Below, piece by piece: positions 1 through 64,000 of a DNA stretch of 64,000 bases (the stretch's first letter is position 1; every line of letters begins with the position of its first letter). The position numbers and the translations under genes were made by a program. The notes under the pieces are model-generated. The model did not search any database. It was not told where the DNA came from and saw nothing but the letters and a program-made list of their open reading frames with translations. The DNA is from Haloferax denitrificans ATCC 35960. Its GTDB lineage: Archaea; Halobacteriota; Halobacteria; Halobacteriales; Haloferacaceae. The stretch is from positions 186,001 through 250,000 of the forward strand of contig NZ_AOLP01000004.1 in assembly GCF_000337795.1 (NCBI RefSeq), in the 5' to 3' direction.

Positions 1-348
1 GATGGACTTCACGGTGCCGAACAGCGCGCGCTCGATGTCCGCCACCTGTTCTGGGTCGTCGACGACGGCGGCCGGACCGCGCCATTGGACGCCGCGATGC
101 TCGGCGTATTCCGATTCCCCGGCGTCGACGACCGCCGCGGCGACGCCCGTCGACCTGATGTTTTCGACCTTGACCGAGTCCGCGTCGGTCTCGAAACAGA
201 GGCGACCGTCGACGACCGCGGCGGCGACCGGCACGACGTGCGGCAGGCCGTCCGGACCGACGGTGGCGACGCGAGCGACCGGCGCTTCCTCGATGAGCGC
301 TACCTGCTCCGCCCGGGAGAGAGCGATTCTGTCGTAGTTCCGAACCAT
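1..348 (-). CDS. PPOX-class (FMN-binding split-barrel) protein, 3' end outside window
   Basis: Read on the minus strand from an ATG at 348, the frame stays open to the window edge (116 codons visible). It begins MVRNYDRIALSRAEQVALIE and continues with the beta-barrel pattern of pyridoxamine-5'-phosphate-oxidase-like proteins: APVARVATVGPDGLPHVVPV (residues about 23-42), then a second strand with FETD and a conserved RGVQWRGPAAVV segment. Family members bind FMN or F420 and act as reductases or oxidases on diverse substrates, so the substrate cannot be named. It starts 10 bp after the acyl-CoA dehydrogenase stop and is probably the last visible gene of the same operon. The C-terminus is missing only because the window ends. 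Confidence 0.75.
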   Translation of the reverse strand, partial: MVRNYDRIALSRAEQVALIEEAPVARVATVGPDGLPHVVPVAAAVVDGRLCFETDADSVKVENIRSTGVAAAVVDAGESEYAEHRGVQWRGPAAVVDDPEQVADIERALFGTVKSI

Positions 349-357
349 GGGCGACGC

Positions 358-1512
358 TCAGAGCCCCAGCGCCGCGCTCGCCACCGTGGTCTTTTGAATC
401 TCGGTGGTGCCGCCGATAATCGCGAGGATGCGGGCGTCGCGGTAGTACCGTTCGAGGGGGTAGTCCGTCCGGTAGCCCTTCCCGCCGTACACCTGCATGG
501 CGTTTCGGGCACAGAACTCCGCGGCCTCGCTCGCCGTGAACTTCGCCCGCGACGACACGCGGGTGTCCCCCTCTCCGTCGGCGATGCGGACCGCGGAGTC
601 GTAGACGAGACTGCGGGCCGATTCGAGTCGGGAGTCCATCTCCGCGACGAGCACCTGTACGGCCTGATACTCGCCGACGGCCTTGCCACCCTGTCGCCGG
701 TCGCCGGCGTACGCGACCGCCTCGTCGAACGCGGCGCGGCCGATTCCACAGCCGATGGCCCCGAGTCCCGTCCGGGCCATGTCGATAGTGCCCATCGCGA
801 TGCGGAAGCCCTGACCGACGGCTCCCAAGAGCGCGTCCGCGTCGACCGCGACGTCATCGAACGTCGAATCGCCGGTGACGTGCCCGTGCATGCCGAGGTA
901 CTCCCCTCGCTCGAACGAGAACCCGTCGACCTCGTCGGGGCTGGGGACGAGAAAGACGCTCACGCCGTGGGAGTCCTCGGGCTGTGGCCGTTTCCGCGCG
1001 ACGACGAGATGGACGTCGGCGACGCCCGCGTTCGTCCCGAACGACTTCTCTCCGGAGATTCGGTAGCCGGTGTCGGTCGCCTCGGCGACCGTCCCGAGTT
1101 CCGTCGGCGACGACCCCGCGCCGGGTTCGGTCAACAGCATCGACCCGACGGCGTCGCCGGCGACCATGTCGGGAAGCAGTCGTTCGCGCTGTGCGTCGGT
1201 GCCGAAGTTCAACACGGGGAGCATCGCGAACGTGTGGCCCTGAATCGTCTCCGCCACCGCGCCGCTCTCCTCGGCGATGCGCTCTATCGCGAGGCAGTAC
1301 GAGAGGAAGTCGCCGCCGAGGCCGCCGTACTCCTCGGGAACGAGAATCCCCAGCAGTCCGGCGTCGCCCGCGGCCTCGACGACGTCGCGGGGGAACTCTC
1401 GACTTCGCTCGATTTCTTCGGCGCGAGGGGCGACCGACTCCGTCGCAAACGTTTCCGCGCGGTCCAGCACGTCGTGGTGCTCCTCGGAGAGAGCACGCTC
1501 CAGTAACGTCAT
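358..1512 (-). CDS. Acyl-CoA dehydrogenase family protein
   Basis: This 384-residue protein has the normal length for an FAD-dependent acyl-CoA dehydrogenase. Visible signatures are LLTEPGAGSSPTELG (about 127-141, FAD and substrate loop), a C-terminal AMQVYGGKGYRTDYPLERYYRDARI block and GGTTEIQKT near the end. The ATG at 1512 (MTLLERALSEE) was chosen because the longer open frame upstream reads as antisense of the next gene. Odd point: the usual catalytic Glu of the YEGT motif is Gly367 here (IIGGTTEIQ), and the alternative isovaleryl-type Glu site is Ala246 (IDMARTG). It lies downstream of ubiD-like and metallo-beta-lactamase genes, consistent with acyl-CoA chemistry in the same pathway. Confidence 0.88.
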   Translation of the reverse strand: MTLLERALSEEHHDVLDRAETFATESVAPRAEEIERSREFPRDVVEAAGDAGLLGILVPEEYGGLGGDFLSYCLAIERIAEESGAVAETIQGHTFAMLPVLNFGTDAQRERLLPDMVAGDAVGSMLLTEPGAGSSPTELGTVAEATDTGYRISGEKSFGTNAGVADVHLVVARKRPQPEDSHGVSVFLVPSPDEVDGFSFERGEYLGMHGHVTGDSTFDDVAVDADALLGAVGQGFRIAMGTIDMARTGLGAIGCGIGRAAFDEAVAYAGDRRQGGKAVGEYQAVQVLVAEMDSRLESARSLVYDSAVRIADGEGDTRVSSRAKFTASEAAEFCARNAMQVYGGKGYRTDYPLERYYRDARILAIIGGTTEIQKTTVASAALGL

Positions 1513-1568
1513 ACCCTCCCCTCGTGTGTCGAGGACCTTATCTGTAACGCGAAACGGCGACCGCTCGG

Positions 1569-2546
1569 TCAGCGGTCGACGCCGTCGAACGACCGAGCGT
1601 CGCCCCTGACGTATCTGTCCGGCCCGACAGCGACCCGTTCGGCCAGCCCGCGGTCGGCGGCGAACGCCAGATGCGCGGCGGCCTCGCCGGCCCCCATCTT
1701 CGCGTGGATACCGCGCATCTCGCCGAACAGCGAGCGCGCGACGGCCCACGGAGTCACCCCGTCACCGTCCCGGTCGGGGAGCTCCGCGACGGCGGTTCGG
1801 ACCCGCTCGGTGTGGTGGGAGCGAATCGCGTCGATTCGGTCGAAGAGCTCGACCGACGAGCCGTGGCCGGGGAACGCGACCGGCTGGGCGTCGGCCTCGC
1901 GGGCGCGCTCTCGAATTCGGTCGAGCGTGTCGAGGTACGTCGCGAGCGCGTCGGTCAGTCTGGTGTCGGTGCCGCCGACGTTCGGCGTGTACGTCGGGAG
2001 GACCGCGTCACCGAGAAACAGGACGTCTCCGGCGTCGAGCACGACGTGTCCCGCGGTGTGTCCCGGCGCGTGAACGACCTCGACACCCCCCACTGTCGCG
2101 CCGTCGGTGAGCGTGACGACGGGGTACTCGTCGGGCATCGGAGACGGCTCGTCGGCGTCTCGAAGTGCCGAAACGAGGGCGTCGGGAACCCCCCACTCGC
2201 GGAGGCGGCGGGCGTCTCGGTCCAGTCGGAGGTTCCGCTCGGCGGCGTACGCCGCGACTAACGGCGCGTCGGCTTCGTGCAGGGCGAGCGTCGCGTCGGC
2301 GGCCGCCGCGAGTCTGGGTGCCAACCCGGCGTGGTCGGCGTGCCAGTGGGTGACGACGACCGTCTCGACCCGCTCGACGGGGAGCCCCGCCGCCGACAAC
2401 CCCGACCGCAGAACCTCCCACGACGCGTCTCCCGGCGGCCCCGGGTCGACGACGACGCCGCGGTCCGGGAGCACGTACGTGCTGTTTTCGCCTTCGGGGC
2501 TCGCGGCGGTGTGCGCGATGCGTTCTGTCCGCCCGACGGGGCTCAC
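1569..2546 (-). CDS. MBL-fold metallo-hydrolase
   Basis: This 325-residue metallo-beta-lactamase-fold hydrolase has the metal-binding motif THWHADHAG (His67, His69, Asp71, His72). Further ligands are visible as HAPGHTAGH, FLGDAVLP and a late PGHGS. The architecture matches glyoxalase II/RNase Z-like thioester or lactone hydrolases. The short helical C-terminal domain resembles the LACTB2-like family. The GTG start at 2546 overlaps the TGA of the upstream UbiD-like gene by 4 bp (GTGA), so the two are probably translationally coupled. A role in hydrolysing a CoA thioester or lactone intermediate is inferred from context only. Confidence 0.85.
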   Translation of the reverse strand: MSPVGRTERIAHTAASPEGENSTYVLPDRGVVVDPGPPGDASWEVLRSGLSAAGLPVERVETVVVTHWHADHAGLAPRLAAAADATLALHEADAPLVAAYAAERNLRLDRDARRLREWGVPDALVSALRDADEPSPMPDEYPVVTLTDGATVGGVEVVHAPGHTAGHVVLDAGDVLFLGDAVLPTYTPNVGGTDTRLTDALATYLDTLDRIRERAREADAQPVAFPGHGSSVELFDRIDAIRSHHTERVRTAVAELPDRDGDGVTPWAVARSLFGEMRGIHAKMGAGEAAAHLAFAADRGLAERVAVGPDRYVRGDARSFDGVDR

Positions 2547-4048
2547 TCGTCACCACCGCCCGTCGCGTCGCCTCGCTGGCCCCGCGGTTCGTGTTCGTCG
2601 CCGTGGTCGAACCCCATGTCGGCCCAGTCGGCCCGGACGGCCTCGCGGAGCGCCTCGGGATACATGGTCTCGAAGGTGACGCGCGGGGCGATGAACTCCT
2701 CGTCCCACCGGGGGTCCCACGCGGCGTTGACGTAGACGTTCGCGCCCGTCGCGCCGTCCTGTCGGTAGTACGGCGCGCTCGCCGCGGGTGCGGCGGAGTC
2801 GGAGAACTCCCAGTCGTTCGCCGGGTGCGCCTTCACCCAGATATCGTCGAACGCCCGCGCGAGGTCCATCGGGCGGGTCTCGGTGTCGAGCACGACGATT
2901 TTGTCGAAGAGCCGCGAGAACGAAAACAGCGTGTTGGCGAGTTGCCACTCGAAGCCCGCGTACAGGATTTCGCTGGCGACGAGGCAGATGCCGAGTCCGG
3001 TCTCCGCGGGCAACGCGAGCCACTCGACCGGCGCGACGCCCCAGTAGTTGTTCACGCGGCCGTACAGGCGGGCGGACTCGATGACCGAAAGGAGCGCGCG
3101 GCCGTCGGCCATCGGCGCGCCGGTCGGCGAGAACGGGACGACCGGGTTCTCGCGGACGGTCACCCGTTCGGCGCGGGCCTCGACGGTCGCGGTCGCCATC
3201 GCGTCCTCCCACGGCTCCCGACGCGTCTCTGGCGCTCGACCCGCGTCGTCGCCGTCGGCGCGACCCGTAATCGTCGCGTCCACGAGCACCTCGCTTTCCG
3301 CCGGGACGGCTCCCGCGGCCGTCGAGGCCACCGGAACCGGCCCGAACGCGTTCGCGATGGCCGGCGCGCCGGCGACCTGCGTCTCGCCGACCCAGCGCAT
3401 GATTGCGCCCACGAGCGCCGCCGGCGGCGTTCCGAGCGCGAAGGAGACGGTCGTCCCCGGGGCGACGTCGGCGGCGAGGTCCGCCGGGACCGAGAGCCTG
3501 AGCCCGTTGCTCCCGCGGACGGACCCCCGAACCGGGAACCACTCGACCGCGTCGGTATCGACCGCGTCGGACGCCCGTTCGCTGTCGGCATCGCCCCCGT
3601 CGTCGGCCGTTTTCGAGTGTGCGCCGAGGCCGAGGGTGACCGCCGGGACGCCGGTGTCCGAGACCGCCGGGAGTCCCAGCGACCGAAGGTCGGACACCGT
3701 CTCGGTGGCGGCCGCGGGTTCCACCGCGGGCACGGGACCGCCGTGGCGGGCGGCGACCAGCGCGTCGAGCACGTCGAGGTAGCCCGCGTCGAAGCCGAGT
3801 CCCAGCGCCGCGCCGAGACGCGACCAGGGGTCGCGCGAACGCACCGCGAGCCGGTCGGGACCGCCGAGTCCCCCGGCGAGGAGTCGCGCGTGGCCCCCGG
3901 CGTCCGTGAGGAGCACGGCCGGCCCGTTGGCCCGCGCCGCCTCGGCGCTCACCGCGAACGCGGTGTCCGCCCAGTGCGTCCGCTCGTCGATTCGGGCCAG
4001 GTCGTCGGCGTCGTCGAGCCGGTCGAGCAGGTCGCGAACGCCGAGCAT
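2543..4048 (-). CDS. UbiD-family paralogue, probably degenerate or non-catalytic subunit
   Basis: The 501-residue product starts at ATG 4048 (MLGVRDLLDRLDDADD) and shares its ATG base with the TAA of the preceding ubiD gene. It resembles UbiD in layout: an N-terminal domain, a central split barrel with MRWVGETQVAGAPAIANAFG in the position of the nucleotide-binding IGGEPA region, and a C-terminal domain with KIVVLDTETRP...VKAHPANDWEF. The catalytic UbiD segment, read as EGPFGDYFGY in the upstream gene, is replaced here by REPWEDAMATA. It is therefore probably a structural or regulatory partner, as in two-subunit UbiD-type enzymes such as phenylphosphate carboxylase. The longer open frame upstream of 4048 is a shadow of the neighbouring gene. 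Confidence 0.75.
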   Translation of the reverse strand: MLGVRDLLDRLDDADDLARIDERTHWADTAFAVSAEAARANGPAVLLTDAGGHARLLAGGLGGPDRLAVRSRDPWSRLGAALGLGFDAGYLDVLDALVAARHGGPVPAVEPAAATETVSDLRSLGLPAVSDTGVPAVTLGLGAHSKTADDGGDADSERASDAVDTDAVEWFPVRGSVRGSNGLRLSVPADLAADVAPGTTVSFALGTPPAALVGAIMRWVGETQVAGAPAIANAFGPVPVASTAAGAVPAESEVLVDATITGRADGDDAGRAPETRREPWEDAMATATVEARAERVTVRENPVVPFSPTGAPMADGRALLSVIESARLYGRVNNYWGVAPVEWLALPAETGLGICLVASEILYAGFEWQLANTLFSFSRLFDKIVVLDTETRPMDLARAFDDIWVKAHPANDWEFSDSAAPAASAPYYRQDGATGANVYVNAAWDPRWDEEFIAPRVTFETMYPEALREAVRADWADMGFDHGDEHEPRGQRGDATGGGDE

Positions 4049-5559
4049 TACAGGCTCCCTCCCTCGGTGCCGTCGACGGTGACACCGGCCGCCGAGAGGA
4101 TTTCGCGGGCGCGTTCCCGGACGAAGTCGTCGTCGAGACCGGCGTCGGCGCGGTTCCCGTCGTCGTCGCCCGAAGTGGCGTCGATGTACGCCTTCGTCGT
4201 CTTGGTCTTGGACGTGCCGGTCTCGCCGTCCCCTTTCTCCTCCGGCGTCTGGTAGATGTTCAGGGGGACTTTCGGCATCGCGACCGTGCCGAACTGGTGG
4301 AAGTCCGACTCCGGGTCGGCGTGGAGCGCGAGCGATTCGAGCACCTCCCGAATCGACAGCGGGTCCACGTCCGAGTCGACGAACACGAAGAAGTCGACGT
4401 GGAGCATCCCCCACGTGGTGAAGATGAAGTTCGCCAGTTCGTGGAGGTATCCGGGGCGGGAGACGTCGGTCGAAACGACGTAGACGGTCCGGGAGGTGAA
4501 CCGCCACGGAACGCACTTCTCGACGTCGTAGCCCGCCGTTCGCAGACCAAGCGTGGCGTCGGGTCCGACGCACGCCACTTCGAGCGTCGCGTTCGTGTTC
4601 AGCGTGTGGCCGACGCCCGAGCCCTCGACGCAGAACGGTATCACGGGCCGTCGTCGGTGGGTAATCGCGTCCACTTGGAGGACCGGCATGGAGCGGCGGG
4701 GACCGTGCATGTAGCCGAAGTAGTCCCCGAACGGTCCCTCGTCCAGTCGTTCGTTCGGCACTACGTGCCCCTCGACGACGATTTCGGCGTTCGCCGGCAC
4801 CAACAGGTCGTTCGTCTCGCACTCGACGAGTTCGACCGGCTCGCGCTTCAGCCCGCCGGCGAACCCCGCCTCGTCGCGCCCCGTGGGAATCCACATCGAG
4901 GAGGTCACCTGCGTCGCGGGCTCTCCCCCGATGACGAGCGCGACCGGCATCGGCTCGCCCCGTCGTTCGTACTTGTAGTAGTAGATGTTCGGCGTCTGCT
5001 CGCCCGCGAGGAGAAGCAGGCTCGCGCGCTCGCCGTCCTGCACCATCGCCCGATGCACCGACCAGTCTATCCACTCCGAGTCGGGGTCCTTGACGACCAT
5101 CGTGTGGAGGTTGGAGTACCGCCCGCCGTCGCCGGCGTGGATGTACGGCCACGGGAGCGACAGCAGGTTGGCGTCCTCGCCGCGCCGAACGACCTCCTTG
5201 CAGGGCGCGTCGCCGCCGTCGACGGTTTCGGGAGCGATGGGGCGCTTGAGCCGGTCGATGACCGTCTCGTAGTACTCGTCGGCGGACAGTCCCGGGTCCA
5301 GTCCGAGCGCGAGGGCGATTCGGTCCCACGGCCGCCGCCGACTGCCGCGGTACGGGTCGCCGACGAGTCGCGCGTCGATGTCCGTGTCCGCGACCGACTC
5401 GAAGAGCGGAATCCGGTCGTCGCGCTGGTTCGCGAGCATCGTTATCGCGCTCGCTTCGAGGTCCCACGAGACCGACCGGTCGATGCGAGCGACGTCGCCC
5501 CGGCGTTCGAGACGCGCGACGTACTCGCGGAGACTCTCCGTGGGGTGGTCGGCGCTCAC
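4048..5559 (-). CDS. UbiD family (prenylated-FMN) decarboxylase
   Basis: This 503-residue protein is the usual UbiD length. Members reversibly decarboxylate aromatic or alpha,beta-unsaturated acids using prenylated FMN. Diagnostic segments are LPWPYIHAGDGGRYSN, VALVIGGEPATQ (about 180-190), the catalytic-loop motif NERLDEGPFGDYFGY and ESDFHQFGTVAMP. The first catalytic Glu of the E-x4-E/D pair is present and the second position is Asp. The start is GTG 5559, which overlaps the upstream stop by 4 bp. No ubiX (prenyltransferase making the cofactor) is visible in the window, so it must lie elsewhere. The substrate is unknown; an aromatic carboxylate or its CoA ester is inferred from the gentisate genes nearby. 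Confidence 0.9.
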   Translation of the reverse strand: MSADHPTESLREYVARLERRGDVARIDRSVSWDLEASAITMLANQRDDRIPLFESVADTDIDARLVGDPYRGSRRRPWDRIALALGLDPGLSADEYYETVIDRLKRPIAPETVDGGDAPCKEVVRRGEDANLLSLPWPYIHAGDGGRYSNLHTMVVKDPDSEWIDWSVHRAMVQDGERASLLLLAGEQTPNIYYYKYERRGEPMPVALVIGGEPATQVTSSMWIPTGRDEAGFAGGLKREPVELVECETNDLLVPANAEIVVEGHVVPNERLDEGPFGDYFGYMHGPRRSMPVLQVDAITHRRRPVIPFCVEGSGVGHTLNTNATLEVACVGPDATLGLRTAGYDVEKCVPWRFTSRTVYVVSTDVSRPGYLHELANFIFTTWGMLHVDFFVFVDSDVDPLSIREVLESLALHADPESDFHQFGTVAMPKVPLNIYQTPEEKGDGETGTSKTKTTKAYIDATSGDDDGNRADAGLDDDFVRERAREILSAAGVTVDGTEGGSL

Positions 5560-6059
5560 GTCTCGTCACCACCGGTGAGCCGCCTCGAGAGGTCGTTTTG
5601 TTCGAGGCGGACTCGTCGCTCGACGTATCGGTCGAGGAGCAACGGCCGGGTCTCGGCGAGGTGTTGGGTCACGAACGTCCGGACCGCCTCGGAGACGGAG
5701 TCGTACTCCCCGGTCTCGACGAGGTACGTGACGAGGGCGCGGACGTCCTCGCTTCGCACCGTGACCACGTCGGACTGCGTTCGACTCTGCTCGATGCATC
5801 GGTCGAGGACGCCGTCGTCGACCGGGGCCCCGTCGAGGTCGGCCTCGATTATCTCGATATACCACTGCTCTTCGACGTTCTCGTGGGGGCCGCGGAGCAC
5901 CGTCAGCGGTTCCGGGTCGTCGAGGTCGTGACTGTCCCGCGAGAGGCGCGCACGCGTCTGAAATATCTCCTTCGTCTCCTGATTCGTCACCTGAACCGTC
6001 ACTTCCCCCCCCGTGTCTGCCGGCAGGTGGTCCTCGGACGTGATGTACTGCGGACTCAT
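5556..6059 (-). CDS. Ribbon-helix-helix-like protein heading the ubiD operon
   Basis: This 167-residue acidic protein was not recognised as a known family. Residues about 98-135 (VVTVRSEDVRALVTYLVETG, then SVSEAVRTFVTQHL) have the beta-helix-helix spacing of an Arc/MetJ/CopG ribbon-helix-helix DNA-binding domain. The N-terminal 75 residues are predicted beta-rich (GGEVTVQVTNQETKEIFQTR). The C-terminal 30 residues are strongly charged. ATG 6059 was chosen because the residues upstream in the longer frame are not protein-like. It is the first gene of the operon, and its stop overlaps the ubiD GTG. Two perfect palindromes lie 120-160 bp upstream, so autoregulation is plausible. An accessory subunit of the decarboxylase is the alternative. 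Confidence 0.6.
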   Translation of the reverse strand: MSPQYITSEDHLPADTGGEVTVQVTNQETKEIFQTRARLSRDSHDLDDPEPLTVLRGPHENVEEQWYIEIIEADLDGAPVDDGVLDRCIEQSRTQSDVVTVRSEDVRALVTYLVETGEYDSVSEAVRTFVTQHLAETRPLLLDRYVERRVRLEQNDLSRRLTGGDET

Positions 6060-6179
6060 CCGACACACTCCCCTGCTCTGATTTCCAGCACCATTGGTGA
6101 CACGCTCGTACTGCTGGTGCATAAAGTCATCGTGCCGATACCGGCGGCTACCCGGCCCGAGGGCGTAGAATACTTCACA

Positions 6180-6199
6180 GGTATACTTGACAGTATACC
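6180..6199. promoter_or_regulatory. Perfect inverted repeat containing GTATAC-N6-GTATAC
   Basis: GGTATACT and AGTATACC form an 8-bp perfect dyad with a 4-bp spacer. Within it, GTATAC-TTGACA-GTATAC occupies 6181-6198. The same 6-6-6 arrangement recurs at 17357-17374 and, with one mismatch, at 17484-17501. It lies upstream of the minus-strand ubiD operon and is probably an operator. Confidence 0.6.
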
Positions 6200-6202
6200 G
6201 CC

Positions 6203-6216
6203 AATTGTACACAATT
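6203..6216. promoter_or_regulatory. Palindrome AATTGT-AC-ACAATT
   Basis: A perfect 6-bp dyad with a 2-bp spacer lies 4 bp from the GTATAC dyad, in the same upstream region of the ubiD operon. It is probably a second operator or part of a compound regulatory site. Confidence 0.5.
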
Positions 6217-6398
6217 ATTCAGGATATGAAAACGCGTCGAACACCGGTTCGGCGGAACGATACTCGCCGAACCGCACGGTCGGGTTCGCATCGAACCCCC
6301 ACTGCGGTCGGTACGTCACGTCGGTCCGTCTACGGTATTGTCTGAAAACCGATGAGCTGTCGACTGCGTGGCCCCGCCGGTGGCGGTCTCGGTGGCGG

Positions 6399-6908
6399 TC
6401 ACTCCACGTAGCGATGCGGCCCGGCTTCGACGAACTCCCTGCCGAGTTCGACGTAGTGGTCGCGCGTGTCGTCGATTTCGGCCAGTTGCGCGTCCGAAAG
6501 CGGTCGGGTTTCCGCGGGGACGCCGTACGCGAGATGGCCCGACGGCACGGTCTGGTCGTGGGTGACGACGGCGTTCGCGGCGACGATGCTGTGGGACTCG
6601 ACGGTCGCCCCGCCGAGGACGCGGCTCCCCATCCCGACGAGCGCGTCGTCCTCAACGGTCGCGAAATCGACGACCGCGCCGTGGCCGATGCTCACGCCGT
6701 CCCCGACCGTCGCGCCGTGGAGCATCGTGAACTCCTGTACGTTGGTGTCCGCGCCGACCGTCACGGCCCCCCGGTCGCCGCGGAGGCAGACGAACGGCCA
6801 GAGACTCGCGCGGGGTCCGACTGCGACATCTCCCACGAGGTACGCCATCTCCGAGACGGACGCGCGTTCGTCTATCACCGGTTCCATCCCGTCGAACGTG
6901 TGTTGCAT
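6399..6908 (-). CDS. Gamma-carbonic-anhydrase-like left-handed beta-helix protein
   Basis: This 169-residue protein has hexapeptide-repeat (left-handed beta-helix) structure through most of its length, matching the YrdA/PaaY gamma-carbonic-anhydrase group. Two of the three expected zinc-ligand histidines are visible: His64 in MLHGATVGDG and His76 in IGHGAVV. The third, in the usual LHG position, is Asp81 (VVDFATVEDD). The protein could bind metal differently or may not be a carbonic anhydrase. PaaY-type relatives act as thioesterases in phenylacetate catabolism, which would suit the neighbourhood. A TATA-like CCACTATACC at about 6930-6940 (minus strand) suggests a leaderless transcript beginning at ATG 6908. 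Confidence 0.8.
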   Translation of the reverse strand: MQHTFDGMEPVIDERASVSEMAYLVGDVAVGPRASLWPFVCLRGDRGAVTVGADTNVQEFTMLHGATVGDGVSIGHGAVVDFATVEDDALVGMGSRVLGGATVESHSIVAANAVVTHDQTVPSGHLAYGVPAETRPLSDAQLAEIDDTRDHYVELGREFVEAGPHRYVE

Positions 6909-6985
6909 TACCTCACGGTGCGACGCCGACCGGTATAGTGGTTCGTGTCACGGCGACGGGATGGGGTTCCCAGTCTACCTGAACC

Positions 6986-7002
6986 GGTGTAATTTAAACA
7001 CC
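6986..7002 (+). promoter_or_regulatory. Promoter with inverted repeat over the TATA box
   Basis: GGTGT-AATTTAA-ACACC is a 5-bp dyad whose spacer contains the TTTAAA TATA element (6993-6998). It lies about 30 bp before the ATG at 7025, so the transcript is probably leaderless. A protein bound to this dyad would block TBP, as expected for repression. Confidence 0.55.
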
Positions 7003-7024
7003 TGCGGGTAAATCAACGAGTGTA

Positions 7025-7903
7025 ATGAAGTTCGTTCGATTCAACCAGAGCCAACTCGGTCTGTTGACCGACGACGGCGAGGGTATCGTCGATTTGACCG
7101 ACCGCCTCGGGCTCACGAGCGACGAGCCGCTCGTCGAGTACATGGAAGGGGACTACGACGCGAGCGAGTACGTCGACGCCGACGCCGATGTCGACGTGTC
7201 GGACGTCACGCTCGAAGCGCCGGTCGAACGCCCCGGGAAGGTCATCGCCGCGCCGCTCAACTACGAGAACCACATCGCGGAGGCCATCGCGGACAAGGAC
7301 ATCACGACCGACGAGTGGTTCTCCATCAAGGACAAGGGCTACTTCCTGAAGGCCCCGTCGAGTGTCATCGGCCCCTCGGAGAACATCGTCATCCCGTTTT
7401 CCGACCGCCGAATCGACCACGAAATCGAACTCGCGTTCGTCATGGGCGAGGAGTCGAAAGACGTCTCCAACGACGAGGCGTGGGAGAACATCTTCGGCTA
7501 CACGATTCTCCTCGACATCTCCGTCCGCGGCGACCAGGACCGCTCGAACCGGAAATCCTACGACACCTTCACCGTCGTCGGCCCCTGCGTCGTCACGCCC
7601 GACGAGGTCGGCGACCCCCAGTCTCTCGACCTCGAACTCGCCGTGAACGGCGAGGTCCGTCAGTCCGAAAACACCAGTGAGATGGTGTACACGTGCGCGG
7701 ACGTCGTCCAGTACGCCTCCATCGGCGCGACGATAGAGGTCGGCGACGTCATCACGACCGGGACGCCGGAAGGCGTCGGCCCCCTCGCGGACGGCGACAC
7801 CGTCGACGCGACAATCGAGAACATCGGTTCGATGACCGTCGGCGTCGAAGAACGCGACGTGTCGTTCGCCGACGTGGACGTCCAGAAGCACGGCCAGAAC
7901 TGA
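7025..7903 (+). CDS. Fumarylacetoacetate hydrolase family protein (candidate fumarylpyruvate hydrolase)
   Basis: This 292-residue enzyme belongs to the FAH family, which cleaves C-C bonds in 2,4-diketo acids using Mg2+ or Mn2+. Metal ligands are visible as Glu133 and Glu135 in DHEIELAFVMG and Asp164 in LLDISVRGDQ. The C-terminal block ITTGTPEGVGPLADGDTVD is the family signature. The N-terminal 70 residues are the usual small beta domain. In the gentisate pathway an FAH enzyme converts fumarylpyruvate to fumarate and pyruvate. A gentisate dioxygenase-like gene lies 7 kb downstream, so that role is the best inference. Other diketo-acid substrates remain possible. The ATG at 7025 sits about 30 bp from the TATA element. 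Confidence 0.88.
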   Translation: MKFVRFNQSQLGLLTDDGEGIVDLTDRLGLTSDEPLVEYMEGDYDASEYVDADADVDVSDVTLEAPVERPGKVIAAPLNYENHIAEAIADKDITTDEWFSIKDKGYFLKAPSSVIGPSENIVIPFSDRRIDHEIELAFVMGEESKDVSNDEAWENIFGYTILLDISVRGDQDRSNRKSYDTFTVVGPCVVTPDEVGDPQSLDLELAVNGEVRQSENTSEMVYTCADVVQYASIGATIEVGDVITTGTPEGVGPLADGDTVDATIENIGSMTVGVEERDVSFADVDVQKHGQN

Positions 7904-8253
7904 CCCGCTCCGCGGTTTTTCTGCGGGCCGACTGACCGCCCACGCGTCAGTCGCTCCGGTCGTCGGCAGTCCTGTCGTTTCGGTCGCCCGGCGGTCCTGT
8001 GGCGTTCCGGTCGCCCGGTGGCTCAGCCAGCCACCGGTGCGACGAGCGACCGGATGACGTGTGGTAGCGTAAGCCACTAATACGATGCCTTCGTCCGTTC
8101 GCGTGTACGAGAGTCAACGGCGACCGCCGCCGGTGTCGGTTCGGGGCTCTCCGAGACGACAGCCTCATCGCGGACGAGCGGAACCGACCCGGCACCGAGT
8201 TCGCCGACGCGACCACCGACCAAGACGTTGCGATTACTATCCGAGACCACCGC
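7904..8253. other. Intergenic region, probable T-tract terminator and downstream promoter
   Basis: No gene is seen. A GTTTTTC run at 7914-7920 flanked by GC-rich sequence just after the FAH stop is a likely archaeal terminator. A TATA-like GATTACTATCC at about 8231-8241 probably drives the next gene. An open frame on the plus strand here is arginine-rich and reads as non-coding. Confidence 0.4.
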
Positions 8254-11200
8254 ATGACGACGCGACAGACAGCCGCCACCGACCCGGCAGACGCATCGGA
8301 CACGAACTACGACTACGTGAGCGACGACGTCGAACGGCCGGACCTCGTCGCCGCGCTCGAACGGCGCGTCAGCGGCGACGTCCGCTTCGACTCCTACTCC
8401 CGCCAGCTGTACGCGACCGACGCCAGCGCCTACGAGGTGACGCCCATCGGGGTCGTCTTCCCGGCGGACACCGAAGACGTCGCGGCGGTCGTCGAATACT
8501 GCGCACGGGAGGACGTCCCCGTGCTCCCGCGCGGCGGCGGGACGAGCCTCGCCGGACAGACGGTGAACGAGGCGGTCGTCCTCGACTTCACGAGATACAT
8601 GGACGCGCCGCTGTCGGTCGACCCCGAGGCGCGGACGGCGCGCGTCCAGCCGGGCGTCACGCTCGCAAAGCTGAACGAGACGCTCGCGCCGCACGACCTG
8701 AAGTTCGCGCCCGACCCCGCCGCCGGGAACCGGAGCGTCATCGGCGGCGCAATCGGGAACAACTCGACGGGGTCGCACTCGCTGAAGTACGGCAAGACCG
8801 ACGCCTACGTCGAGGAAGTCGAGGCCGTCCTCGCCGACGGGACGGTGACGACGTTCGGCGAGGTCACGCTGGACGCGCTCCGCGAGGGGGCCGACCCCGA
8901 CGGGAGCATCCGAGAGCGCGTCTACGCCGAAGTCCACCGCATCCTCGAATCCGAGTCGGACCTCGTCCGCGAGCGCTACCCCGACCTGAAGCGCAACGTC
9001 TCGGGCTACAACCTCGATTGGCTCGTCGACGAGGCCGAGTCGGGGTCGGTGAACCTCGCTCGACTGCTCGCCGGCTCCGAGGGGACGCTCGCGCTCATCA
9101 CCGAGGTCACCGTCTCGCTCGAACCCGTCCCGGAGACCAAAGCGGTCGCGCTTCTCACCTACGACGAGCTGATGACGGCGGTGAGAGACGTCGTGGCGGT
9201 CCTCGAACACGACCCGGCGGCCGTCGAGTTCATCGACGACACGCTCATCGACCTCGCCGGCGACACCTCGGAGTTCGAAGACGTCGTGGGGATGCTCCCC
9301 GACGGCACGCGGGCGGCGCTCCTCGTCGAGTTCTACGCCGAAGACGACGAGACCGGCCGCGAGAAGGTCGACGCGCTCGTCGCGGACCGCGTCGGCGAGA
9401 GCGCCGTCGACGCCATCGAGGCCCACGACGAGGCGGCGCGCGGCCGCGTCTGGAAGCTCCGGAAGGCCGGCAATCCGATTCTGCTCTCGCGGACGACCGA
9501 CGAGAAACACCTCTCGTTCATCGAGGACTGCGCCGTTCCGGCCGAGCACCTCCCCGAGTTCGTCGGCGGATTCCGCGACGTGCTCGACGACCTCGGGACG
9601 TTCGCGGCGTTCTACGGCCACGCCGGGCCGGGCGTCCTGCACGTCCGCCCGCTCGTCACAACGAAGACCGCCGAGGGCCTCGCGACGTACGAGGAGATTT
9701 CCGACCGAGTGACCGAGCTCGTCGTCGACCTCGGCGGGAGCGTCTCGGGCGAACACGGCGACGGTCGGGCGCGCACCCAGTGGAACCGCAGGCTCTACGG
9801 CGACTCGCTGTGGGAGACGTTCCGAGAGCTGAAGACGGCGTACGACCCCGACTGGCTCCTCAACCCCGGACAGGTCTGCGGCTACGAACCGGACGAGTCG
9901 CTCCCGGACGACACGCCCGAGCGCGCCCGGCGCGTCTCGATGACCGACGACCTGCGATACGACCCCGACTACGAGTTCGACGCCGGCTTCGACCCCGCGC
10001 TCGAATGGGCGAACGACAACGGGTTCGAGGGGATGGCCGAACTCTGTCACGGCTGTGCCGGCTGTCGCGGCGACCAAGACACGACCGGCGGCGTGATGTG
10101 TCCGACCTACCGGGCCAGCGGCGAGGAGATACAGTCGACGCGCGGCCGCGCGAACCTCCTCCGGCAGGCGATGAGCGGCGACCTCTCGGCGGACGAGCAG
10201 TTCGACGTCGAGTTCATGCACGAGGTGCTCGACCTCTGTATCGGCTGTAAGGGCTGTTCGAACGACTGTCCGAGCGAGGTCGACATGGCGAAGCTGAAAG
10301 CCGAGATGACCCACGAGTACCACCGCCGCGAGGGGGCGAGCCTCCGCGATAAGCTGTTCGCCAACGTCGACACGCTCTCGAAGGTGGGGAGCGCGTTCGC
10401 GCCCGTCTCGAACTGGGCGACGAAACTCCCGGGCGCGCGGTCCCTGTTGGAGTCCGCGGTCGGCATCACGTCCGAGGCGACGCTCCCGTCGTTCGAGCGC
10501 GAGACGCTCCACGACTGGTTCGAGGCCCGCGGCGGGTCGCAGGTCGCCCCGGCGGACGCCGAGCGGACGGCCGTCTTCTTCGTCGACACGTACACGAACT
10601 ACAGTCACCCGGAACCCGGAAAAGCGGCCGTGCGCGTGCTGGAGGCGGCGGGCGTTCGCGTCGAACTCGCGGACCACACCGACAGCGGCCGGCCCGCGCA
10701 TTCGAAAGGCTTTCTCGATATCTCGCGGGACACGGCGCGCGAGAACGTCGCAGAACTCGCCCCGAAGGTCGAATCGGGACGCGACGTGGTGTTGGTCGAG
10801 CCCTCGGACGCGGTGATGCTCCAGTCGGACTACCTCGACCTGCTCTCGGGGCCCGCCGTCGAGCGGGTCGCTCGCAACACCTACGGCGTGATGGAGTACC
10901 TCGATTCGTTCCGACTCGACGAGCGACTGGCGTTCGACGCGCCGAGCGAGTCGCTCGCCTACCACGGCCACTGTCACCAGAAGTCCGTGAAGAAAGACCA
11001 CCACGCGGTCGGGGTGCTCAGGCGCGCCGGCTACGCGGTCGACCCGCTCGATTCGGGCTGTTGCGGGATGGCCGGAAGCTTCGGCTACGAGGCCGAACAC
11101 CGGTCGATGAGCGACGCTATCGGGGACATCCTCTTCGAGCAGGTGGCGGCGAGCGACGGACAGCGGGTCGTCGCGCCGGGCGCGTCGTGTCGGACCCAAC

Positions 11201-11280
11201 TCGGCGACCGCGACGACGACGCGGAACGCCCCCCGACACCAATCGAACAGGTCGAGCGGGCCGTCCGAACCGCACGGTAG
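8254..11280 (+). CDS. Two-domain FAD-binding and Fe-S oxidoreductase (GlcD/D-lactate dehydrogenase type)
   Basis: This 1008-residue fusion oxidises a 2-hydroxy acid at the membrane face. The N-terminal half has a PCMH-type FAD domain (PVLPRGGGTSLAGQTV at about 90-105, then AAGNRSVIGGAIGNN) and a FAD-oxidase C-terminal domain ending in GEHGDGRARTQWNRRL. The C-terminal half has Fe-S ligation segments LCHGCAGCRG...MCPTYR and CIGCKGCSNDCPSEVD, then a CCG domain with HGHCHQKS and SGCCGMAGSFGYE. This architecture is that of D-lactate or D-2-hydroxyglutarate dehydrogenases. The likely start, ATG 8254, lies about 15-25 bp after the TATA-like element. Its relation to the aromatic genes may be oxidation of a hydroxy acid product; this is inference. 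Confidence 0.88.
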   Translation: MTTRQTAATDPADASDTNYDYVSDDVERPDLVAALERRVSGDVRFDSYSRQLYATDASAYEVTPIGVVFPADTEDVAAVVEYCAREDVPVLPRGGGTSLAGQTVNEAVVLDFTRYMDAPLSVDPEARTARVQPGVTLAKLNETLAPHDLKFAPDPAAGNRSVIGGAIGNNSTGSHSLKYGKTDAYVEEVEAVLADGTVTTFGEVTLDALREGADPDGSIRERVYAEVHRILESESDLVRERYPDLKRNVSGYNLDWLVDEAESGSVNLARLLAGSEGTLALITEVTVSLEPVPETKAVALLTYDELMTAVRDVVAVLEHDPAAVEFIDDTLIDLAGDTSEFEDVVGMLPDGTRAALLVEFYAEDDETGREKVDALVADRVGESAVDAIEAHDEAARGRVWKLRKAGNPILLSRTTDEKHLSFIEDCAVPAEHLPEFVGGFRDVLDDLGTFAAFYGHAGPGVLHVRPLVTTKTAEGLATYEEISDRVTELVVDLGGSVSGEHGDGRARTQWNRRLYGDSLWETFRELKTAYDPDWLLNPGQVCGYEPDESLPDDTPERARRVSMTDDLRYDPDYEFDAGFDPALEWANDNGFEGMAELCHGCAGCRGDQDTTGGVMCPTYRASGEEIQSTRGRANLLRQAMSGDLSADEQFDVEFMHEVLDLCIGCKGCSNDCPSEVDMAKLKAEMTHEYHRREGASLRDKLFANVDTLSKVGSAFAPVSNWATKLPGARSLLESAVGITSEATLPSFERETLHDWFEARGGSQVAPADAERTAVFFVDTYTNYSHPEPGKAAVRVLEAAGVRVELADHTDSGRPAHSKGFLDISRDTARENVAELAPKVESGRDVVLVEPSDAVMLQSDYLDLLSGPAVERVARNTYGVMEYLDSFRLDERLAFDAPSESLAYHGHCHQKSVKKDHHAVGVLRRAGYAVDPLDSGCCGMAGSFGYEAEHRSMSDAIGDILFEQVAASDGQRVVAPGASCRTQLGDRDDDAERPPTPIEQVERAVRTAR

Positions 11281-11418
11281 AACGGGGGGCTCCGAACAAG
11301 GTAGAACGGCCCGTCCCGAACCGCATCGGAGTCGGCCTGAGCGCCGACCCGCGGACGCCCGCGACGGCGGGTCCGCGGGGTCGAAAGCACTATGCTCCTG
11401 TTCCGAATACGTGCTGAC

Positions 11419-12807
11419 GTGACTCACCAATTCGAACTCGACAGACTGTTCGACCCGTCTTCTATCGCGGTCGTCGGGGCGTCGACGAAGGAGGGAAAAA
11501 TCGGCTACGAGGCGATGGAGAACGTCCACGACTTCGGCGGGCGGGTCTACCCCGTCAACCCGTCCGCCGAGGGCACCGCGTTCGGCGAACCGTTCGTCGC
11601 GTCGGTGACCGACATCGACGACGACGTCGACCTCGCGTTGCTCTGTGTTCCCGCGCCGGTCGTGCCGGAGGTCATCGAAGAGTGCGGCGCGGCGGGCGTG
11701 GGTGCCGCCGTCATCTACTCCGGCGGCTTCGCCGAGGCCGGCGACGACGGCGCGGAGATACAGCGCCGACTCACCGAGACTGCCAACGAACACGGCATCG
11801 CCCTGCTCGGCCCGAACACGAGCGGCTTCGTCATCCCCCGGACGGGGCTGTACGGCTCGTTCGCCACCGGCGTCGAGAGCTTCCCGGCGGGCGACCTCGC
11901 AATCGTCGCCCAGAGCGGCGGCGTCGCCCACTCCATCGCGTTTCAGGCGACCCGCGAGCGACGCGGGCTCTCCGCGATGGTCGGGCTGGGCAACCGCGCG
12001 AACGTCGGCTTCGAAGAGGTCATCGAATACCTCGACGGCGACCCCGACACCGGCGCAATCGTACTCCACGTCGAGGGGACCGACGACGCGCGCTCGCTCC
12101 TCGAAACCTGCTACGACGCGGAGACGCCCATCTTCGCCTACAAGGTCGGTGAAGCGGACGTCGGCGACTTCGCCGAGTCGCACACCGGCGCGCTCACCGG
12201 CGACCACGCGCTCTATCAGGCCGGGTTCGCGCAGTACGGGGTGCCGACGGTCGACTCGACGAGCCAACTCCTCGACGCCGGCCACGTCGCGGCGACCGCG
12301 CCGCTCCCGGACGGGACGAACGTCGGCGTCGTGACGGCGCAGGCCGGCCCCGGTATCATCATCGCGGACCGCCTGAAACAGGCGGGCGTCTCGCTCCCGC
12401 CGCTCGAAGACGAGACGAGGGCGACGGTGAACGAGATTCTCCCCGGCATCACGTACTCGGCGAACCCTGTCGACACGGGGCGGCCGATGCCGGAGTTCGG
12501 CGAGGTTGTCCGCGCGGTCGCGGCCGACGAGAACGTCGACGCCGTCCTCGTGTACGAGCTTCACGAGGCCGCGCTCGGGTTCCCCACCGAGGACCTCGAC
12601 GGGCTCGCGGAGTCCGTCGGAAAGCCGGTCGTGTTCGCGACGGCCGGCCCCGAATCGCTCCTCGAACCGGACCGCGAGGAACTCGAATCCGTCGGCGTCC
12701 CCGTGTTCGAGTCGCCCGAGCGGGCCGCCGATACTATCGCCGCGCTCGCCGAGTATGCGCGCGTCACTGCGGACGCCGCGCCCGCGGAGGTGGTCGACAA
12801 TGCGTGA
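11419..12807 (+). CDS. ADP-forming acyl-CoA synthetase, alpha subunit
   Basis: This 462-residue protein (from GTG 11419) is the alpha subunit of an ADP-forming acyl-CoA synthetase, which interconverts acyl-CoA + ADP + Pi and acid + CoA + ATP. It has a CoA-binding Rossmann start (SIAVVGASTKEGKIGYEAM), ligase-CoA segments LLGPNTSGF and AQSGGVAHS, and the phosphohistidine loop ESHTGALTGDH with His255, close to the catalytic His of Pyrococcus enzymes. An in-frame ATG at 11392 would add nine residues. The TATA-like ACTATGCTCC at about 11389-11398 makes GTG 11419 the better leaderless start. The beta subunit gene overlaps by 8 bp. Substrate is unknown; an aromatic or branched acid is plausible here. 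Confidence 0.88.
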   Translation: MTHQFELDRLFDPSSIAVVGASTKEGKIGYEAMENVHDFGGRVYPVNPSAEGTAFGEPFVASVTDIDDDVDLALLCVPAPVVPEVIEECGAAGVGAAVIYSGGFAEAGDDGAEIQRRLTETANEHGIALLGPNTSGFVIPRTGLYGSFATGVESFPAGDLAIVAQSGGVAHSIAFQATRERRGLSAMVGLGNRANVGFEEVIEYLDGDPDTGAIVLHVEGTDDARSLLETCYDAETPIFAYKVGEADVGDFAESHTGALTGDHALYQAGFAQYGVPTVDSTSQLLDAGHVAATAPLPDGTNVGVVTAQAGPGIIIADRLKQAGVSLPPLEDETRATVNEILPGITYSANPVDTGRPMPEFGEVVRAVAADENVDAVLVYELHEAALGFPTEDLDGLAESVGKPVVFATAGPESLLEPDREELESVGVPVFESPERAADTIAALAEYARVTADAAPAEVVDNA

Positions 12808-13501
12808 GTCGGACCCCATCGAACGGGCTCGCGCCGACGGCCGGACGACGCTCACCGAGGCCGAGGCGAAGGGGCTTCTCGCCGACGCGGGCATCGAGAC
12901 CCCGGCGTTCGAAGTCGCCTCGACGCCCGAGGACGCCGCCGCGGCGGCCGAGCGAATCGGGTTCCCTGTCGTGCTCAAAGTCTCCTCGCCGGCGGTGACC
13001 CACAAAAGCGAGTGGATGGGCGGACTGGGCGTGACTGTCGGCGTCGCGGACGCCGACGAGGCCGCGGCCGTCGCGGCGGACGTCTTCGACGCCGCCGCCG
13101 ACAGCGGTATCGACGCCGACGTGCTGGTCGAAGCCGCCGCCGACGTCGACGCCGGCACTGAGGTCATCGTCGGCGGGCTTCGGGACCCCTCGTTCGGTCC
13201 CGTCGTGCTCACCGGACTCGGCGGCGTCTTCACCGAGATATTCGAAGACACCGCCCATCGATTGGCCCCGGTCACGCAGGCGACGGCGCGGGCGGCGGTA
13301 CAGGAGTTGCGGTCAGCGCCGCTTCTCGAAGGCTATCGCGGGAGCGACCGGGCGGACATCGACGCGCTCGCGGGCGTCGTCAAGCGCGTCGGCGACCTGC
13401 TCGTCGAGCGGGAGGACATCGCCGAAATCGACGTGAACCCGGTGTTGGTGACGCCGAGCGGTGCGACCGCACTCGACGCGCTCGTGGTGCTCGAAGAATG
13501 A
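12800..13501 (+). CDS. ADP-forming acyl-CoA synthetase, beta subunit (ATP-grasp)
   Basis: This 233-residue ATP-grasp subunit starts at ATG 12800 inside the end of the alpha gene (8-bp overlap). Visible features are FPVVLKVSSPAVTHKSEWMGG (Lys60, His68, Lys69; the HKS segment corresponds to the second histidine loop of the beta subunit), LTGLGGVFTEIFED and the C-terminal IDVNPVLV nucleotide-binding motif. Most haloarchaeal acetate-forming synthetases described are single fused alpha-beta chains, so the split arrangement here resembles Pyrococcus enzymes and suggests a distinct substrate class. The stop overlaps the thioesterase start by 4 bp (ATGA). Any longer frame upstream is a shadow of the alpha gene. 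Confidence 0.88.
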   Translation: MRESDPIERARADGRTTLTEAEAKGLLADAGIETPAFEVASTPEDAAAAAERIGFPVVLKVSSPAVTHKSEWMGGLGVTVGVADADEAAAVAADVFDAAADSGIDADVLVEAAADVDAGTEVIVGGLRDPSFGPVVLTGLGGVFTEIFEDTAHRLAPVTQATARAAVQELRSAPLLEGYRGSDRADIDALAGVVKRVGDLLVEREDIAEIDVNPVLVTPSGATALDALVVLEE

Positions 13502-13908
13502 CCGGCTTCACGCGCACGTGGACGGTCCGGTTCTCCGACACGGACCCCTTCGGCATCGCGCACTACCCCCGCATCGTCGACACGCTCCACGAGAGTTCGG
13601 ACATGTTCATGGAGGAGGTCGGCTTCCCGCTCTGGGAAATCTCTCTGGAATACGACTTCGGGCTCCCGCTCGTCGAAATCGACTTCGAGTTCGAGCGCCC
13701 GATGGAAGCCGGCGACAAAATCGAGATAACCATCACGCCGACGCTCGGCACCCGGAGCCTCCGCTTCGACTACGTCGCGCGCAACCAAGACGGCGAGGTG
13801 ACGTTCACCGGCCACGAGACCCGCGTCTGTGCGAGCACGGACGACGTCAGTTCGCGCGACCTCCCGGTCGAACTCCGAGAGGCCATCGAACCGTACACCG
13901 AGGGGTGA
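13498..13908 (+). CDS. Hotdog-fold acyl-CoA thioesterase (4HBT family)
   Basis: This 136-residue hotdog protein has the 4-hydroxybenzoyl-CoA thioesterase signature RFSDTDPFGIAHYPR near residues 11-25, including the Asp that acts in catalysis in the Pseudomonas-type family. Later strands carry VEIDFEFERPMEAGDKIEI. It hydrolyses an acyl- or aroyl-CoA to the free acid. It overlaps the synthetase beta gene by 4 bp, so the operon pairs CoA ligation with CoA release. Releasing a hydroxybenzoate for ring cleavage would fit the nearby gentisate dioxygenase; this is inference. Confidence 0.88.
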   Translation: MTGFTRTWTVRFSDTDPFGIAHYPRIVDTLHESSDMFMEEVGFPLWEISLEYDFGLPLVEIDFEFERPMEAGDKIEITITPTLGTRSLRFDYVARNQDGEVTFTGHETRVCASTDDVSSRDLPVELREAIEPYTEG

Positions 13909-13978
13909 CTCACGCCGGCGTCGCCGCGGTCGAGGCGACCGACGACATGTTTTTGTGACGTCCGAACCGTGTGGCCGT

Positions 13979-14155
13979 ATGGCCGAGTTCGAAAACATCT
14001 ACGCCAAATCGAACCCGTTCGTTCGGGCCCATTTCGACTGCCCGACCTGCGGCGGAAAGCTCTGGGAGTACGCCATTCAGGGGCAGATGGTCTGCGAGGA
14101 CTGCCGCGAGCTGTACCCCTCGAAGGAGATATTCGACGCGCAAGTGAGCCAGTAG
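13979..14155 (+). CDS. Small zinc-ribbon protein
   Basis: This 58-residue protein starts MAEFENIYAKSNPFVRAHFD and has two paired cysteines, CPTC at about 21-24 and CEDC at about 39-42, spaced for a treble-clef or zinc-ribbon site. It ends with LYPSKEIFDAQ. It sits between the thioesterase and the gentisate dioxygenase on the same strand, 70 bp after the former. Its function is unknown. Rubredoxin-like electron transfer or a subunit role in a CoA-ester oxygenase are possible. A Trm112-like zinc ribbon is the closest general resemblance. Confidence 0.75.
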   Translation: MAEFENIYAKSNPFVRAHFDCPTCGGKLWEYAIQGQMVCEDCRELYPSKEIFDAQVSQ

Positions 14156-14228
14156 CGACCCGGGTGGCGGGTGACGGGTGACGGCGTCCGCCCGTAGCGA
14201 CGCCACGCGACGAGAATGGACCCATACA

Positions 14229-14233
14229 TTTAT
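14229..14233 (+). promoter_or_regulatory. TATA element of the gentisate dioxygenase gene
   Basis: CATTTATGAAG at about 14228-14237 lies 26-30 bp before the ATG at 14259. This spacing points to a leaderless transcript and decides for the 14259 start over the ATG at 14232. Confidence 0.5.
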
Positions 14234-14258
14234 GAAGAATCCTCGGGAACTTTACACC

Positions 14259-15335
14259 ATGGCTGAACAAGAGCCGAAGGAACTCCTAGAGATGAGTACC
14301 GACACGGAGCGTCTCCTCGAGGAGAACGACCTGCGACCCCTCTGGGAAGTCGAAAAGGACTTCGGAAACCAATTCGGCGGGTTCGAGGCGGACATCTGGA
14401 AGTGGGAGGATATCCAGGCATCCATCGACGCCATCGAACAGGACGTCCCCATCGCGGACCTCCCGCCGGGGTTCCAGCGACGCGTCGCCGTGCCCGTCAA
14501 CACGGGATACCGAAACGCCATCTCGAACACGATTTACGTCGGCGTCCAGACGGTCTCGCCCGGCGAGACCGCGCCGGCACACCGACACGGGGCGAACGCG
14601 CTTCGGTTCACTATCGACGGGAGCGAGGACATGAAGACCGTCGTCGCGGGCGAGGAGTTCCCCATGCGGGACAACGACCTCATCACGACGCCGCAGTGGG
14701 AGTGGCACGACCACGTCAACGACGGCGATGAGACGGCCGCGTGGCTCGACGTGCTCGACCTCCCGCTCGTCCTCGACTCGCTCAACGCGCGCAACACCTT
14801 CGAGAACCACGAACTCGACCGCCAGCCCGTGACGAAGTCGCAGGGGTACTGGGAGTCGCAGTACGGACGCGCCCGCCCGTTCGAGGACACGAAAGAAGAC
14901 GGGATTCCCGGCCCCTTCGAGGGGAACTGCGCCGCGACGCCGCCGTACCGATTCAGCTGGAAAGACACCCTCCAGACTCTCCGACAGCGAGCGGACAACG
15001 ACGACCCGGACCCGCACGACGGCTACAGCCTCTCGTACGTCAACCCCGCGACCGGACAGCCGCCGCTGTTCCCGACGATGTCGTTCCGCGCGCAGTTGCT
15101 CCAAGAGGAGACCGACCCGCACTTCCACAACGCCGTCGACGCGTACTTCGTCATCGAGGGCGAGGGCGCGACGCACGTCGGCGACGACGTGCTCGAATGG
15201 AGCGAACGCGACATCTTCGTGATTCCGCCGGACGAGATTCACCACCACGACCCCGACGGCGAAGCGATTCTCCTCGGGATGACCGACCGCCCGGTGTTCG
15301 AGGCGTTCAACTTCTACGCCGAGGCCGAACCGTAG
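14259..15335 (+). CDS. Gentisate 1,2-dioxygenase-like bicupin
   Basis: This 358-residue two-cupin protein has the usual length of gentisate 1,2-dioxygenases, which open the ring of gentisate to maleylpyruvate using Fe(II) and O2. The N-terminal cupin has PAHRHGANALRFTIDG (His pair) and the partner WEWHDHVNDG. The C-terminal cupin has DPHFHNAVDAYFVIEGEG and EIHHHDPDGEA. Two starts upstream are possible, but the TATA element favours MAEQEPKELLEM. A gentisate dioxygenase of this type is known from Haloferax sp. D1227. The winged-helix gene that follows on the opposite strand is a candidate regulator. A salicylate or 1-hydroxy-2-naphthoate dioxygenase of the same family is the alternative. Confidence 0.9.
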   Translation: MAEQEPKELLEMSTDTERLLEENDLRPLWEVEKDFGNQFGGFEADIWKWEDIQASIDAIEQDVPIADLPPGFQRRVAVPVNTGYRNAISNTIYVGVQTVSPGETAPAHRHGANALRFTIDGSEDMKTVVAGEEFPMRDNDLITTPQWEWHDHVNDGDETAAWLDVLDLPLVLDSLNARNTFENHELDRQPVTKSQGYWESQYGRARPFEDTKEDGIPGPFEGNCAATPPYRFSWKDTLQTLRQRADNDDPDPHDGYSLSYVNPATGQPPLFPTMSFRAQLLQEETDPHFHNAVDAYFVIEGEGATHVGDDVLEWSERDIFVIPPDEIHHHDPDGEAILLGMTDRPVFEAFNFYAEAEP

Positions 15336-15434
15336 CCTCGCGGGGTCCAGTTCCGGGCCATTCTGTTCGCGCCTCGGCGGATACCGCCGGGGCGAGTGGG
15401 TACCGCCGGGCAGGAGCGCGACTCCGGCCGTCGG

Positions 15435-15956
15435 TCAGTCGTCGGCGTCCTCTTTGAGGTGGTCGAACAGTTGCGGTTCGGTCCCGAACTTCAGCACGTT
15501 GGTCATCACCGAACTGCGGACGTTGTGGACCATCTTCCCGTGGTCCTTGTAGAAGTCGTGGAGCCACCGGGACTGCACCTCTCGGCTCGGGAACATCATG
15601 ACCGCCTTCCACTGATACTCGCCGTCGGAGAGGAAATAAAAGAGCGTGTACTGGCTATCGCGGAGGAACTCCATCGTCTCCCGCCAGTGGTCCGCGAAGT
15701 TCTCCGGGTTGAACTTGAACTCCATCAGCGAGAACGTGAAGTAGTCTTCGTTCGGGATGATGGCCTCCCGAAACACGCCCGCGCTCCGCATGTCGCGAAT
15801 CGATTTGCTGACCGTCACGTGCGAGACATCGATGTCGTACTCCTCTTTGAGCACGGTCGTCAGCTCCCGAGCGGAGAGCTGTGGGTCGCGGCCGAGTTCG
15901 CGGAGAATGATGATATCGCGGTCTTTGAATTCCCAGTCGGGTCGTTTGTTGGTCAT
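15435..15956 (-). CDS. Winged-helix transcriptional regulator
   Basis: This 173-residue protein has an N-terminal winged helix (RDIIILRELGRDPQLSARELT, then VSHVTVSKSIRDMRSAGVF at about 45-63) and a C-terminal domain without a recognised ligand motif (LFYFLSDGEYQWKAVMMFPS). The general layout is Lrp/AsnC-like, but the C-terminus does not match a RAM domain clearly. It is convergent with the gentisate dioxygenase gene (100 bp between stops) and is a candidate regulator of the aromatic genes. The ATG at 15956 follows a TATA-like CCTATCATACC at about 15979-15989 (minus strand), giving a leaderless transcript. Confidence 0.8.
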   Translation of the reverse strand: MTNKRPDWEFKDRDIIILRELGRDPQLSARELTTVLKEEYDIDVSHVTVSKSIRDMRSAGVFREAIIPNEDYFTFSLMEFKFNPENFADHWRETMEFLRDSQYTLFYFLSDGEYQWKAVMMFPSREVQSRWLHDFYKDHGKMVHNVRSSVMTNVLKFGTEPQLFDHLKEDADD

Positions 15957-16167
15957 ATTGAATCGATTTTCGACGGCGGGGTATGATAGGTTTTCGGAGC
16001 CGTCTGCAGTTTGTGTCCCGCCGAGGAGACCCGTCCCGATGCGAAAGCCGCACCGAACCCAGTCTCGTATCGACACAGTCGGTCGGACCGACGCGAGCCG
16101 AAGACGGACAGTCGGCGAGCGTTCGAGCGTTCGGTTCCCCTCGCGCTCGGGACGCGAGTCGAACGCG

Positions 16168-16863
16168 TCAGACGCCGAGATACTCCTGTCGGAGGTCTTC
16201 GTCTTCTCTGAGCCGCGCCGTCGTCACCTCGTTGACGAGGTTGCCCTCCTCCAGGATGTAATGTCGGTCGGCGATTGCCATGGCCGCGGCGACGTTCTGT
16301 TCGACCATGAGCACCGTCACGCCGCGCTCTTCGTTTATCCGCCGGATGCCCGCTTCGACCTGCCGGACGATCGTCGGCGCGAGGCCCTCGCACGGCTCGT
16401 CGAGTAGCATCAACTCCGGGTTCGCGACGAGGGCGCGAGCGATGGAGACCATCTGCTGTTGCCCGCCGCTTAGGTTCTTCGCGTCGCGGTCGCGTATCTG
16501 GTCGAGTTCGGGGAAGAACTCGAACATCTCGGACTCGGGGAGGGGGTCGTCGACGGACGTCGCCGCCACGTGGATGTTCTCCGCGACGGTCAATCGCGGG
16601 AAGCACCGCCGCTCTTCCGGAACGTAGCCGAGGCCGAGGTCGGCGATTTCGTGTGTCGGGCAGGCGAGCAGGTCCGTCCCCCGGAACGTCATCGACCCGT
16701 CGATTACGCGAGGCGTCTCAGCGCCGACAATCGAGCGAATAGTGGTCGTCTTCCCGGCACCGTTTCGCCCTAACAGCGAGACCGTCTCGCCCTCCGAAAT
16801 CGCCATGTCGATGCCGAACAGCACCTGTCCGGTCTCGTACCCGGCTTCGAGTTCGTCGTCGAT
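16168..16863 (-). pseudogene. livF: livF, 5'-truncated branched-chain amino-acid type ABC ATPase
   Basis: Read on the minus strand, the frame has the complete body of a LivF ATPase: Walker A LGRNGAGKTT, Q-loop region, signature LSGGQQQM, Walker B LMLLDEP, and the family-typical end RQEYLGV. At the 5' end homology runs back through AGYETGQVLFGID to about 16863 and then stops at the junction with an acyl-CoA dehydrogenase fragment. No ATG or GTG precedes the A-loop Tyr (GYETG). The only usable start, GTG 16838, would drop the first strand and this Tyr. No livG, livH, livM or binding-protein gene is nearby, so this is an orphan remnant. Confidence 0.8.
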
Positions 16864-17179
16864 TAAGGAGTATCAAGCCATCCAACACAAGATTGCGGAG
16901 ATGGGCTCTGCGGTCGAGGCCGCTCGGTCGCTGACCTATCGCGCCGCCTCCGCGAGCGACCGCGGGGACGACGACGCGATGAAGCTCGCGAGTATGGCGA
17001 AGCAGTTCGCCAGCGTACGGGCCGTCGAGGTCGCTGACGAAGCCGTTCAGGTACACGGCGGACCGGGATACGTCGAGGACAACCTGGTCGAGAAGTACTA
17101 CCGTGACGCCCGTATCACGAAGATATACGAGGGGACGAACGAGATACAGAAGAACATCATCGCCCGCGAACTTCTCTGA
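16862..17179 (+). pseudogene. Acyl-CoA dehydrogenase, C-terminal fragment
   Basis: The plus-strand frame from about 16862 to the TGA at 17179 encodes the last 105 residues of an acyl-CoA dehydrogenase: IKEYQAIQHKIAEMG, SLTYRAAS, AVQVHGGPGYVEDN and RITKIYEGTNEIQKN. Unlike the intact paralogue at 358-1512 it keeps the catalytic Glu in IYEGT. The N-terminal three quarters is missing, and the frame upstream of 16862 is antisense of livF. It is a remnant fused head to head to livF. Confidence 0.85.
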
Positions 17180-17356
17180 GGGAGCGCAACCGTACTCACG
17201 GCCGCCCCGCATTCCACCGTCCCGCCGTCACGTCGTCGACGACGCGCCGCCGGCGAGGGCTGTGGGAATTGATGTGTTCCGACCGAGAGCATTGCATAGA
17301 CTGTTCTCGGTGCCCGTTTCCTGCCCTGCTGAGTCGGAGCACCGTGAACCGAGCGA

Positions 17357-17374
17357 GTATACACAGACGTATAC
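17357..17374. promoter_or_regulatory. GTATAC-N6-GTATAC site, second copy
   Basis: GTATAC-ACAGAC-GTATAC has exactly the same half-sites and spacing as the site at 6181-6198 upstream of the ubiD operon, with an unrelated spacer. It lies 260 bp upstream of the SDR gene. Confidence 0.5.
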
Positions 17375-17483
17375 AGTAACTAGAACCGACATGTTCGGGC
17401 ACACACCATTACAGCTCTATGCACGTAACTGACATGAACAATAACGAACATACACGAAGGATCATATTGAATGATTATATAAT

Positions 17484-17501
17484 GTATACATCAATGTATA
17501 T
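17484..17501. promoter_or_regulatory. GTATAC-N6-GTATAT site, third copy with one mismatch
   Basis: GTATAC-ATCAAT-GTATAT differs from the other two sites only in the last half-site base. It lies 133 bp upstream of the SDR start and 127 bp (start to start) from the second copy. Confidence 0.4.
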
Positions 17502-17601
17502 TCGTTTGGGTCGAGACGCGAGATACTCAGTCGCGTTCGCGGTCGCACCCAACGACCGAGAGGCAACGACGGGTCGAAAGCGGGGCGAGACGCACGTATA
17601 T

Positions 17602-17609
17602 CTTATAAG
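17602..17609 (+). promoter_or_regulatory. TATA box of the SDR gene at 17634
   Basis: CTTATAAG is centred about 28 bp before the ATG at 17634, giving a leaderless transcript. Confidence 0.6.
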
Positions 17610-17633
17610 GTTTGACAGTGCAGAACAGTACGA

Positions 17634-18503
17634 ATGACGAACCTTCTTGACGGAAACGTGTACGTCGTCGCCGGCGGTGGCGGCGACCTCGGTCGAGCCA
17701 CCGCGGAGGAGTTGGCCGCGAACGGTGCGACAGTCGTCGTCACCGACCTCGGAACGTCGATCGCGGGCGAGGGCACCGCGGAAGACCCAGCCGCGACGAC
17801 CGCCGAAGCAATCGAAGCCGGCGGCGGCGAGGCGATGGCGCACGTCGGCGACATAACCAGCCTGGAGTACACGGAGACCCTCATAGAGGACACCCTCGAA
17901 GCGTACGGGCGAATCGACGGGGCGGTCAACTACGCCGGCATCCTCCGCGACTCGTATCTCACGAACATGACGGGCGAGGAGTGGGACGCCGTGATTCACG
18001 TTCATCTGCGCGGCCACTTCTCGCTCCTCCGGAACCTCGCTCGCCACTGGCGCGACCGCGACGAGGAGACCGAAGGCGGGCTCGCGTCGGAGCGGTCCTT
18101 CGTGAGCGTCACGAGTCCGTCGGCGCTCGGGAACGTCGGGCAGGCGAACTACGGAGCGGCGAAGGCGGGCATCCTCGGACTCACGCGGACGGCGGCACGG
18201 GAACTCGCCGCGTCGAACGTCAGAGTGAACGCCCTGTTACCCATCGCGTACACGCGGATGACCGAGGGCCTCCTCGACGACGAGTCGAAGTCGGCGGAGA
18301 AAATCGCGCCGGTCGTCGCCGCGCTGATGAGCGACGACGCGGCCGGTATCACCGGCCGGACGATACGCGCCGTCGGCGACTCCGTCAGCGTCCTCTCGGA
18401 GCCCGAAATCGAGCGAACCGCGATAAACGAAAACGGCTGGACGGCCGACCGCCTCACGTCGGTATTCCACGACGAACTGGGGCTCGGTGACGGCTCGGGG
18501 TAG
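17634..18503 (+). CDS. SDR-family oxidoreductase (hydroxyacyl-CoA dehydrogenase-like)
   Basis: This 289-residue short-chain dehydrogenase has a Rossmann start with an unusual glycine motif (VAGGGGDLGRA at about 11-21 instead of TGxxxGIG), NYAGILRD in place of NNAG, and catalytic Tyr and Lys in YGAAKAG. The insertion around 42-60 and the sequence SAEKIAPVVAALMSD resemble 3-hydroxyacyl-CoA dehydrogenase domains of multifunctional beta-oxidation enzymes. It lies downstream of two sites shared with the ubiD operon and next to acyl-CoA dehydrogenase remnants, so a role in side-chain beta-oxidation is plausible. The exact substrate is unknown. Confidence 0.85.
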   Translation: MTNLLDGNVYVVAGGGGDLGRATAEELAANGATVVVTDLGTSIAGEGTAEDPAATTAEAIEAGGGEAMAHVGDITSLEYTETLIEDTLEAYGRIDGAVNYAGILRDSYLTNMTGEEWDAVIHVHLRGHFSLLRNLARHWRDRDEETEGGLASERSFVSVTSPSALGNVGQANYGAAKAGILGLTRTAARELAASNVRVNALLPIAYTRMTEGLLDDESKSAEKIAPVVAALMSDDAAGITGRTIRAVGDSVSVLSEPEIERTAINENGWTADRLTSVFHDELGLGDGSG

Positions 18504-18836
18504 CCGCCGGTCGAGACGCCACCGTTCGGGCTGGGGAGGAATCGAGCACTTCGCCGGAATCTCGCCTTCGAACGGGGGATTCGACTCGCAATTAGCCTAG
18601 CCTCCGATGCTCGGTGAGCCACCCGTGTCGGATTCTATATAGCGACATAAGGTTTTCCCGTTTGGTTCTCCGTTTTCGTCAGATGCCGCTTAAACTCATT
18701 GTCGTGCATGGACAACGAGCTAATCAAAAATTTAGGGAATATTTCATATCTGCGCTAACTACGAACACCCCAGTCCTTAGAATCAGCACTTCACGAAGCC
18801 ACTTAGTTGAGACGTGTCCCACAATTCCTAACAGCG
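18504..18836. other. Gene-free region
   Basis: Base composition shifts to AT-rich from about 18630. No credible gene, RNA or repeat is seen. It marks the left edge of the remodelled segment. Confidence 0.4.
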
Positions 18837-19243
18837 TCGAAAGACACGCTAATTGGATCGAATCTCCGGCAGGCAGTTCACCAAGGCGCGGCCAACGACC
18901 AAGCACGTTACGATATGTGTTTCGCCGCGACGCTCGCGGGTCAGGCGTTCGTAAATTCAGGCCTCGGCGCGGTTCACGCGTTGACCTATCCACTCGTCGT
19001 CGAACACGGTATCGGCCACGGGTTCAAATGCGGTACCCCTCCCTCACGTTATGGAGTATGACGTTCCGTCTGAACCCGACCGGTTCGCCGAAATTGCGAC
19101 CCTCCTCGGCCAGCGCGAGGGACCCCCGGCGACACGACGCTAGACCTCGCTACGAGAGCGTGGATGCGGTGAAACAGCTCAACGAAGACACCGGGACGTT
19201 GACGTTGTTCTCCGGATTCCGAAGCGAACCGATACTGTGGTAG
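18837..19243 (+). pseudogene. Iron-containing alcohol dehydrogenase, fragment with frameshifts
   Basis: Translated pieces match the middle of a group III iron-containing alcohol dehydrogenase. The first frame reads ARYDMCFAATLAGQAF, then NSGLGAVHALTYPLV and EHGIGHG. After a frameshift near 19022 a second frame reads LPHVMEYDVPSEPDRFAEIA. After further shifts near 19110 and 19160 a third reads VDAVKQLNEDTGTLTLFSGF. Both ends are missing: nothing homologous is seen before about 18837 or after 19243. The gene is clearly dead. The metal-ligand His in the AVHAL and HGIGHG segments are still visible. Confidence 0.8.
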
Positions 19244-19802
19244 CTCCACATGGCCAGAACCCTATACGCGTTTGTTCACTATCGTTGCACAAAAATCGAT
19301 ATGGATCAATTAGAATTACACAATTACGTTTGTAATTCTATATTCGATACAATCTGAACTATCGCAAACTCGTTCACTCGTGTCGCACACTGAGTTTTTG
19401 GAGCGTTTCTGCCTCGCCAGATTGCAGTTCAGAAAGTCCGTCACTCTGTCCTTCGAGACCGTTGTTCTACGAGGTGGTGACTTGTCTCCAATCTGCATCC
19501 ACCCTCACGACCTTCCGACTCATTCGGTAATGACACTAACTTAGGGATTGTCATTCTTTAGAAACCCGAAACGATTTGCAGAGAATGAGCCGCTCCATCG
19601 ACGCCCGTTCTGGTGCGATACTCTCTGCGGATAGTCTTACAGAAACGAAACTCAACTCAGGGCGGTCACTACCACGGCGTGCCTTCATGCTCACCGAAAC
19701 GCGTTCCTATTGGTATCCTGATACAAACACATCAATTTTTACACACCCCCGAAAGATTCAAACTCGTACGGGGTATCTCATCCGAACGAGTCGATTCTAG
19801 CC
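19244..19802. other. Gene-free region before the UlaG-like gene
   Basis: Several short open frames exist but none looks coding. It contains a perfect 10-bp inverted repeat at 19311-19340. It may hold remnants of a mobile element, but no transposase motif was recognised. Confidence 0.4.
19311..19340. repeat. Perfect 10-bp inverted repeat, 10-nt loop
   Basis: TAGAATTACA and TGTAATTCTA flank a 10-nt loop. It lies 70 bp after the end of the alcohol dehydrogenase remnant. It could be a terminator-like hairpin, an operator or the end of a small mobile element. Confidence 0.6.
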
Positions 19803-20666
19803 ATGACAGAAGACACGATACATTCGACGTGGGGCGACTGGCTCGTCAGCGAAATCGAACAGACTTCCCCAGGTGGCGTCTCGATATGGTACCTCGGTTG
19901 CAACGGCTTCGTCGTTCGTTCTGCGACGACTACACTCTACATCGACCCTTATTTCGCTGATGCAAGCCCGCCGGGGCTCGTTCGGATGATTCCGGTACCC
20001 ATGAACCCTATCGACGCAACGGAGTGTGACGGTGTCCTCACTACACATGAACACATCGACCATATGCACCCACCATCTTACGGCCCGTTGCTCGACGATG
20101 GCGGGATGCTCTACGCGCCAAGTGCTTGCTACGAGTCAGCCGACTACCATGGCGACCTGCGTGTCAACGAGGACCAGCGGGAGGTTATTGCCGCGGGTGA
20201 CTCATTCACAGTTGGTGATTTTAAAGTGCACGTCCGTGGTGCTAACGACAGTGACGCCATCGAACCCGTATCATACGTCATCGAGCACGACACGGGAACA
20301 TTCTTCCACGGCGGTGATAGCAAACCAGCTGCTGAATTCGAGGCTATCGGCGACGAGTTCGATATCGACCTCGGCGTTCTCGCGATTGGTACGGTTGGGC
20401 GGGTCTACCACGAGGCTGAAAACGAAACCCGTTCCACGAAGTGGTACATGACGACGAGCGAGTCTGTCGAGGCGGCGAACGCGCTCCAACTTGACCGCTT
20501 CCTGCCTTCTCACTACGATATGTGGAAAGGCGTGCTCGACGACCCGAAGTCCCTACACGAAGACGTCGCATCTTTCGAGTACCCCCGCAGTCTCGAAATT
20601 GTGCGTATCGGTGACCGTGTCGATCTGGATTCAACCGGTGTCGTTCCACCATCGTCCCATCGTTGA
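19803..20666 (+). CDS. MBL-fold hydrolase, UlaG-like
   Basis: This 287-residue metallo-beta-lactamase-fold protein has the UlaG/YtnP-type metal motif LTTHEHIDHMHPPS (His-x-His-x-Asp-His at about 80-85), WYLGCNGFVVRS at the N-terminal strand and FFHGGDSKPA, with a late PSHYDMWKG. The family includes L-ascorbate-6-phosphate lactonase and other lactone hydrolases. It precedes the sugar-type ABC importer, so a lactone or sugar-acid substrate is plausible. Codon use is less GC-biased than in the flanking chromosome, as in the rest of this segment. Confidence 0.85.
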   Translation: MTEDTIHSTWGDWLVSEIEQTSPGGVSIWYLGCNGFVVRSATTTLYIDPYFADASPPGLVRMIPVPMNPIDATECDGVLTTHEHIDHMHPPSYGPLLDDGGMLYAPSACYESADYHGDLRVNEDQREVIAAGDSFTVGDFKVHVRGANDSDAIEPVSYVIEHDTGTFFHGGDSKPAAEFEAIGDEFDIDLGVLAIGTVGRVYHEAENETRSTKWYMTTSESVEAANALQLDRFLPSHYDMWKGVLDDPKSLHEDVASFEYPRSLEIVRIGDRVDLDSTGVVPPSSHR

Positions 20667-20929
20667 AATTACAACTGGTAACTCGCTTCTGGTCGGCCGA
20701 GTTCGGCGAAAAGCACGGATTCGGCGGTGAACAACTCGAACTCCGTCCAACCGTGCAGGGTGCTCACGATGTTGACATCGGTCGAGAGCAAGGCGACCCC
20801 ACACCCGACGGGACGGGAGTAATCAAACCTGCGTGCACGCGCGAAGAACACGAGAGTTGAGTACGGCGTCTACGACTGTCGTCCACTATAGGCGTCATGG
20901 AGAGGACGTGGCATCAATTATTGCCAAGC

Positions 20930-21331
20930 TCAGCCCGTGGGCGACTCGACGAGTTCGATTCGTGTATTATCGGGACCACTGCAGAAGGCGTACCGTGTTT
21001 CATCGAGTTCGAATGGCTCCATGAGAATCTCGTCGTCATTCCAGTCCTCGAGTGCGGTATCTATGTTGTCGACCTCGACTCCGTAGTGAGCAATACCGGG
21101 TTCGAGAGGTTCGACAAGTCCTGCGGCCTCGTAGGGAGTGGGGTGAACGACGAAAACTGTCTTGTCGGCGAGTTCGAGAGCAGCGTACTGAACGTCACGT
21201 TCCCAGTCACCCTTTTTGATTCGACCCTGGTCCATGACGTTGACCCCTAAGAGGTCTTCTAGGGAAGCAACTGTGTTAGCGACATTAACCGTACGGAGAC
21301 CGATGTGCGAGAACGTTTCTGGAACGACCAT
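20930..21331 (-). CDS. VOC-family (glyoxalase/dioxygenase-fold) protein
   Basis: This 133-residue protein from ATG 21331 has two beta-alpha-beta-beta-beta modules of the vicinal-oxygen-chelate fold. Metal-ligand positions are visible as His in FSHIGLRT, His in IAHYGVEV and Glu in RIELVES. It starts MVVPETFSHIGLRTVNV; the longer frame upstream is less credible. It is divergent from the ABC binding-protein gene. Family members include glyoxalase I, methylmalonyl-CoA epimerase and ring-cleaving dioxygenases. Which of these activities applies cannot be decided here. Confidence 0.8.
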   Translation of the reverse strand: MVVPETFSHIGLRTVNVANTVASLEDLLGVNVMDQGRIKKGDWERDVQYAALELADKTVFVVHPTPYEAAGLVEPLEPGIAHYGVEVDNIDTALEDWNDDEILMEPFELDETRYAFCSGPDNTRIELVESPTG

Positions 21332-21484
21332 ACGTTGTAGTGGACGACGAGGGACGAAAACGTTACTCAAATGCAACGATGTGCGAATAGCCCCACTTCA
21401 TCAGATGTCTCACACGCACTATCGTGTAATATAATCAACAATCATAAGGCTTTTGTGAGGTGGATACAAACCGAGTTCTTGCAT

Positions 21485-22873
21485 ATGGCAAACCATAGCA
21501 GAGTCGAGGGAACCAACCAACAACGTCGCCGATACCTGAAGGCTGTCGGTGGGGTGGTTGGCGCGACAACGATAACTTCTCTCGCTGGGTGTACTGGCGG
21601 CTCTGACAACGGGGCAGGTAACGGTGGAACCGATACACCAACAGAATCAACGGCAGAAAGTGGGGACGACAACGGCTACAGTGAGACGATAGACAAGGCG
21701 TTCATGTCCCCTGACAGTCTTAAGATAGACCTCTGGAAGGCATTCCTCAACGGGATGAAGGAGGCGGCAGAGGACTTCGGCCTTTCTGCGAGCGCACAGG
21801 ACCATGGTGGTCAACTGAGCAAGCAGATATCACAGATTGAAGGAGCGATTACCAGCGGCGCGGATATGATAGCCGCCACCGCACCGAGTGACTCGGGTGT
21901 TCGATCGCTCGCGGAGACTGCTGTGGACAACGGCGTCCCATTCTTTGAGTATTGGTCGATGGGCAAATGGCTGGTGCCATCTTCTGTGGGTCCGGAATTC
22001 GTCCAGTACCAGATTCCGGAGACGTTCCACGCCGGAGCGATTCCCGCCAAAATCCTTTTCGAGGAGATGGGTGGCTCGGGGAACGTCGTCGTCATCCTCG
22101 GCCCGAAGGGACACATCGGATCCTATCGCTACGAGGGGTTCAAGCAGGCCGCAGAGGAATATCCCGACATCAACGTCCTCGCCCACCAGTACTCCGGTGG
22201 GTGGACCCGCAAGAAAGGACGCGAAGTGATGTCAGCGTTCGTCTCGAACTACGGCGACGACATCGACGGCGTCTACTGCAACAACGGCACACTCGGTCTC
22301 GGTGCGGCGTCGATTCTCTCCGAGAACGACATGGCGATTCCGTTCACCGGGTTCGATGGCGCGCTCTCGAACATCGAGTACATCCGCAATAATGGGCCGG
22401 ACTCCGGTGAACCATACCAGGTCCAAGAGCAAGCAGCACCACCGTTCTGGCAGGGCGGTTGGGCCGTCGCAAAGGCGTGGGACTGGCTCCACGGATGGCG
22501 GCCCAAGGTTCCGGAGCGCATGCTGTGGGTTCGGACACTGACAGTTCTCAACCCGGAACTGGACCAGTCGAAGTTCAGTGACCTCAACACCCGCTTTGCC
22601 ACGCCGGAGAAGTACATGTCCGTCGCTTACAGCGACGGGCACTCCCCGTACGACTGGAAGGCGATGTCCGTCCACGAAAGTGGGGACGACTGGGACCCCC
22701 AACACCGCATTGTCCCCATTCGGAAGTCCGAGTGGGAGCAACTCAAGTGGACGGAGGAGAACAAGCCTAGCAACCTGCAGATTCCGGATGCCTACGACGA
22801 CGAAGCCCTCTTCAACCAAGTTGACGAGGACTACAAGCAACGAAATCAGAACGGGGCAAATCCGTACCTATAA
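21485..22873 (+). CDS. Sugar-type ABC transporter substrate-binding lipoprotein
   Basis: This 462-residue secreted protein has a Tat lipoprotein signal (QRRRYLKAVGG, then a lipobox SLAGC near residue 38) and a Ser/Thr/Gly-rich linker typical of haloarchaeal lipoproteins. The mature part matches periplasmic binding protein family 1 of the ribose type: SKQISQIEGAITSGADMIAA, GSGNVVVILGPKGH and GVYCNNGTLGLGAASIL. A C-terminal extension of roughly 80 residues is longer than in typical RbsB proteins. It is the first gene of an importer operon with the ATPase (82 bp downstream) and permease. ATG 21485 follows TATA-like TGTAATATAATC at about 21424. Confidence 0.88.
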   Translation: MANHSRVEGTNQQRRRYLKAVGGVVGATTITSLAGCTGGSDNGAGNGGTDTPTESTAESGDDNGYSETIDKAFMSPDSLKIDLWKAFLNGMKEAAEDFGLSASAQDHGGQLSKQISQIEGAITSGADMIAATAPSDSGVRSLAETAVDNGVPFFEYWSMGKWLVPSSVGPEFVQYQIPETFHAGAIPAKILFEEMGGSGNVVVILGPKGHIGSYRYEGFKQAAEEYPDINVLAHQYSGGWTRKKGREVMSAFVSNYGDDIDGVYCNNGTLGLGAASILSENDMAIPFTGFDGALSNIEYIRNNGPDSGEPYQVQEQAAPPFWQGGWAVAKAWDWLHGWRPKVPERMLWVRTLTVLNPELDQSKFSDLNTRFATPEKYMSVAYSDGHSPYDWKAMSVHESGDDWDPQHRIVPIRKSEWEQLKWTEENKPSNLQIPDAYDDEALFNQVDEDYKQRNQNGANPYL

Positions 22874-22955
22874 CCCCAACTGTCACCAGTAATATCGAAC
22901 AAAGAATGAACACCACACAACCAACGTCCAAAACCGGGGCACTCCGAGTCGTTCG

Positions 22956-24545
22956 ATGAATTCAAACGTCGATTCAGCCGACCACGCCGTACAAAATTCT
23001 GACTCGATGGTCCGTTTCCGAGTCGAAAACATCCGGAAAGAGTTCACCAACGTCGTCGCGCTGGACAATGTCAGCCTCGAGTTACGGACCGGTGAAGTAG
23101 TAGGGCTCGTGGGTGAGAACGGTGCGGGTAAAAGCACCCTGCTGAACATCCTCAGTGGAATCTACCAGCAAGACCAGGGCCACATCTACGTCGACGGGGA
23201 CAGAGTGTCGATCACGAACCCTCGGATGGCATCCCATCAGGGTGTCGCTATCGTCCACCAGGAACACAACGTCATCCCGAACCTATCAGGCTACGAGAAC
23301 CTGTTCCTGGAGCAATTCCCGGACTACTCGACCGCTGGCGTCCTCGATTCTGACACCCTCAAACGCGAGGGTGCAGAGATTTTGAGCTCACTCGGTATCG
23401 ATCTGGACCTCGAGAAACGTGTCGCGAACTACTCGTTCAGCGACCGGCAGATGCTGAGCATCGCGAAGGCGTTCACCGAGACGGTCCACACCGACCACCC
23501 GATAATACTGCTTGACGAGCCGACTGCGGGCCTCGAGGAGGACGGCCGTGACCTGTTGTTCGACCGTATCGAGGACCTCCGAGACCAGGCCTCGTTCGTG
23601 TTCGTATCTCACGAACTCGACGAAGTCCTCGAGATCAGCGACCGCATCTACGTCCTTCGGGACGGCAAAATCGTCAACCATTTCGAGCAGGAAAACGCCA
23701 CTGAGGACAAGCTCCAACAGAGCATGGTTGGCCGCGAGGTTTCGGAAGAGTACTACCAGGCCTCCGACCAGCGCGACGTCGAGAACAGCGAAGTAGCCCT
23801 CACAGTGTCGAATCTCGGCAACGAGGGACACTTCGAGGACGTCTCTTTCGACGTCCGCGAGGGCGAGATATTCGGAATCTGTGGTGTGATGGGTAGCGGG
23901 AAGAGCGCCCTCGGCCGCGTGCTCAGCGGGGTAGACGCCGCGGACACCGGCGAGCTCGCCATCGACGGTACCGCCGTCGAGACGGGTTCCGTCCACCGGA
24001 TGGTCAACCAGGGTATCGGCTACGTCCCTAAAGAACGCCAGTCTGAGGGAACGCTTCTCTACCAACCGTTGCGAGTCAACGTTTCGTTGCCGAGTATCGG
24101 TACCGACCTCGTCGCCGACCGCGTGCCTGGGTTGGGAACAGTCCCCTGGCTCATCGACTTCGAGAAGGAAGACGAGATGGCAGAGGACATCGTTGAGCGG
24201 CTCAACGTCAAGACGCCCAGCATCGAGTCGCCGCTCATCAATCTCAGCGGCGGCAACCAGCAGAAAGTCGTCCTCGGAAAGAATCTCCAGCGCGAGGTTT
24301 CGGTCCTCGTTATGGACAACGTGACACGCGGCATCGACGTCGGTGCCAAAGAGGAGGTGTACCGCATACTCCGCCAGCTCGCCGACGACGGTGTCTCGAT
24401 GGTCTTCATCGCAGACGAACTACCCGAACTCATCGGGATGAGCAACCGCATTGGCGTGATGCACGAAGGCGAGTTGGTTGACGTAGTCGACTCACCACCC
24501 GGAGATAAACCAATGGAATCGGAACTAATCAGAAAGATGATATAA
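22956..24545 (+). CDS. Sugar-type ABC transporter double ATPase (RbsA/MglA-like)
   Basis: This 529-residue protein carries two nucleotide-binding domains. The first has Walker A GENGAGKST, a degenerate signature YSFSDRQ and Walker B ILLDEPTAGLEE. The second has GVMGSGKSAL, a canonical signature LSGGNQQK and a Walker B that reads VLVMDNVTRGID, with Asn where the catalytic Glu is expected. In the RbsA family one site is commonly degenerate, but loss of the Glu after the Asp in the second domain is notable. It lies between the binding-protein and permease genes and is 1 bp from the latter. Confidence 0.9.
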   Translation: MNSNVDSADHAVQNSDSMVRFRVENIRKEFTNVVALDNVSLELRTGEVVGLVGENGAGKSTLLNILSGIYQQDQGHIYVDGDRVSITNPRMASHQGVAIVHQEHNVIPNLSGYENLFLEQFPDYSTAGVLDSDTLKREGAEILSSLGIDLDLEKRVANYSFSDRQMLSIAKAFTETVHTDHPIILLDEPTAGLEEDGRDLLFDRIEDLRDQASFVFVSHELDEVLEISDRIYVLRDGKIVNHFEQENATEDKLQQSMVGREVSEEYYQASDQRDVENSEVALTVSNLGNEGHFEDVSFDVREGEIFGICGVMGSGKSALGRVLSGVDAADTGELAIDGTAVETGSVHRMVNQGIGYVPKERQSEGTLLYQPLRVNVSLPSIGTDLVADRVPGLGTVPWLIDFEKEDEMAEDIVERLNVKTPSIESPLINLSGGNQQKVVLGKNLQREVSVLVMDNVTRGIDVGAKEEVYRILRQLADDGVSMVFIADELPELIGMSNRIGVMHEGELVDVVDSPPGDKPMESELIRKMI

Positions 24546-24546
24546 A

Positions 24547-25554
24547 ATGTCAGAAGAAACCTCAGGCAATCCAGTTGTCGATTGGCTCGGAGAGTATCGA
24601 AAGAACCGCTCGGTCACAGACCTCCTCGTAGACTTGGGTCCGTTCCTGATGCTATTGATACTGATAGCGGTCTTTACGGCCACATCAGAAGTGTTCCTGA
24701 CCTACGACAACCTGGTCGGGAACGTGATGATGAACAGCATGATTCTGCTGTTCGTCGCCTTGGCCGGTACCTTCCCCATCCTCCAGCAGAGCATCGACCT
24801 GTCGGTCGAATCGATCGTCTCGCTGTCGGGGGTCATCACGGCGATACTTATCAACGACTACCAGCTCGGTATGCTCGCTCTCCTGCTTGGCATCCTCGCA
24901 GGGACGGGCGTCGGCGTGCTGAACGGCGTTGTCTTCGCGAAGGGGAAGATTCCCTCCTTCCTCGTAACGCTCGGTTCGCTATCCATCTTCAGTGGGTCGG
25001 CCCTGTTGATGACCGGCGGCTACTCGGTGCCGTTCAACGCGCCGGGCATCCGGCAGATTGCCATCGGAAACACCATCCCACAGGTTCCGAACCTCGTCGT
25101 CTGGGGCCTGGTCGTTTACGTGTTAGTGTCGCTGATGGCGTGGAAGACGACATTCGGGCGCTACACGTACGCCCTCGGAGAGAACGAACGGGTCGCTGAC
25201 TTCTCGGGTGTAAATGTCGACCGGTACAAGATCGGCGCGTTCGTCGTCTCCGGGACGCTCTGTGGCCTTGCTGGTGTCCTGCTGACCGCACGCATCTCCT
25301 CGGCGACACCGGGCATGGGCAGCGGTCTGCTCCTACAGTCCATCGCGGCCATCGTGATGGGCGGTACCGCGCTGACCGGCGGCGTCGGCGGTCCGCACAG
25401 GACAATTCTCGGCGTCCTCGTCATCGGCGTACTGACGAACGGCATGAACCTCCTTGGTATCCAGTCGTTCGTTCAGGAGATCATCCTCGGGTTCGTCGTC
25501 ATCCTCGCTGTTGCGATGTCGATGGACCGTGACAAGATCGACATCGTGAAATAA
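24547..25554 (+). CDS. Sugar-type ABC transporter permease (RbsC-like)
   Basis: This 335-residue integral membrane protein has about eight to ten hydrophobic segments and the branched-chain/ribose permease signature GVLNGVVFAKGKIPSFLVTLG near 119-139, followed by AIVMGGTALTGGVGGP near 271-286. It starts one base after the ATPase stop. It is the only permease in the operon, as in homodimeric ribose transporters. The imported compound is unknown; the neighbouring cyclase, amidase and lactonase-like genes argue for an uncommon substrate. Confidence 0.9.
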   Translation: MSEETSGNPVVDWLGEYRKNRSVTDLLVDLGPFLMLLILIAVFTATSEVFLTYDNLVGNVMMNSMILLFVALAGTFPILQQSIDLSVESIVSLSGVITAILINDYQLGMLALLLGILAGTGVGVLNGVVFAKGKIPSFLVTLGSLSIFSGSALLMTGGYSVPFNAPGIRQIAIGNTIPQVPNLVVWGLVVYVLVSLMAWKTTFGRYTYALGENERVADFSGVNVDRYKIGAFVVSGTLCGLAGVLLTARISSATPGMGSGLLLQSIAAIVMGGTALTGGVGGPHRTILGVLVIGVLTNGMNLLGIQSFVQEIILGFVVILAVAMSMDRDKIDIVK

Positions 25555-25721
25555 TCCATCAAGCATCCTCCCGACCGGTCGGACGCGGCACGCCCGACCA
25601 ATCGGGGACACTTCGAACCAGAGATAGGTACTAACAACCGGACGAAACCAATGACACAGCTACTTACTCAACACACCGCACCGAATAGAAAACGAACCGT
25701 ACACTCGAATGGGGGACGACG

Positions 25722-26441
25722 ATGAGCTACGAAGACGGAGCGGTGGAGGCGCTCAGCGCGCTTGCAGATGGTGAAGTCATTGACCTCTCCCAAACGCTCG
25801 AAGAAGGAATGCCCGTCGTTCCTACCCACGCGCGTTACGGTCACACACTCTATGAGTCCTACGAGCGGGGGGATGTCGCCTGCCATTACCGATTGACACT
25901 CGGTGAACACACCGGAACGCACATGGACGCTCCGCTCCACTTCATCGCAGAGGGCGACGCACACTACGATATCGCGTCCATCGAACTGGGAAAATTAATC
26001 GGTCGAGCGGCCACAATCGACGTCGCCGATATTGAGCGAAATACCACAGTCCCTGTCGAACGCATCAAACAATGGGAAGCAGAACATGGGGACCTCAGGG
26101 AGGGTGACCGCGTCCTCTTCCGGTTTAACTGGGACCGCCACTGGGCTCCTGGCTCTGCCGGCACCCAGTACATGGCCGACTGGCCAGGACTCTCCGGAGA
26201 AGCAGCGGAATATCTCACTGATACTGGCGTCGCCCTCGTCGGCTGTGATACCGCCGCAATCGACGTGGCACACGACGAGTCGTTCCCAGCACACTACGAA
26301 CTACTAGGAAACGAGACGTACATCGTAGAAAACCTCACGGCCCTAGACGCACTGCCACCGTTCTCCCTGTTGATTACCCTCCCCCTCAAGATCGAGGATG
26401 GCTCCGGATCGCCTATCCGCGCCGTCGCCATCGTCGACTGA
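25722..26441 (+). CDS. Cyclase-family metal hydrolase (kynurenine formamidase-like)
   Basis: This 239-residue protein has the cyclase-family signature GEHTGTHMDAPLHF (His63, His67, Asp69) that binds zinc or manganese in kynurenine formamidase and isatin hydrolase. It also has VALVGCDTAAID and a C-terminal PLKIEDGSGSPIRAVAI. It hydrolyses amide or lactam bonds in characterised relatives. It follows the ABC operon by 167 bp on the same strand and may act on the imported compound. An alternative is a carbamate or cyclic imide substrate. Confidence 0.85.
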   Translation: MSYEDGAVEALSALADGEVIDLSQTLEEGMPVVPTHARYGHTLYESYERGDVACHYRLTLGEHTGTHMDAPLHFIAEGDAHYDIASIELGKLIGRAATIDVADIERNTTVPVERIKQWEAEHGDLREGDRVLFRFNWDRHWAPGSAGTQYMADWPGLSGEAAEYLTDTGVALVGCDTAAIDVAHDESFPAHYELLGNETYIVENLTALDALPPFSLLITLPLKIEDGSGSPIRAVAIVD

Positions 26442-26879
26442 CCAGCCATCGTCCGCGGTAGATGGATCCGACGTTCACTTGTTCGACGGAACCGACGAAT
26501 CCGCCGACTACCTAAACTAAAGCAGCGAACCGCGACTCGGTTTCTTCGCTTCCGCGATGTTACTGTTTCGACGATGGATCCACCCGAGTTGGGTTTCCCA
26601 ATCACCGAAGCCAGTCGGAAGCTCACTCGGAAAACAGTGTGACATTGCTGCCACTGTTTGATTTTGTACCCCCACCTCCAGTCCAGTCAGTTACTCTGGA
26701 ATCCCATACACCTCCCGAGACCAGTCTCGTTCGAGTGTGTCGTAAACAGGTTGGTTCCGGTCGAGTTCGTCGATACGCCGTTGGTCTTCCGTCTCGAGTT
26801 CGATGCCGACGGGCAGTTCGTGACGGCTATCGAAACGTAATCATACCACACGTCGTCCAAAGTGGATGGGGACGTCCGC
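26442..26879. other. Gene-free region between cyclase and amidase genes
   Basis: No recognisable gene. A short plus-strand frame ending near 26840 (VEFVDTPLVFRLEFDADGQF) reads protein-like and could be a remnant, but its family was not recognised. Confidence 0.35.
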
Positions 26880-28334
26880 TTACGCGTCTCGTATCTTCTC
26901 GAACGAACGAGCGACGCGGAGGAGGTGGGCATCCTCGTACCGTTCGGCCAGGAACTGGACACCAACCGGGAGTCCATCGGAACCGTCTGGGACCGTCACA
27001 GCCGGGACGCCCGCGAGATTCGCTGGACGTGTGTTGTAGGCGAGCGGGACGTCGAGTCCGTCGTCCGAGTCGTAACTATGTGGTTTGCGTTCGCCGATTT
27101 CCGGTGCGACGACCGGCATCGTCGGTGCGACGAGAGCGTCGTGGCCGTAGAGCGCGTCAGCGAACTCGTCGGCGAGAGTCGAACAGACGTTCCGCGCGCG
27201 GATGTAGTGGCGGCCGTCGTACCTGTCGAGAAGGACCGCACCGACCAGTGCACGTTCTCGGACGATGTCGCCGAATCCGACGCCAGCAGTAGCTTGTCTC
27301 CCAGCGGCTGCGTCGAGTCGAGAGAGGTCGAACGGCCCAGGCCGTTCGAGTGGGAGTCCCGTTCGGCGCAGTGCCGCAGCAAACTCGACGTTGGTCACAG
27401 CGTTCCAGACGAACACAGCATCGTCGACGGTCGGCAATCGGACTGACTCGACCGTTGCACCCGAGCTCTCCAGCGTCGCAATCGTCTCTTCGAATCGTTC
27501 TCTGACGTGGTCTGATACGTGTGTACTCAGGAGTTCGGCAGGCACCCCGAACGAGAGCTCCTCGGGGTCGGGAACGTCGGTCAGTCCGTCTGCACACGAG
27601 CCGACTGGAATATCTCGTGCGAGTGCCGAAGACGGGTCCCGAGCGTCGTAGCCACCGATTACATCGAACCCGAGAGCAGTCGTCTCGACGTCGGGTGCGA
27701 GGGTCCCGATGTGGTCGAGCGTAGGTGCTAAATCAACGAACCCGTCTCGCGGAACTGCCCCCCATGAAGGTTTGAAGCCGACCACGCCACAGAACGACGC
27801 CGGAATACGGACGGACCCACCGGTGTCGCTTCCGATGGCGAGGTCTGCCGAGCCTTCGGCGACAGCAGCAGCGCTCCCCGAAGACGACCCGCCAGCGACT
27901 CGTTCGTCGTCTGCCGGGTTCGTTACGACACCAAACGCGCTCGTTTCGCTCGTCGGGCCGTAGGCGAGTTCGTCCATGTTCGTCTTGCCCACGAGTCGAG
28001 CACCAGCATCTACGAGACGGGCGACGACGGTCGCATTGCGACGGGGGACGACGCCTTCGAAGACTCGTGACCCGCACGTCATCGGCACTCCAGCGACGGC
28101 GAGGTTGTCCTTGACGGCGACGTCTACGCCTCGTAGGGGGCCGTCGCCACCCTCGGTGGTGAAACTGGTGATGTAGGCGTTGTGTGGGTCGTCGTGCTCG
28201 TCGACATCGCGTATCGAGAGTGATTCGTCCGCGTCGGGTTGGGCGAGGGCGTCTAACGTCTCGTACCCATGAATCTCGTCGGATATTCTCTGAGCGAATC
28301 GCTCGGCATCGGCCTCAGAGAGATCGAAGTCCAT
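26880..28334 (-). CDS. Amidase signature family hydrolase
   Basis: This 484-residue enzyme has the complete amidase-signature triad: Lys75 in DVAVKDNLAV, the cis-Ser in VAGGSSSGSAA (about 147-157) and the nucleophile Ser174 in SDTGGSVRIPAS. The family includes GatA, indoleacetamide hydrolase and allophanate hydrolase. No C-terminal GatA-like partner domain or gatB is nearby, so a catabolic amidase is more likely than tRNA-dependent transamidation. ATG 28334 was chosen; in-frame starts exist further upstream (for example 28391). It is convergent with the cyclase gene. Confidence 0.88.
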   Translation of the reverse strand: MDFDLSEADAERFAQRISDEIHGYETLDALAQPDADESLSIRDVDEHDDPHNAYITSFTTEGGDGPLRGVDVAVKDNLAVAGVPMTCGSRVFEGVVPRRNATVVARLVDAGARLVGKTNMDELAYGPTSETSAFGVVTNPADDERVAGGSSSGSAAAVAEGSADLAIGSDTGGSVRIPASFCGVVGFKPSWGAVPRDGFVDLAPTLDHIGTLAPDVETTALGFDVIGGYDARDPSSALARDIPVGSCADGLTDVPDPEELSFGVPAELLSTHVSDHVRERFEETIATLESSGATVESVRLPTVDDAVFVWNAVTNVEFAAALRRTGLPLERPGPFDLSRLDAAAGRQATAGVGFGDIVRERALVGAVLLDRYDGRHYIRARNVCSTLADEFADALYGHDALVAPTMPVVAPEIGERKPHSYDSDDGLDVPLAYNTRPANLAGVPAVTVPDGSDGLPVGVQFLAERYEDAHLLRVARSFEKIRDA

Positions 28335-28974
28335 CGTCGTCCCTGCCTCGAGAATCCACCTCGCAGACACAGATGAGAGAGGCATCGGCATTACAGACAC
28401 TTCCGGAGAAGGCGTCCTTGTGAGTGAGTAGAAGTCGTCATGTGTCTCCAAACCACGAGGGTGACGAGCATAATAGTTCGGTTAGCGAGCACGTTTCCGT
28501 CCGAAAACAACGTCTACCAGAGTGGACAGACCACGATTAGAGGGGTTCACTCGGTACGCTGAGACGGGAGAGGGTTCGAGAGAGATAGTTCCGTGATTTT
28601 CAGATAGTTCTCGGGAGAGTTCCTCGCATACGACGTCGCCACTAATATGAATTTTATTGAATATTATAGATATTACATAAGACAAATGTCAAAATGCACC
28701 CCCAACAAAAAAGACAAATTCTGCCAATGGATTTGGAATATTACCCTGTAAGTCATCAATTACAGCAAGAAAATGTTGATATACTAGTGATTGTGTACAC
28801 ATAGTAGATGCAGAGACAGTAATGGTGTAATAGCTATCAATATTCACTACATAATGTATTTCTGTTATTACTCGCGGCCGCAACACGCGACTGTGTGAGT
28901 TTCCAGTCCCTCTCAGCCGCAGGGGTGTACACACGCGCTGCAGCGACTGCATGCGGATCCGCGCCACGGTGGGC
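28335..28974. other. AT-rich gene-free region
   Basis: No gene is supported. From 28640 to 28870 the sequence is strikingly AT-rich with the self-complementary TGTGTACACA at 28793-28802. It resembles spacer DNA around mobile elements. Confidence 0.4.
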
Positions 28975-29235
28975 CCACTCGTCGCTTGATTCCTCAGCCA
29001 ACGACCGTGCTCGTCGCCGAATCTGGCCCGTCACGTCAAGCGCATCTGCACGGCGAGTTCGAGTATTCGTGGGCGAATCGCGACCACAACCCGATGTTTA
29101 CACGGACCGTCACCGCTCGCATCGGCGGGCACGAACACGAATCTGGCTCGTCATTCCGAATTCGAGCGCGAACGACTCGTACTGCGCCCGCTTGAGGACG
29201 CGTGCAGGTGGGTCGGACTCTAGTATTACTGGCGT
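28975..29235 (-). pseudogene. SWIM zinc-finger protein, internally deleted
   Basis: On the minus strand one frame reads PPARVLKRAQYESFALEFG and TSQIRVR, then hits a stop. A second frame, starting where the first ends near 29113, reads DGPCKHRVVVAIRPRILEL. These are the beginning and end of the small SWIM zinc-finger proteins common in haloarchaea (CxC...CKHR). The central part with the CxC pair is missing, so the gene carries an internal deletion and a frame change. Confidence 0.65.
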
Positions 29236-29522
29236 AATGATAGCTAGCGCGCACTGCGCGCACCCCTTCGGCGCATGAAAATACGCTGCCGAACAGAGTG
29301 ACAGGTAATACGAACTCAAGTAGGATTCTTTTCAGCAGCCCTGTCCTGATCGTCCTGCAGTCAATACAGGTGCTACACCGACCAAGCGAGTTGCGACTGA
29401 AAGACGTAGTCAGAGTTGGCAGGGTCGCCCGAGTTCCCGCTCGTACCGCGATTTGATTTGCTCGAACAAGTCCTATCCGAGAAACCCTGAGCGTTAACTA
29501 CCTTTGAAGCATAATCAGCCCC

Positions 29523-30200
29523 ATGACGGTTACTACTGAGTTTCTCCTCAGTTCACCTTCTCTCCCACTCGTTAGTATCACCGAAGCACTCCCACCAGAT
29601 CAAGTGGAGTGTGTACACGGGCTCTGTTTCGAACAGGACGCACGGATGTTCATCGTGAAAATCGATTCCGAATGTGACGTATCTGCAGCCGACTTGGAAG
29701 CCCTGGACGAAGTCACAGAGGCGACAACGATTGGCCACGCGGGCGATCAAACAGTCCACAACCTTACCATAGACCTCGACGACTCAATCGCGCAGTTATT
29801 CAATAGAGGCAGTTCTGTAGCAGCAAAGCTCGAACCGACTGTCGTCACACCAGATGGCTGGTACGAGAGGAAAGTGTACAAAGACCGTGATGCGTTCTTG
29901 GAGTCTCGAACCCGCTGTGAGGACTACGGCATCTCGCTCGATCTCATCTCTATGACCTCCACTTCCAGTACATCAGACGACGCTCTCCCGTTTGGATTGA
30001 CTGAACGGCAATATGAGGCGTTGACGCTCGCGTTGTCTCGTGGCTACTACGAGAGCCCACGCCAGACATCGACGGAGGAGCTTGCCGAGGAGCTCGGTAT
30101 CTCCCAACCCTCGCTATCGAGACTCCTCAGGCGGGGTGAGCGTCAACTTCTCTCTTCGGCGCTCCGCTCACAGGGGCACTTAAACACGGTTTCCAATTAG
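29523..30200 (+). CDS. Bacterio-opsin-activator type HTH regulator
   Basis: This 225-residue protein has the haloarchaeal bat-like layout: a sensor-like N-terminal region (MTVTTEFLLSSPSLPLVSI) and a C-terminal HTH_10 domain from about 160 (FGLTERQYEALTLALSRGYY, then STEELAEELGISQPSLSRLL). It directly precedes an aldo/keto reductase gene (52 bp gap) on the same strand, which is the likely target. It is paralogous to the regulator at 34747-35427 with the same overall domain order. Confidence 0.88.
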   Translation: MTVTTEFLLSSPSLPLVSITEALPPDQVECVHGLCFEQDARMFIVKIDSECDVSAADLEALDEVTEATTIGHAGDQTVHNLTIDLDDSIAQLFNRGSSVAAKLEPTVVTPDGWYERKVYKDRDAFLESRTRCEDYGISLDLISMTSTSSTSDDALPFGLTERQYEALTLALSRGYYESPRQTSTEELAEELGISQPSLSRLLRRGERQLLSSALRSQGHLNTVSN

Positions 30201-30252
30201 CATCGTCCCTATCTCGCTGTAGTCCCTCGGATTTGGTAGACAGAGCCCCACC

Positions 30253-31104
30253 ATGAAGACAGTTGAACTCAACAACGGCGTGGAGATGCCGATTCTCGGC
30301 TTCGGCACGTATCAAATCGACGACCTCGAAGAATGTGAGCGAAGCGTCACCGAAGCACTCCGGACAGGGTATCGCCTGATCGATACTGCGGCAGCGTACG
30401 GGAACGAGGAGGCGGTCGGTAGGGCAATCGAGAAGAGCGATGTGCCGAGAGACGAGGTGTTCGTCACCACGAAGCTCTGGGTAACGGACGCTGGCTACGA
30501 GAGCACGAAAGACGCGTTCGAGCGGTCGATGGATCGACTGGGTCTCGACTACCTGGACCTATATCTGATGCACCAGCCTTACGGCGATGTCCACGGCTCG
30601 TGGCGGGCGATGGAGGAACTCCACGAGGAAGGCAAAATCAGAGCGATCGGGGTCAGCAACTTCCATCCAGACCGCGTGATGGACCTCATGGTCCACAACG
30701 ATGTCGTCCCGGCAGTGAATCAGATCGAGACCCACCCCTTCTACCAGCGAACCGACGATGCAACGTTCCTCGATGAACACGATATTCAACACGAGTCATG
30801 GGGGCCGTTCGCCGAAGGTCAGAACAACATCTTCGAGCACGACGTGCTGACCACGATTGGAGACCGCTACGACAAGTCCGCTGCACAGGTGGTGCTTCGA
30901 TGGCTCATTCAGCGCGAAATCGTCGCCATTCCGAAGTCGGTACACGACGAGCGCATCGCCGAGAACTTCGATGTCTTCGACTTCGAACTCACCTCGGCGG
31001 AAATGGAGACAATTTCGGAACTGGATGAAGGCGAGAGCCAGTTCTTCGACCACCGAGACCCTGAAATGGTGAAATGGCTAGCAGAATCTGAGCGCGAGAC
31101 CTAA
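30253..31104 (+). CDS. Aldo/keto reductase (2,5-diketogluconate reductase-like)
   Basis: This 283-residue NADPH-dependent reductase has the AKR tetrad: Asp and Tyr in [12 protein letters not shown], Lys in VFVTTKLWV and His in [10 protein letters not shown]. The C-terminal block [18 protein letters not shown] is the cofactor-binding signature. Length and sequence place it with AKR5-type enzymes that reduce sugars and small aldehydes. It follows the bat-type regulator and precedes a second AKR of a different subfamily. Confidence 0.9.
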
Positions 31105-31243
31105 GTCCGGTTACAGGAACGATTCTCGTAGGGGGGCCTCAACGTGATTGTGGTACGCATCGGTCACGGGCGTACTTAAACGCAGTATTTCGTTAGCATC
31201 ACACCCAAGCGATTCACGTTCCTTGTTCAAACTGAGAGCGACT

Positions 31244-32239
31244 ATGGAATACACGACCCTCGGTTCGACCGGAATGGAAGTCAGTCGGATTTGTCTCGGC
31301 TGCATGAGCTTTGGCGTTCAGAACGAACTGCACGACTGGATTCTCGACGAGGACGACTCGCGCGAGATCATCGAGCGTGCTATCGACCTCGGCATCAACT
31401 TCTTCGACACGGCAAATGCGTACTCGATGGGCGAATCCGAACGTATCCTCGGGGACGTTCTCGGCGACTACGACCGCGACGAACAGGTCGTCGCCACGAA
31501 GGGCTACTTCCCCACGAACTTCTTTTCGGGTGAGGATGAACCCCATCCGAACGCGTCGGGACTCTCACGGAAGACTATCGAGCAGGAACTCGAGAACTCT
31601 CTCGACCGCCTCGGCATGGAGACGGTGGACCTCTACCAGATCCACCGCTGGGACTACGATACCCCCATCGAACAGACGTTGCGCGCACTCGACGACGCGG
31701 TCCGCCGTGGCCAGACCCGCTACGTCGGAGCATCCTCGATGTACGCCCATCAGTTCGCGGAAGCACTCTACACGAGCGACCGACTCGGGCTAGAGCGATT
31801 CGTGACGATGCAGGACCATTACAACCTCGTCTACCGCGAGGAGGAACGCGAGATGCATCCGCTTTGCGAGAAAGAAGATATCGGCGTAATTCCGTGGAGT
31901 CCACTCGCACAGGGATATCTCACGCGTCCCCACGAAGAGATGACGACGACGACGCGCGGCGAAGAACTAACCGAGCGCCACCAAGAGTACCGGGCCGGCG
32001 GTGGACCGAAAGTCAACGAGCGCGTCGAGGAACTCGCCGAAGAGAAAGGCGTGAAGATGGCCCAGATCTCCCTCGCGTGGTTACTTCACCAAGACGCCGT
32101 TGATGCACCCATCGTCGGGACGACCAGCGTCGAACACCTCGAAGATGCCGTCGAAGCGCTCGATATCGACCTCTCTGAGTCAGACCTAGCCTATCTCGAA
32201 GAGCCATACGAACCGCTCCCGATTGCAGGCCACGAGTAA
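31244..32239 (+). CDS. Aldo/keto reductase (AKR, YajO/YccK-like), copy 1
   Basis: This 331-residue AKR starts MEYTTLGSTGMEVSRICLGC. The tetrad is visible as Asp/Tyr in FFDTANAYSMGESE, Lys in VVATKGYFP and His in YQIHRWDYD. It is strongly similar over its whole length to the minus-strand AKR at 35783-36757, sharing segments such as GLSRKTIEQEL and ALDDAVRRG. Both probably reduce aldehydes or sugars with NADPH. An in-frame start further upstream at 31148 is less likely. Confidence 0.9.
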   Translation: MEYTTLGSTGMEVSRICLGCMSFGVQNELHDWILDEDDSREIIERAIDLGINFFDTANAYSMGESERILGDVLGDYDRDEQVVATKGYFPTNFFSGEDEPHPNASGLSRKTIEQELENSLDRLGMETVDLYQIHRWDYDTPIEQTLRALDDAVRRGQTRYVGASSMYAHQFAEALYTSDRLGLERFVTMQDHYNLVYREEEREMHPLCEKEDIGVIPWSPLAQGYLTRPHEEMTTTTRGEELTERHQEYRAGGGPKVNERVEELAEEKGVKMAQISLAWLLHQDAVDAPIVGTTSVEHLEDAVEALDIDLSESDLAYLEEPYEPLPIAGHE

Positions 32240-32447
32240 ATCTGACGAAGACGCGACAGTTTTCGTTATTCAGCTGGCTCTAAAGCAAAACCCATTCTCC
32301 ACAGAAGGACAAGAACGGCATCCAAACGGTTTCGAGCCAACCCAACGACCTCGACAGCCAATCAATTGAAGTCCCGAACGTGTTCGGGTGGGTCTCAGGA
32401 GGGACCGGCTCGGTATTCCGAGTCTCGGGGGCGGTATGGGGTCGGCT

Positions 32448-32651
32448 ATGACGTGGACGTGGCGCATCGACGGGGAGGGCGAGCAGTCCCAGACGCTCGT
32501 CGTGACGGACGACTCCGGCGCAGAAGTTTCGTCAACAACCGCAAACGGGTTTTTGTGGCCCGTTGACGATTGCCCGGAGTTTGTCTACCAAGCTGTGGTC
32601 AACAACGACGTGCAGGCCGCGCTCGCCGGCGACATTGAGCGGGAGAAGTAG
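32448..32651 (+). CDS. Small acidic hypothetical protein
   Basis: This 67-residue acidic protein (from ATG 32448; another in-frame ATG at 32436) reads MTWTWRIDGEGEQSQTLVVT and then SGAEVSSTTANGFLWPVDDC, ending with AALAGDIEREK. Composition is that of a halophilic protein. No family was recognised. It follows a 200-bp gap after the AKR gene. Confidence 0.5.
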   Translation: MTWTWRIDGEGEQSQTLVVTDDSGAEVSSTTANGFLWPVDDCPEFVYQAVVNNDVQAALAGDIEREK

Positions 32652-32712
32652 AACCGCGGTTACCGGCTGTTTCCGGAGGGATGCCGTCGAAAATATTGTC
32701 CTTTCCTACTGG

Positions 32713-32740
32713 CACTACTCAACCGCTTGTTTGAGTAGTG
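32713..32740. repeat. Perfect 10-bp inverted repeat, 8-nt loop
   Basis: CACTACTCAA and TTGAGTAGTG flank CCGCTTGT. It covers the stop region of the 40-residue minus-strand frame and may be a terminator hairpin. Confidence 0.55.
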
Positions 32741-32837
32741 CGATGGAGACAGCACCGACGAAAGCTAATTCTGCGGCCGTTCTAAATAGCTCAGAACTGA
32801 GCGCGATGTCAAGAGCGTGCGGTAAGAAGTCGAGCAT
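32715..32837 (-). CDS. Possible 40-residue small protein
   Basis: A minus-strand frame from ATG 32837 encodes MLDFLPHALDIALSSELFRT and then AAELAFVGAVSIALLKQAVE. It looks like a small amphipathic or single-helix membrane protein. Good start and stop context and an upstream TATA-like AAGTATTACC (about 32882-32891) support it, but its size makes it uncertain. A perfect inverted repeat covers its end, and further repeats lie upstream. Confidence 0.35.
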   Translation of the reverse strand: MLDFLPHALDIALSSELFRTAAELAFVGAVSIALLKQAVE

Positions 32838-32897
32838 TTTGGTGGGTACCCCCTGAGATAACCGTTGGCCGACTGATTGGTAATACTTTTGCTGAAT

Positions 32898-32914
32898 TGC
32901 TCAATAGTTGAGCA
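32898..32914. repeat. Perfect 7-bp inverted repeat TGCTCAA-TAG-TTGAGCA
   Basis: A perfect dyad with a 3-nt spacer. It lies 4 bp before a tandem repeat of 11 bp. The half-site TCAA/TTGA core also occurs in the dyad at 32713-32740. Confidence 0.55.
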
Positions 32915-32918
32915 GATA

Positions 32919-32940
32919 TTGTACAGTCATTGTACAGTCA
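32919..32940. repeat. Two tandem copies of TTGTACAGTCA
   Basis: Two exact adjacent 11-bp units occupy 32919-32929 and 32930-32940. They resemble a pair of iterons or operator half-sites. Confidence 0.6.
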
Positions 32941-33879
32941 GCCCTGACCTGTCTTGAATATCTGAATCCCGTCGGTGTCGCTCACCACCGTTCCGGGCTG
33001 CCGGGATATAATAACGACGCAGTTATCGGACTGTTCACGAAAAAGAATCTGAAAAGAGATCCCCAATCGGCCTGGGAGGCCGACAGCATCGTCGCCACTT
33101 GGTCAAGCTCATCTTCCGGATGGGAACTGAACGACACCAGCTGTTTCGCTTAATTCATCACCAAGGCTTTGACGGTCTGCTCTCAGTTGTCATCTTTCGT
33201 ACCAACCTCTTCCAGACAAACTGTCTCGCCGTTAACCCCTCGGTATCCATACCGTCGACGAAAGCTGGCCCCGACGAGTTCACCAGCGCGGTGCAGGTGT
33301 TCTCGTCGATCACATTGATGTTGAGTATGGAGACGTCATCTGGGTCTTTTCTGGGTGAGCGTTCGACGTACGATGCCTATACGATATCAGACCACTCAGA
33401 TTCGGTTGGCATGGACAGAGGTCGTCCGTTGCTACGTATAAGACTGAGGCTCACTCAGTTGACCTTTCTGTACTTCCAAAAATTCAATTTTAGACCGTCG
33501 GTCCCGCCACGTAGGCAATGTCAAGCCCACTCACGAGTACCACGACGACGACCGCGCTCGTGCTCTTCAGCGCTGGCGGCGATCTGTTTCGTTCTCGCTC
33601 AAATTGGGCTGGTCCGCGAGACCGTAGCCCCTAAAACGGATGGCTGTTAGCGTCTCTTCTCTTGCTCTGTACGGCTACTGAGGCCAGTAACTGGACCAGC
33701 AAGCGATTACACAACCGATTATATACACGACGAAGGTTCTTAAGTTCGCGAACTCGAAGGCAACACAAGAACAGTCGGGCGGCCAGTCGTTCAGTGGATC
33801 CATTCGTCGATGACGACGTTTCACTGAGCGGCTCCGAGCTGGTGTTGGGACCCTGGTATCTCGGCCTGCCAGAATACAA

Positions 33880-33889
33880 GTATATAAAG
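33880..33889 (+). promoter_or_regulatory. TATA box of the SDR gene at 33940
   Basis: GTATATAAAG lies about 55 bp before the ATG, leaving an untranslated leader of about 30 nt, which is unusual among the leaderless genes in this window. Confidence 0.55.
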
Positions 33890-33939
33890 GGACTAATCAG
33901 TTAGCACAACGGTCAGTACGAACTACCACGTTAGTATAG

Positions 33940-34701
33940 ATGATGCCTGAACAAAAAGACCTCGGCGATTCGGTCGCTATCGTAACTGGTGCCTCCTCTG
34001 GTATCGGAGCAGCAACTGCTGAATCTCTCGCTGCGGAAGGTGCGTCGGTCGTTCTTGCCGCTCGTCGAGCAGACGAATTGGAAGCGCTCGCGAACAGTAT
34101 TAAATCGGATGGCGGTGACGCGCTCGCCGTCCCGACGGATCTTACTGATGATGGTGACATCGAAGCACTCGTCGAGGCGACAATGGACGAATACGGTCGT
34201 ATCGATATCCTCGTCAACAACGCCGGTGTGATGCTTCTCGAACCGCTGGCAACCGCTGACCGGTCCAACATCCGGCAGATGGTGGAAGTGAATCTCCTCG
34301 GTCTGATTAACCTCACTCACGAAGCGCTACCCGTGATGCAGGAGCAGGGGGAAGGACACATCGTCAATCTCTCCTCGGTGAGTGGACGGGAGGAGGGAGC
34401 CATGGCAACTTCGACCGTGTATACTACGACCAAGTACGGTGTCATCGGCTTCACGAAGGCACTCCACGACGAGGTCACGAACGCCGGCATTCGGACGACG
34501 ATCGTGGAACCGGGCTATGTCGAGACCGAACTCCAGAGTCACGTCCCGCACGACGAGACCCGCGCCTTCCTCACGAGCGGCGAGATTCCCGGTCTGTCAG
34601 CCGAAGATGTCGCTGATAACATTACCCACGCAGTGACGCGGCCCCAGCACGTCAGCGTCAACGAGGTGCTCATTCAGCCGACTCAGCAACCGGACATATA
34701 A
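33940..34701 (+). CDS. SDR-family oxidoreductase
   Basis: This 253-residue classical short-chain dehydrogenase has TGASSGIG (about 16-23), NNAGVM, the catalytic Ser in NLSSVSG, and Tyr/Lys in YTTTKYG. AARR after the second strand suggests NADP(H) preference. The C-terminal PGYVET is typical of the family. It is convergent with the bat-type regulator at 34747-35427 (45 bp between stops). Substrate unknown. Confidence 0.9.
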   Translation: MMPEQKDLGDSVAIVTGASSGIGAATAESLAAEGASVVLAARRADELEALANSIKSDGGDALAVPTDLTDDGDIEALVEATMDEYGRIDILVNNAGVMLLEPLATADRSNIRQMVEVNLLGLINLTHEALPVMQEQGEGHIVNLSSVSGREEGAMATSTVYTTTKYGVIGFTKALHDEVTNAGIRTTIVEPGYVETELQSHVPHDETRAFLTSGEIPGLSAEDVADNITHAVTRPQHVSVNEVLIQPTQQPDI

Positions 34702-34746
34702 TTCCCCGCAACGAATAGGTGAACCGCCACTCCCGGGAAGACGTTT

Positions 34747-35427
34747 TTACTGGGCAGCCTGAACAGTCAGGCGGTTGCGTAATCCGAGCGTTTGACTGAT
34801 TAGTTGCCGCTCGGCTCGACGAAGGAGATCTGAGACCGAGGGTGCTGAAATATCGAGCTCGTCTGCGACATCGGCCGTAGATGCCGCTCGTGGTGTCTCG
34901 TAGTAACCGAGCGAAAAGGCGATTGCCATCGCTTCGTATTGTCTGTCAGTCAGCCCAAACTGAGCCCGTTCGTCGGGATTCTCAGGGTTCGAGGCGATGT
35001 TGATGAGTTCAAACTGAACCCCCGCTACCTGGCACCGGTCTCGTAACGAACTGAGCGCATCGTAGTCGGCGAATACTTTCCGCTCGAGCCACCCATCGCC
35101 GGTTATCGTTGCCTCCATCAACACACCCTCCATCTCTTCGATTTCTTGGGGATCAAACAGACCAGAGGACTCGTCGATGATGACTTGATAGAACCATCCA
35201 TCTGGCGTTTGGCCGACCGACAGCACGTCAAGAACCTCTGGTTGATCGCTTGCCGCCGCGTCAAACGCCTCGCGTGCGTCGGCGGGGACACTCAGCATGA
35301 AGAGTTGGCGAGAATCTTCAAGGCTGACTGCTTGGGTCAGCGTGATTTCATCGTTCGGAAGTGACTGCGCTAGCTTGACAAGCGGGAGTGATTCCGACTT
35401 GAGGAGAACCTCAGCGACGATAGCCAT
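34747..35427 (-). CDS. Bacterio-opsin-activator type HTH regulator, second copy
   Basis: This 226-residue protein from ATG 35427 has the same layout as the regulator at 29523-30200: MAIVAEVLLKSESLPLVKL at the N-terminus, GDGWLERKVFADYDAL in the middle, and a C-terminal HTH_10 domain (FGLTDRQYEAMAIAFSLGYY, then VADELDISAPSVSDLLRR). A 27-nt perfect hairpin lies 77 bp upstream. It probably regulates the flanking SDR or AKR genes. Confidence 0.88.
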   Translation of the reverse strand: MAIVAEVLLKSESLPLVKLAQSLPNDEITLTQAVSLEDSRQLFMLSVPADAREAFDAAASDQPEVLDVLSVGQTPDGWFYQVIIDESSGLFDPQEIEEMEGVLMEATITGDGWLERKVFADYDALSSLRDRCQVAGVQFELINIASNPENPDERAQFGLTDRQYEAMAIAFSLGYYETPRAASTADVADELDISAPSVSDLLRRAERQLISQTLGLRNRLTVQAAQ

Positions 35428-35782
35428 GTCTGTAGGTTGCCCTCCATGCTTATAACCCCTACTCGAGAACCGCAATCTGGCGATAGTCCGACAAGGATAT
35501 ACTCTCGTCCCAGATCTAGTCTGGGACGAGTAGCCCATTAGTTCATCACCGGCTGGATGATCTTCTCAGCCAGTTTAACAGACAGGAACCGTATGAAGAC
35601 CGTACTGCCTGTAGTTTTTAATTGTCACATAGATGTGGCAGAGGCAGAAGCTATCGGCACAGACGGTTCGTTCTAACGATCATCTATCGTCGAATTCGAT
35701 GAAAGCGCTGACGAATACCGCTCACCTTACCCTGTTTTGCAAGAACTGACTTCGGGAGTAGTTTAGTAGTCGATTTTCCGGT
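35428..35782. other. Intergenic region with a strong hairpin
   Basis: No gene. It separates the minus-strand AKR stop from the regulator start and contains the perfect dyad at 35504-35530. Confidence 0.4.
35504..35530. repeat. Perfect 11-bp inverted repeat, 5-nt loop
   Basis: CTCGTCCCAGA and TCTGGGACGAG flank TCTAG. This is the strongest hairpin noticed in the window. It lies upstream of the regulator gene and well after the AKR stop, so it could be an operator or an RNA hairpin in the 5' leader. Confidence 0.7.
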
Positions 35783-36757
35783 TTAGTCGTGACCGACGAC
35801 TTCCATCGTTTCGTATGGCTCTTCGAGATACTCGACATCGCTCTCGGAGAGGTCAAGGTCGACGGCTTCAACGGCGTCTTCAAGATGCTCAACGCTCGAT
35901 GTGCCGTAGATCGGCGCGGTTACGCCGTCTTTGGAGAGCTGCCACGCAAGGCCGATCTGGGCCATCGACACACCCATTTCGTCGGCGAGTTCCTCGACCC
36001 GTTCGTTGATCTCCCGGCTCGGACCGTTATCGTATTCCACACCTGCCTCACCCACATCTCGGAGTTGGTCCTGTTCTTCGTGCGGACGAGCGAGGTAGCC
36101 ACCCGCGAGCGGACTCCACGGAATGAGGCCGATGTCTTCCTTTTCAGCCAGCGGGTTCATCTCGCGCTCTTCCTCGCGGTAGACGAGGTTATAGTGGTTC
36201 TGCATCGTGGCGAAGCGTTCGAGGCCCAATTTGTCGCTGGTATGGAGTGCCTCGGCGAACTGGTGTGCCCACATCGAACTCGCGCCGATGTAGCGGGTTT
36301 TACCTCGTCGAACTGCATCGTCGAGGGCACGAAGTGTCTCCTCGACAGGGGTATCGTAATCCCAGCGATGGGTCTGATAGAGGTCGACCGTGTCCATTCC
36401 CAATCGTTCGAGCGAGTTATCGAGTTCCTGTTCGATGGTTTTCCGAGAGAGACCTCCTGAGTTAGGATCCTCCTCACGCATGGGGTTGTAAACCTTCGTG
36501 GCGACGACCTGTTCGTCGCGGTTGTACTCAGAGAGCGCGTTCCCAAGGATGCGCTCGCTATCTCCGTAGGAGTAGACATTCGCTGTGTCGAAGAAGTTGA
36601 TCCCAAGTTCGATCGCCCGGTCGATTACCTCGGTGGCCTGTTCCTCGCCTACAGTCCAATCAAACATGTCGCCACGGTCTGACCCGCCGAAACTCATACA
36701 GCCCAGACAGATTTTGCTGACCGTCACGCCCGTCGAACCGAGTGTCGTGTATTCCAT
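35783..36757 (-). CDS. Aldo/keto reductase, copy 2
   Basis: This 324-residue AKR starts MEYTTLGSTGVTVSKICLGC and is a close paralogue of the enzyme at 31244-32239. The tetrad is intact: Asp/Tyr in FFDTANVYSYGDSE, Lys in VVATKVYNP and His in YQTHRWDYD. It is in the opposite orientation, and the two copies enclose the SDR and second regulator, suggesting duplication with rearrangement. Confidence 0.9.
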   Translation of the reverse strand: MEYTTLGSTGVTVSKICLGCMSFGGSDRGDMFDWTVGEEQATEVIDRAIELGINFFDTANVYSYGDSERILGNALSEYNRDEQVVATKVYNPMREEDPNSGGLSRKTIEQELDNSLERLGMDTVDLYQTHRWDYDTPVEETLRALDDAVRRGKTRYIGASSMWAHQFAEALHTSDKLGLERFATMQNHYNLVYREEEREMNPLAEKEDIGLIPWSPLAGGYLARPHEEQDQLRDVGEAGVEYDNGPSREINERVEELADEMGVSMAQIGLAWQLSKDGVTAPIYGTSSVEHLEDAVEAVDLDLSESDVEYLEEPYETMEVVGHD

Positions 36758-37082
36758 GATTGAAGTCGTCTCGAAGAACAGTCGGGAATCATTTGAGCCC
36801 TCTGCTAACTAAGAAGTGTTTTTATAAGCTGAAAGACTCCCCCACCGAGACTGGGGTCGGCCTTGCAAGAGAACACGACCTCAACCAACGAACCTCGACG
36901 CTACTCACCGGGTGTTGAGAGGAGTAATAGACTTGCCGGAGTACTCGTTCGTTGTTGGTTGCCGGTTTTACTGGCAATAGTGGTGTGTCTGACAGAGTGA
37001 TCGGAAATAGCCTATTTCAGAATAGCCTATTCTGAATTTGGTTATCGGCACGGTTAACTTCTTAGAAGAATAACTGAGGATT
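36758..37082. other. Intergenic region with paired palindromes upstream of the ATPase gene
   Basis: No gene. It holds an imperfect long inverted repeat (36882-36893 with 36947-36961) and two overlapping perfect palindromes at 37004-37034. The ATPase gene starts 48 bp after the second. Confidence 0.45.
37004..37034. promoter_or_regulatory. Two overlapping palindromes with core AATAGCCTATT
   Basis: GAAATA-GCC-TATTTC occupies 37004-37018 and CAGAATA-GCC-TATTCTG occupies 37018-37034, sharing one base. Both have perfect arms and the same GCC spacer. They are a likely double operator for the ATPase gene at 37083. Confidence 0.6.
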
Positions 37083-38468
37083 ATGGAACGCTTTGTGAAT
37101 CGGGAAGTCGAACTATCTCGGCTGCGAGAGTGCTACACGTCCGACAGCCCAGAGATGATTGTCATCTTTGGACGGCGTCGTCTCGGAAAAACGCAACTCG
37201 TTCAACACTCACTCACGCAGCGAGATGACGCCGTCGTATACCAAGCGACGCAGACAACACCACAGGTACAACTCGATGAATTCGTTGACACGGCCACCGG
37301 TTCCTTTCCCGGAATTGAACATATCAAACAGAATTGGGAGTCACTACTCGGGTACCTCGTCGAACAAGGAGGGGTTGTCGTACTCGACGAGTTCCCGTAT
37401 CTCATCGACGCCGACAAGAGCATCCCTTCGGTAATTCAGCGATTGTGGGACCAACGCCTGCAGAACACGAGTGGAACACTCATTCTCGTTGGTTCATCGA
37501 TTAGTATGATGGAGGAGGCGACGCTGTTAGGAAACAGCCCACTTTACGGGCGGTTCACCGAGAAGATTGATCTTCGGCAACTCGGATTTGCTGCTGCTCA
37601 GGAGTTCTTCCCCGAAAGCTACACACCCGAAGACCGGGTTTTTGCGTGGGGCGTCTTCGGTGGTGTCCCATACTATCTCGACGGCATCGATCTTGATCAC
37701 GACCTCGGAACCGTGATTTCTGAATCCCTCCTCTCACAGCGAGGATACCTCCATAACGAACCGGAGTACGTCCTTCGAACTGAGTTAACTGAGCCGAACC
37801 GATACTTTGCAATTCTCAAGGCCATTGCTGCAGGGAATACCATGTCAAACGAGATTGCACAAATGGTTGGGATCGACGGAAAGCAGATTTCGACCTACAC
37901 CCAGAAACTAGAGCGCCTTCGGCTCATCGAGCGCGAAGTCCCACTCACAGAGGAGAAAGCTCGCTCTCGCCGTGGCCGCTACCGAATTCTCGACCCACTG
38001 TTTCGGTTCTGGTTCCGATTTGTATACGGGAATGAAGACCGATACGAGCGATTGGGCGACGAAGCGTATGAGGCAGTCATCGAGCCCGAACTCCCTGACT
38101 TCGTGAGTTCACAGTTTGAGATCCTCTGCCAAGACGCACTTCCTGGATTGTATCCAAATAAAACGTTCTTAGATATCGGTCGGTGGTGGTACAAAGAACA
38201 CGAAGTCGACGTCGTTGGTTTCACTACGGATGGAACAATGGTCGTCGGGGAATGTAAATTCACGAATGCTCCGCTCGACTATAGTGCTCTTGCGTCGCTC
38301 GAAGAACATACAGAAGAGATCAGGTGGACTCCTGACACAGAGGAGAGTGTTGACAAAGAGTATGCGCTGTTCACCCGGAGCGGGGCGACCCAGACTGTTC
38401 AAGAGGCAGTTGCAAACCGGGATGACTTGCGGCTGTTTGGATTAGATCACATAACCAATAACGTGTAA
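37083..38468 (+). CDS. Archaeal ATPase (ATPase_2 plus DUF234-like C-terminus)
   Basis: This 461-residue protein has an N-terminal P-loop ATPase (FGRRRLGKTQL at about 28-38, Walker B VVVLDEFPYL near 98-107, sensor LILVGSS), a middle winged helix (IAQMVGIDGKQISTYTQKLE) and a C-terminal DUF234-like domain with nuclease-fold features (DVVGFTTDGTMVVGECK, giving D...E-x-K). This layout is shared by a large archaeal family of uncertain function, sometimes linked to mobile elements or defence. It stands alone except for the small gene downstream. The paired palindromes upstream suggest tight control. Confidence 0.88.
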   Translation: MERFVNREVELSRLRECYTSDSPEMIVIFGRRRLGKTQLVQHSLTQRDDAVVYQATQTTPQVQLDEFVDTATGSFPGIEHIKQNWESLLGYLVEQGGVVVLDEFPYLIDADKSIPSVIQRLWDQRLQNTSGTLILVGSSISMMEEATLLGNSPLYGRFTEKIDLRQLGFAAAQEFFPESYTPEDRVFAWGVFGGVPYYLDGIDLDHDLGTVISESLLSQRGYLHNEPEYVLRTELTEPNRYFAILKAIAAGNTMSNEIAQMVGIDGKQISTYTQKLERLRLIEREVPLTEEKARSRRGRYRILDPLFRFWFRFVYGNEDRYERLGDEAYEAVIEPELPDFVSSQFEILCQDALPGLYPNKTFLDIGRWWYKEHEVDVVGFTTDGTMVVGECKFTNAPLDYSALASLEEHTEEIRWTPDTEESVDKEYALFTRSGATQTVQEAVANRDDLRLFGLDHITNNV

Positions 38469-38611
38469 CACACAGTTCTTGGAAGTCCGAGGTGCAAGCA
38501 TTCCGAAACACCAGTCAATCATTGAGGTCGAGGATAGCAATGGGTCAACTGATGTGTTCGCTGAGTTCGATTCCTGCGACAAGGTCGTCCGCCCAGAGTG
38601 ACGAACTGGCC
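38469..38611 (+). pseudogene. Possible 3' remnant of an unidentified gene
   Basis: A frame without a start codon, from about 38476 to the TGA at 38609-38611, reads FLEVRGASIPKHQSIIEVED and then STDVFAEFDSCDKVVRPE. It looks like real protein but lacks an N-terminus. It overlaps the head of the next small gene in another frame. The family was not recognised. Confidence 0.3.
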
Positions 38612-38815
38612 GAATACAAGGAGCGCGAGGCTCGTCTTGAGGAAGAGCCACCGGAAGGTGAGTTCGAAGAACGGTCGGACGACCTTCCAGATGATGTCCC
38701 TACGAAGGCGACGATTACGATCAAAGAGATCAACGACAATCGCTACTACTACTGGCAGTGGCGAGAGGGTGACAAAATCAAATCCAAATATAAAGGACCA
38801 GTCAACGACAACTGA
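38551..38815 (+). CDS. Small acidic conserved-looking protein
   Basis: The credible part is the 70-residue C-terminal region: DELAEYKEREARLEEEPPEG, then DLPDDVPTKATITIKEINDN and YYYWQWREGDKIKSKYKGPV. It resembles small haloarchaeal proteins of the DUF6788 type. No ATG lies immediately before the conserved part. The nearest in-frame ATG is about 38551, which would add 20 unlikely residues; another lies upstream at 38492. The native start may have been lost in a rearrangement with the remnant upstream. Confidence 0.5.
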
Positions 38816-39113
38816 GTAGCAAGGACAACTTCCATGGCTGTAATCTGCTCGCTTTGCAGACAGTACTGTTCTCCGGTCGTACATACTATCTTGTCGTGAT
38901 AGTTGGTTGAGACACCGATGTTACCAGTACTGCTAATCTGTAATCAGTCAGTAGCGTGTGGGAAGTCTCGTAAGCGGAGTGGGGGCCCGTGGCCGAGAGA
39001 ACGCGACGCTCGCCGCCTGAGCGCGCCTGACCGCACCCAGACGTCGAATCGGCGACCCGCCGCGGACGAGCAAAACACACATACTGACTCGCTCCGAATC
39101 GCGGCTCGGAATC

Positions 39114-39710
39114 GTGGGACACGAAGACGGGAGTCAGAGCGCGTACGACGCCGTCGAGACCGGCGACGAGTTGGTGAGTTGGTCGCGGGCGTACTGCCGC
39201 CGCGCGGCGAGCGACTACGACTTCGACGTGGACCTACACCGGGTCGAGTGGGAAGTGTCCACCCGCGCGAAGCGTCGAGCGGCCGCGGTGAAGACACCGA
39301 CCGTCGACGACGCGACGGTCGGCGAACCGAAGCAGTGGGACAGCACGTCGTCGCATTCGAACCGACTCGGCGGCCCGCCGACGTGCACCATGTCGCTGTC
39401 GTGGCGGGCGTTCGAGTCGTTCGACCGCGCGGAGTGGGCGGCGACGCTCCGACACGAGCTCGTCCACGTCGAGCAGTTTCAGGCGTTCGGCGCGACCGAC
39501 CACGGGCCGGCGTTCAAGCGCCGCGCCGAGGCGGTCGACGCGCCGGTTCGCGTCCGCCGGTTCGCAGAGCCGAAGTACGTCCTCACCTGCGAGGCCTGCG
39601 GCGCCGACGTTGCCTACCGCTATCGCGAGTGTAAACTGGTTCGCGAGTCGGCGGCCTATCGCTCCGCGTGTTGCGAAGCGCCGCTGGACTGTCGAACACA
39701 GGAGAGATAG
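39114..39710 (+). CDS. SprT-like zinc metalloprotease-fold protein
   Basis: This 198-residue protein has the zinc-metalloprotease motif RHELVHVEQ (His114, Glu115, His118), a probable third ligand at His130 (ATDHGPAF), and a C-terminal zinc ribbon with Cys159/Cys162 (TCEACGADV) and a later CC pair at 186-187. This is the SprT layout; eukaryotic Spartan cleaves DNA-protein crosslinks. Start is GTG 39114. With it the high-GC composition resumes after the AT-rich segment. Confidence 0.85.
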   Translation: MGHEDGSQSAYDAVETGDELVSWSRAYCRRAASDYDFDVDLHRVEWEVSTRAKRRAAAVKTPTVDDATVGEPKQWDSTSSHSNRLGGPPTCTMSLSWRAFESFDRAEWAATLRHELVHVEQFQAFGATDHGPAFKRRAEAVDAPVRVRRFAEPKYVLTCEACGADVAYRYRECKLVRESAAYRSACCEAPLDCRTQER

Positions 39711-39744
39711 CGGGCGAAAACGAGCGCCCCGCCGCCGAAACGGA

Positions 39745-39939
39745 CTACCGACTCGGCGGGTGCGCCCGCGCCTCTCGAATCGCCACGAACGCGATAACGA
39801 GGACGAACACGAGCGCGAGGAAGAACTCGACGCCGGGGACGGAGCCGGCGACGGCCCAGACGTACACGTCCTCCGCTCCGAGGATGACGAACAACACGAC
39901 GAGAATCGCCACGCCGCTTCGACCGATGCCGAGTCTCAT
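39745..39939 (-). CDS. Small membrane protein
   Basis: This 64-residue protein has two hydrophobic helices (GVAILVVLFVILGAEDVYVW and FFLALVFVLVIAFVAI) and a basic C-terminus (REARAHPPSR). No family was recognised. It is convergent with the SprT-like gene, and their stops are 34 bp apart. Confidence 0.6.
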   Translation of the reverse strand: MRLGIGRSGVAILVVLFVILGAEDVYVWAVAGSVPGVEFFLALVFVLVIAFVAIREARAHPPSR

Positions 39940-40311
39940 ACGCCGGTCTTACCGCCGCGACAACATAAGCGTTGGAGCCAGCGGCCTCTCACTCGGCGAG
40001 GAATAGTATTGTGCAGAATAAAAATACTGAAACGCCACCGAATCATATTTAGTGTGGATTGAGTGAAATTCCCACCCTATAGAAAACAGAAATAGAAAAT
40101 AGAACTGCTATAGCAAAATATCAGGAGTCATAGTTCAGAAAATATGGACGGGGACGATATAGTTGTGTTCTAAATACACAACACTAATGGCGGGCGAGAG
40201 GCGGAAATCGGACTAGAACTCCGACCGTCGAGATGCCCCGCACGGTCCGGTCGCGCCCGCGAGAGGAGAGTATTTACCGCGCGAGCGTGACCGGAAACCA
40301 GTACCGAACCC
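39940..40311. other. AT-rich intergenic region with an operator-like dyad
   Basis: No gene. The AT-rich part (40010-40180) includes the dyad at 40162-40182. A TATA-like AGTATTTACC at about 40269-40278 lies 35-40 bp before the DUF1028 gene. Confidence 0.4.
40162..40182. promoter_or_regulatory. Perfect dyad GTTGTGT-N7-ACACAAC
   Basis: Seven-bp perfect arms flank TCTAAAT. It lies 130 bp upstream of the DUF1028 gene. The TTCTAAAT core and ACAA half-site recur at about 50522-50536. Confidence 0.5.
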
Positions 40312-41001
40312 ATGCGACACGTTCCAGGAACCTTCTCGATAGCGGCGCGCGACCCCGAGGCGAACGTCTTCGGCGCGGCGGTGACGACCGGCACCGTCGC
40401 CGTCGGCGCGACGTGCCCCTACGTGAGCGCCGGCGGCGCGGCGGTCACGCAGTCGTACACGAAGACCGAACACGGCCGCGACGCGGTCGCCCGCGCCGAA
40501 GGCGGCGAGCGAATCGACGACGCCTTCGAATCGCTCCTCGCCGGCGACGACCACGCCGCCTACCGGCAGGTCCACGGCGTCGGCGCGGGCGGCGAGTTCG
40601 CCTTCACCGGCGGCGAGTGCGTCTCGTGGGCCGGCCACCGCGTCGGCGACGACTACACCGTCGCGGGCAACATGCTCGCCGGCGAGGGGGTCGTCGAGGC
40701 GACCGCCGAAGCTTACGAATCCACCGACGGTGACATGGCCGAGCGACTCGTCTCGGCGCTCGAAGCCGGCGAGGCGGCGGGCGGCGACGACCGCGGCGAG
40801 CTGAGCGCCGCGGTGCTCGTCCACGCGCCGACGCCGGAGTTCTACCACAACCTCCGCGTCGACCTCTCCGACGAACCGGTGTCCGACCTGCGCGACCTGC
40901 TCTCGGAGGCGCGGCGCGCGAAAGCCCAGATTCGGCGCGAGACGGACGCGCAGTTCGGCGACTACCCCGACGAGATTCTCGACTTCGGCGTCAAGTACTG
41001 A
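40312..41001 (+). CDS. DUF1028 family protein
   Basis: This 229-residue protein has the DUF1028 signature throughout: FSIAARDPEANVFGAAVTTG (about 8-27), AGGAAVTQSYT and GNMLAGEGVVEA. The family has an N-terminal-nucleophile-like fold but no established function. Members often sit beside dipeptide/oligopeptide transporter genes, as here. It is convergent with the ABC operon (21 bp between stops). Confidence 0.88.
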   Translation: MRHVPGTFSIAARDPEANVFGAAVTTGTVAVGATCPYVSAGGAAVTQSYTKTEHGRDAVARAEGGERIDDAFESLLAGDDHAAYRQVHGVGAGGEFAFTGGECVSWAGHRVGDDYTVAGNMLAGEGVVEATAEAYESTDGDMAERLVSALEAGEAAGGDDRGELSAAVLVHAPTPEFYHNLRVDLSDEPVSDLRDLLSEARRAKAQIRRETDAQFGDYPDEILDFGVKY

Positions 41002-41022
41002 AAAAATCCCGCGCTCGCGGCG

Positions 41023-43176
41023 TCAGTCCGAGTCGGCCGGACTGGTCTCCGCGCGCTTCGACGGCGTGATGAACGACTCACGCTGGCTCATCTCCTCGTC
41101 CGACAGGTGACAGGAGATGTAGTGGTCGCCGCCGTCGACGGCTTCGAGTTCCGGGAGGTCCTGCTCGCAGACGTCGCCGATTTTCTTCGGACAGCGCGTC
41201 TGGAACGGACAGCCCGACGGCGGGTTGATGGGACTCGGGACGCTCCCCTCAAGCAGGATGCGGTCCGTCTCGCGGTCCGGATTCGCGTGGGGGACCGCGG
41301 ACAGGAGACTCTCCGTGTAGGGATGGAACGGCGGCGAGAACACCTGCTCGATGCTCCCGAACTCCGCGATTTTCCCGAGGTACATCACGGCCACGCGGTC
41401 GCAGATGTGCCGGATGACGCCGATGTTGTGCGAGATGAACAGGAACGAGATGTTCTCGTCGTCCTGAATCTCGTTCAGGAGGTTGAGAATCTGCGCCTGC
41501 ACACTCACGTCGAGCGCCGATACCGGCTCGTCGCAGACGATGAGCTTCGGTTCGACCGCGAGCGCGTGCGCGATGGCGACGCGCTGTTGTTGGCCCCCGG
41601 AGAACTCGTGGGGGTACTTGCTCGCGGCGGCCCGCGAGAGGCCGACGCGTTCGAGCAGGTCGCCCACGCGCTCGCGCTTTTCCTCGCCGGTGGCGATGCC
41701 GTGTTTCTCCATCGCGCGGCCGACGATTTGGCCGACGGTCTTCCGCGGGTTGAGCGAGCTCTGGGGGTCCTGGAATATCATCTGCATCTCGCGGCGCAGA
41801 CTCCGAATCTCCGAGGAGCCCAGTTCGTGGAGCGGCTGACCCTCGAAATACACCTCGCCGTCGGTCGGTTCGAGGAGGCGGAGCGCGGTGCGAGCGACCG
41901 TGGACTTGCCACAGCCGGACTCGCCGACGAGCCCGACGGTCTCGCCGGGGTAGACGTCGAAGCTCACGTCGTCGACGGCCTTGACGTGCCGCCGCTCGAC
42001 GGTCGGCAGGCCGCCGCCCGACCACGAGAGGTGGACGTTGCCGAAGACGCCCTCGCCGGCGTTGAAGTACTTCTTCAGGTTCCGCACCTCGAACAGCGGC
42101 TCGCCGGTGCGGTCGATGTCGCGGCGACCGGCCCCGGCTTCGGGGACCGTGCTCTCCGAGAGGTCGAGGTCGTCGGCGTGGAGACACGCCGCGCGTGAGG
42201 AGCCGTCGCCGACGGCGTCGAGCGACGGGTCGCCGCCGGTCCGACACGCCTCGGTGGCGTGGGGACACCGCGGCGCGAAGTTACAGCCGCTCGGGAGGTC
42301 CCCGAGGTCGGGCATCGCGCCGTCGAGCGTCGGCAGTTCGTCGTAGTCGGTGTCGACCTCCGGGATGGAGTCGATGAGAGAGCGGGTGTAGGGGTGTCGC
42401 GGGCGGTCGAACAGGTCTCCGAGCTCGGCCGTCTCCACGAGGTTGCCGGCGTACATCACGCCGACGTGGTCGCACGTCTGGGCGACGACGCCGAGGTTGT
42501 GAGTAATCATCAGCACGGCCGTCCCCTCGCGCTCCTGCATCTCGTTGAGCAGGTCGAGAATCTTCGCCTGCGTCGTCACGTCGAGCGCGGTCGTCGGCTC
42601 GTCGGCGATGATGAGGTCCGGCTCGCAGGAGAAGCCGATGGCGACGAGGACGCGCTGGCGCATCCCCCCGGAGAACTCGTGGGGGTAGTCGTCGATGCGC
42701 TCTTCGGCGTCGGGGATGCCGACGTCGTCCATCGACTCGATGGCGAGGCGGCGCGCCTCGGACTTCGAGACGTCCTGATGGCGGCGAATCGTCTCCGTAA
42801 TCTGCTCGCCGACGGTCATCACCGGGTTGAGCGACGACATCGGGTCCTGCGGAATCATCGCGATGCGGTTGCCGCGGATGTCGCGCATCTCGGCTTCCGT
42901 CTTCTGCAGGAGGTCTTCGCCGTTGAAGACGACCTGCCCGCCCGTGATTTCGCCGGGCGAGTCGATGAGTCGCATGAGCGACCGCGCCGTCACGGACTTG
43001 CCCGCGCCCGACTCGCCGACGAGACCCATGGTCTCGCCGCGGTCGAGCGAGAACGACACCTCGTTGGAGGCGACGATGGGGCCGCCCTCGGTGCGGAACT
43101 CGGTTTTGAGTCCGCGCACGTCGAGAAGCGGGCCGTCGTCGGCCTCGCGGTCGGTCGCGGTGGTGGGTGCGCTCAT
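41023..43176 (-). CDS. Fused dipeptide/oligopeptide ABC transporter ATPase (DppD-DppF)
   Basis: This 717-residue protein fuses two complete peptide-transporter ATPases. The first has [18 protein letters not shown] and [12 protein letters not shown]; the second has [18 protein letters not shown] and [12 protein letters not shown]. Each is followed by an oligopeptide-transporter C-terminal segment with conserved Cys ([11 protein letters not shown] and [12 protein letters not shown]). Both active sites look intact. The start overlaps the permease stop by 4 bp (ATGA). In most organisms these are two genes. Confidence 0.93.
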
Positions 43177-44072
43177 TCTATCGCCTCCACTTTGGGGTCG
43201 AGCACGTCACGCAGTCCGTCGCCGAGCATGTTGAACCCGACGACGGCGATGCCGATGGCCAGCGCGGGAAACAGCAACATCCACGGCGCGGTCTCCATGA
43301 AGCCGCGCCCGGTGTTAATCATCAGCCCCCACGACGGCCGCGGGGGTTGCGCGCCGAGGCCGAGGAACGACAGGCTCGCCTCCGCGAGGATGGCAAAGGA
43401 GACGTTCAGCGACCCCTGCACCAACATGGGAGCCATGCAGTTCGGGAACACCTCGCTGAAGACGATGCGCGAGTCGCTCTCGCCGCGGGCGACGGCGGCC
43501 TCGACGTACGCCTCGTTGCGCTCGGCCAGCGCCGCGCTCCGCGAGACGCGGGCGATGTACGGCGTGTAGACGAACGCCAGCGCGATGATGACGTTACTCA
43601 AGTCCGGGCCGAGAACGACCAGAAGCGTGAGCGCGAGCAACACCGGCGGGAACGCCATCGCGGCGTCCATGACGCGCATCAGTATCTCGTCGGTTAATCC
43701 GCCGGCGTAGCCGGCGACGACGCCGACGACGGCTCCGACCGCGAGCGCGCCGGAGATGGCGCCGAAGCCGACGTACAGCGAGATGCGGCTCCCCATGACG
43801 ACGCGGCTGAAGATGTCGCGGCCGAGGTCGTCGGTGCCGAACGGGTGTTCGACCGACGGGGCCTGCGAGCGGTCTTCGATGTTCGTCTGCTCGATGGGGT
43901 ACGGCGCGATGAGCGGCGCGAAGACGGCGACGAGCACGAGCATCACCACGATGGAAAAGCCCAGCATCGCCTTCGTGTTGCTTCGGAACTTCCGGACGAA
44001 CCGGGCGATGCGGTCGCGCTGTGACTGCGTGATGGTGAACCGACCGCGGTCGGTCTCCTGTTCGGTCGCCAT
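43173..44072 (-). CDS. Peptide-type ABC transporter permease (DppC-like)
   Basis: This 299-residue permease has an N-terminal helix preceded by a basic stretch, [15 protein letters not shown] (about 75-89, a DppC hallmark), and five further helices. The EAA loop is [20 protein letters not shown]. It overlaps DppB by one base and the fused ATPase by four. Confidence 0.92.
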
Positions 44073-45031
44073 CAGTCGTCACCTCCGTAGCGGATACGGG
44101 GGTCGAAGTACGCGTACAGCAGGTCTGCGGCGAAGTTCGAGAACATGTAGATGAGTGCGACCACGAGGATGCACCCCTGAATCAGGGGGATGTCGCGGCT
44201 CTGAATCGCGGTCAGCGTCAGCCGACCGATGCCGGGCCAGAAGAACACCTCTTCGAGCACGACGACCCCGCCGAACGCGTAGCTGAACTGGAACGCGATG
44301 ACCGTGATGACGGGGATGATTGCGTTCTTGAGCGCGTGTCTGAGGACGATGACCCGCTGGCTCATCCCCTTCGCACGCGCGAGATTGATGTACTCCTCGC
44401 TGAGCACCTCCAGCATCGACGACCGGGTCATCCGCATGATGTAGGCGGTGAGCGCGAAGCCCATCGCCCCCGCGGGGAGGACGAGTCGCGTGAGCGACCC
44501 GACGAGGTCCTCGCTCGGGGAGACGTACCCCCCGGTCGGAAAGAGGTTCAGCCAGACGGCGAACACCAGGATGAACACCAGTCCCCACAGGAAGATGGGC
44601 ATCGAGATGCCGACGAAGGCGAACATCGAAGCGCTCACGTCGGGCGCTTCGTTCTGGTTGATGGCGGCGTAGACGCCGAGCGGAACCGACAGCACGACGG
44701 CGATGAGCGTCGCGGCGACCGCGAGCATCATCGACCGGGGCAGGCGCTCGGCGATGAGTTGCGCCACGGGTTCGCCGAACCGGAGCGATTCGCCCATGTT
44801 CCCCTGGAGGAGCCCGACGACCCAGTCGATGTACTGCACGTACAGCGGGCGGTTGAGTCCCAGTTGGGTTTGGAGCGCTTCGAGCGATTGGTCGGTCGCG
44901 TTGGGGCCCAAGATGAGCAGGGCCACGTCACCGGGCAGGATGTTGGTGACGGCGAAGGCGATGAGCGTGACGAAAAACAGCGTCACCGCCATGAACCCGA
45001 CGCGCCGAAAGACGTAGTTGTACATCGACAT
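44072..45031 (-). CDS. Peptide-type ABC transporter permease (DppB-like)
   Basis: This 319-residue permease has the DppB N-terminus (YNYVFRRVGFMAVTLFFVTL, then ILPGDVALLILG) and six transmembrane helices. The EAA loop reads EEYINLARAKGMSQRVIVLR. The end GRLTLTAIQSRDIPLIQG is typical. It follows the binding-protein stop by 15 bp. Confidence 0.92.
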   Translation of the reverse strand: MSMYNYVFRRVGFMAVTLFFVTLIAFAVTNILPGDVALLILGPNATDQSLEALQTQLGLNRPLYVQYIDWVVGLLQGNMGESLRFGEPVAQLIAERLPRSMMLAVAATLIAVVLSVPLGVYAAINQNEAPDVSASMFAFVGISMPIFLWGLVFILVFAVWLNLFPTGGYVSPSEDLVGSLTRLVLPAGAMGFALTAYIMRMTRSSMLEVLSEEYINLARAKGMSQRVIVLRHALKNAIIPVITVIAFQFSYAFGGVVVLEEVFFWPGIGRLTLTAIQSRDIPLIQGCILVVALIYMFSNFAADLLYAYFDPRIRYGGDD

Positions 45032-45046
45032 TGTGTGGAATCTGTG

Positions 45047-46723
45047 TTAGCGGTCGAGCCAGTTGTCGGCGAACTGGAGCGTCGACCCGTCGGGCGCGCC
45101 GATATCGCCTTTGTACTGCGAGGCGGCCCCGTAGAGGCTCGGTTGCCACCACAAGAAGAGGTGACCGGCGCGGTCCTCGTGGAGAATCTCCGTCGCCTGG
45201 TGATAGAGGTCGGCGCGCTCGTCTTCGTCGTAGATGGTCCGCGCCTCCTCGACGAGCGCGTTGTAGTCCTCGTTCACCCAGTTGGTGAAGAAGAACGCCC
45301 CGTTGGGGTGCAGGAACTTGTAGAACGACACGTCGGGGTACCAGAGCGCGAGGTAGGAACTGGTCGTCGCCTGGAAGTCGCGGTTGGAGTAGACGTCCGA
45401 GAGCCACGTGCTCCACGTAATCTGCTGGATTTCGAGGTTGATGCCGACCTCGGCGGCGTCGGCGGCGATGACCTCCGCGGCCTGCACCTGCGTCGGGTAG
45501 GACTGCGGAATCTTGAACGTCGCCGTGAAGCCGTCGGACATGCCGGCGGCGTCGAGGTGTTCCTGTGCCTTGTCGAGGTCACGCGGGCGCGGTTCGACGT
45601 CCGGGTTGACCCACGGGCTACCGGGCGTCGCCGGGGTCGCGGTGGTCTGGCCGGTGCCGTAGAGGGCCGCCTCGGCGACCTTCTCCTTGTCGATGGTGTA
45701 GTCGAGCGCGAGACGGGCGTCCTTGTTGTCGAACGGAGCCACGTCGCAGTTCAGGCCGAGGTAGACGAGCGATTTCGGGAACTGCTTTTCGAACCGAACG
45801 TCGGGGGCCTGCTCGACGCGGGAGACGTCCTTCGGCGCGATGCCGTTGATGAAGTCGTACTCGCCGGCGAGGAACGACTGGAGACGGACGCTCGGGTCCG
45901 GCACCTCGCTTTTGACGATGGTGTCGATGAACGGGCCGTCCTCGTCGGACGCGCCCCAGTAGTCCTCGTTGCGCGACATCGTGAACGAGGTCTCGATTTC
46001 GCGGCTCTCGAACACGTACGGGCCGGTCCCGATGGGCTCTTCGACCATGTCCTTCTCGGCGTTCTCGGCGGGCATGACCGACAGTTCCGCCGTCGCCATC
46101 TTCGCGAGGAACGGCGCGAAGGGTTCGGTGAGTTGGACTTCGAAGGTGTAGTCGTCGGGGGCGCGAAGCTCCTCGACGTAATCGAAGAAGCCGGTGGCGA
46201 GGTAGTCGCCGTTCTGGACGCGCTCGTAGCTCGCGAGCACGTCGGCCGAGGTCATCTCCTTGCCGTTGTGGAAGGTGACGCCCTCCCGGAGGTTGAACGT
46301 CAGGAGCGTGTTGTCGTCGGACTGCTCCATCGACTCCGCGAGATGCGGCTGGATGGAGTAGTCGTCCTGCAGTGCGACGACCTCCTCGTAGATGTTCTCC
46401 AGAACGCGCTTGGAGGCCGCGGAGGTGTCGATATGCGGGTCGAGACCCTGCACCGGCACCGCGCCGCCCCACTGGAGCGTGCCGCCCTGATTACCGCCGC
46501 TTGCGGTCGTCGTGTCGGTGCTCTCCGTGCCGTCACTGCCGCCGGAGGACCCCGACTCTTCGGTCGTGCCGTCGTCTGCGCCGCCGCCACCCGTACACCC
46601 TGCGAACGCCGCGGCGCCGGTCGCCGCCGCCGCCCCGAGGAACGTGCGGCGGTCGAAGCGACCGCGACGCGTCCCGTCGGCGGTGCTATCGGGAGAGTCG
46701 CTCTCCTTGCCATTCTCTTGCAT
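45047..46723 (-). CDS. Peptide-type ABC transporter substrate-binding lipoprotein
   Basis: This 558-residue protein has a Tat lipoprotein signal (FDRRTFLGAAAATGAAAFAG with the lipobox Cys next), a Gly/Ser/Thr/Glu linker, and the solute-binding family 5 core (GGTLQWGGAVPVQGLDPH, then YEEVVALQDDYSIQPHLAES and VTFHNGKEMTSADVLASYER). It binds peptides or related compounds for the DppBC-DF transporter. ATG 46723 was chosen because the residues before it in the longer frame do not fit a signal peptide. A TATA-like TTTTTATC lies about 27-35 bp upstream. Confidence 0.92.
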   Translation of the reverse strand: MQENGKESDSPDSTADGTRRGRFDRRTFLGAAAATGAAAFAGCTGGGGADDGTTEESGSSGGSDGTESTDTTTASGGNQGGTLQWGGAVPVQGLDPHIDTSAASKRVLENIYEEVVALQDDYSIQPHLAESMEQSDDNTLLTFNLREGVTFHNGKEMTSADVLASYERVQNGDYLATGFFDYVEELRAPDDYTFEVQLTEPFAPFLAKMATAELSVMPAENAEKDMVEEPIGTGPYVFESREIETSFTMSRNEDYWGASDEDGPFIDTIVKSEVPDPSVRLQSFLAGEYDFINGIAPKDVSRVEQAPDVRFEKQFPKSLVYLGLNCDVAPFDNKDARLALDYTIDKEKVAEAALYGTGQTTATPATPGSPWVNPDVEPRPRDLDKAQEHLDAAGMSDGFTATFKIPQSYPTQVQAAEVIAADAAEVGINLEIQQITWSTWLSDVYSNRDFQATTSSYLALWYPDVSFYKFLHPNGAFFFTNWVNEDYNALVEEARTIYDEDERADLYHQATEILHEDRAGHLFLWWQPSLYGAASQYKGDIGAPDGSTLQFADNWLDR

Positions 46724-47174
46724 ACAGACCCTCAAATCCGCTACTGTGTGATAAAAATTGTGGTTGTGTGTGTGTACAATCACCATATCGAGACGTACGA
46801 GATGTAATACCAGACACAGTTTTGGGAACCGAACGCGAGAGAAGTTCCGGATGGTCACTTTCGCGCCGGGTGAATCGGGATTACTTCGAGGATGTCAACC
46901 GCGGGCGGTTCGAGACTGTCACCCGACCCGGCGTCGGCGACGAACCGCGGAGCGACAACCGCCCCCGCGTCGCCGCAGTCCGAGACTCGCGGCCCGCCGC
47001 CTGCGTCGATGACACCGAGGAGAGTCCCGGAAGTCGGGTAGGTAAACCCCCCAGATGGGAGCGTCTCACCCCCGCTCGACCGCCGCCTCCGTCGCGCCAG
47101 CCGCCAGCCAGTACTGTCACGTGTGTGACCGAATTCCAAACAATAAAATAGGGTTAGTCACGAATCCGGGAACC
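46724..47174. other. Divergent promoter region between transporter and M20 hydrolase
   Basis: No gene. The minus-strand promoter of the transporter lies near 46750-46757, beside a run of TG repeats (about 46760-46775). A plus-strand TATA-like ACAATAAAATAGG at about 47139-47151 lies about 25-30 bp before ATG 47175. Confidence 0.5.
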
Positions 47175-48422
47175 ATGCGAGTCAACCAGCAGCGACTCCG
47201 CAGTGACATCGAGTCGAACGCGGAGTTCGGGGCCGTCCCGACGGACGAGGGTCGGGGGCGGACGGTCCTGACAGGCAGTGAGGCGGACCGGCGGGCGAGA
47301 GAGTTCTTCTGCGAGCGCCTCCGGGACGCCGGTCTCTCCATCACCATCGACGAGGTCGGCAACATCGTCGGGCGATGGGAGCCAGAGAGCGCGGACCCAG
47401 ACGCGGCCCCGGTCGCGACGGGGAGCCACCTCGATTCGGTCCCCGAGGGCGGCATCTTCGACGGCCCGCTCGGCGTCTACGCGGCGCTGGAGAGCGTCCG
47501 CGCGATGCAGGACGCCGGCGTCGAGCCGGTCCGCCCCGTCGAGGTCGTGAACTTCACCGAAGAGGAGGGCCAGCGGTTCGGCGGCGGCCTCATCGGGTCG
47601 GCGGTCGCCGTCGGCGAACTGGGCGTCGCGGAGGCGCTCGACATCGAGGACGCCGACGGGATTCCGCTCGGCGACGCCCTCGCCGACATCGGCTATCGGG
47701 GAGACGGGCGCGTCGACGCCGCGGACTGGGACGCGTGGATAGAGCTCCACATCGAGCAGTCAGAGCGCCTCGAAGACGCGGCGGTCCCGGCCGGCGTCGT
47801 CACGAGCATCGTCGGTCTCTCGCGCTGTGCCGTCGAAATCACGGGTGAGGCCGACCACGCCGGGTCGACGCTCATGGACGACCGCTCGGACGCGCTCGCC
47901 GCCGCCAGCGAGTTCGTCCTCGACGTGGAGCGCGCGACGAACGAGCGCGGCGAGGTCTCGGAGACCGCGGTCGGCACCGTCGGCAAACTCGAAGTCTCGC
48001 CGAACGCGCCCAACGTCATCGCAGGGAAAGTGGACCTGACCGTCGACGTCCGCGACGTGGCGTACGACTCCATCGAGTACGTCATCGACGAGGCGGAAGC
48101 GAGCCTCGACCGCATCGAGGCCGAGCGCCCGGTCGAAACCGCGCTCTCGCACCCGTGGGACCGCAAACCCGTCGAGATGAGCGAGCGGTGCCGCGCCGCG
48201 CTCCACGACGCCGGGGCCGACGCCGACCTCGAAACCCTCGACCTCCACTCCGGGGCGGGCCACGACACCATGCACGTCGCGGCCGTCACCGACGCCGCGC
48301 TCCTCTTTGCCCCCTCCCGCGACGGCATCTCCCACAACCCCCGCGAGTGGACCGACTGGACGGACTGCGCCGACGCGACCCGCGTGCTCGCCGGCGCGCT
48401 CGCCGACCTCGCGACAGAGTGA
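47175..48422 (+). CDS. M20-family amidohydrolase (N-carbamoyl-amino-acid hydrolase/allantoate-type)
   Basis: This 415-residue enzyme belongs to the hydantoinase/carbamoylase group of M20 metallopeptidases. Metal and substrate motifs are visible: ATGSHLDSVPEGGIFDGPLG (His and Asp ligands), NFTEEEGQRFGGG (Glu pair), LHIEQSERLED, and HSGAGHDTMHVA near the end. It hydrolyses the N-carbamoyl or related group from amino acids or ureides. It is divergent from the peptide-type transporter, so the imported compound may be its substrate. Start ATG 47175 (MRVNQQRLRSDIE) follows a TATA-like element at leaderless distance. Confidence 0.9.
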   Translation: MRVNQQRLRSDIESNAEFGAVPTDEGRGRTVLTGSEADRRAREFFCERLRDAGLSITIDEVGNIVGRWEPESADPDAAPVATGSHLDSVPEGGIFDGPLGVYAALESVRAMQDAGVEPVRPVEVVNFTEEEGQRFGGGLIGSAVAVGELGVAEALDIEDADGIPLGDALADIGYRGDGRVDAADWDAWIELHIEQSERLEDAAVPAGVVTSIVGLSRCAVEITGEADHAGSTLMDDRSDALAAASEFVLDVERATNERGEVSETAVGTVGKLEVSPNAPNVIAGKVDLTVDVRDVAYDSIEYVIDEAEASLDRIEAERPVETALSHPWDRKPVEMSERCRAALHDAGADADLETLDLHSGAGHDTMHVAAVTDAALLFAPSRDGISHNPREWTDWTDCADATRVLAGALADLATE

Positions 48423-48531
48423 CGAGACCGACACACTGACCAGACCGTCGCACTGACGACTGCCGTTCTCGTTTTCGTCCGCACCCGGGCCGTTCTCTCG
48501 TGGGTCGAGCCGGCCAGCGCCCGCGTCACTG

Positions 48532-48567
48532 CGACGACCGCGACGACCGCGACGACCGCGACAACCG
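48532..48567. repeat. Four tandem copies of CGACGACCG
   Basis: Three exact 9-bp units are followed by one with a single change (CGACAACCG). It follows the M20 gene and has no evident coding role. Replication slippage is the likely origin. Confidence 0.7.
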
Positions 48568-48815
48568 CGTAGTCGAACCGCTCGTCACCACCGGTCTCGA
48601 ATCGACGGTTTGAGACGCTGAGGCTGTTGTTTCTCGCGTCCCGGTTCGCATGGACTCGCTCGAAACGCCGAATCGTTTGTACAATGAGAACGAAGATTCC
48701 CGCAGAAGATTCACCGCTATCACCACCTCAGAGGACAATATTCGGGAGTTCAGCCCCTCAAATCACGGAGGGTATCGGCAATTCGTGCGATTACCGGTCC
48801 GTTTCAGAACTGGGC

Positions 48816-48832
48816 GTTTGTCAAATACAAAC
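48816..48832 (+). promoter_or_regulatory. Dyad GTTTGT-CAAAT-ACAAAC at the IclR promoter
   Basis: Perfect 6-bp arms with a 5-bp spacer; AAATAC within it is a TATA-like element about 35-40 bp before ATG 48863. IclR proteins commonly bind such dyads in their own promoters, so autoregulation is likely. Confidence 0.6.
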
Positions 48833-48862
48833 ACCTATGCCGCGGGAGCTTCGAACTGCACT

Positions 48863-49678
48863 ATGGCAGACGAACCCACGACCGGCTCGCCGCGGACCCT
48901 GAAAACGGTGTCGCGCGCGTTCGACGTCGTTCGTGCGCTCGAAGAGTTAGACGGCGCGCGGGTGACGGAGCTGGCGAACCACCTCGACCTCTCGAAGAGC
49001 GTCGTCTACAACTACCTGAGCACGCTTCGGGCCGAGAAGTTCGTCGTGAAGGAAGGAGACACCTACCAGCTGTCACTGCAGTTCCTCCTCGTGGGCGAGT
49101 ACGTCCGGTACCAGAACATCCTCTACCGCATCGGCAAGCCCGAAATCGAGGAACTCGCGGAGAAGACCGGCGAGTACGCCCACTTGGCGACCGAACAGCA
49201 CGGGCTGGGGGTCAACCTCTACAAGGTGAGCGGCGAGAAGGCCGTCGGGAGCGACTACCAGGTGAACAAACTCCAGCGCGCCGACTACCTCCACTTCTCG
49301 GCGACGGGGAAGGCGATTCTCGCGCACCTCCCGAAAGAGCGCGTCGAGTGGATTATCGACCAGTACGGCCTGCCGGGCAAGACCGAGGCGACCATCACGA
49401 CCCGCGAGGAGCTCTTCGAGGAGTTGGAGACGATTCGCGACCGGGGCTACTCGCTCAACGACGAAGAGGAGATAAAGGGCCTGCAGGCCATCGGCGCGCC
49501 GGTGACGAACCGGCACGGCCGCGTCCTCGGCTCCATCAGCGTCTCCGGGCCCGTCCGCCGGATGAAACAGCCGGAGTACCACGAACAGCTCATCGAGAGC
49601 GTCGTCAACACCGCCAACGTCATCGAAGTGAACGTCAACATGGAGGAGTCCGACGACGACTTCCCGACGTTCAGTTAG
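48863..49678 (+). CDS. IclR-family transcriptional regulator
   Basis: This 271-residue protein has an N-terminal winged helix (LKTVSRAFDVVRALEELDGA, then LANHLDLSKSVVYNYLSTLR) and the IclR ligand-binding domain (GVNLYKVSGEKAVGSDY, DYLHFSATGKAILAHLP and GYSLNDEEEIKGLQAIGAPV). It is likely to control the M20 hydrolase and/or the transporter operon. ATG 48863 was preferred to the upstream in-frame start at 48650, because the dyad and TATA element lie between them. Confidence 0.92.
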   Translation: MADEPTTGSPRTLKTVSRAFDVVRALEELDGARVTELANHLDLSKSVVYNYLSTLRAEKFVVKEGDTYQLSLQFLLVGEYVRYQNILYRIGKPEIEELAEKTGEYAHLATEQHGLGVNLYKVSGEKAVGSDYQVNKLQRADYLHFSATGKAILAHLPKERVEWIIDQYGLPGKTEATITTREELFEELETIRDRGYSLNDEEEIKGLQAIGAPVTNRHGRVLGSISVSGPVRRMKQPEYHEQLIESVVNTANVIEVNVNMEESDDDFPTFS

Positions 49679-50575
49679 TCGGCCGCGTCGTCGCCGGGCA
49701 TCACGCCAGAATCGTCGTCACGTCGACAGCACCCACTCGGTTCACACTCGGTTCACAAACGGAGAACCGGCGGTCTCGGCCGGACTGCTTCGAATCGGAG
49801 ACTCAATCGTCGCGAGCGCGCGACCGAACGACACGCATCCCCCAAACGTCGTTACCGCGGTTTCGAAGCCGCCTTCGGGCCGTATTCCGTCTTTCAGTCG
49901 AGACGAACGCGCTCGAACGTCGGGGCGTCGCACGCCCGGCGACGGCGTGAGACCGGACCGCCAGAGAACCGACAGACGACAGCGACGACCGCGAATAGTT
50001 GACTAAATAAGAACACTGTCCGAGTTTCAGTAATCGAGCGTCAAGCTATTCGACAGGTTCTACCGGGTCTATTTGATTCACAATCTGTTTACGGAACGTA
50101 TGACCCCCGGCCATCGACCGACACCTCCCGAACGGATGCCGTCTCCATTACACAGCTATTGGTGTAATTGAATTGCCTGTCACGGTTCGACCGTCAGTCA
50201 CGCGGTGCTGGGGGCCCAAACCGCCGTCGACGAGCGGACACACCGATTGACTGAGCGGGTCCAGACGCGAGTAACCCCCTCCGAAAACGCGGTTGTGAGA
50301 CCACTCGATAGTGCAATTAAAAAGCAATATCGTCTCGGCTCGAACTGATTGTCGATAGCACCCGGAAATTACGAATAGACCGGATAACTCCAAGACCCAC
50401 ACAGACGGTGAGGATGCGGGTTTTCAGCACTGAACAACTCACAATTTGTGAAATTTGTAGAAAGTGTACCAAGTGTGAAAGTCGCCGGTCACGCTGTGTC
50501 CAAGGTTCGCACCCCAATATTGTTCTAAATTTACAATAGTGATGCGCGATAGAGCGAGGCGAAGGCGAAGCGGCC
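49679..50575. other. Gene-free 0.9-kb region
   Basis: No gene was recognised between the IclR and Usp stop codons. The second half (about 50000-50540) is AT-rich. A dyad-like ATTGTTCTAAATTTACAAT occurs at about 50519-50537, resembling the site at 40162-40182. Confidence 0.4.
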
Positions 50576-51346
50576 TCACCCGGAGCCGTCGGTGTCGGTG
50601 TCGGCGTCGGCGTCGTCAGCCTCGGGGTCGAGCGGTCGCCGGACCACGAGCACCGGGCCGACCGTCTGCTCGGCGACGCGGTCGGAGGTCTCGCCGAACA
50701 GTCGGCCGCGGAGCGTGGGTTTCTCCTCCCCCATCACGACGACGTCGTGGTCGGCCGCGCCCTCGATGAGCGCCCCGAGCGGGTTCTGTGCGACGACGAC
50801 GACGCGCGAGATGTGTTCCCTGCAGACGCCGAGGACGGCCAGTTCGTTGGCGACCTCGTCGAGGAGTCGTTCGCCCTCGGCGACCGCGTCGTCGTCCTCG
50901 GCGGCGTGAAACAGCGTGAGTTCGATGTCCTCGCGTCTCCCGACGGCCGCGGCGACCTTGGTAATCGTTTCGAGGTTGATGTCCTCCTTTATCGGGACGA
51001 TGACGCGGGCGATGGTCGGCGCGGGGTTCGAGAGCAACACCGCGTCGCAGTCCGCCTCGGTGGCGATGCGCTCCGTCGTCTGGTCGGCGTCGTGGGTGAA
51101 CACGAGTCGCGTCTCGACGGTCGCGCCCGCGGCTTCGAACGCCGAGACGAGCTCGTCGAGTTCGTCGCGGACCTTCGGTTCGAACTGCTCTCTGGCCTGT
51201 TCGGGAGCCGTCTGCTCGGGTATCTCGTGGTACGCGAGGAGGACGACCGTCGTCTCCGAGAGCAGGCGGGTCAGTTGGTCGGGGAGCACCTGTCCTTCGA
51301 GCACCGCGACGGGAACGAGCACGCGAACGTCGTCGGGATTACGCAT
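50576..51346 (-). CDS. UspA-family universal stress protein
   Basis: This 256-residue protein has two UspA-like halves: [20 protein letters not shown] at the N-terminus and [31 protein letters not shown] near the C-terminus. The first half is less clear. The acidic tail ([12 protein letters not shown]) is short and low-complexity. It overlaps the upstream amino-acid permease by 8 bp, an arrangement common in haloarchaea where Usp domains accompany APC or cation transporters. Regulation of transport is a reasonable inference. Confidence 0.85.
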
Positions 51347-52808
51347 CGGAGCTCACCCCCTTCAGGCGCACGTCTCTGGCGTAGACGAAGTACCACGCCA
51401 GCGCCGCGAGCGCGACGACGACGCCGACCGCCTGCGAGAGCGGTTGCATGAACGCGACGAGACTGAAACTCGCCACCGCCCCGAGCACCGGGACGACCGG
51501 GTAACCGGGGACGCGGAACGACGGGTCGTACCACGCGGGGTCCGACCGGCGGAGCGCGACGAGCGCCACGCAGATGAGCCCGTAGGTGACGAGGTGCAGG
51601 AACGACGCGACCTCGGCGAGCACCTCCGTCCGGCCGACGGCGACGAGGACGACCGTCGGCCCGCCGACCAGCGCGAGCGCGACGTGGGGCGTCCCGTACT
51701 TGAGGTTGATTCGCGCGAGTTGCGGTGGGACCAGCGCGTCGCGGCTGAGCGCGTAGAGCGCGCGCGACGAGCTGAGAATCGAGGCGTTCGCGCTCGACAC
51801 CGTCGCCAAGAGCCCGGCGAGGAGGATGGCGACCGCGCCGGGGAACCCGAGGTACGAGCGAGCGACCTCGACGATTGCCGTCTCGCCGAAGGAGGCGAGC
51901 CGGGCGCTCCCGAACGCGCCGGTCGAGACGAGAATCGTCACGACGTACAGCACGCCGACGACGACCACGGAGCCGACCATCGCAAGCGGGAGGTTCCGCC
52001 CGGGTTTCGTTATCTCGCCGGCGACCGTCGCCACCTGCGCGAACCCGAGGTACGAGGTGAACACGAGCGCCGCCGTGGTGAAGATGCTGAGCGTCCCGAA
52101 GGGCATGAACTCCTCGGGGACCGTCTGGCGGCCGAACAGCCCGAGCGTGTCGAGCGAGCCGTAGACGAGAAAGACGAGGAGGATGCCGAGGAGCAGGCTC
52201 ACGATGCCGTTCTGGAGCTTCGTCGCGTTCTCGGTCCCGAACATGCTGAGCGCCGTCAACGCGAGGCCGAAGCCGACGCCGAGCGTCGCCACGAGCGGCA
52301 GGTCGGCGACCATCGACGCCGCGCCCAACTCCGCCAGCACGGCGATGGCGTACTGCGCGAAGCCGACGAGGTAGAACGCCGAGGCGAAGACGAGCCCCAG
52401 CCAGAGCCCGATGCCGACGACCGCGCCGAACGCCGACCCCATCCCGCGGGAGATGAAGTAGTACGCGCCGCCGCTTTTCGGCATCGCCGTCGCCAACTCG
52501 GAGGTCGGGAGTGCGACCAACAGCGCGATGACCGCCCCGAGCGCGAACGAGAGCGCGGCCGCGGGCCCCGCCTGCCCGGCGGCGAGGCCGGGAAAGACGA
52601 AGATACCCGCGCCGACCATCGTCCCGATACCGATTGCCAACCCACCGCGGAGGCCGATTGTCCGCTCTAACTCGGTCCCGCTTTCGAGGACCGTCACCTC
52701 GTCGGCCGCCTCCCCGACGTCGACCGCCGGGTCCGACGAGCCGACCACTGCCCCGTCGCCGGGCGGGTTGACCCCGAGCACCGAACCGCCGTCGTTTCCG
52801 TCTGCCAT
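51339..52808 (-). CDS. APC-family amino-acid permease
   Basis: This 489-residue membrane protein has about twelve transmembrane segments. The first shows [20 protein letters not shown], with the glycine-rich unwound TM1 motif of APC transporters, and [19 protein letters not shown] is the family consensus at TM3. A 40-residue acidic N-terminal tail precedes TM1. A TATA-like element at 52834-52843 and a perfect palindrome next to it form the promoter. It is co-transcribed with the Usp gene. Confidence 0.92.
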
Positions 52809-52833
52809 TGTACTGTCCTGTTATCGCGTCTCC

Positions 52834-52843
52834 CCAATATATC
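52834..52843 (-). promoter_or_regulatory. TATA box of the permease-usp operon
   Basis: On the minus strand GGATATATTGG is centred about 30 bp upstream of ATG 52808. Confidence 0.55.
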
Positions 52844-52848
52844 CAACA

Positions 52849-52864
52849 CCCGTCATATGACGGG
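52849..52864. promoter_or_regulatory. Perfect 16-bp palindrome CCCGTCATATGACGGG
   Basis: The palindrome has no spacer and lies 5 bp upstream of the permease TATA box on the minus strand, the position of an archaeal activator or repressor site. A partial copy (CCGTCATATCGG) lies about 40 bp further at 52901-52912. Confidence 0.7.
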
Positions 52865-53013
52865 GAGTCGGGAGCGCCCGGGCGCGCACCGGCGGCCGCC
52901 ACCGTCATATCGGCGACGAGAGAAAGCGTTAATCCGTCCGCGGCACGCCCTGCATACAGAACGATGGCGCACGGAACGCAACGCGGCGGGCAGGTCGGGC
53001 GGGGGGAGCCGCG

Positions 53014-54264
53014 GTGAACTGGTCGCGGAAGTCGCTCGACGAGCTCGAAGCGTTCTACTGGGAGACGATAGCGCCCGCGATGGACCGCGACGGGATGGAC
53101 CCGACGCGGGACGTGCCGACCTACGCGTGGCTGACCGAACGCGGCTGGTCGGGCATCGCCTACGCGCTCCGCGAGAAACACGGCCTCACGCCCCGTGAGT
53201 TCTTCGTCGAGGTCGTCGGCCTCGGCGACGACGACGCCGACGAGGGCTACGACTGGGGCGTCGACGACGACCGCACCGTCGAGGCGTTCGAGTCCTACCT
53301 CGACATGCTCGAATCGCGGCGCGGCCTCGCGGACTCGACACTGCCGACCCGCCGGACCCACCTCGCTCGGTTCGCCCGAATCTACCGCGACCGATACGGG
53401 TCGGCGGACCTGCTCTCTCGGCTGGACGACCGCGACGCCGAGCCCGACGAGATAGACCGCTGTCTCGCGGTCCTCGACGAGTTCGACGCCGAACTCGCCA
53501 CCGACGGAACGAAGCTCAAATACCTCCAGACGGTCCGGTCGTTCTACGAGTACCTCGTCGACTTCCGGCGCGCGCGGTACAACCCCGTCGAGAACGCCGC
53601 AAAGCAGTTCCGCTGGGAGCAGGGCCAACCCGACAACCGCACGATGACGGCCGACCAGGTCGGAGACGTGTACGCCGTCGCCGCCGACCTCGAAGACCGG
53701 CTTCTCGTCCTCGGGCTCGCCGGGTGGGGGCTCCGCCCGAACGAACTCGCGTCGCTCCGCGCCTCCCAGCTCGTGCTCACCGGCGACGACCCCCACATCG
53801 AGTTCGAAGAGCGCAAAAACGGGCCGGGGACCGTCGCGCTCCTCTACGGCGTCGACGCCGTCGCCGCGCGCATCGACGCGCTCGCCGCGGACGACGACTG
53901 GAACGGCGCGCTGTTTCCCTCCTCGCGGGCCGCCTCGGGCCACATCGCCCGCGAGACGGTCAACCGCCGGTTCAAGCGCCTCGCCGACGAGGCCGGCGTG
54001 ACCGTCGACGGCGAGGTCCCGACCGCGAAGCTCTGCCGGCGCTTCTGGTACACCGCATATCAGGAAGCGGTCGACGAGATGCTCGCCCAGTTGGAGGGCG
54101 TCGCCGCCGACCAAGGGTCGAAAAGCGCCGGCGTCGTCATGTCGAACTACCTCTCCGAGGAGCGCCGACGGTCGTTCCGCCGGCAGGCGATGCGCGAGAC
54201 GCTGGCCGGGGTGTTCGAGTCCGCCGACGAGCCCGCGACCGTCGAGACGCAGATGCCGCAGTGA
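53014..54264 (+). CDS. Tyrosine-recombinase-fold integrase, divergent
   Basis: This 416-residue protein has an N-terminal core-binding-like SAM domain (VEAFESYLDMLESRRGLADS, then TLPTRRTHLARFARIYRDRY) and a C-terminal catalytic domain of phage-integrase type. The first catalytic Arg is in WGLRPNELASLRAS. The HxxR box region reads AKLCRRFWYTAYQ, lacking the usual His, and the candidate nucleophile Tyr is in VVMSNYLSEERRR. Start is GTG 53014. No attachment site, tRNA or other phage gene is nearby, so it may be a chromosomal member with a host role. Confidence 0.75.
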   Translation: MNWSRKSLDELEAFYWETIAPAMDRDGMDPTRDVPTYAWLTERGWSGIAYALREKHGLTPREFFVEVVGLGDDDADEGYDWGVDDDRTVEAFESYLDMLESRRGLADSTLPTRRTHLARFARIYRDRYGSADLLSRLDDRDAEPDEIDRCLAVLDEFDAELATDGTKLKYLQTVRSFYEYLVDFRRARYNPVENAAKQFRWEQGQPDNRTMTADQVGDVYAVAADLEDRLLVLGLAGWGLRPNELASLRASQLVLTGDDPHIEFEERKNGPGTVALLYGVDAVAARIDALAADDDWNGALFPSSRAASGHIARETVNRRFKRLADEAGVTVDGEVPTAKLCRRFWYTAYQEAVDEMLAQLEGVAADQGSKSAGVVMSNYLSEERRRSFRRQAMRETLAGVFESADEPATVETQMPQ

Positions 54265-54366
54265 CTGTACCCGCCGGCGTCGCCCCGGTCCGTGCTCCGC
54301 GAGGCGAGCGCGTCTCCGACATCGGTCGTCGTGACTTTTACCCGTGTCGAGGAGAGACCGTCGAAC

Positions 54367-54690
54367 ATGGATCTTCAGGTTACCGGCCTGAACGGTCTCG
54401 AAGAACGGGTCGAGAGCGCGTTGAACCGACTCGGCGAACTGCAAGCGGGCACGCGAGTGCAGTCGGACGCGTTCTTCTCACAGCCGTTCATGAGCGACCA
54501 CACCGAGTTCGATTCGTTTGCCGCGTTCTGCGAACAGAGTCCGTGGTCCCTCGACGACGTCAGCGACGTGCAGGGCGTCTCTCGCGACCGACTCAACGAA
54601 TACATCGCCGCGACGACCGACTTCGAGACGTGGGAGGGGATGAAGACCCGGGCCGCGGAAGAAGAGCTCATCGACCAGATCGTCCCCTGA
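54367..54690 (+). CDS. Acidic hypothetical protein
   Basis: This 107-residue protein begins MDLQVTGLNGLEERVESALN and contains a helical segment FDSFAAFCEQSPWSLDDVSD followed by VSRDRLNEYIAATTDFETWE. No family was recognised. It is convergent with the phosphate transporter gene; their stop codons abut (54690/54691). Confidence 0.7.
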   Translation: MDLQVTGLNGLEERVESALNRLGELQAGTRVQSDAFFSQPFMSDHTEFDSFAAFCEQSPWSLDDVSDVQGVSRDRLNEYIAATTDFETWEGMKTRAAEEELIDQIVP

Positions 54691-55908
54691 CTAGCCGACG
54701 GTGGGAATCGCGGTCAAGACGTGATACAGGCCGTAGCTGATGAGGCCCGCGCCGAGCATCGAGCCGACCCACGAACCGAGGGTAATGCCGACTTTCCGCG
54801 GCGAGACGCCGCTCTCGCCGGACGAACTCGCCGCGAGCCCACTGCCGACGATGCTCGCGATCATCACTTTGTTGAACGAGATGGGGATTCCCAGTACGAT
54901 TGCGAGCTGAGCGATGAGAAAGGCGGGAATCAGGGCGGCTATCGACCGCCGGGGGCCGAGCGAGGCGTACTCGTTCGAGACGGCCTGCACGAGTCGCGGC
55001 CCTCGAATCCACGCGCCGAGGAGAATCCCGCCGCCGCCGAGCGCAAGCAGGTAGATAGACGGGAGTTGGAGGTCCGTCTCGAACACCGCTTCCAGTGGGC
55101 CGGTCGCGAGTCCGACCTGCGAGCCACCGCTCGTGAACACGACGATGAGTCCCAGCACGACCAGAAACTGATTGATGCCCGCGGTCTCGTCGCGTCGGAG
55201 CAACCCGCGCGTCGCGACGAGCGCGACGAGCCCGCAGAGCGCGCTCACGACCACCATTCCGAGGGTGTACGAACCGCCGACGACCGTCGGAAGAAGCTGG
55301 GACGTCGTAGCGAGGTATCGAGCGACTGACCCCTGTGCGCCGCTCGCAGTCGGGATGACCGTGAGTTGGATGTTGGCCAGCGCATAGCCGACCGCGCCGC
55401 CGAGGACGGGGACGCCGACGGTTTCGGGAATCGAGTCGCTTCGAAGCCCGCGCGCGAGCCCGTACGCGAGGACGGCCTCGACGATGGGAATCGCGAACCA
55501 GAACCCGAGGATGACGACGTACTCGTGGACGGCGAATCCGCCGCCGAGGGCGATGCCGGAGCCGATCATCGCGCCCGTGACGGTGAACGCCGACGGTATC
55601 GGATAGCCGTAGGTGTTCCCAATCGTGATGAGCGTCGCGGCGGTCAACAGGGCCGCCGCCGCCGCTATCGGCGTGATTGCCACGCCGGTCACGAGGTCTT
55701 TACCGATGGTCTCGGAGATACTGCCCCCCTGGAGAATCGCCCCGAGTCCGGCGACGATGCCGACGAGCAGGGCGGCCCGGAGGACCGACAGCGCGTTGGC
55801 TCCGACGGCGGGCGCGACGGGGGCCGAGTTACTGTTCGCTCCGACGGTGAACGACATGAACAGAGCCGCCAAGAGCGCAATCGAGAGCACGAGCAGGACT
55901 GATGCCAT
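54691..55908 (-). CDS. PiT-family inorganic phosphate transporter
   Basis: This 405-residue membrane protein has the PiT signature at each half: FTVGANSNSAPVAPAVGANA near 22-41, a GNTYGYPIPSAFTVTGAMIG block near 99-118, and PISFNKVMIASIVGSGLA near 345-362. About ten to eleven transmembrane segments are present. ATG 55908 was chosen over a GTG six bases upstream. PiT carriers import phosphate with a cation. Confidence 0.9.
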   Translation of the reverse strand: MASVLLVLSIALLAALFMSFTVGANSNSAPVAPAVGANALSVLRAALLVGIVAGLGAILQGGSISETIGKDLVTGVAITPIAAAAALLTAATLITIGNTYGYPIPSAFTVTGAMIGSGIALGGGFAVHEYVVILGFWFAIPIVEAVLAYGLARGLRSDSIPETVGVPVLGGAVGYALANIQLTVIPTASGAQGSVARYLATTSQLLPTVVGGSYTLGMVVVSALCGLVALVATRGLLRRDETAGINQFLVVLGLIVVFTSGGSQVGLATGPLEAVFETDLQLPSIYLLALGGGGILLGAWIRGPRLVQAVSNEYASLGPRRSIAALIPAFLIAQLAIVLGIPISFNKVMIASIVGSGLAASSSGESGVSPRKVGITLGSWVGSMLGAGLISYGLYHVLTAIPTVG

Positions 55909-56713
55909 ACTCACCTCACCCTACGCGGTCTCCGGTGGTGTGGCGTCCGGAACGGTCGACGACGGCTACAGAGCCTCATTTGAATGAAAACCGGCCCACG
56001 GGACTGATGAACCCATCGAAATCGCGTATATCGGCTGATAGTGAGCCAATCGTCTCGATAAGTAATGCGATGCATACGGGTGCCGAATCCCGCTGTGGTG
56101 ACGCGGGGTTTAGCGAGTCGCGGGCGACGCGCGAGGGCCCGAAAGCGGTCCGTTCATCGGAGATTGACGTCTCGACGTTCAGAGGATATCGGAGTCGATA
56201 AATCGTATAGCGCGATACATAACTGAATCACGGCGGGCCAAATTCGAGCGCACCACGGTCCCGAACACGTGAGTGAGAACCCCGTCGGCGTTCGACGGCA
56301 CAGTCCATCGAGACGGACGATTTTCCCGTCAGAGCCGAGAGAATCCGACGGACCGGCCGGTCCATCGGGCACTCGCATCCCAGTAATGACGACGAGACGA
56401 CGTTTTTGTTACACAGCTACCCTTGTAAAGTATAGTGGCACTCGTTTCGGCGAACAAGAGACTGTTGAGCGTTGAAACGCCGATTAAGACGCTTCAAACG
56501 GCTTTCTCTGTGACGAACCCGCGTTAAACCGGCCGGGCACAACAGATTCAATCGGCCGGAACCGTGGCGAACCGACCGACGCGCCCGGTTTCCCACACCC
56601 GACCCCCGCCTCGCCGCAGACGGGTCCGCGTCGTCGCGCCTCGCCTCCGAATCGGACTCGGTGTAGCCACTGTCACGCCCGGACAGAGATGGCGTCGTTC
56701 GTTCCGAACGAAC
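55909..56713. other. Gene-free 0.8-kb region
   Basis: No gene, RNA or strong repeat was seen between the PiT gene start and the DUF1269 gene end. A TATA-like AAAGTATAG at about 56427-56435 suggests an undetected transcript, but no open frame follows. Confidence 0.4.
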
Positions 56714-57211
56714 TTATCCCGCAATCTCCTCCGCGGCGAACGCCTCGCGAAGTCGGTCTTCGTCTTCGGGCGAGAGGTTCGTCTCGATAATCTCGAACTC
56801 GTCGTCCGACAGTTCCTCCTTGATTCGGTCCATCTGCGCGCCGCGGGACAGGAGGAACAGCGCCGAGTTCCCGGGTTCGACCGTGTTCGCGACCTCTTTG
56901 ATGAACGTGTCGTCGATGCCGATGTCGGTGAACTTCCCGCTGAGCGCGCCTGTCACCGCGCCGACGGCCATCCCGAGCCACGGCATCCAGAAGATGACGC
57001 CGATGAGAAGCCCCCAGAACGACCCCCCGAGCGCGCCCACGCCGACGAGACTCTGGGCCTGCTTGACCTTCACCTGACCGTTCTCTTTTCGGACGGCGAT
57101 GGCGGCGTCCTCTATCGTTATCAGTTCGCGCCGCTGGAGGTGGTACAGCTTCTCCCGCATGTTCTCCGCACCGTCCATCGTATCGAACGCGAGCACGACT
57201 AGTGAACTCAT
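56714..57211 (-). CDS. DUF1269 membrane protein
   Basis: This 165-residue protein has the DUF1269 layout: an N-terminal ferredoxin-like strand-helix part (MSSLVVLAFDTMDGAENMRE, then LYHLQRRELITIEDAAI), one glycine-rich hydrophobic hairpin (GALGGSFWGLLIGVIFWMPW and GMAVGAVTGALSG), and a C-terminal soluble part. Function is unknown. A TATA-like TTTATTATGG at about 57243-57252 (minus strand) precedes ATG 57211. Confidence 0.88.
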   Translation of the reverse strand: MSSLVVLAFDTMDGAENMREKLYHLQRRELITIEDAAIAVRKENGQVKVKQAQSLVGVGALGGSFWGLLIGVIFWMPWLGMAVGAVTGALSGKFTDIGIDDTFIKEVANTVEPGNSALFLLSRGAQMDRIKEELSDDEFEIIETNLSPEDEDRLREAFAAEEIAG

Positions 57212-57414
57212 CTCATCAACTCACACACACGTAAGCAGGAAACCATAATAAACTGCGTTTACCGAGTCGCTGACTGTCTCAACGCCAGTAATTCATTGCG
57301 TTCGAAACAGTCAGCAACGGTCCCTCGAACGAGTGCCCGCCGCGAGGTCCGCGGCCCCGTTCACCCGCGACGACGACCTGTGCCTCTATATTCGTCGCCC
57401 GCCATCCGTCAGGT

Positions 57415-57918
57415 ATGACCGACCGGAAGGCGTTCACGCCCGAGGAGTGGCGGACGCTCGCGCAGACGCCGGTCGAGGTGATGTACGGCGTCGTCATCGT
57501 CTCGAACGGTGGCCTGCGACGAGAACTCAAAACGATTCGTCGGACCCTCCGACAGACGGACGAGTTCGAGCCGGAGTCGGAGCTCGTCACCCACGTCGCC
57601 GGGTTCGTCCGGGTGAACGCCGACCGGGTGCGACGCGACGCGGAGACGCACGATTTCACTCGCGCGGTGGCAATCGCTCGCGCGCACGACTACAGTCGGG
57701 AAGCGGCGGGAATCGTCCGAGCGCGAGCGACCGCGGCGGAACGGGCCGAGTACGCGCAGTTCGTGCGCTGGTGTGCCGAGCGAGTCGCGGACGCCGGCGT
57801 CGAGGGCGGGCTACTGGGCTTGGGCGGCCGGCGAATCAGCCCGGCCGAGCGGGAATTCATCGACGCAATCGGGGAGACGCTCGCAATCGCCGACGGGGAA
57901 CGCGAGACAAGCGAGTAA
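57415..57918 (+). CDS. Hypothetical helical protein
   Basis: This 167-residue protein begins MTDRKAFTPEEWRTLAQTPV and reads as mostly alpha-helical with many Arg and Glu residues. A TATA-like CTCTATATTC at about 57380-57400 lies near the leaderless distance from ATG 57415. No family was recognised. Confidence 0.7.
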   Translation: MTDRKAFTPEEWRTLAQTPVEVMYGVVIVSNGGLRRELKTIRRTLRQTDEFEPESELVTHVAGFVRVNADRVRRDAETHDFTRAVAIARAHDYSREAAGIVRARATAAERAEYAQFVRWCAERVADAGVEGGLLGLGGRRISPAEREFIDAIGETLAIADGERETSE

Positions 57919-57972
57919 GCTATCCTATCAGAACACTCATGCTTTTTGCACTCTCGCGACGTTGTAGTCCGT

Positions 57973-59337
57973 ATGCGACTCGTTCAGGTGTTGATACCGC
58001 AGGGGAGTCGAGAGAGCGTCCTTGAGTCGCTCGACCGACAGGGCATCGACTACGCCGTCTTCGAGGAGGTCGGACGCGGCGAGTTCGAGGCGATGGTGCA
58101 GTTTCCGGTCCCGCCCAGCGGCGTCGAGACGGTGATAGAAGAACTGACGACCGCCGGCGTCCGAGACGACAGTTACACCATCGTACTCCCCACGGAGACG
58201 GTCGTCTCACAGCGCCTCTCGGCCCTGAAAGAGCGCTTTCCCGGCCTCCGAATCTCCCGCGAGGAACTCCACGCGAGGGCGGAGGACCTCGCGCCGGCGA
58301 ACTCGACGTTCTTCAGCTTCCTGATTCTCAGCACGGTCATCGCCGCGACGGGCCTGCTCCTCGACTCCGCGGCGACGATTATCGGGGCGATGGTCGTCGC
58401 CCCGCTGATGGGGCCGGCGGTTTCGGCGTCCGTCGGGGCGATACTGGCCGACAGGCGGATGGCGTCCCGCGGCGCGGTCCTGCAGGTGACGGGTCTCGCG
58501 GCGGCCATCGCGACGGCCGCCCTCCTCGGAGTGATACTCCAGCAGACGATACTCATTCCGCCGGGCGTCGACATACAGGCGATACCGCAGGTCGCAGAGC
58601 GCACCAGTCCGAACGTCCTGTCGCTGTTTCTCGCGTTGGGGTCGGGTATCGCGGGGGCGATAAGCATCATGCGGGGGTCCGGGTCGACGCTCGTCGGCGT
58701 CGCCATCGCCGTCGCGCTCGTCCCGCCGGCGGCGACGTCGGGGCTGGGGCTCGCGTTCGGACTCCCCGCGGTCGCCGTCGCGGGCGCGGTGCTCGTCGTC
58801 GTCAACCTCCTCGCCATCAACCTCTCGGCGCTGATTCTGTTCTATCTGTCGGGGTTCACGCCGCTGGACGCCGACGAGCGGGAGGGCGTCAGAGCGTCCG
58901 TCGTCTCCCGTGTCGCCGTCCTCGGCGTGGCTATCGCCGTCCTCTCGCTCGTCCTCGCCGGCGTGACGTACGCGTCGTTCCAGACCGCGTCGTTCGAGCA
59001 ACAGACGCAGGCCGAACTCCAGCGACAGTTCGACGAGGCGGACATCGAGGGCGTCGAGCTCGTCAGCGTCACGGTCGACTACAGGCCCATCGATTACCTC
59101 CTCGGGAACCAGCCGCGAGTCGACGTACTGGTCGGGATTCCGCGCGACCTGCAAGCGCCGCCCGACCTCGCACAGCGATTCGACGACCAACTGACCGAGG
59201 GGTTGAACCGTGACGTGGTCGTGAGAGTCGGCTTCGTCGAGGCGCAGGTCTCCGACGACGCGGCGACGAGGGGCTCTCTCGGCCGACCGGCTCCCGCTCG
59301 GCCGCTTCCTGTCCGCAGTTCGGAGGGGGGAGCGTGA
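57973..59337 (+). CDS. DUF389 (TIGR00341-type) membrane protein
   Basis: This 454-residue protein has a cytoplasmic N-terminal domain (MRLVQVLIPQGSRESVLESL) of about 110 residues, the DUF389 hallmark LDSAATIIGAMVVAPLMGPA near 130-150, and about seven hydrophobic segments, then a C-terminal soluble domain from about 340. Function is unknown. ATG 57973 was chosen over an upstream TTG. The stop overlaps the phosphoesterase GTG by 4 bp. Confidence 0.88.
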   Translation: MRLVQVLIPQGSRESVLESLDRQGIDYAVFEEVGRGEFEAMVQFPVPPSGVETVIEELTTAGVRDDSYTIVLPTETVVSQRLSALKERFPGLRISREELHARAEDLAPANSTFFSFLILSTVIAATGLLLDSAATIIGAMVVAPLMGPAVSASVGAILADRRMASRGAVLQVTGLAAAIATAALLGVILQQTILIPPGVDIQAIPQVAERTSPNVLSLFLALGSGIAGAISIMRGSGSTLVGVAIAVALVPPAATSGLGLAFGLPAVAVAGAVLVVVNLLAINLSALILFYLSGFTPLDADEREGVRASVVSRVAVLGVAIAVLSLVLAGVTYASFQTASFEQQTQAELQRQFDEADIEGVELVSVTVDYRPIDYLLGNQPRVDVLVGIPRDLQAPPDLAQRFDDQLTEGLNRDVVVRVGFVEAQVSDDAATRGSLGRPAPARPLPVRSSEGGA

Positions 59338-60668
59338 CCGACGCGTACTACTTCATCAGCGACCTCCACATCGGCGGCGACGAGCAACTGGGAAAGGTCG
59401 ATTTCCTCGACGAGCTACTGACGTTCCTTCGGACGCTCGAAGCGACCGACGAGGACGCCGAGCTAATCATCAACGGCGACGCGTTCGGGCTGTGGGAGTT
59501 CACCGACGTCGACGGGCTCGACAAGCTCGACGCGCTCGTCGAGCGCTATCCGGAGCTGTTCGACCAGTTCGAAGCGACGGGCGCGCGAATCCCCATCACG
59601 CTCATCCCCGGGAACCACGACTACGAACTCGCGGCCTATCCGGAGTACGTCGACAGACTGGCCGAGTTCAACCTCACGCTCCGGCAGGAGGTCTCGATAA
59701 CCCGGCGCGTCGGCGACGCCGTCGTCTACGTCGAACACGGGATGCAACGGGACCCCAACAACCGGATACCGGACTTCGGAAACCCCTACGCGAACCCGCC
59801 GGGCTACTTCGTCAACAGGCAGGTCACGAGTCGCGCCGGCCGGCTCTCCGAGCGCGGGAAGTTCAACTGGCTCAAGGACGTGCAGGCGGTGACGCCGATG
59901 ACGCAGATTCCGGCGTGGATGCTGTCGAACTACTTCTACCGGGAGATGAGCCCGTGGCTCAGATACGTCTCCGCCCCGTTTCTCCTCCTGTTCAACGTCG
60001 GGTTCCTCTACGTGCTCGCGTTCGCGCTCGACGCCGCCGGCCTCTGGTCGCTCCCGATGGACCTCATCGAACGGTTTCTCGGGCTGTTCGGCCCGGTCGG
60101 AGTGCTGGTCGACCTGCTTTTGACCGCGAACCTCGCCGTCACGCTGTTGTTGCTACTGGTCGCGATACCGCTTTTCGTCTTCGCGCGAGACGTTCGAAAG
60201 ACGCTCCGGCGGTTCGGCATCGACCGACCGGAGGAGCGGGAGTCGTCGGCGGACACCTATCTGACGGCCGCCAGCGAGCTGTTCGCGTCCGACCCGACGG
60301 TTGCGGTGTTCGTCTACGGCCACACCCACCGACCCGCAGTCACCGAACTCGAAGGCGGGGTCGTCGTCAACACGGGGACGTGGCTGAAGCGACTGCGACG
60401 CGTCGAGTCCGCGTTCGGCGTCCTCCCGCCCGTGTTCTACTCGTGGTATCAACTCAACTACGTGCGCGTGTCGGCGACGGACGACGGCGAGGTCGCCGTC
60501 GACTACGAACTCGTGGAGAAGCCCGCGCCGAACGAGGAGACGTGGTTCCAACGGCTCGTCACGTCGACACCGAAGCGGGGGACCGCGATTCCGTCGCGGA
60601 CGGTCGTCCGGCCGACGACGGAGGCGAGCGAGTCGGTTTCGGCGGAGACCGACGCGAGCGACCGCTGA
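59334..60668 (+). CDS. Membrane-anchored calcineurin-like metallophosphoesterase
   Basis: This 444-residue protein has the metallophosphoesterase motifs in order: FISDLHIGG (Asp-x-His), INGDAFGLWE (GD), IPGNHDYEL (GNH[DE]) and, after an insertion, VYGHTHRPA (GHTH). Two to three hydrophobic helices (about 215-290) interrupt the domain between GNHD and GHTH. The insert is unusual and anchors the enzyme in the membrane. GTG 59334 overlaps the DUF389 stop by 4 bp, so the pair is likely coupled. Confidence 0.88.
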   Translation: MTDAYYFISDLHIGGDEQLGKVDFLDELLTFLRTLEATDEDAELIINGDAFGLWEFTDVDGLDKLDALVERYPELFDQFEATGARIPITLIPGNHDYELAAYPEYVDRLAEFNLTLRQEVSITRRVGDAVVYVEHGMQRDPNNRIPDFGNPYANPPGYFVNRQVTSRAGRLSERGKFNWLKDVQAVTPMTQIPAWMLSNYFYREMSPWLRYVSAPFLLLFNVGFLYVLAFALDAAGLWSLPMDLIERFLGLFGPVGVLVDLLLTANLAVTLLLLLVAIPLFVFARDVRKTLRRFGIDRPEERESSADTYLTAASELFASDPTVAVFVYGHTHRPAVTELEGGVVVNTGTWLKRLRRVESAFGVLPPVFYSWYQLNYVRVSATDDGEVAVDYELVEKPAPNEETWFQRLVTSTPKRGTAIPSRTVVRPTTEASESVSAETDASDR

Positions 60669-60725
60669 GCGGGCGAACCGCGATGGCGGGGGTAACGACA
60701 TATGGCTCGGCGGCGATAGTCGGAC

Positions 60726-61604
60726 ATGACGCAGACGTCCAGAGACCAGGTGTGGACGGTGGTCGACCCGGATTCCGAGAACCGCTGGGGCGAACGGTTC
60801 GAGCGCCTCGTGTTCGTCCTCGCGTCGGCGAACGTCGTCGCCGTCGTCCTCTCGACGGTCGAGTCGCTGGACGCGCGGTACGGAGCCTACTTCGACGGCC
60901 TGCTCGTCGCGTCCATCGCGCTGTTCACGTGCCTGTACGTCGTCCGGCTCTGGGCCGCCGGCTCGGCCGCTCCCGACGCCGGTCGGAGTCGGTTCGCGTT
61001 CGTCCGCGACCCCATCGCGGTCGTCGACTGCTTCGTCATCGTGACGTTCTGGACCGGGCTCCTCTTCGAGATACGGCTGTTCGAGTCGGGGCTGTTCCGC
61101 GTCTTTTGGTTGGCGCGCGTGCTGAACCTCTCGTGGTTCAGACACTCCCGGCGGCGGTTCAAGCGAGTCCTCGACGCACAGCGCTCCGACCTCGGCATCG
61201 CGTTCAGCGGGGCCGGCATGTTGGTCCTCGTCTCGTCGACGCTCATGTACTTCGTCGAGGGGAGCGTCCAACCGGACGCGTTCTCGTCGATTCCGGAGAC
61301 GCTCTGGTGGGGGGTCGTGACGCTCACCACGGTCGGCTACGGCGACGTCGTGCCCGTGACGCCGCTCGGGCGCCTCCTCGGCGCGGCAACCATGCTCGGC
61401 GGCGTGGCCTTCTTCGCGCTCCCGTCGAGCATCTTGGCCGCGGGGTTCTTCGCGGAGCGGACGGGAGAGCAGGCGCGGACCGGCGACCGAGCGCAGACGG
61501 GGACACAGACGCAGACGGCCGGGAGACCGAGCGTCCAGTGGTGTCCGTACTGCGGCGAGTCGCTCGGCTCGGAGTCGTCGCACGGCTGGCCCCGGACCGA
61601 CTGA
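60726..61604 (+). CDS. Voltage-gated-type potassium channel with C-terminal Cys pair
   Basis: This 292-residue protein has a six-helix voltage-gated layout. An S4-like helix is rich in basic residues (RHSRRRFKRV, about 139-148), and the pore has the K+ selectivity filter TVGYGD (202-207). The C-terminus is a Gln/Thr/Arg linker followed by VQWCPYCGESLG, a single CxxC pair that could bind zinc between subunits of the tetramer. It is likely an outward or leak K+ channel. Confidence 0.9.
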   Translation: MTQTSRDQVWTVVDPDSENRWGERFERLVFVLASANVVAVVLSTVESLDARYGAYFDGLLVASIALFTCLYVVRLWAAGSAAPDAGRSRFAFVRDPIAVVDCFVIVTFWTGLLFEIRLFESGLFRVFWLARVLNLSWFRHSRRRFKRVLDAQRSDLGIAFSGAGMLVLVSSTLMYFVEGSVQPDAFSSIPETLWWGVVTLTTVGYGDVVPVTPLGRLLGAATMLGGVAFFALPSSILAAGFFAERTGEQARTGDRAQTGTQTQTAGRPSVQWCPYCGESLGSESSHGWPRTD

Positions 61605-61674
61605 AGCCCGGTCGATACCATCCCGTTCCGTCCCGTCAGCGGGGTTTATCGGATGGCACGTGGTACCAACAGGG

Positions 61675-63342
61675 ATGGACGCAGACGCGAACGCTCACGC
61701 CCTCGGAGAGGGCACGGTGGCGACCGACTCGGCGAGTGGGTTGACGTACTGGGGGCCCGCGGTGGCGGTGAGTCTCGCGATGTTCATCGGAGTCATCGAC
61801 TCGACGCTGATGAACGTCGCGATTCCGTCTATCGTCGCCGACCTCGACACGACCGTCACGGTGGTACAGGGCGCGATTTCGTTTTACGCGATGGTCATGG
61901 CGGCGCTGATTCTCCCCGGCGGCAAGCTGTCGTCGATGTACGGGATTCGACGGCTGATGACCGCGACGCTCCTCGTGTACGGGGTCGGGACGACGCTGGC
62001 GGCGCTGAGTTGGAACGTCGCCGTGCTCTACGTCGGCTGGTCGGTCATCGAGGGAGCCGCCGCCGCCGTGTTGCTCCCGCTGACGTTCACCGTCCTCCTC
62101 GTCAGCTACGAGGGCGCAGACCGGGCGAAAGCCCTCGGTATCCTCGCCGGCGTGAACGCCGCGGGTGCCGCGTTCGGACCGCTACTCGGCGGCGCGGTCA
62201 CGACGTTCGCGAGCTGGCGATGGGGGTTCGGCATCGAGGTGCTAATCGTCCTCGTCGCGCTCGCGTTCGTCAGGTATCTCCCCGAGGAACCCCTGAGCGA
62301 GACGCCGACGAAACTGGACGTCGGCGGCACGCTCCTCTCGGTGGCGGGAACGACCGCCCTCGTCGCCGGCGTCCTCTTGGCCGGGCGATACGGTTGGCTG
62401 TTGGCCCGCCGGCCGTTCGTCGTCGGCGACGTGCAGTTGGACCTGCTCGGCGCGTCTCCGACCCTCTGGCTCGTCGGCTTCGGGGCCGTCGTCTTCGCAG
62501 GCTTCGTCCAGTACGAGCGCCGCGTCGAGCGCGAGGGTGGGTCGCCGCTCGTCCCGGTCCGGCTCCTGTCGAACGAGGCGTTCACCGCCGGCGTCGTCAC
62601 GAACGCCGCGCGGTCGTTGGTCCTCGCGGGCTTCATCTTCGTCGTCCCGGTCTTCCTCCAGTCCGGGGCCGGCTACACCGCGTTCGAGACCGGCGTCGCG
62701 ATGCTCCCGTTTTCGATTGCGACGTTCGTCGCGTCCATCTTCACGACCGGCTGGCGGCGGTTCGTCGCGCCGAAACTGCTGATTCAGGGCGGCATCGTCC
62801 TCACGGGACTCGGCGTGCTCGCGCTCGCGTCGCAGACGGCGCTGGACGCGACGGTCGCACAGCTCGCCGCGCCGATGGCGCTCATCGGTCTCGGACTCGG
62901 CCTCGTGATGGCACAGCTCATCGACATGACGCTCTCGGCCGTCGAACGGCGGGACTCGGCGGCGGCGTCCGGCCTGCTGAACGCGACGATGATGCTCGGC
63001 TACTCGTTCGGGACCGCTATCGTGGGCGCGTACCTGCTCAGGCGCTTTTACGGCGGCGTCGTCGACGGCGTGTTGACCGCCATCGACGCGGGCGTGTCGG
63101 CGAGCGAGCGAGGGGCGCTCGTCCTCGCGCTGGAAAACGCCGCCGAGACGGCGACCGAAGAGACCCAACGGGCGTTTCTCGCCGGCCTCACGCCGGCGCA
63201 ACGAGAACTGCTGGCCGACGTGTTCGACGCCGCGATAGTGCAGGCACAGCGGGAGACGCTGTTGCTCCTCGCGCTGTTCGTGTTGCTCGTGCTCCTCGTG
63301 TCGACGCTTCTGCCGGACGGAGAGACCGGCGGCGATCCGTGA
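61675..63342 (+). CDS. MFS transporter, DHA2 (EmrB/QacA-like) drug exporter
   Basis: This 555-residue protein has about fourteen transmembrane segments. Motif D1 reads MFIGVIDSTLMNVAIPSI in TM1, GGKLSSMYGIRR is motif A, and GPLLGGAVTTFASWRW matches motif C. A long hydrophilic loop before the last helix (about 480-525) is distinctive. It probably exports hydrophobic compounds using the proton gradient. ATG 61675 was preferred over the in-frame GTG at 61660. Confidence 0.9.
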   Translation: MDADANAHALGEGTVATDSASGLTYWGPAVAVSLAMFIGVIDSTLMNVAIPSIVADLDTTVTVVQGAISFYAMVMAALILPGGKLSSMYGIRRLMTATLLVYGVGTTLAALSWNVAVLYVGWSVIEGAAAAVLLPLTFTVLLVSYEGADRAKALGILAGVNAAGAAFGPLLGGAVTTFASWRWGFGIEVLIVLVALAFVRYLPEEPLSETPTKLDVGGTLLSVAGTTALVAGVLLAGRYGWLLARRPFVVGDVQLDLLGASPTLWLVGFGAVVFAGFVQYERRVEREGGSPLVPVRLLSNEAFTAGVVTNAARSLVLAGFIFVVPVFLQSGAGYTAFETGVAMLPFSIATFVASIFTTGWRRFVAPKLLIQGGIVLTGLGVLALASQTALDATVAQLAAPMALIGLGLGLVMAQLIDMTLSAVERRDSAAASGLLNATMMLGYSFGTAIVGAYLLRRFYGGVVDGVLTAIDAGVSASERGALVLALENAAETATEETQRAFLAGLTPAQRELLADVFDAAIVQAQRETLLLLALFVLLVLLVSTLLPDGETGGDP

Positions 63343-63804
63343 GCCGTGAACGCGGCGTCGTTCGCTGTCGTCGCTCTCGTCGCTCTCGTCGTCCCGACGA
63401 ACAGCGCGTTGAGTGAGCAAACAGACGTGCGAGGACGCCATTTAAAATATTCGTTTTGATAACGTCTGCGTTGAGTAGTAGTGTTCAAACTAAGCACTAC
63501 TATATTTTGGGAGACTGAGATGACCCATCGATTATACCCATTGTAGCCCTTAAAAGCGACAAATTTCAGAATGTGTGAACTGTTTCCAGAAATAATATAG
63601 TAAGATGTTAGCACAGCCAAATTAGATTCGGAAATCAATTTTAAAATATTTATATTTACAACCCCGGTTTTATTCGGCATTATTATACGATATCCCAGAC
63701 AGTCTGTATCGTCCAATTATCGGAAGTGAATCCGGATTTGGCAGTGATATGAGATTTGAGGGAATCAGGGGCCACAGCAGGACGGACGGGGAGGCGAACA
63801 GCCG
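63343..63804. other. AT-rich intergenic region
   Basis: No gene. It becomes AT-rich after about 63440 and contains the inverted repeat at 63476-63502. Confidence 0.4.
63476..63502. repeat. Perfect 8-bp inverted repeat, 11-nt loop
   Basis: TAGTAGTG and CACTACTA flank an 11-nt loop. It lies 134 bp after the MFS stop and about 300 bp before the surface protein. Its TAGTG/CACTA arms resemble the dyad at 32713-32740. Confidence 0.5.
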
Positions 63805-64000
63805 ATGACGGGAGGGCGCGGAATAACGCGACAGCGGGTGAGCACACTCGTGTTGGCGTTGATGACGGTGGTTTCGCTCGTCGCGTGGGTGCCGGTCGGC
63901 GCGGCGGCGGTCACGAACGGCGCGGACATCTCGCATTCGACTCTCTCGGTGACGCCGACGACGCTCTACGAGGGAAGCGCCGTCACCGTGAACGTCACCG
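63805..64000 (+). CDS. Secreted surface-type protein, N-terminus only
   Basis: The frame from ATG 63805 is open to the window edge (65 residues). It has a basic start (MTGGRGITRQRVS), a hydrophobic signal segment (TLVLALMTVVSLVAWVPVGA) and a mature start AAVTNGADISHSTLSVTPTT. The last visible part (YEGSAVTVNVT) looks like a beta-sandwich of an S-layer or cell-surface protein. The rest is outside the window. Confidence 0.65.
   Translation, partial: MTGGRGITRQRVSTLVLALMTVVSLVAWVPVGAAAVTNGADISHSTLSVTPTTLYEGSAVTVNVT

Follow-up and report, generated by a model that had tools for sequence, protein, structure and literature searches.

Does an operon with two UbiD-family genes in Haloferax denitrificans encode an ordinary decarboxylase dependent on prenylated FMN (prFMN), or does it put the UbiD fold to a different use? 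The six genes, all on the minus strand, lie at the left end of the 64,000-nucleotide stretch of DNA that was analysed (the window), at roughly the position given in the initial annotation (Table 1). That annotation described a six-gene operon in which most adjacent genes overlap by 1-4 bp. Overlaps are indeed present among the first four genes, that is at three of the five junctions (g1/g2, 4 bp; g2/g3, 1 bp; g3/g4, 4 bp), but 56 bp lie between g4 and g5, and 9 bp between g5 and g6. The full g6 gene corresponds to L003:9917-10348.

Table 1. Genes and sequence motifs of the operon, in window coordinates
Feature	Coordinates	Strand	Remark
g1, small RHH-like protein, 167 aa	5556..6059	-	first gene of the trio in every case
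g2, UbiD-family protein, 503 aa	4048..5559	-	three UbiD Pfam domains
EGPFGDYF, catalytic loop of g2, residues 274-281	4717..4740	-	part of the RXnEX4(E/D) motif
g3, UbiD-fold partner, 501 aa	2543..4048	-	motif of the rift (cofactor-binding) domain lost; C-terminal domain strongly conserved
REPWEDAM in g3, at the place of the EGPxGE loop	3197..3220	-	W280-E281 unchanged across the family
g4, MBL-fold metallo-hydrolase, 325 aa	1569..2546	-	directly after the trio in most type I clusters
g5, acyl-CoA dehydrogenase family, 384 aa	358..1512	-	lacks the catalytic Glu (IIGGT); in type I clusters
g6, PPOX-class FMN/F420 protein, 143 aa in all	1..348	-	84 bases lie beyond the window's left edge

Three genes form the constant unit

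The initial annotation had proposed a search for the same gene order in other haloarchaea. The order is kept, but for g1-g3: these three genes are contiguous and in the same order in 58/58 named species in which they were found, every one of them haloarchaeal, and an order that recurs in this way is more than chance. Only g1-g3 are constant across loci, which rules out a six-gene module. A 4-bp overlap between g2 and g3 is nearly universal. The three proteins diverge in parallel (r 0.92-0.95), the g2 and g3 subtrees show like branching, and dN/dS values of about 0.04-0.32 indicate purifying selection on all three genes. Given this selection and the parallel divergence, we regard g1 as part of the set. 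In Haloferax volcanii, searched as a control, no UbiD was matched. A search of the literature for haloarchaeal UbiD proteins or for the g1-g2-g3 gene set returned nothing specific.

The small protein g1 has a conserved N-terminal domain (Y5, T7, P13, E19, Q23 and GPHE at 57-60) and a C-terminal part resembling ribbon-helix-helix (RHH) proteins. For the RHH-like character ascribed to this first gene there is a weak similarity: CdrS was matched at E 0.0038, ParD came out best in a profile search (E 0.14), and the few matches above Z 4 in structure comparison were all RHH antitoxins, with ParD the best (7ycs, Z 4.4). It does not extend to a significant match in the fold search, and comparison with families and folds, including the known accessory proteins VdcD/LpdD, likewise gave no significant match. 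We also looked upstream of g1 for a conserved operator and found none; recurring 8-mers occurred in few sequences, near TATA-like stretches, and recurring dyads were few. A role of g1 as a regulator is thus without support from a DNA site.

An intact and a motif-less UbiD chain

All three UbiD domains (N, rift and C) are detected in g2 above the Pfam cut-offs (PF01977, 229 bits; PF20695, 48.8; PF20696, 46.9). The Arg, Glu and Asp of the UbiD catalytic motif, RXnEX4(E/D) (definition in PMC5818171), are present in 98/98 g2 proteins, and the window's g2 retains R170, E230, E274 and D279. The difference between the two chains at the catalytic loop, EGPFGDYF in the first and REPWEDAM in the second, is as the initial annotation had it. 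The metal-ligand positions of Aspergillus niger Fdc1, Asn168 and His191, have fared differently from the motif. His191 is Gln and the preceding Lys/Gln190 is Glu in all 98 g2 proteins, Asn168 is kept in only 2 of them, and E233 is retained throughout; the window's g2 has E187-Q188 in place of the K/Q-His of UbiD and D165 at the Asn168 position. Metal ligands of the prFMN kind, sought in g2 at the Asn168 and His191 positions, were therefore not found. HudA, a proven prFMN enzyme, has Ser in place of Asn168, so this site by itself cannot serve as a marker, and in the g2 of type I clusters (see below) a metal site might yet be made up of D165, E187 and E230. Judged by its sequence, g2 is not a plain prFMN UbiD, given the altered cofactor-metal positions; what had been called the active subunit keeps its motif intact, but the usual metal positions have changed.

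Although g3 also belongs to the UbiD family according to Pfam (UbiD_C, 4.6e-8; UbiD_N, 1.3e-5; found in 40/40 and 34/40 family members, respectively) and matches the fold of HudA (E 2e-23), the catalytic motif is gone in 18/18 representatives. In these, the position of E282 holds R, P, K, S or W, E233 is lost, and R173 remains in 10. "Degenerate" suits the motif but not the gene, as a pseudogene is ruled out by dN/dS of 0.05-0.21 and the strongly conserved C-terminal domain. Residues 398-458, the most conserved C-terminal part, have pLDDT below 50 when the chain is modelled alone. The low score would fit a need for a partner, but it can also stem from the shallow alignment (40 sequences).

UbiX is absent from the sampled genomes with the trio

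UbiD enzymes are described as needing UbiX-made prFMN. A genome-encoded ubiX, which the initial annotation had suggested looking for, was found in none of the trio genomes. Among 82 sampled genomes having any UbiD, UbiX occurs in 0/57 with the trio and in 24/25 with other UbiDs only (Fisher p 8e-20); the sampled genomes are not independent samples, but the split holds by genus too (8e-9). In a broader search for flavoproteins (PF02441), each trio genome gave a single protein, of CoaBC length in the cases listed; we rejected a UbiX hidden elsewhere in the window's genome, as its sole PF02441 protein is CoaBC. The absence of UbiX alters which mechanism is likely, and the trio probably works by a so far undescribed variation of UbiD chemistry.

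One way around this would be for the trio to encode an ordinary two-subunit (de)carboxylase dependent on prFMN, with an unrecognised prenyltransferase having replaced UbiX in these haloarchaea. There could be a flavin prenyltransferase that is no relative of UbiX; g2 retains E233 and the whole motif as used by prFMN enzymes, and overall it strongly resembles HudA and Fdc1. However, nearly every other UbiD of the same order is accompanied by UbiX, and the replacement of His191 and its preceding residue in g2 is without exception, so that we consider this explanation unlikely.

We give an even chance to the reading that g1, g2 and g3 form a single UbiD-family complex acting without UbiX-made prFMN. 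In such a complex, g2 would be the catalytic chain, with its Arg-Glu-Asp ionic network retained, and g3, a UbiD-fold chain without that network, a structural or substrate-binding partner; g1 may be a small accessory subunit, or else act specifically on the g2-g3 pair, as its regulator or as an assembly factor. Taken further, and with a little less confidence than an even chance would carry, the trio would represent a UbiD-fold lineage confined to haloarchaea, in which an intact chain and a motif-less one together perform (de)carboxylation as a heteromer. Prenylated flavin would not be needed, its place being taken by plain FMN or another cofactor, or left empty.

Catabolic context of the trio

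The trio is found in clusters for CoA-dependent acid catabolism, of two kinds. Type I is an aromatic-CoA epoxidase cluster, and the trio is present in 30/31 genomes with a close PaaA; type II is a setting of acyl-CoA dehydrogenase, biotin carboxylase and hydratase. Haloferax sulfurifontis is among the carriers of the trio, and Haloarcula has it in the type II setting. The aromatic or acyl-CoA substrate envisaged in the initial annotation fits these surroundings, the neighbouring genes being those of aromatic and acyl-CoA catabolism. Its acyl-CoA dehydrogenase lacking the usual Glu is also recovered, with IIGGT in g5 against IYEGT in the aligned structures. The MBL hydrolase, the dehydrogenase and the PPOX protein, which it counted as parts of the module, are present here but accompany the trio in one cluster type only.

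Type I surroundings include a member of the benzoate-CoA ligase family (398 bits; cut-off 375), a PaaA/PaaC-like epoxidase and, in some species, nearby CoA-transferase pairs. These neighbours would suit an enzyme like phthaloyl-CoA decarboxylase supplying benzoyl-CoA to the epoxidase; phthaloyl-CoA decarboxylases belong to the UbiD family, and the g2 profile matches them (E 2.7e-13). This match is, however, far below those to HudA or Fdc1, the known relatives use prFMN, and type II clusters are left unexplained, making such a role very improbable.

The aerobic aromatic-CoA epoxidase route is not known to require a decarboxylase. Together with the two very different pathway settings, the altered cofactor site, the partner chain without motif, and the invariants specific to the g2 family (GPRRSMP and NIYQTPxEKG), this would favour a repurposed UbiD fold, binding an acid or CoA ester for chemistry other than that of CO2 (e.g., isomerisation or hydrolysis) or serving as a pathway scaffold. 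The Arg-Glu-Asp network, with its known role in prFMN chemistry, is retained without exception, and we hold repurposing to be quite unlikely. The UbiX-independent complex proposed above would most likely (de)carboxylate an aromatic or unsaturated acid as it enters a pathway that depends on a CoA ligase. In type I clusters this would be the route through the aromatic-CoA epoxidase, and in type II the one through acyl-CoA dehydrogenase, biotin carboxylase and hydratase. The trio points to an uncharacterised step of aerobic aromatic and acyl-CoA catabolism in haloarchaea.

Comparison with known systems

Enzymes with two UbiD chains are known. Phenylphosphate carboxylase (alpha, beta plus gamma, delta) and the phenylphosphoamidate carboxylase of Desulfatiglans anilini need two different UbiD-family chains, which in the trio, as for phenylphosphate carboxylase, are encoded together; the small extra subunit of the Thauera enzyme is a further likeness. 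Plain FMN, together with Mn2+ and K+, supported activity of the D. anilini carboxylase in vitro (PMC7500099). Its chains are 52% identical to each other, whereas g3 has lost the motif, and D. anilini has a ubiX-like gene, unlike the trio genomes. The NCBIfam cut-offs for phenylphosphate carboxylase alpha/beta are widely missed by g2 (182 versus 564.6 bits, 110 versus 469) and by g3 (31.9 versus 564.6 bits), and the annotated trio neighbourhoods contain no phosphorylating synthase.

The top sequence and fold matches of both g2 and g3 are HudA/PA0254, a pyrrole-2-carboxylate decarboxylase, and Fdc1, with which g2 shares the catalytic motif. These are single-gene homodimers whose UbiX-made prFMN is held by Mn2+ and K+ (PMC7976604); the trio differs in its predicted two-chain pair, its altered metal positions and the missing UbiX. 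In the vanillate and gallate decarboxylases VdcBCD/LpdBCD, a small accessory protein goes with the UbiD chain, a place that g1 may hold in the trio; LpdD is a prFMNH2 chaperone (PMC10865409). They include UbiX (VdcB/LpdB), however, and have no second UbiD-fold chain such as g3, and g2 misses the VdcC cut-off (190 versus 650 bits).

The other haloarchaeal UbiDs share Pfam family and archaeal order with g2, but they form a separate clade, in which Asn168 and His, Asp or Asn at 191 are present, UbiX being alongside as described above. A UbiX-less clade beside UbiDs nearly all of which keep UbiX offers a clean natural test of whether the UbiD fold functions without prFMN, and the trio is also a test case for what a motif-less UbiD chain contributes.

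The trio g1-g2-g3 as a conserved unit

The window (bases 186001-250000 of its contig) comes from a haloarchaeal genome; among named matches, Haloferax sulfurifontis ATCC BAA-897 is the closest at this locus (99%). Six minus-strand genes run from position 6059 to just beyond the left window edge. The overlaps described in the initial annotation are present at g1/g2, g2/g3 and g3/g4 (4, 1 and 4 bp), but g4/g5 and g5/g6 are separated by gaps of 56 and 9 bp.

Features of the operon and neighboring regions (window coordinates unless a fetched locus is named; L003 is the window's locus extended left)
Feature	Product	Length	Position	Strand
g1	RHH-like	167 aa		-
g2	UbiD	503 aa		-
g3	UbiD-like	501 aa		-
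g4	MBL	325 aa		-
g5	acyl-CoA dehydrogenase	384 aa	358-1512	-
g6	PPOX	143 aa		-
Hexapeptide gene	gamma carbonic anhydrase / PaaY kind		6399-6908	-
Hydrolase gene	fumarylacetoacetate hydrolase family		7025-7903	
Oxidase and synthetase genes	FAD/Fe-S oxidase (D-2-hydroxyglutarate dehydrogenase-like), then ADP-forming acyl-CoA synthetase alpha-type		8254-12807	+
Epoxidase set	PaaA/PaaC/PaaD-like		L003 7324-9880	
trpD	annotated anthranilate phosphoribosyltransferase		L105 3661-4674	
trpD	annotated anthranilate phosphoribosyltransferase		L107 5021-6013	

Of 243 genomes of the order searched with g3, 57 contain it. The three genes are adjacent and in the same order in 40 fetched loci, 39 of them complete (in the other, L070, a contig end falls inside g2). 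Scanning 84,980 species with a g3 alignment returned 58 loci, fewer than the limit of 80, all haloarchaeal and all with g1, g2 and g3. The conserved unit is the first three genes and not all six. Pairwise divergence of the three proteins is correlated (0.92-0.95), dN/dS between close pairs is low (g1, 0.04-0.20; g2, 0.07-0.32; g3, 0.05-0.21), and the g2 and g3 subtrees are much alike in branching, with branches so long that we read no origin of either gene from the tree. Together with the constant linkage, these sequence patterns indicate that the trio is maintained and inherited as a single unit. Since one NCBI record calls g1 "ubiD operon protein," its linkage to ubiD had already been noticed by annotators. 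The N-terminal domain of g1 holds invariant residues (GPHE and others), which, with the constant linkage, suggests a role beyond that of a generic regulator; the C-terminal part is weakly similar to RHH antitoxins, and a search for a shared site found no common operator.

Absence of UbiX and the g2 cofactor site

Among the same 243 genomes, UbiD (PF01977) occurs in 82 and UbiX (TIGR00421, over cut-off) in 24. The initial annotation had proposed looking for a genome-encoded ubiX: the TIGR00421 search found none in the window's genome or in any of the 57 trio genomes, several of which are finished or nearly finished. UbiX is present in 24 of the 25 genomes whose UbiDs are all non-trio; the remaining genome is 72% complete (Fisher p 8e-20; by genus 21 versus 11, with zero overlap, p 8e-9). 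PF02441, a wider family of flavoproteins, has exactly one protein per trio genome, of CoaBC length among those listed, and almost always two in UbiX-bearing genomes; the single one in the window's genome is CoaBC.

The catalytic Arg, Glu and Asp of g2 (R170, E274, D279) and E230 are invariant in 98 sequences. At the positions of Fdc1 Asn168 and His191, which we take to be metal ligands, g2 has D, R, T, H, S or Q (N only twice) and invariably Gln, the latter always preceded by Glu (98/98). Of 17 other haloarchaeal UbiDs, 15 have N at position 168 and 13 have H, D or N at position 191. Asn168 is replaced by Ser in HudA, so the argument depends on His191 and its neighbor together with the absence of UbiX. 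In prFMN-dependent UbiDs, Mn2+ and K+ link the prFMN phosphate to the protein (PMC7976604). It is possible that g2 has a different metal site. As the trio departs from the prFMN-dependent kind of UbiD in both UbiX and metal positions, we class it, from its sequences, as a UbiD-family variant and not a known decarboxylase.

The putative partner chain g3

By profile g3 belongs to the UbiD family, and its predicted fold best matches HudA (E 2e-23, TM 0.65). Its catalytic motif is lost, in agreement with the degenerate loop initially annotated, and most invariant residues sit in the C-terminal domain. Residues 398-458 are among the most conserved, yet are predicted with very low confidence for g3 alone, which would fit a stretch that needs a partner chain in order to fold.

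Catabolic settings

Two kinds of gene cluster hold the trio. Left of g6 lie convergent genes for an aromatic-CoA epoxidase set (PaaA-, PaaD- and PaaC-like), followed by enoyl-CoA hydratase, SDR, a benzoate-CoA ligase family member and MaoC proteins. Type I clusters, the window included, have MBL, Glu-less dehydrogenase, epoxidase, ligase and hydratases; in named species they variously add aldehyde dehydrogenase, thiolase with an HMG-CoA-synthase-like protein, CoA-transferases, an ABC transporter or formate dehydrogenase. Within the order, 31 genomes have a close PaaA (at least 75% identical), and 30 of these carry the trio; the other one is 77% complete. Type II clusters combine it with AMP-forming ligase, acyl-CoA dehydrogenase, biotin carboxylase, carboxyltransferase, MaoC and CoA ester lyase. 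Both types appear to serve the CoA-dependent breakdown of carboxylic acids.

The epoxidase set at L003, with its benzoate-CoA ligase family member alongside, scores well under the curated PaaA and PaaC cut-offs, and may be an epoxidase that acts on a different aromatic CoA ester; in H. turkmenica, formate dehydrogenase genes lie in the same region as the set. The type II loci L106, L167 and L168 (CoA ester lyase in two of three) suggest a leucine/isovalerate-like route, in which we know of no UbiD step. In g5, as in every type I ortholog whose motif was read, Gly stands in place of the catalytic Glu; the nearest NCBIfam models, acryloyl-CoA reductase and 3-sulfinopropanoyl-CoA desulfinase, are far below cut-off. 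The hexapeptide gene lies directly upstream of g1, and Haloarcula sp. JP-L23 likewise has an annotated gamma carbonic anhydrase family gene close to its trio. The fumarylacetoacetate hydrolase family gene adjoins the oxidase and synthetase genes, and two species have an annotated trpD close to the trio.

Comparison with two-UbiD enzymes

Because the catalytic network is kept without exception, the trio is most likely a (de)carboxylase. In the putative complex, g2 would provide this network and g3 the motif-less second chain, without UbiX. The module initially proposed stands in corrected form, reduced to the trio, and the UbiX result adds to the significance of that observation. Known two-UbiD enzymes are phenylphosphate carboxylase and phenylphosphoamidate carboxylase, the latter reported active in vitro with FMN (PMC7500099). 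The trio likewise has two UbiD-family chains, but appears to go a step further: the catalytic network survives in one chain and is lost from the other, and UbiX is absent.

Follow-up and report, generated by a model that had tools for sequence, protein, structure and literature searches.

Judged by eye on their translations, most genes of the window analysed here, a stretch of 64,000 nt of the genome of Haloferax denitrificans, are metabolic. A search for tRNA genes over the full 64 kb found none. Between about 14000 and 40000 the G+C content is lower than elsewhere (54-63% versus 62-74% per 2 kb), and the genes of this part, again by eye, include a sugar ABC transporter, aldo/keto reductases, an amidase and regulators. 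The features considered below are a gene for an ATPase with a C-terminal DUF234 domain and a set of palindromic sites directly upstream of it (Table 1). Two of the sites are perfect dyads with a centre-to-centre distance of 15 bp. A degenerate copy makes a further step of 15 bp, and the array as a whole (37004-37045) runs up to a TATA-like element that closes it. The TTAA centre of that element, cggcacggttaac, lies some 27 bp upstream of the ATG, a distance that fits a leaderless transcript, and we consider it a probable BRE/TATA-like element. A scan for sigma-70-type promoters between 36700 and 38700 returned 0 sites, as expected for an archaeon. The first-pass annotation had described two perfect dyads with a common GCC centre, overlapping by one base when the second is taken to span 37018-37034, and a distance of 48 bp between 37034 and the ATG at 37083; the DNA reads exactly so. 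It was silent on the 15-bp pitch, the third copy and the TATA-like element.

Table 1. Coordinates of the palindromic sites, the promoter-like element and the ATPase gene with its domains in the window.
Feature	Position	Strand	Remarks
Site 1, perfect dyad GAAATAGCCTATTTC	37004-37018	.	7-bp arms, centre 37011
Site 2, perfect dyad TTCAGAATAGCCTATTCTGAA	37016-37036	.	10-bp arms, centre 37026
Site 3, degenerate copy ATTTGGTTAT	37036-37045	.	Third 15-bp step; from the alignment of 16 upstream regions
BRE/TATA-like element cggcacggttaac	37046-37058	+	Conserved block in the alignment of 16 upstream regions; putative promoter role
ATPase_2 - winged helix - DUF234 protein, 461 aa	37083-38468	+	Pfam PF01637, PF03008
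Walker A GRRRLGKT, residues 30-37	37170-37193	+	G30, G35 and K36 invariant in 38 sequences
Walker B VVVLDE, residues 98-103	37374-37391	+	D102 and E103 invariant in 38 sequences
Winged helix, residues 239-302	37797-37988	+	AlphaFold2 model
Probable recognition helix, residues 266-278	37878-37916	+	Assigned on the model; subfamilies differ here
PD-(D/E)XK nuclease core, residues 362-392	38166-38258	+	E374, D376, E390 and K392 invariant in 38 sequences

Both Pfam domains of the protein score well above their curated cut-offs (PF01637: E 1.1e-23, 84.6 bits, cut-off 33.2; PF03008: E 1.3e-18, 67.7 bits, cut-off 22.5), which places it in the ATPase_2-DUF234 family. The intact P-loop and the nuclease-like segment noticed at first reading are both present and conserved, as G30...G35-K36-T37 and D376...E390-x-K392, and the winged helix is real as well. 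The AlphaFold2 model of the whole protein (mean pLDDT 93) consists of an AAA+ fold, a winged helix (helices 239-249, 255-262 and 266-278; strands 282-285 and 299-302) and a C-terminal domain. When modelled alone (pLDDT 90.6), the C-terminal domain matches a Pyrococcus repair endonuclease, NucS/EndoMS and MspJI (E 1.6e-4 to 4e-4, TM about 0.5). With the D...E-x-K set of residues on a nuclease fold, the modelled domain is of the PD-(D/E)XK nuclease type, and nuclease activity is predicted for it. The best fold matches of the remainder are the archaeal AAA+ ATPases PABY2304 (PDB 2qen; residues 1-313, VIA-align Z 22.9) and SSO1545 (PDB 2fna; residues 1-312, Z 21.4). Their chains count 350 and 352 residues, respectively, and the alignments stop at residue 312-313, so that the nuclease domain falls outside. 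Next come STAND proteins of the NLR/CED-4 type and Orc1/Cdc6. The protein combines Walker A and B motifs on an AAA+ fold with a winged helix behind it and is thus a member of the STAND/Orc1-Cdc6-like AAA+ group; the G-x-P motif G194-P196, which we take to be significant for STAND proteins, is invariant. A phmmer search against solved structures gave only weak matches to TnsC (E 0.044 and 0.092), and this candidate was set aside.

The protein also matches the profile of PDC-S27 (PADLOC PDLC04984) nearly over its full length (E 1.2e-42, residues 1-414) and belongs to that family. A 2026 survey describes S27 as an ATPase plus PD-(D/E)XK protein that is abundant in archaea, and validation as pending for most candidate defence families of this kind (PMC12988326). 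PDC-S27 combines ATPase_2 and DUF234, the same build as the ATPase studied here, which would thereby have a candidate antiviral role. The earlier suggestion of a defence gene accordingly stands as far as this family match carries it, and the alternative of a toxin-antitoxin module was rejected: such a module would consist of two adjacent, co-inherited genes, and no partner recurs beside the ATPase gene among the ORFs of at least 90 aa in 19 neighbourhoods (see below). A report on the regulation of PDC-S27 was not found in open-access full text.

The core of the dyad sites, AATAGCCTATT, has two exact occurrences in the genome (3.83 Mb), both in this array. The window holds 16 perfect odd-centred dyads with arms of at least 7 bp, versus 9.0 expected from shuffles, and sites 1 and 2 form the only pair among the 16 with centres 3-25 bp apart. 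Shuffling the whole window gave a comparable pair somewhere in 8 of 200 cases; 5000 shuffles of the intergenic region 36761-37083 gave no such pair, and a dyad with 10-bp arms in 4. A second dyad with 10-bp arms is found at 14561, and such a dyad arose in 43 of 200 whole-window shuffles. Moreover, equivalents of both perfect sites are present in near orthologues. In an alignment of 16 of these loci (at least 75% identity; L016 and L097 left out) the array and the TATA-like block are 62-76% identical and the remainder 7-40%. The third site, which is 1 base shorter here than in the relatives, is better kept in several orthologues. In one upstream region (L009, -80 to -40) the middle site of three has a GGC centre instead of GCC; the palindromic unit can thus flip, which is consistent with recognition as a dyad.

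Matches were present in 61 of 98 related genomes and in 135 of 294 genomes of the phylum, and the homologues compared here were taken from part of these matches. Each upstream region was compared with itself at every shift, and a 15-bp repeat was called significant when no more than 2 of the 200 shuffles of that locus attained its score. For the first 84 loci, 15 bp was the best shift in 59.5 (ties shared). Counted over loci that are partly related and hence not independent, so that separate events are fewer than the fractions suggest, a significant 15-bp repeat precedes 70 of the 78 haloarchaeal homologues with at least 42% identity (control region further upstream: 1/78), 12 of the 26 with less (2/26), 12 of the 56 from other Halobacteriota (1/55) and 29 of 40 bacterial homologues among the best 80 of at least 568 loci (2/39). 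Below significance were 8, 14, 44 and 11 loci in these four groups. The archaeal counts cover 160 of 161 loci. L111, with upstream DNA of just 81 bp, and the same-gene repeats L001-L002, L087-L090, L098, L100 and L102 were dropped from the comparisons that followed the first 84 loci, and the bacterial set leaves out archaea and L284 (short upstream DNA). In the bacterial set 15 was the best shift in 31 of 40 loci versus 1.4 expected from shuffles. The control region is not always at shuffle level in this respect, with 4.1 of 39 bacterial and 5.1 of 26 distant haloarchaeal loci. The repeat units tend to be palindromic in addition: 50 of 105 showed 6-7 complementary pairs out of 7, versus 10% of permuted units (105 of 190 upstream regions, those with a 15-bp score of at least 9). 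The sites that the first-pass annotation had proposed to look for upstream of homologues are therefore clear among the closer haloarchaea and these bacteria, and less clear in the distant haloarchaea and the other Halobacteriota. Judged by such sequence comparison, an evenly spaced upstream array is a trait of the ATPase_2-DUF234 family in archaea and bacteria, and with conserved sites at the gene's own promoter it has the make-up of an operator array. Self-regulation as a principle, and the domains involved, are already known; a fixed-pitch, private operator array of one ATPase-nuclease family in archaea and bacteria was not found described in open-access full text. One Haloquadratum paper with many mentions of palindromes concerns, in its accessible part, transposable elements and was put aside.

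The pitch is common to the family and the spelling is not. By eye, the repeat reads AATAGCCTATT in the clade of the window and, for example, GAGTATGATACTTC, AAATACCCTATTT, GAAATCGTGATTTC, AACTATTATAGTT or TCATTATC...GTAATGATTA in other subfamilies. The likeness of two operators was scored as the presence of a common 15-mer with at least 13 matches and binned by protein identity, for 155 of the 161 loci (L085, L097, L136, L146, L147 and L148, short or cut, were left out). Such a 15-mer is present in 74% of the pairs at 70-85% protein identity, 44% at 60-70%, 23% at 55-60%, 12% at 50-55%, 4% at 45-50% and 0.4-1.8% below 45%. The corresponding values for the control region are 0.6-1.3%, but 5.3% above 85% identity. 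The likeness thus drops with protein identity to reach background below about 45%, and the DNA further upstream has no such trend. Operator type follows the relatedness of the ATPases across genera. In addition, four paralogues within the genome of the window have four different upstream sequences by eye, with a significant 15-bp repeat in two (L003, L053) and one below significance in the others (L067, L086). The same pitch with an own spelling for each relative suggests, from these comparisons, that each protein may switch its own gene. A related situation is reported for the RepA proteins of rhizobial repABC plasmids, several of which occur per genome and each of which specifically autorepresses its own operon (PMC4492784). 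RepA is a ParA-family protein of a replication operon, whereas the protein discussed here is a single-gene ATPase-nuclease with a 15-bp array.

The tandem patterns of two subfamilies were also searched in 392 genomes without reference to genes, and a mirror-pattern control over the same genomes gave 0 matches. From the 33 array places, 32 were read (that on contig 32 of G624 was left out). Behind 22 of the 32 lies an intact ATPase of the expected family, behind three a truncated one (L190, L191, L197) and behind one (L194) a different paralogue. The other six (around position 1500 of L173, L174, L181, L186, L188 and L199) are well kept and have no ATPase within about 1.5 kb; they may be gene remnants or targets in trans. 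At one locus (L016; G056:C6:434000-434575) about 490 bp separate the array from the expected gene start downstream of it, and the gene match begins at residue 15, as if the start of the gene had undergone an insertion or rearrangement. No neighbour family recurred in more than 3 of 19 neighbourhoods (up to 6 kb on each side, ORFs of at least 90 aa, frames inside the ATPase gene not counted), and within this scope the ATPase gene is the sole gene seen co-inherited with the array. The gene itself is probably accessory, to judge from another Haloferax denitrificans genome that lacks a match to the tandem pattern and in which the best match to the DNA of the gene is 64% identical. Homologues are found on 165 plasmid records, and eight relatives of less than 60% identity on phage records (seven gut phages and one Wolbachia phage). 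The DNA just 3' of the gene (38600-38839) has two matches of 89-90% identity on a single contig in a genome of the same species and is a repeated piece that is possibly mobile.

As no neighbour is seen co-inherited in the neighbourhoods covered, the sequences are private and the protein has a winged helix, self-binding is the simplest view, and we consider it probable that the array is the operator of the ATPase itself, whose winged helix would bind it and control its own transcription. The suggestion of autoregulation in the first-pass annotation in this way gains good, indirect support from the arrays upstream of homologues. The dyad sites at their fixed pitch, two perfect and one degenerate, would form a promoter-proximal operator beside the TATA-like element, on which several protomers would bind side by side, with cooperativity, while the ATP state or another signal would set the strength of control. 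Each subfamily would have co-diversified with its own operator sequence, and such private operators would prevent cross-regulation among paralogues in one cell.

When protein windows were scanned for covariation with the operator, the recognition helix did not stand out: in three bands of identity its best ranks were 64, 17 and 208 of 451. Within this helix K271, spotted by eye beforehand, is the best of 940 residue-columns for the AGTAT half-site (9 of 15 clusters versus 1 of 23; p = 2.5e-4, lost after correction for 940 tests), and ranks 4 of 940 and 6 of 875 in looser versions of the test. The half-sites GATTA, GATTT and ACTAT do not point to 271K (ranks 712, 737 and 454 of 875). The test in which K271 ranks first used 143 of 230 loci, those with a score of at least 8; some genes occur twice among the 230 and are absorbed by the 60% clusters. 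That the scan does not point to the recognition helix would fit a separate host regulator that binds the array, with the ATPase as a mere target, and so would the six arrays without an adjoining ATPase. We regard this as improbable, however, since paralogues of one genome differ in their upstream sequence and operator type tracks the ATPases across genera, and since every subfamily would need a regulator of its own that is passed on without linkage, no other gene being co-inherited nearby in the 19 neighbourhoods. Equally improbable in our view is that the array serves chiefly as a site of assembly or as a centromere-like element, comparable to iterons and partition sites, with transcriptional control in second place. 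The position at the gene's own promoter, the many copies on contigs of 1-4 Mb that are probably chromosomes and the lack of a recurrent replication or partition partner in the neighbourhoods argue against such a site, although the even pitch with at least two copies (by eye), the plasmid-borne homologues and the fold kinship to Orc1/Cdc6 are in its favour. The dyad pairs seen in shuffled windows might recommend a chance palindrome without function, but conservation in near orthologues and the family-wide pitch refute this as far as comparative data can, and its probability is negligible.

Within self-regulation, repression of the own transcription is the most likely sign and would take about two thirds of our confidence in that reading. 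The possibility that the ATPase, on the same array, would activate its own promoter by recruiting basal factors has a clearly smaller share of the same confidence and is not additional to it. In the clade of the window three sites lie directly upstream of the BRE/TATA-like element. Haloarchaeal activators also bind upstream of the TATA element, and the sign of control is therefore unsure. Against activation, the palindromic sites of distant haloarchaea and many other Halobacteriota, by eye, adjoin the start codon or run into it, the median distance from the end of the repeat to the start codon downstream is 21 bp in the 29 significant bacterial loci among the best 80 of at least 568, and some bacterial copies, in a comparison of 79 of these 80 loci, lie just 3' of a TATAAT-like box. 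Sites so close to the start codon are in repressor-like places and speak for repression.

The DUF4143 ATPases (AAA_14 type), which we presume to be linked to PDC-S01, resemble the present family in that some have upstream repeats. A control set of 30 loci was drawn from 97 matches, which 12 of the 15 genomes searched had yielded, with start codons set by rule from the Walker A motif, which makes the control a rough one. None of these 30 loci, from 12 bacterial genomes, has a significant 15-bp upstream repeat; 15 was the best shift in L334, at a score reached by 7 of 200 shuffles. Nine of the 30 have a significant repeat at another pitch, namely 23 bp (L316, L322, L332, L333) or 32 bp (L328, L336, L337, L338, L339). 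Possibly these arrays represent the same principle in a different geometry. According to the survey, S01 joins an ATPase to a domain of the PD-(D/E)XK type (PMC12988326), as in the ATPase_2-DUF234 protein.

A further reading, which we offer as tentative and on balance doubtful, is that of a self-sensing immune switch for which the array would be the platform of assembly. The promoter would be coated by its own STAND-like ATPase through winged-helix half-sites in alternation; a signal from a virus or mobile element would then alter the nucleotide state and strip the protein off, and a nuclease burst would follow. If so, the subfamilies would be immunity groups, comparable to those of phage repressors or to plasmid incompatibility groups, private operators would let several copies share one cell, and in the sister DUF4143 ATPases this principle would operate with steps of 23 or 32 bp. 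More generally, should every copy be kept under control by its own protein through a 15-bp array, direct tests could be made of the regulation, of the DNA that the winged helix targets and of the oligomeric state. The family would then provide many natural protein-operator pairs for the study of how DNA specificity diverges, and an array without a gene may serve as the sequence tag of a lost copy.
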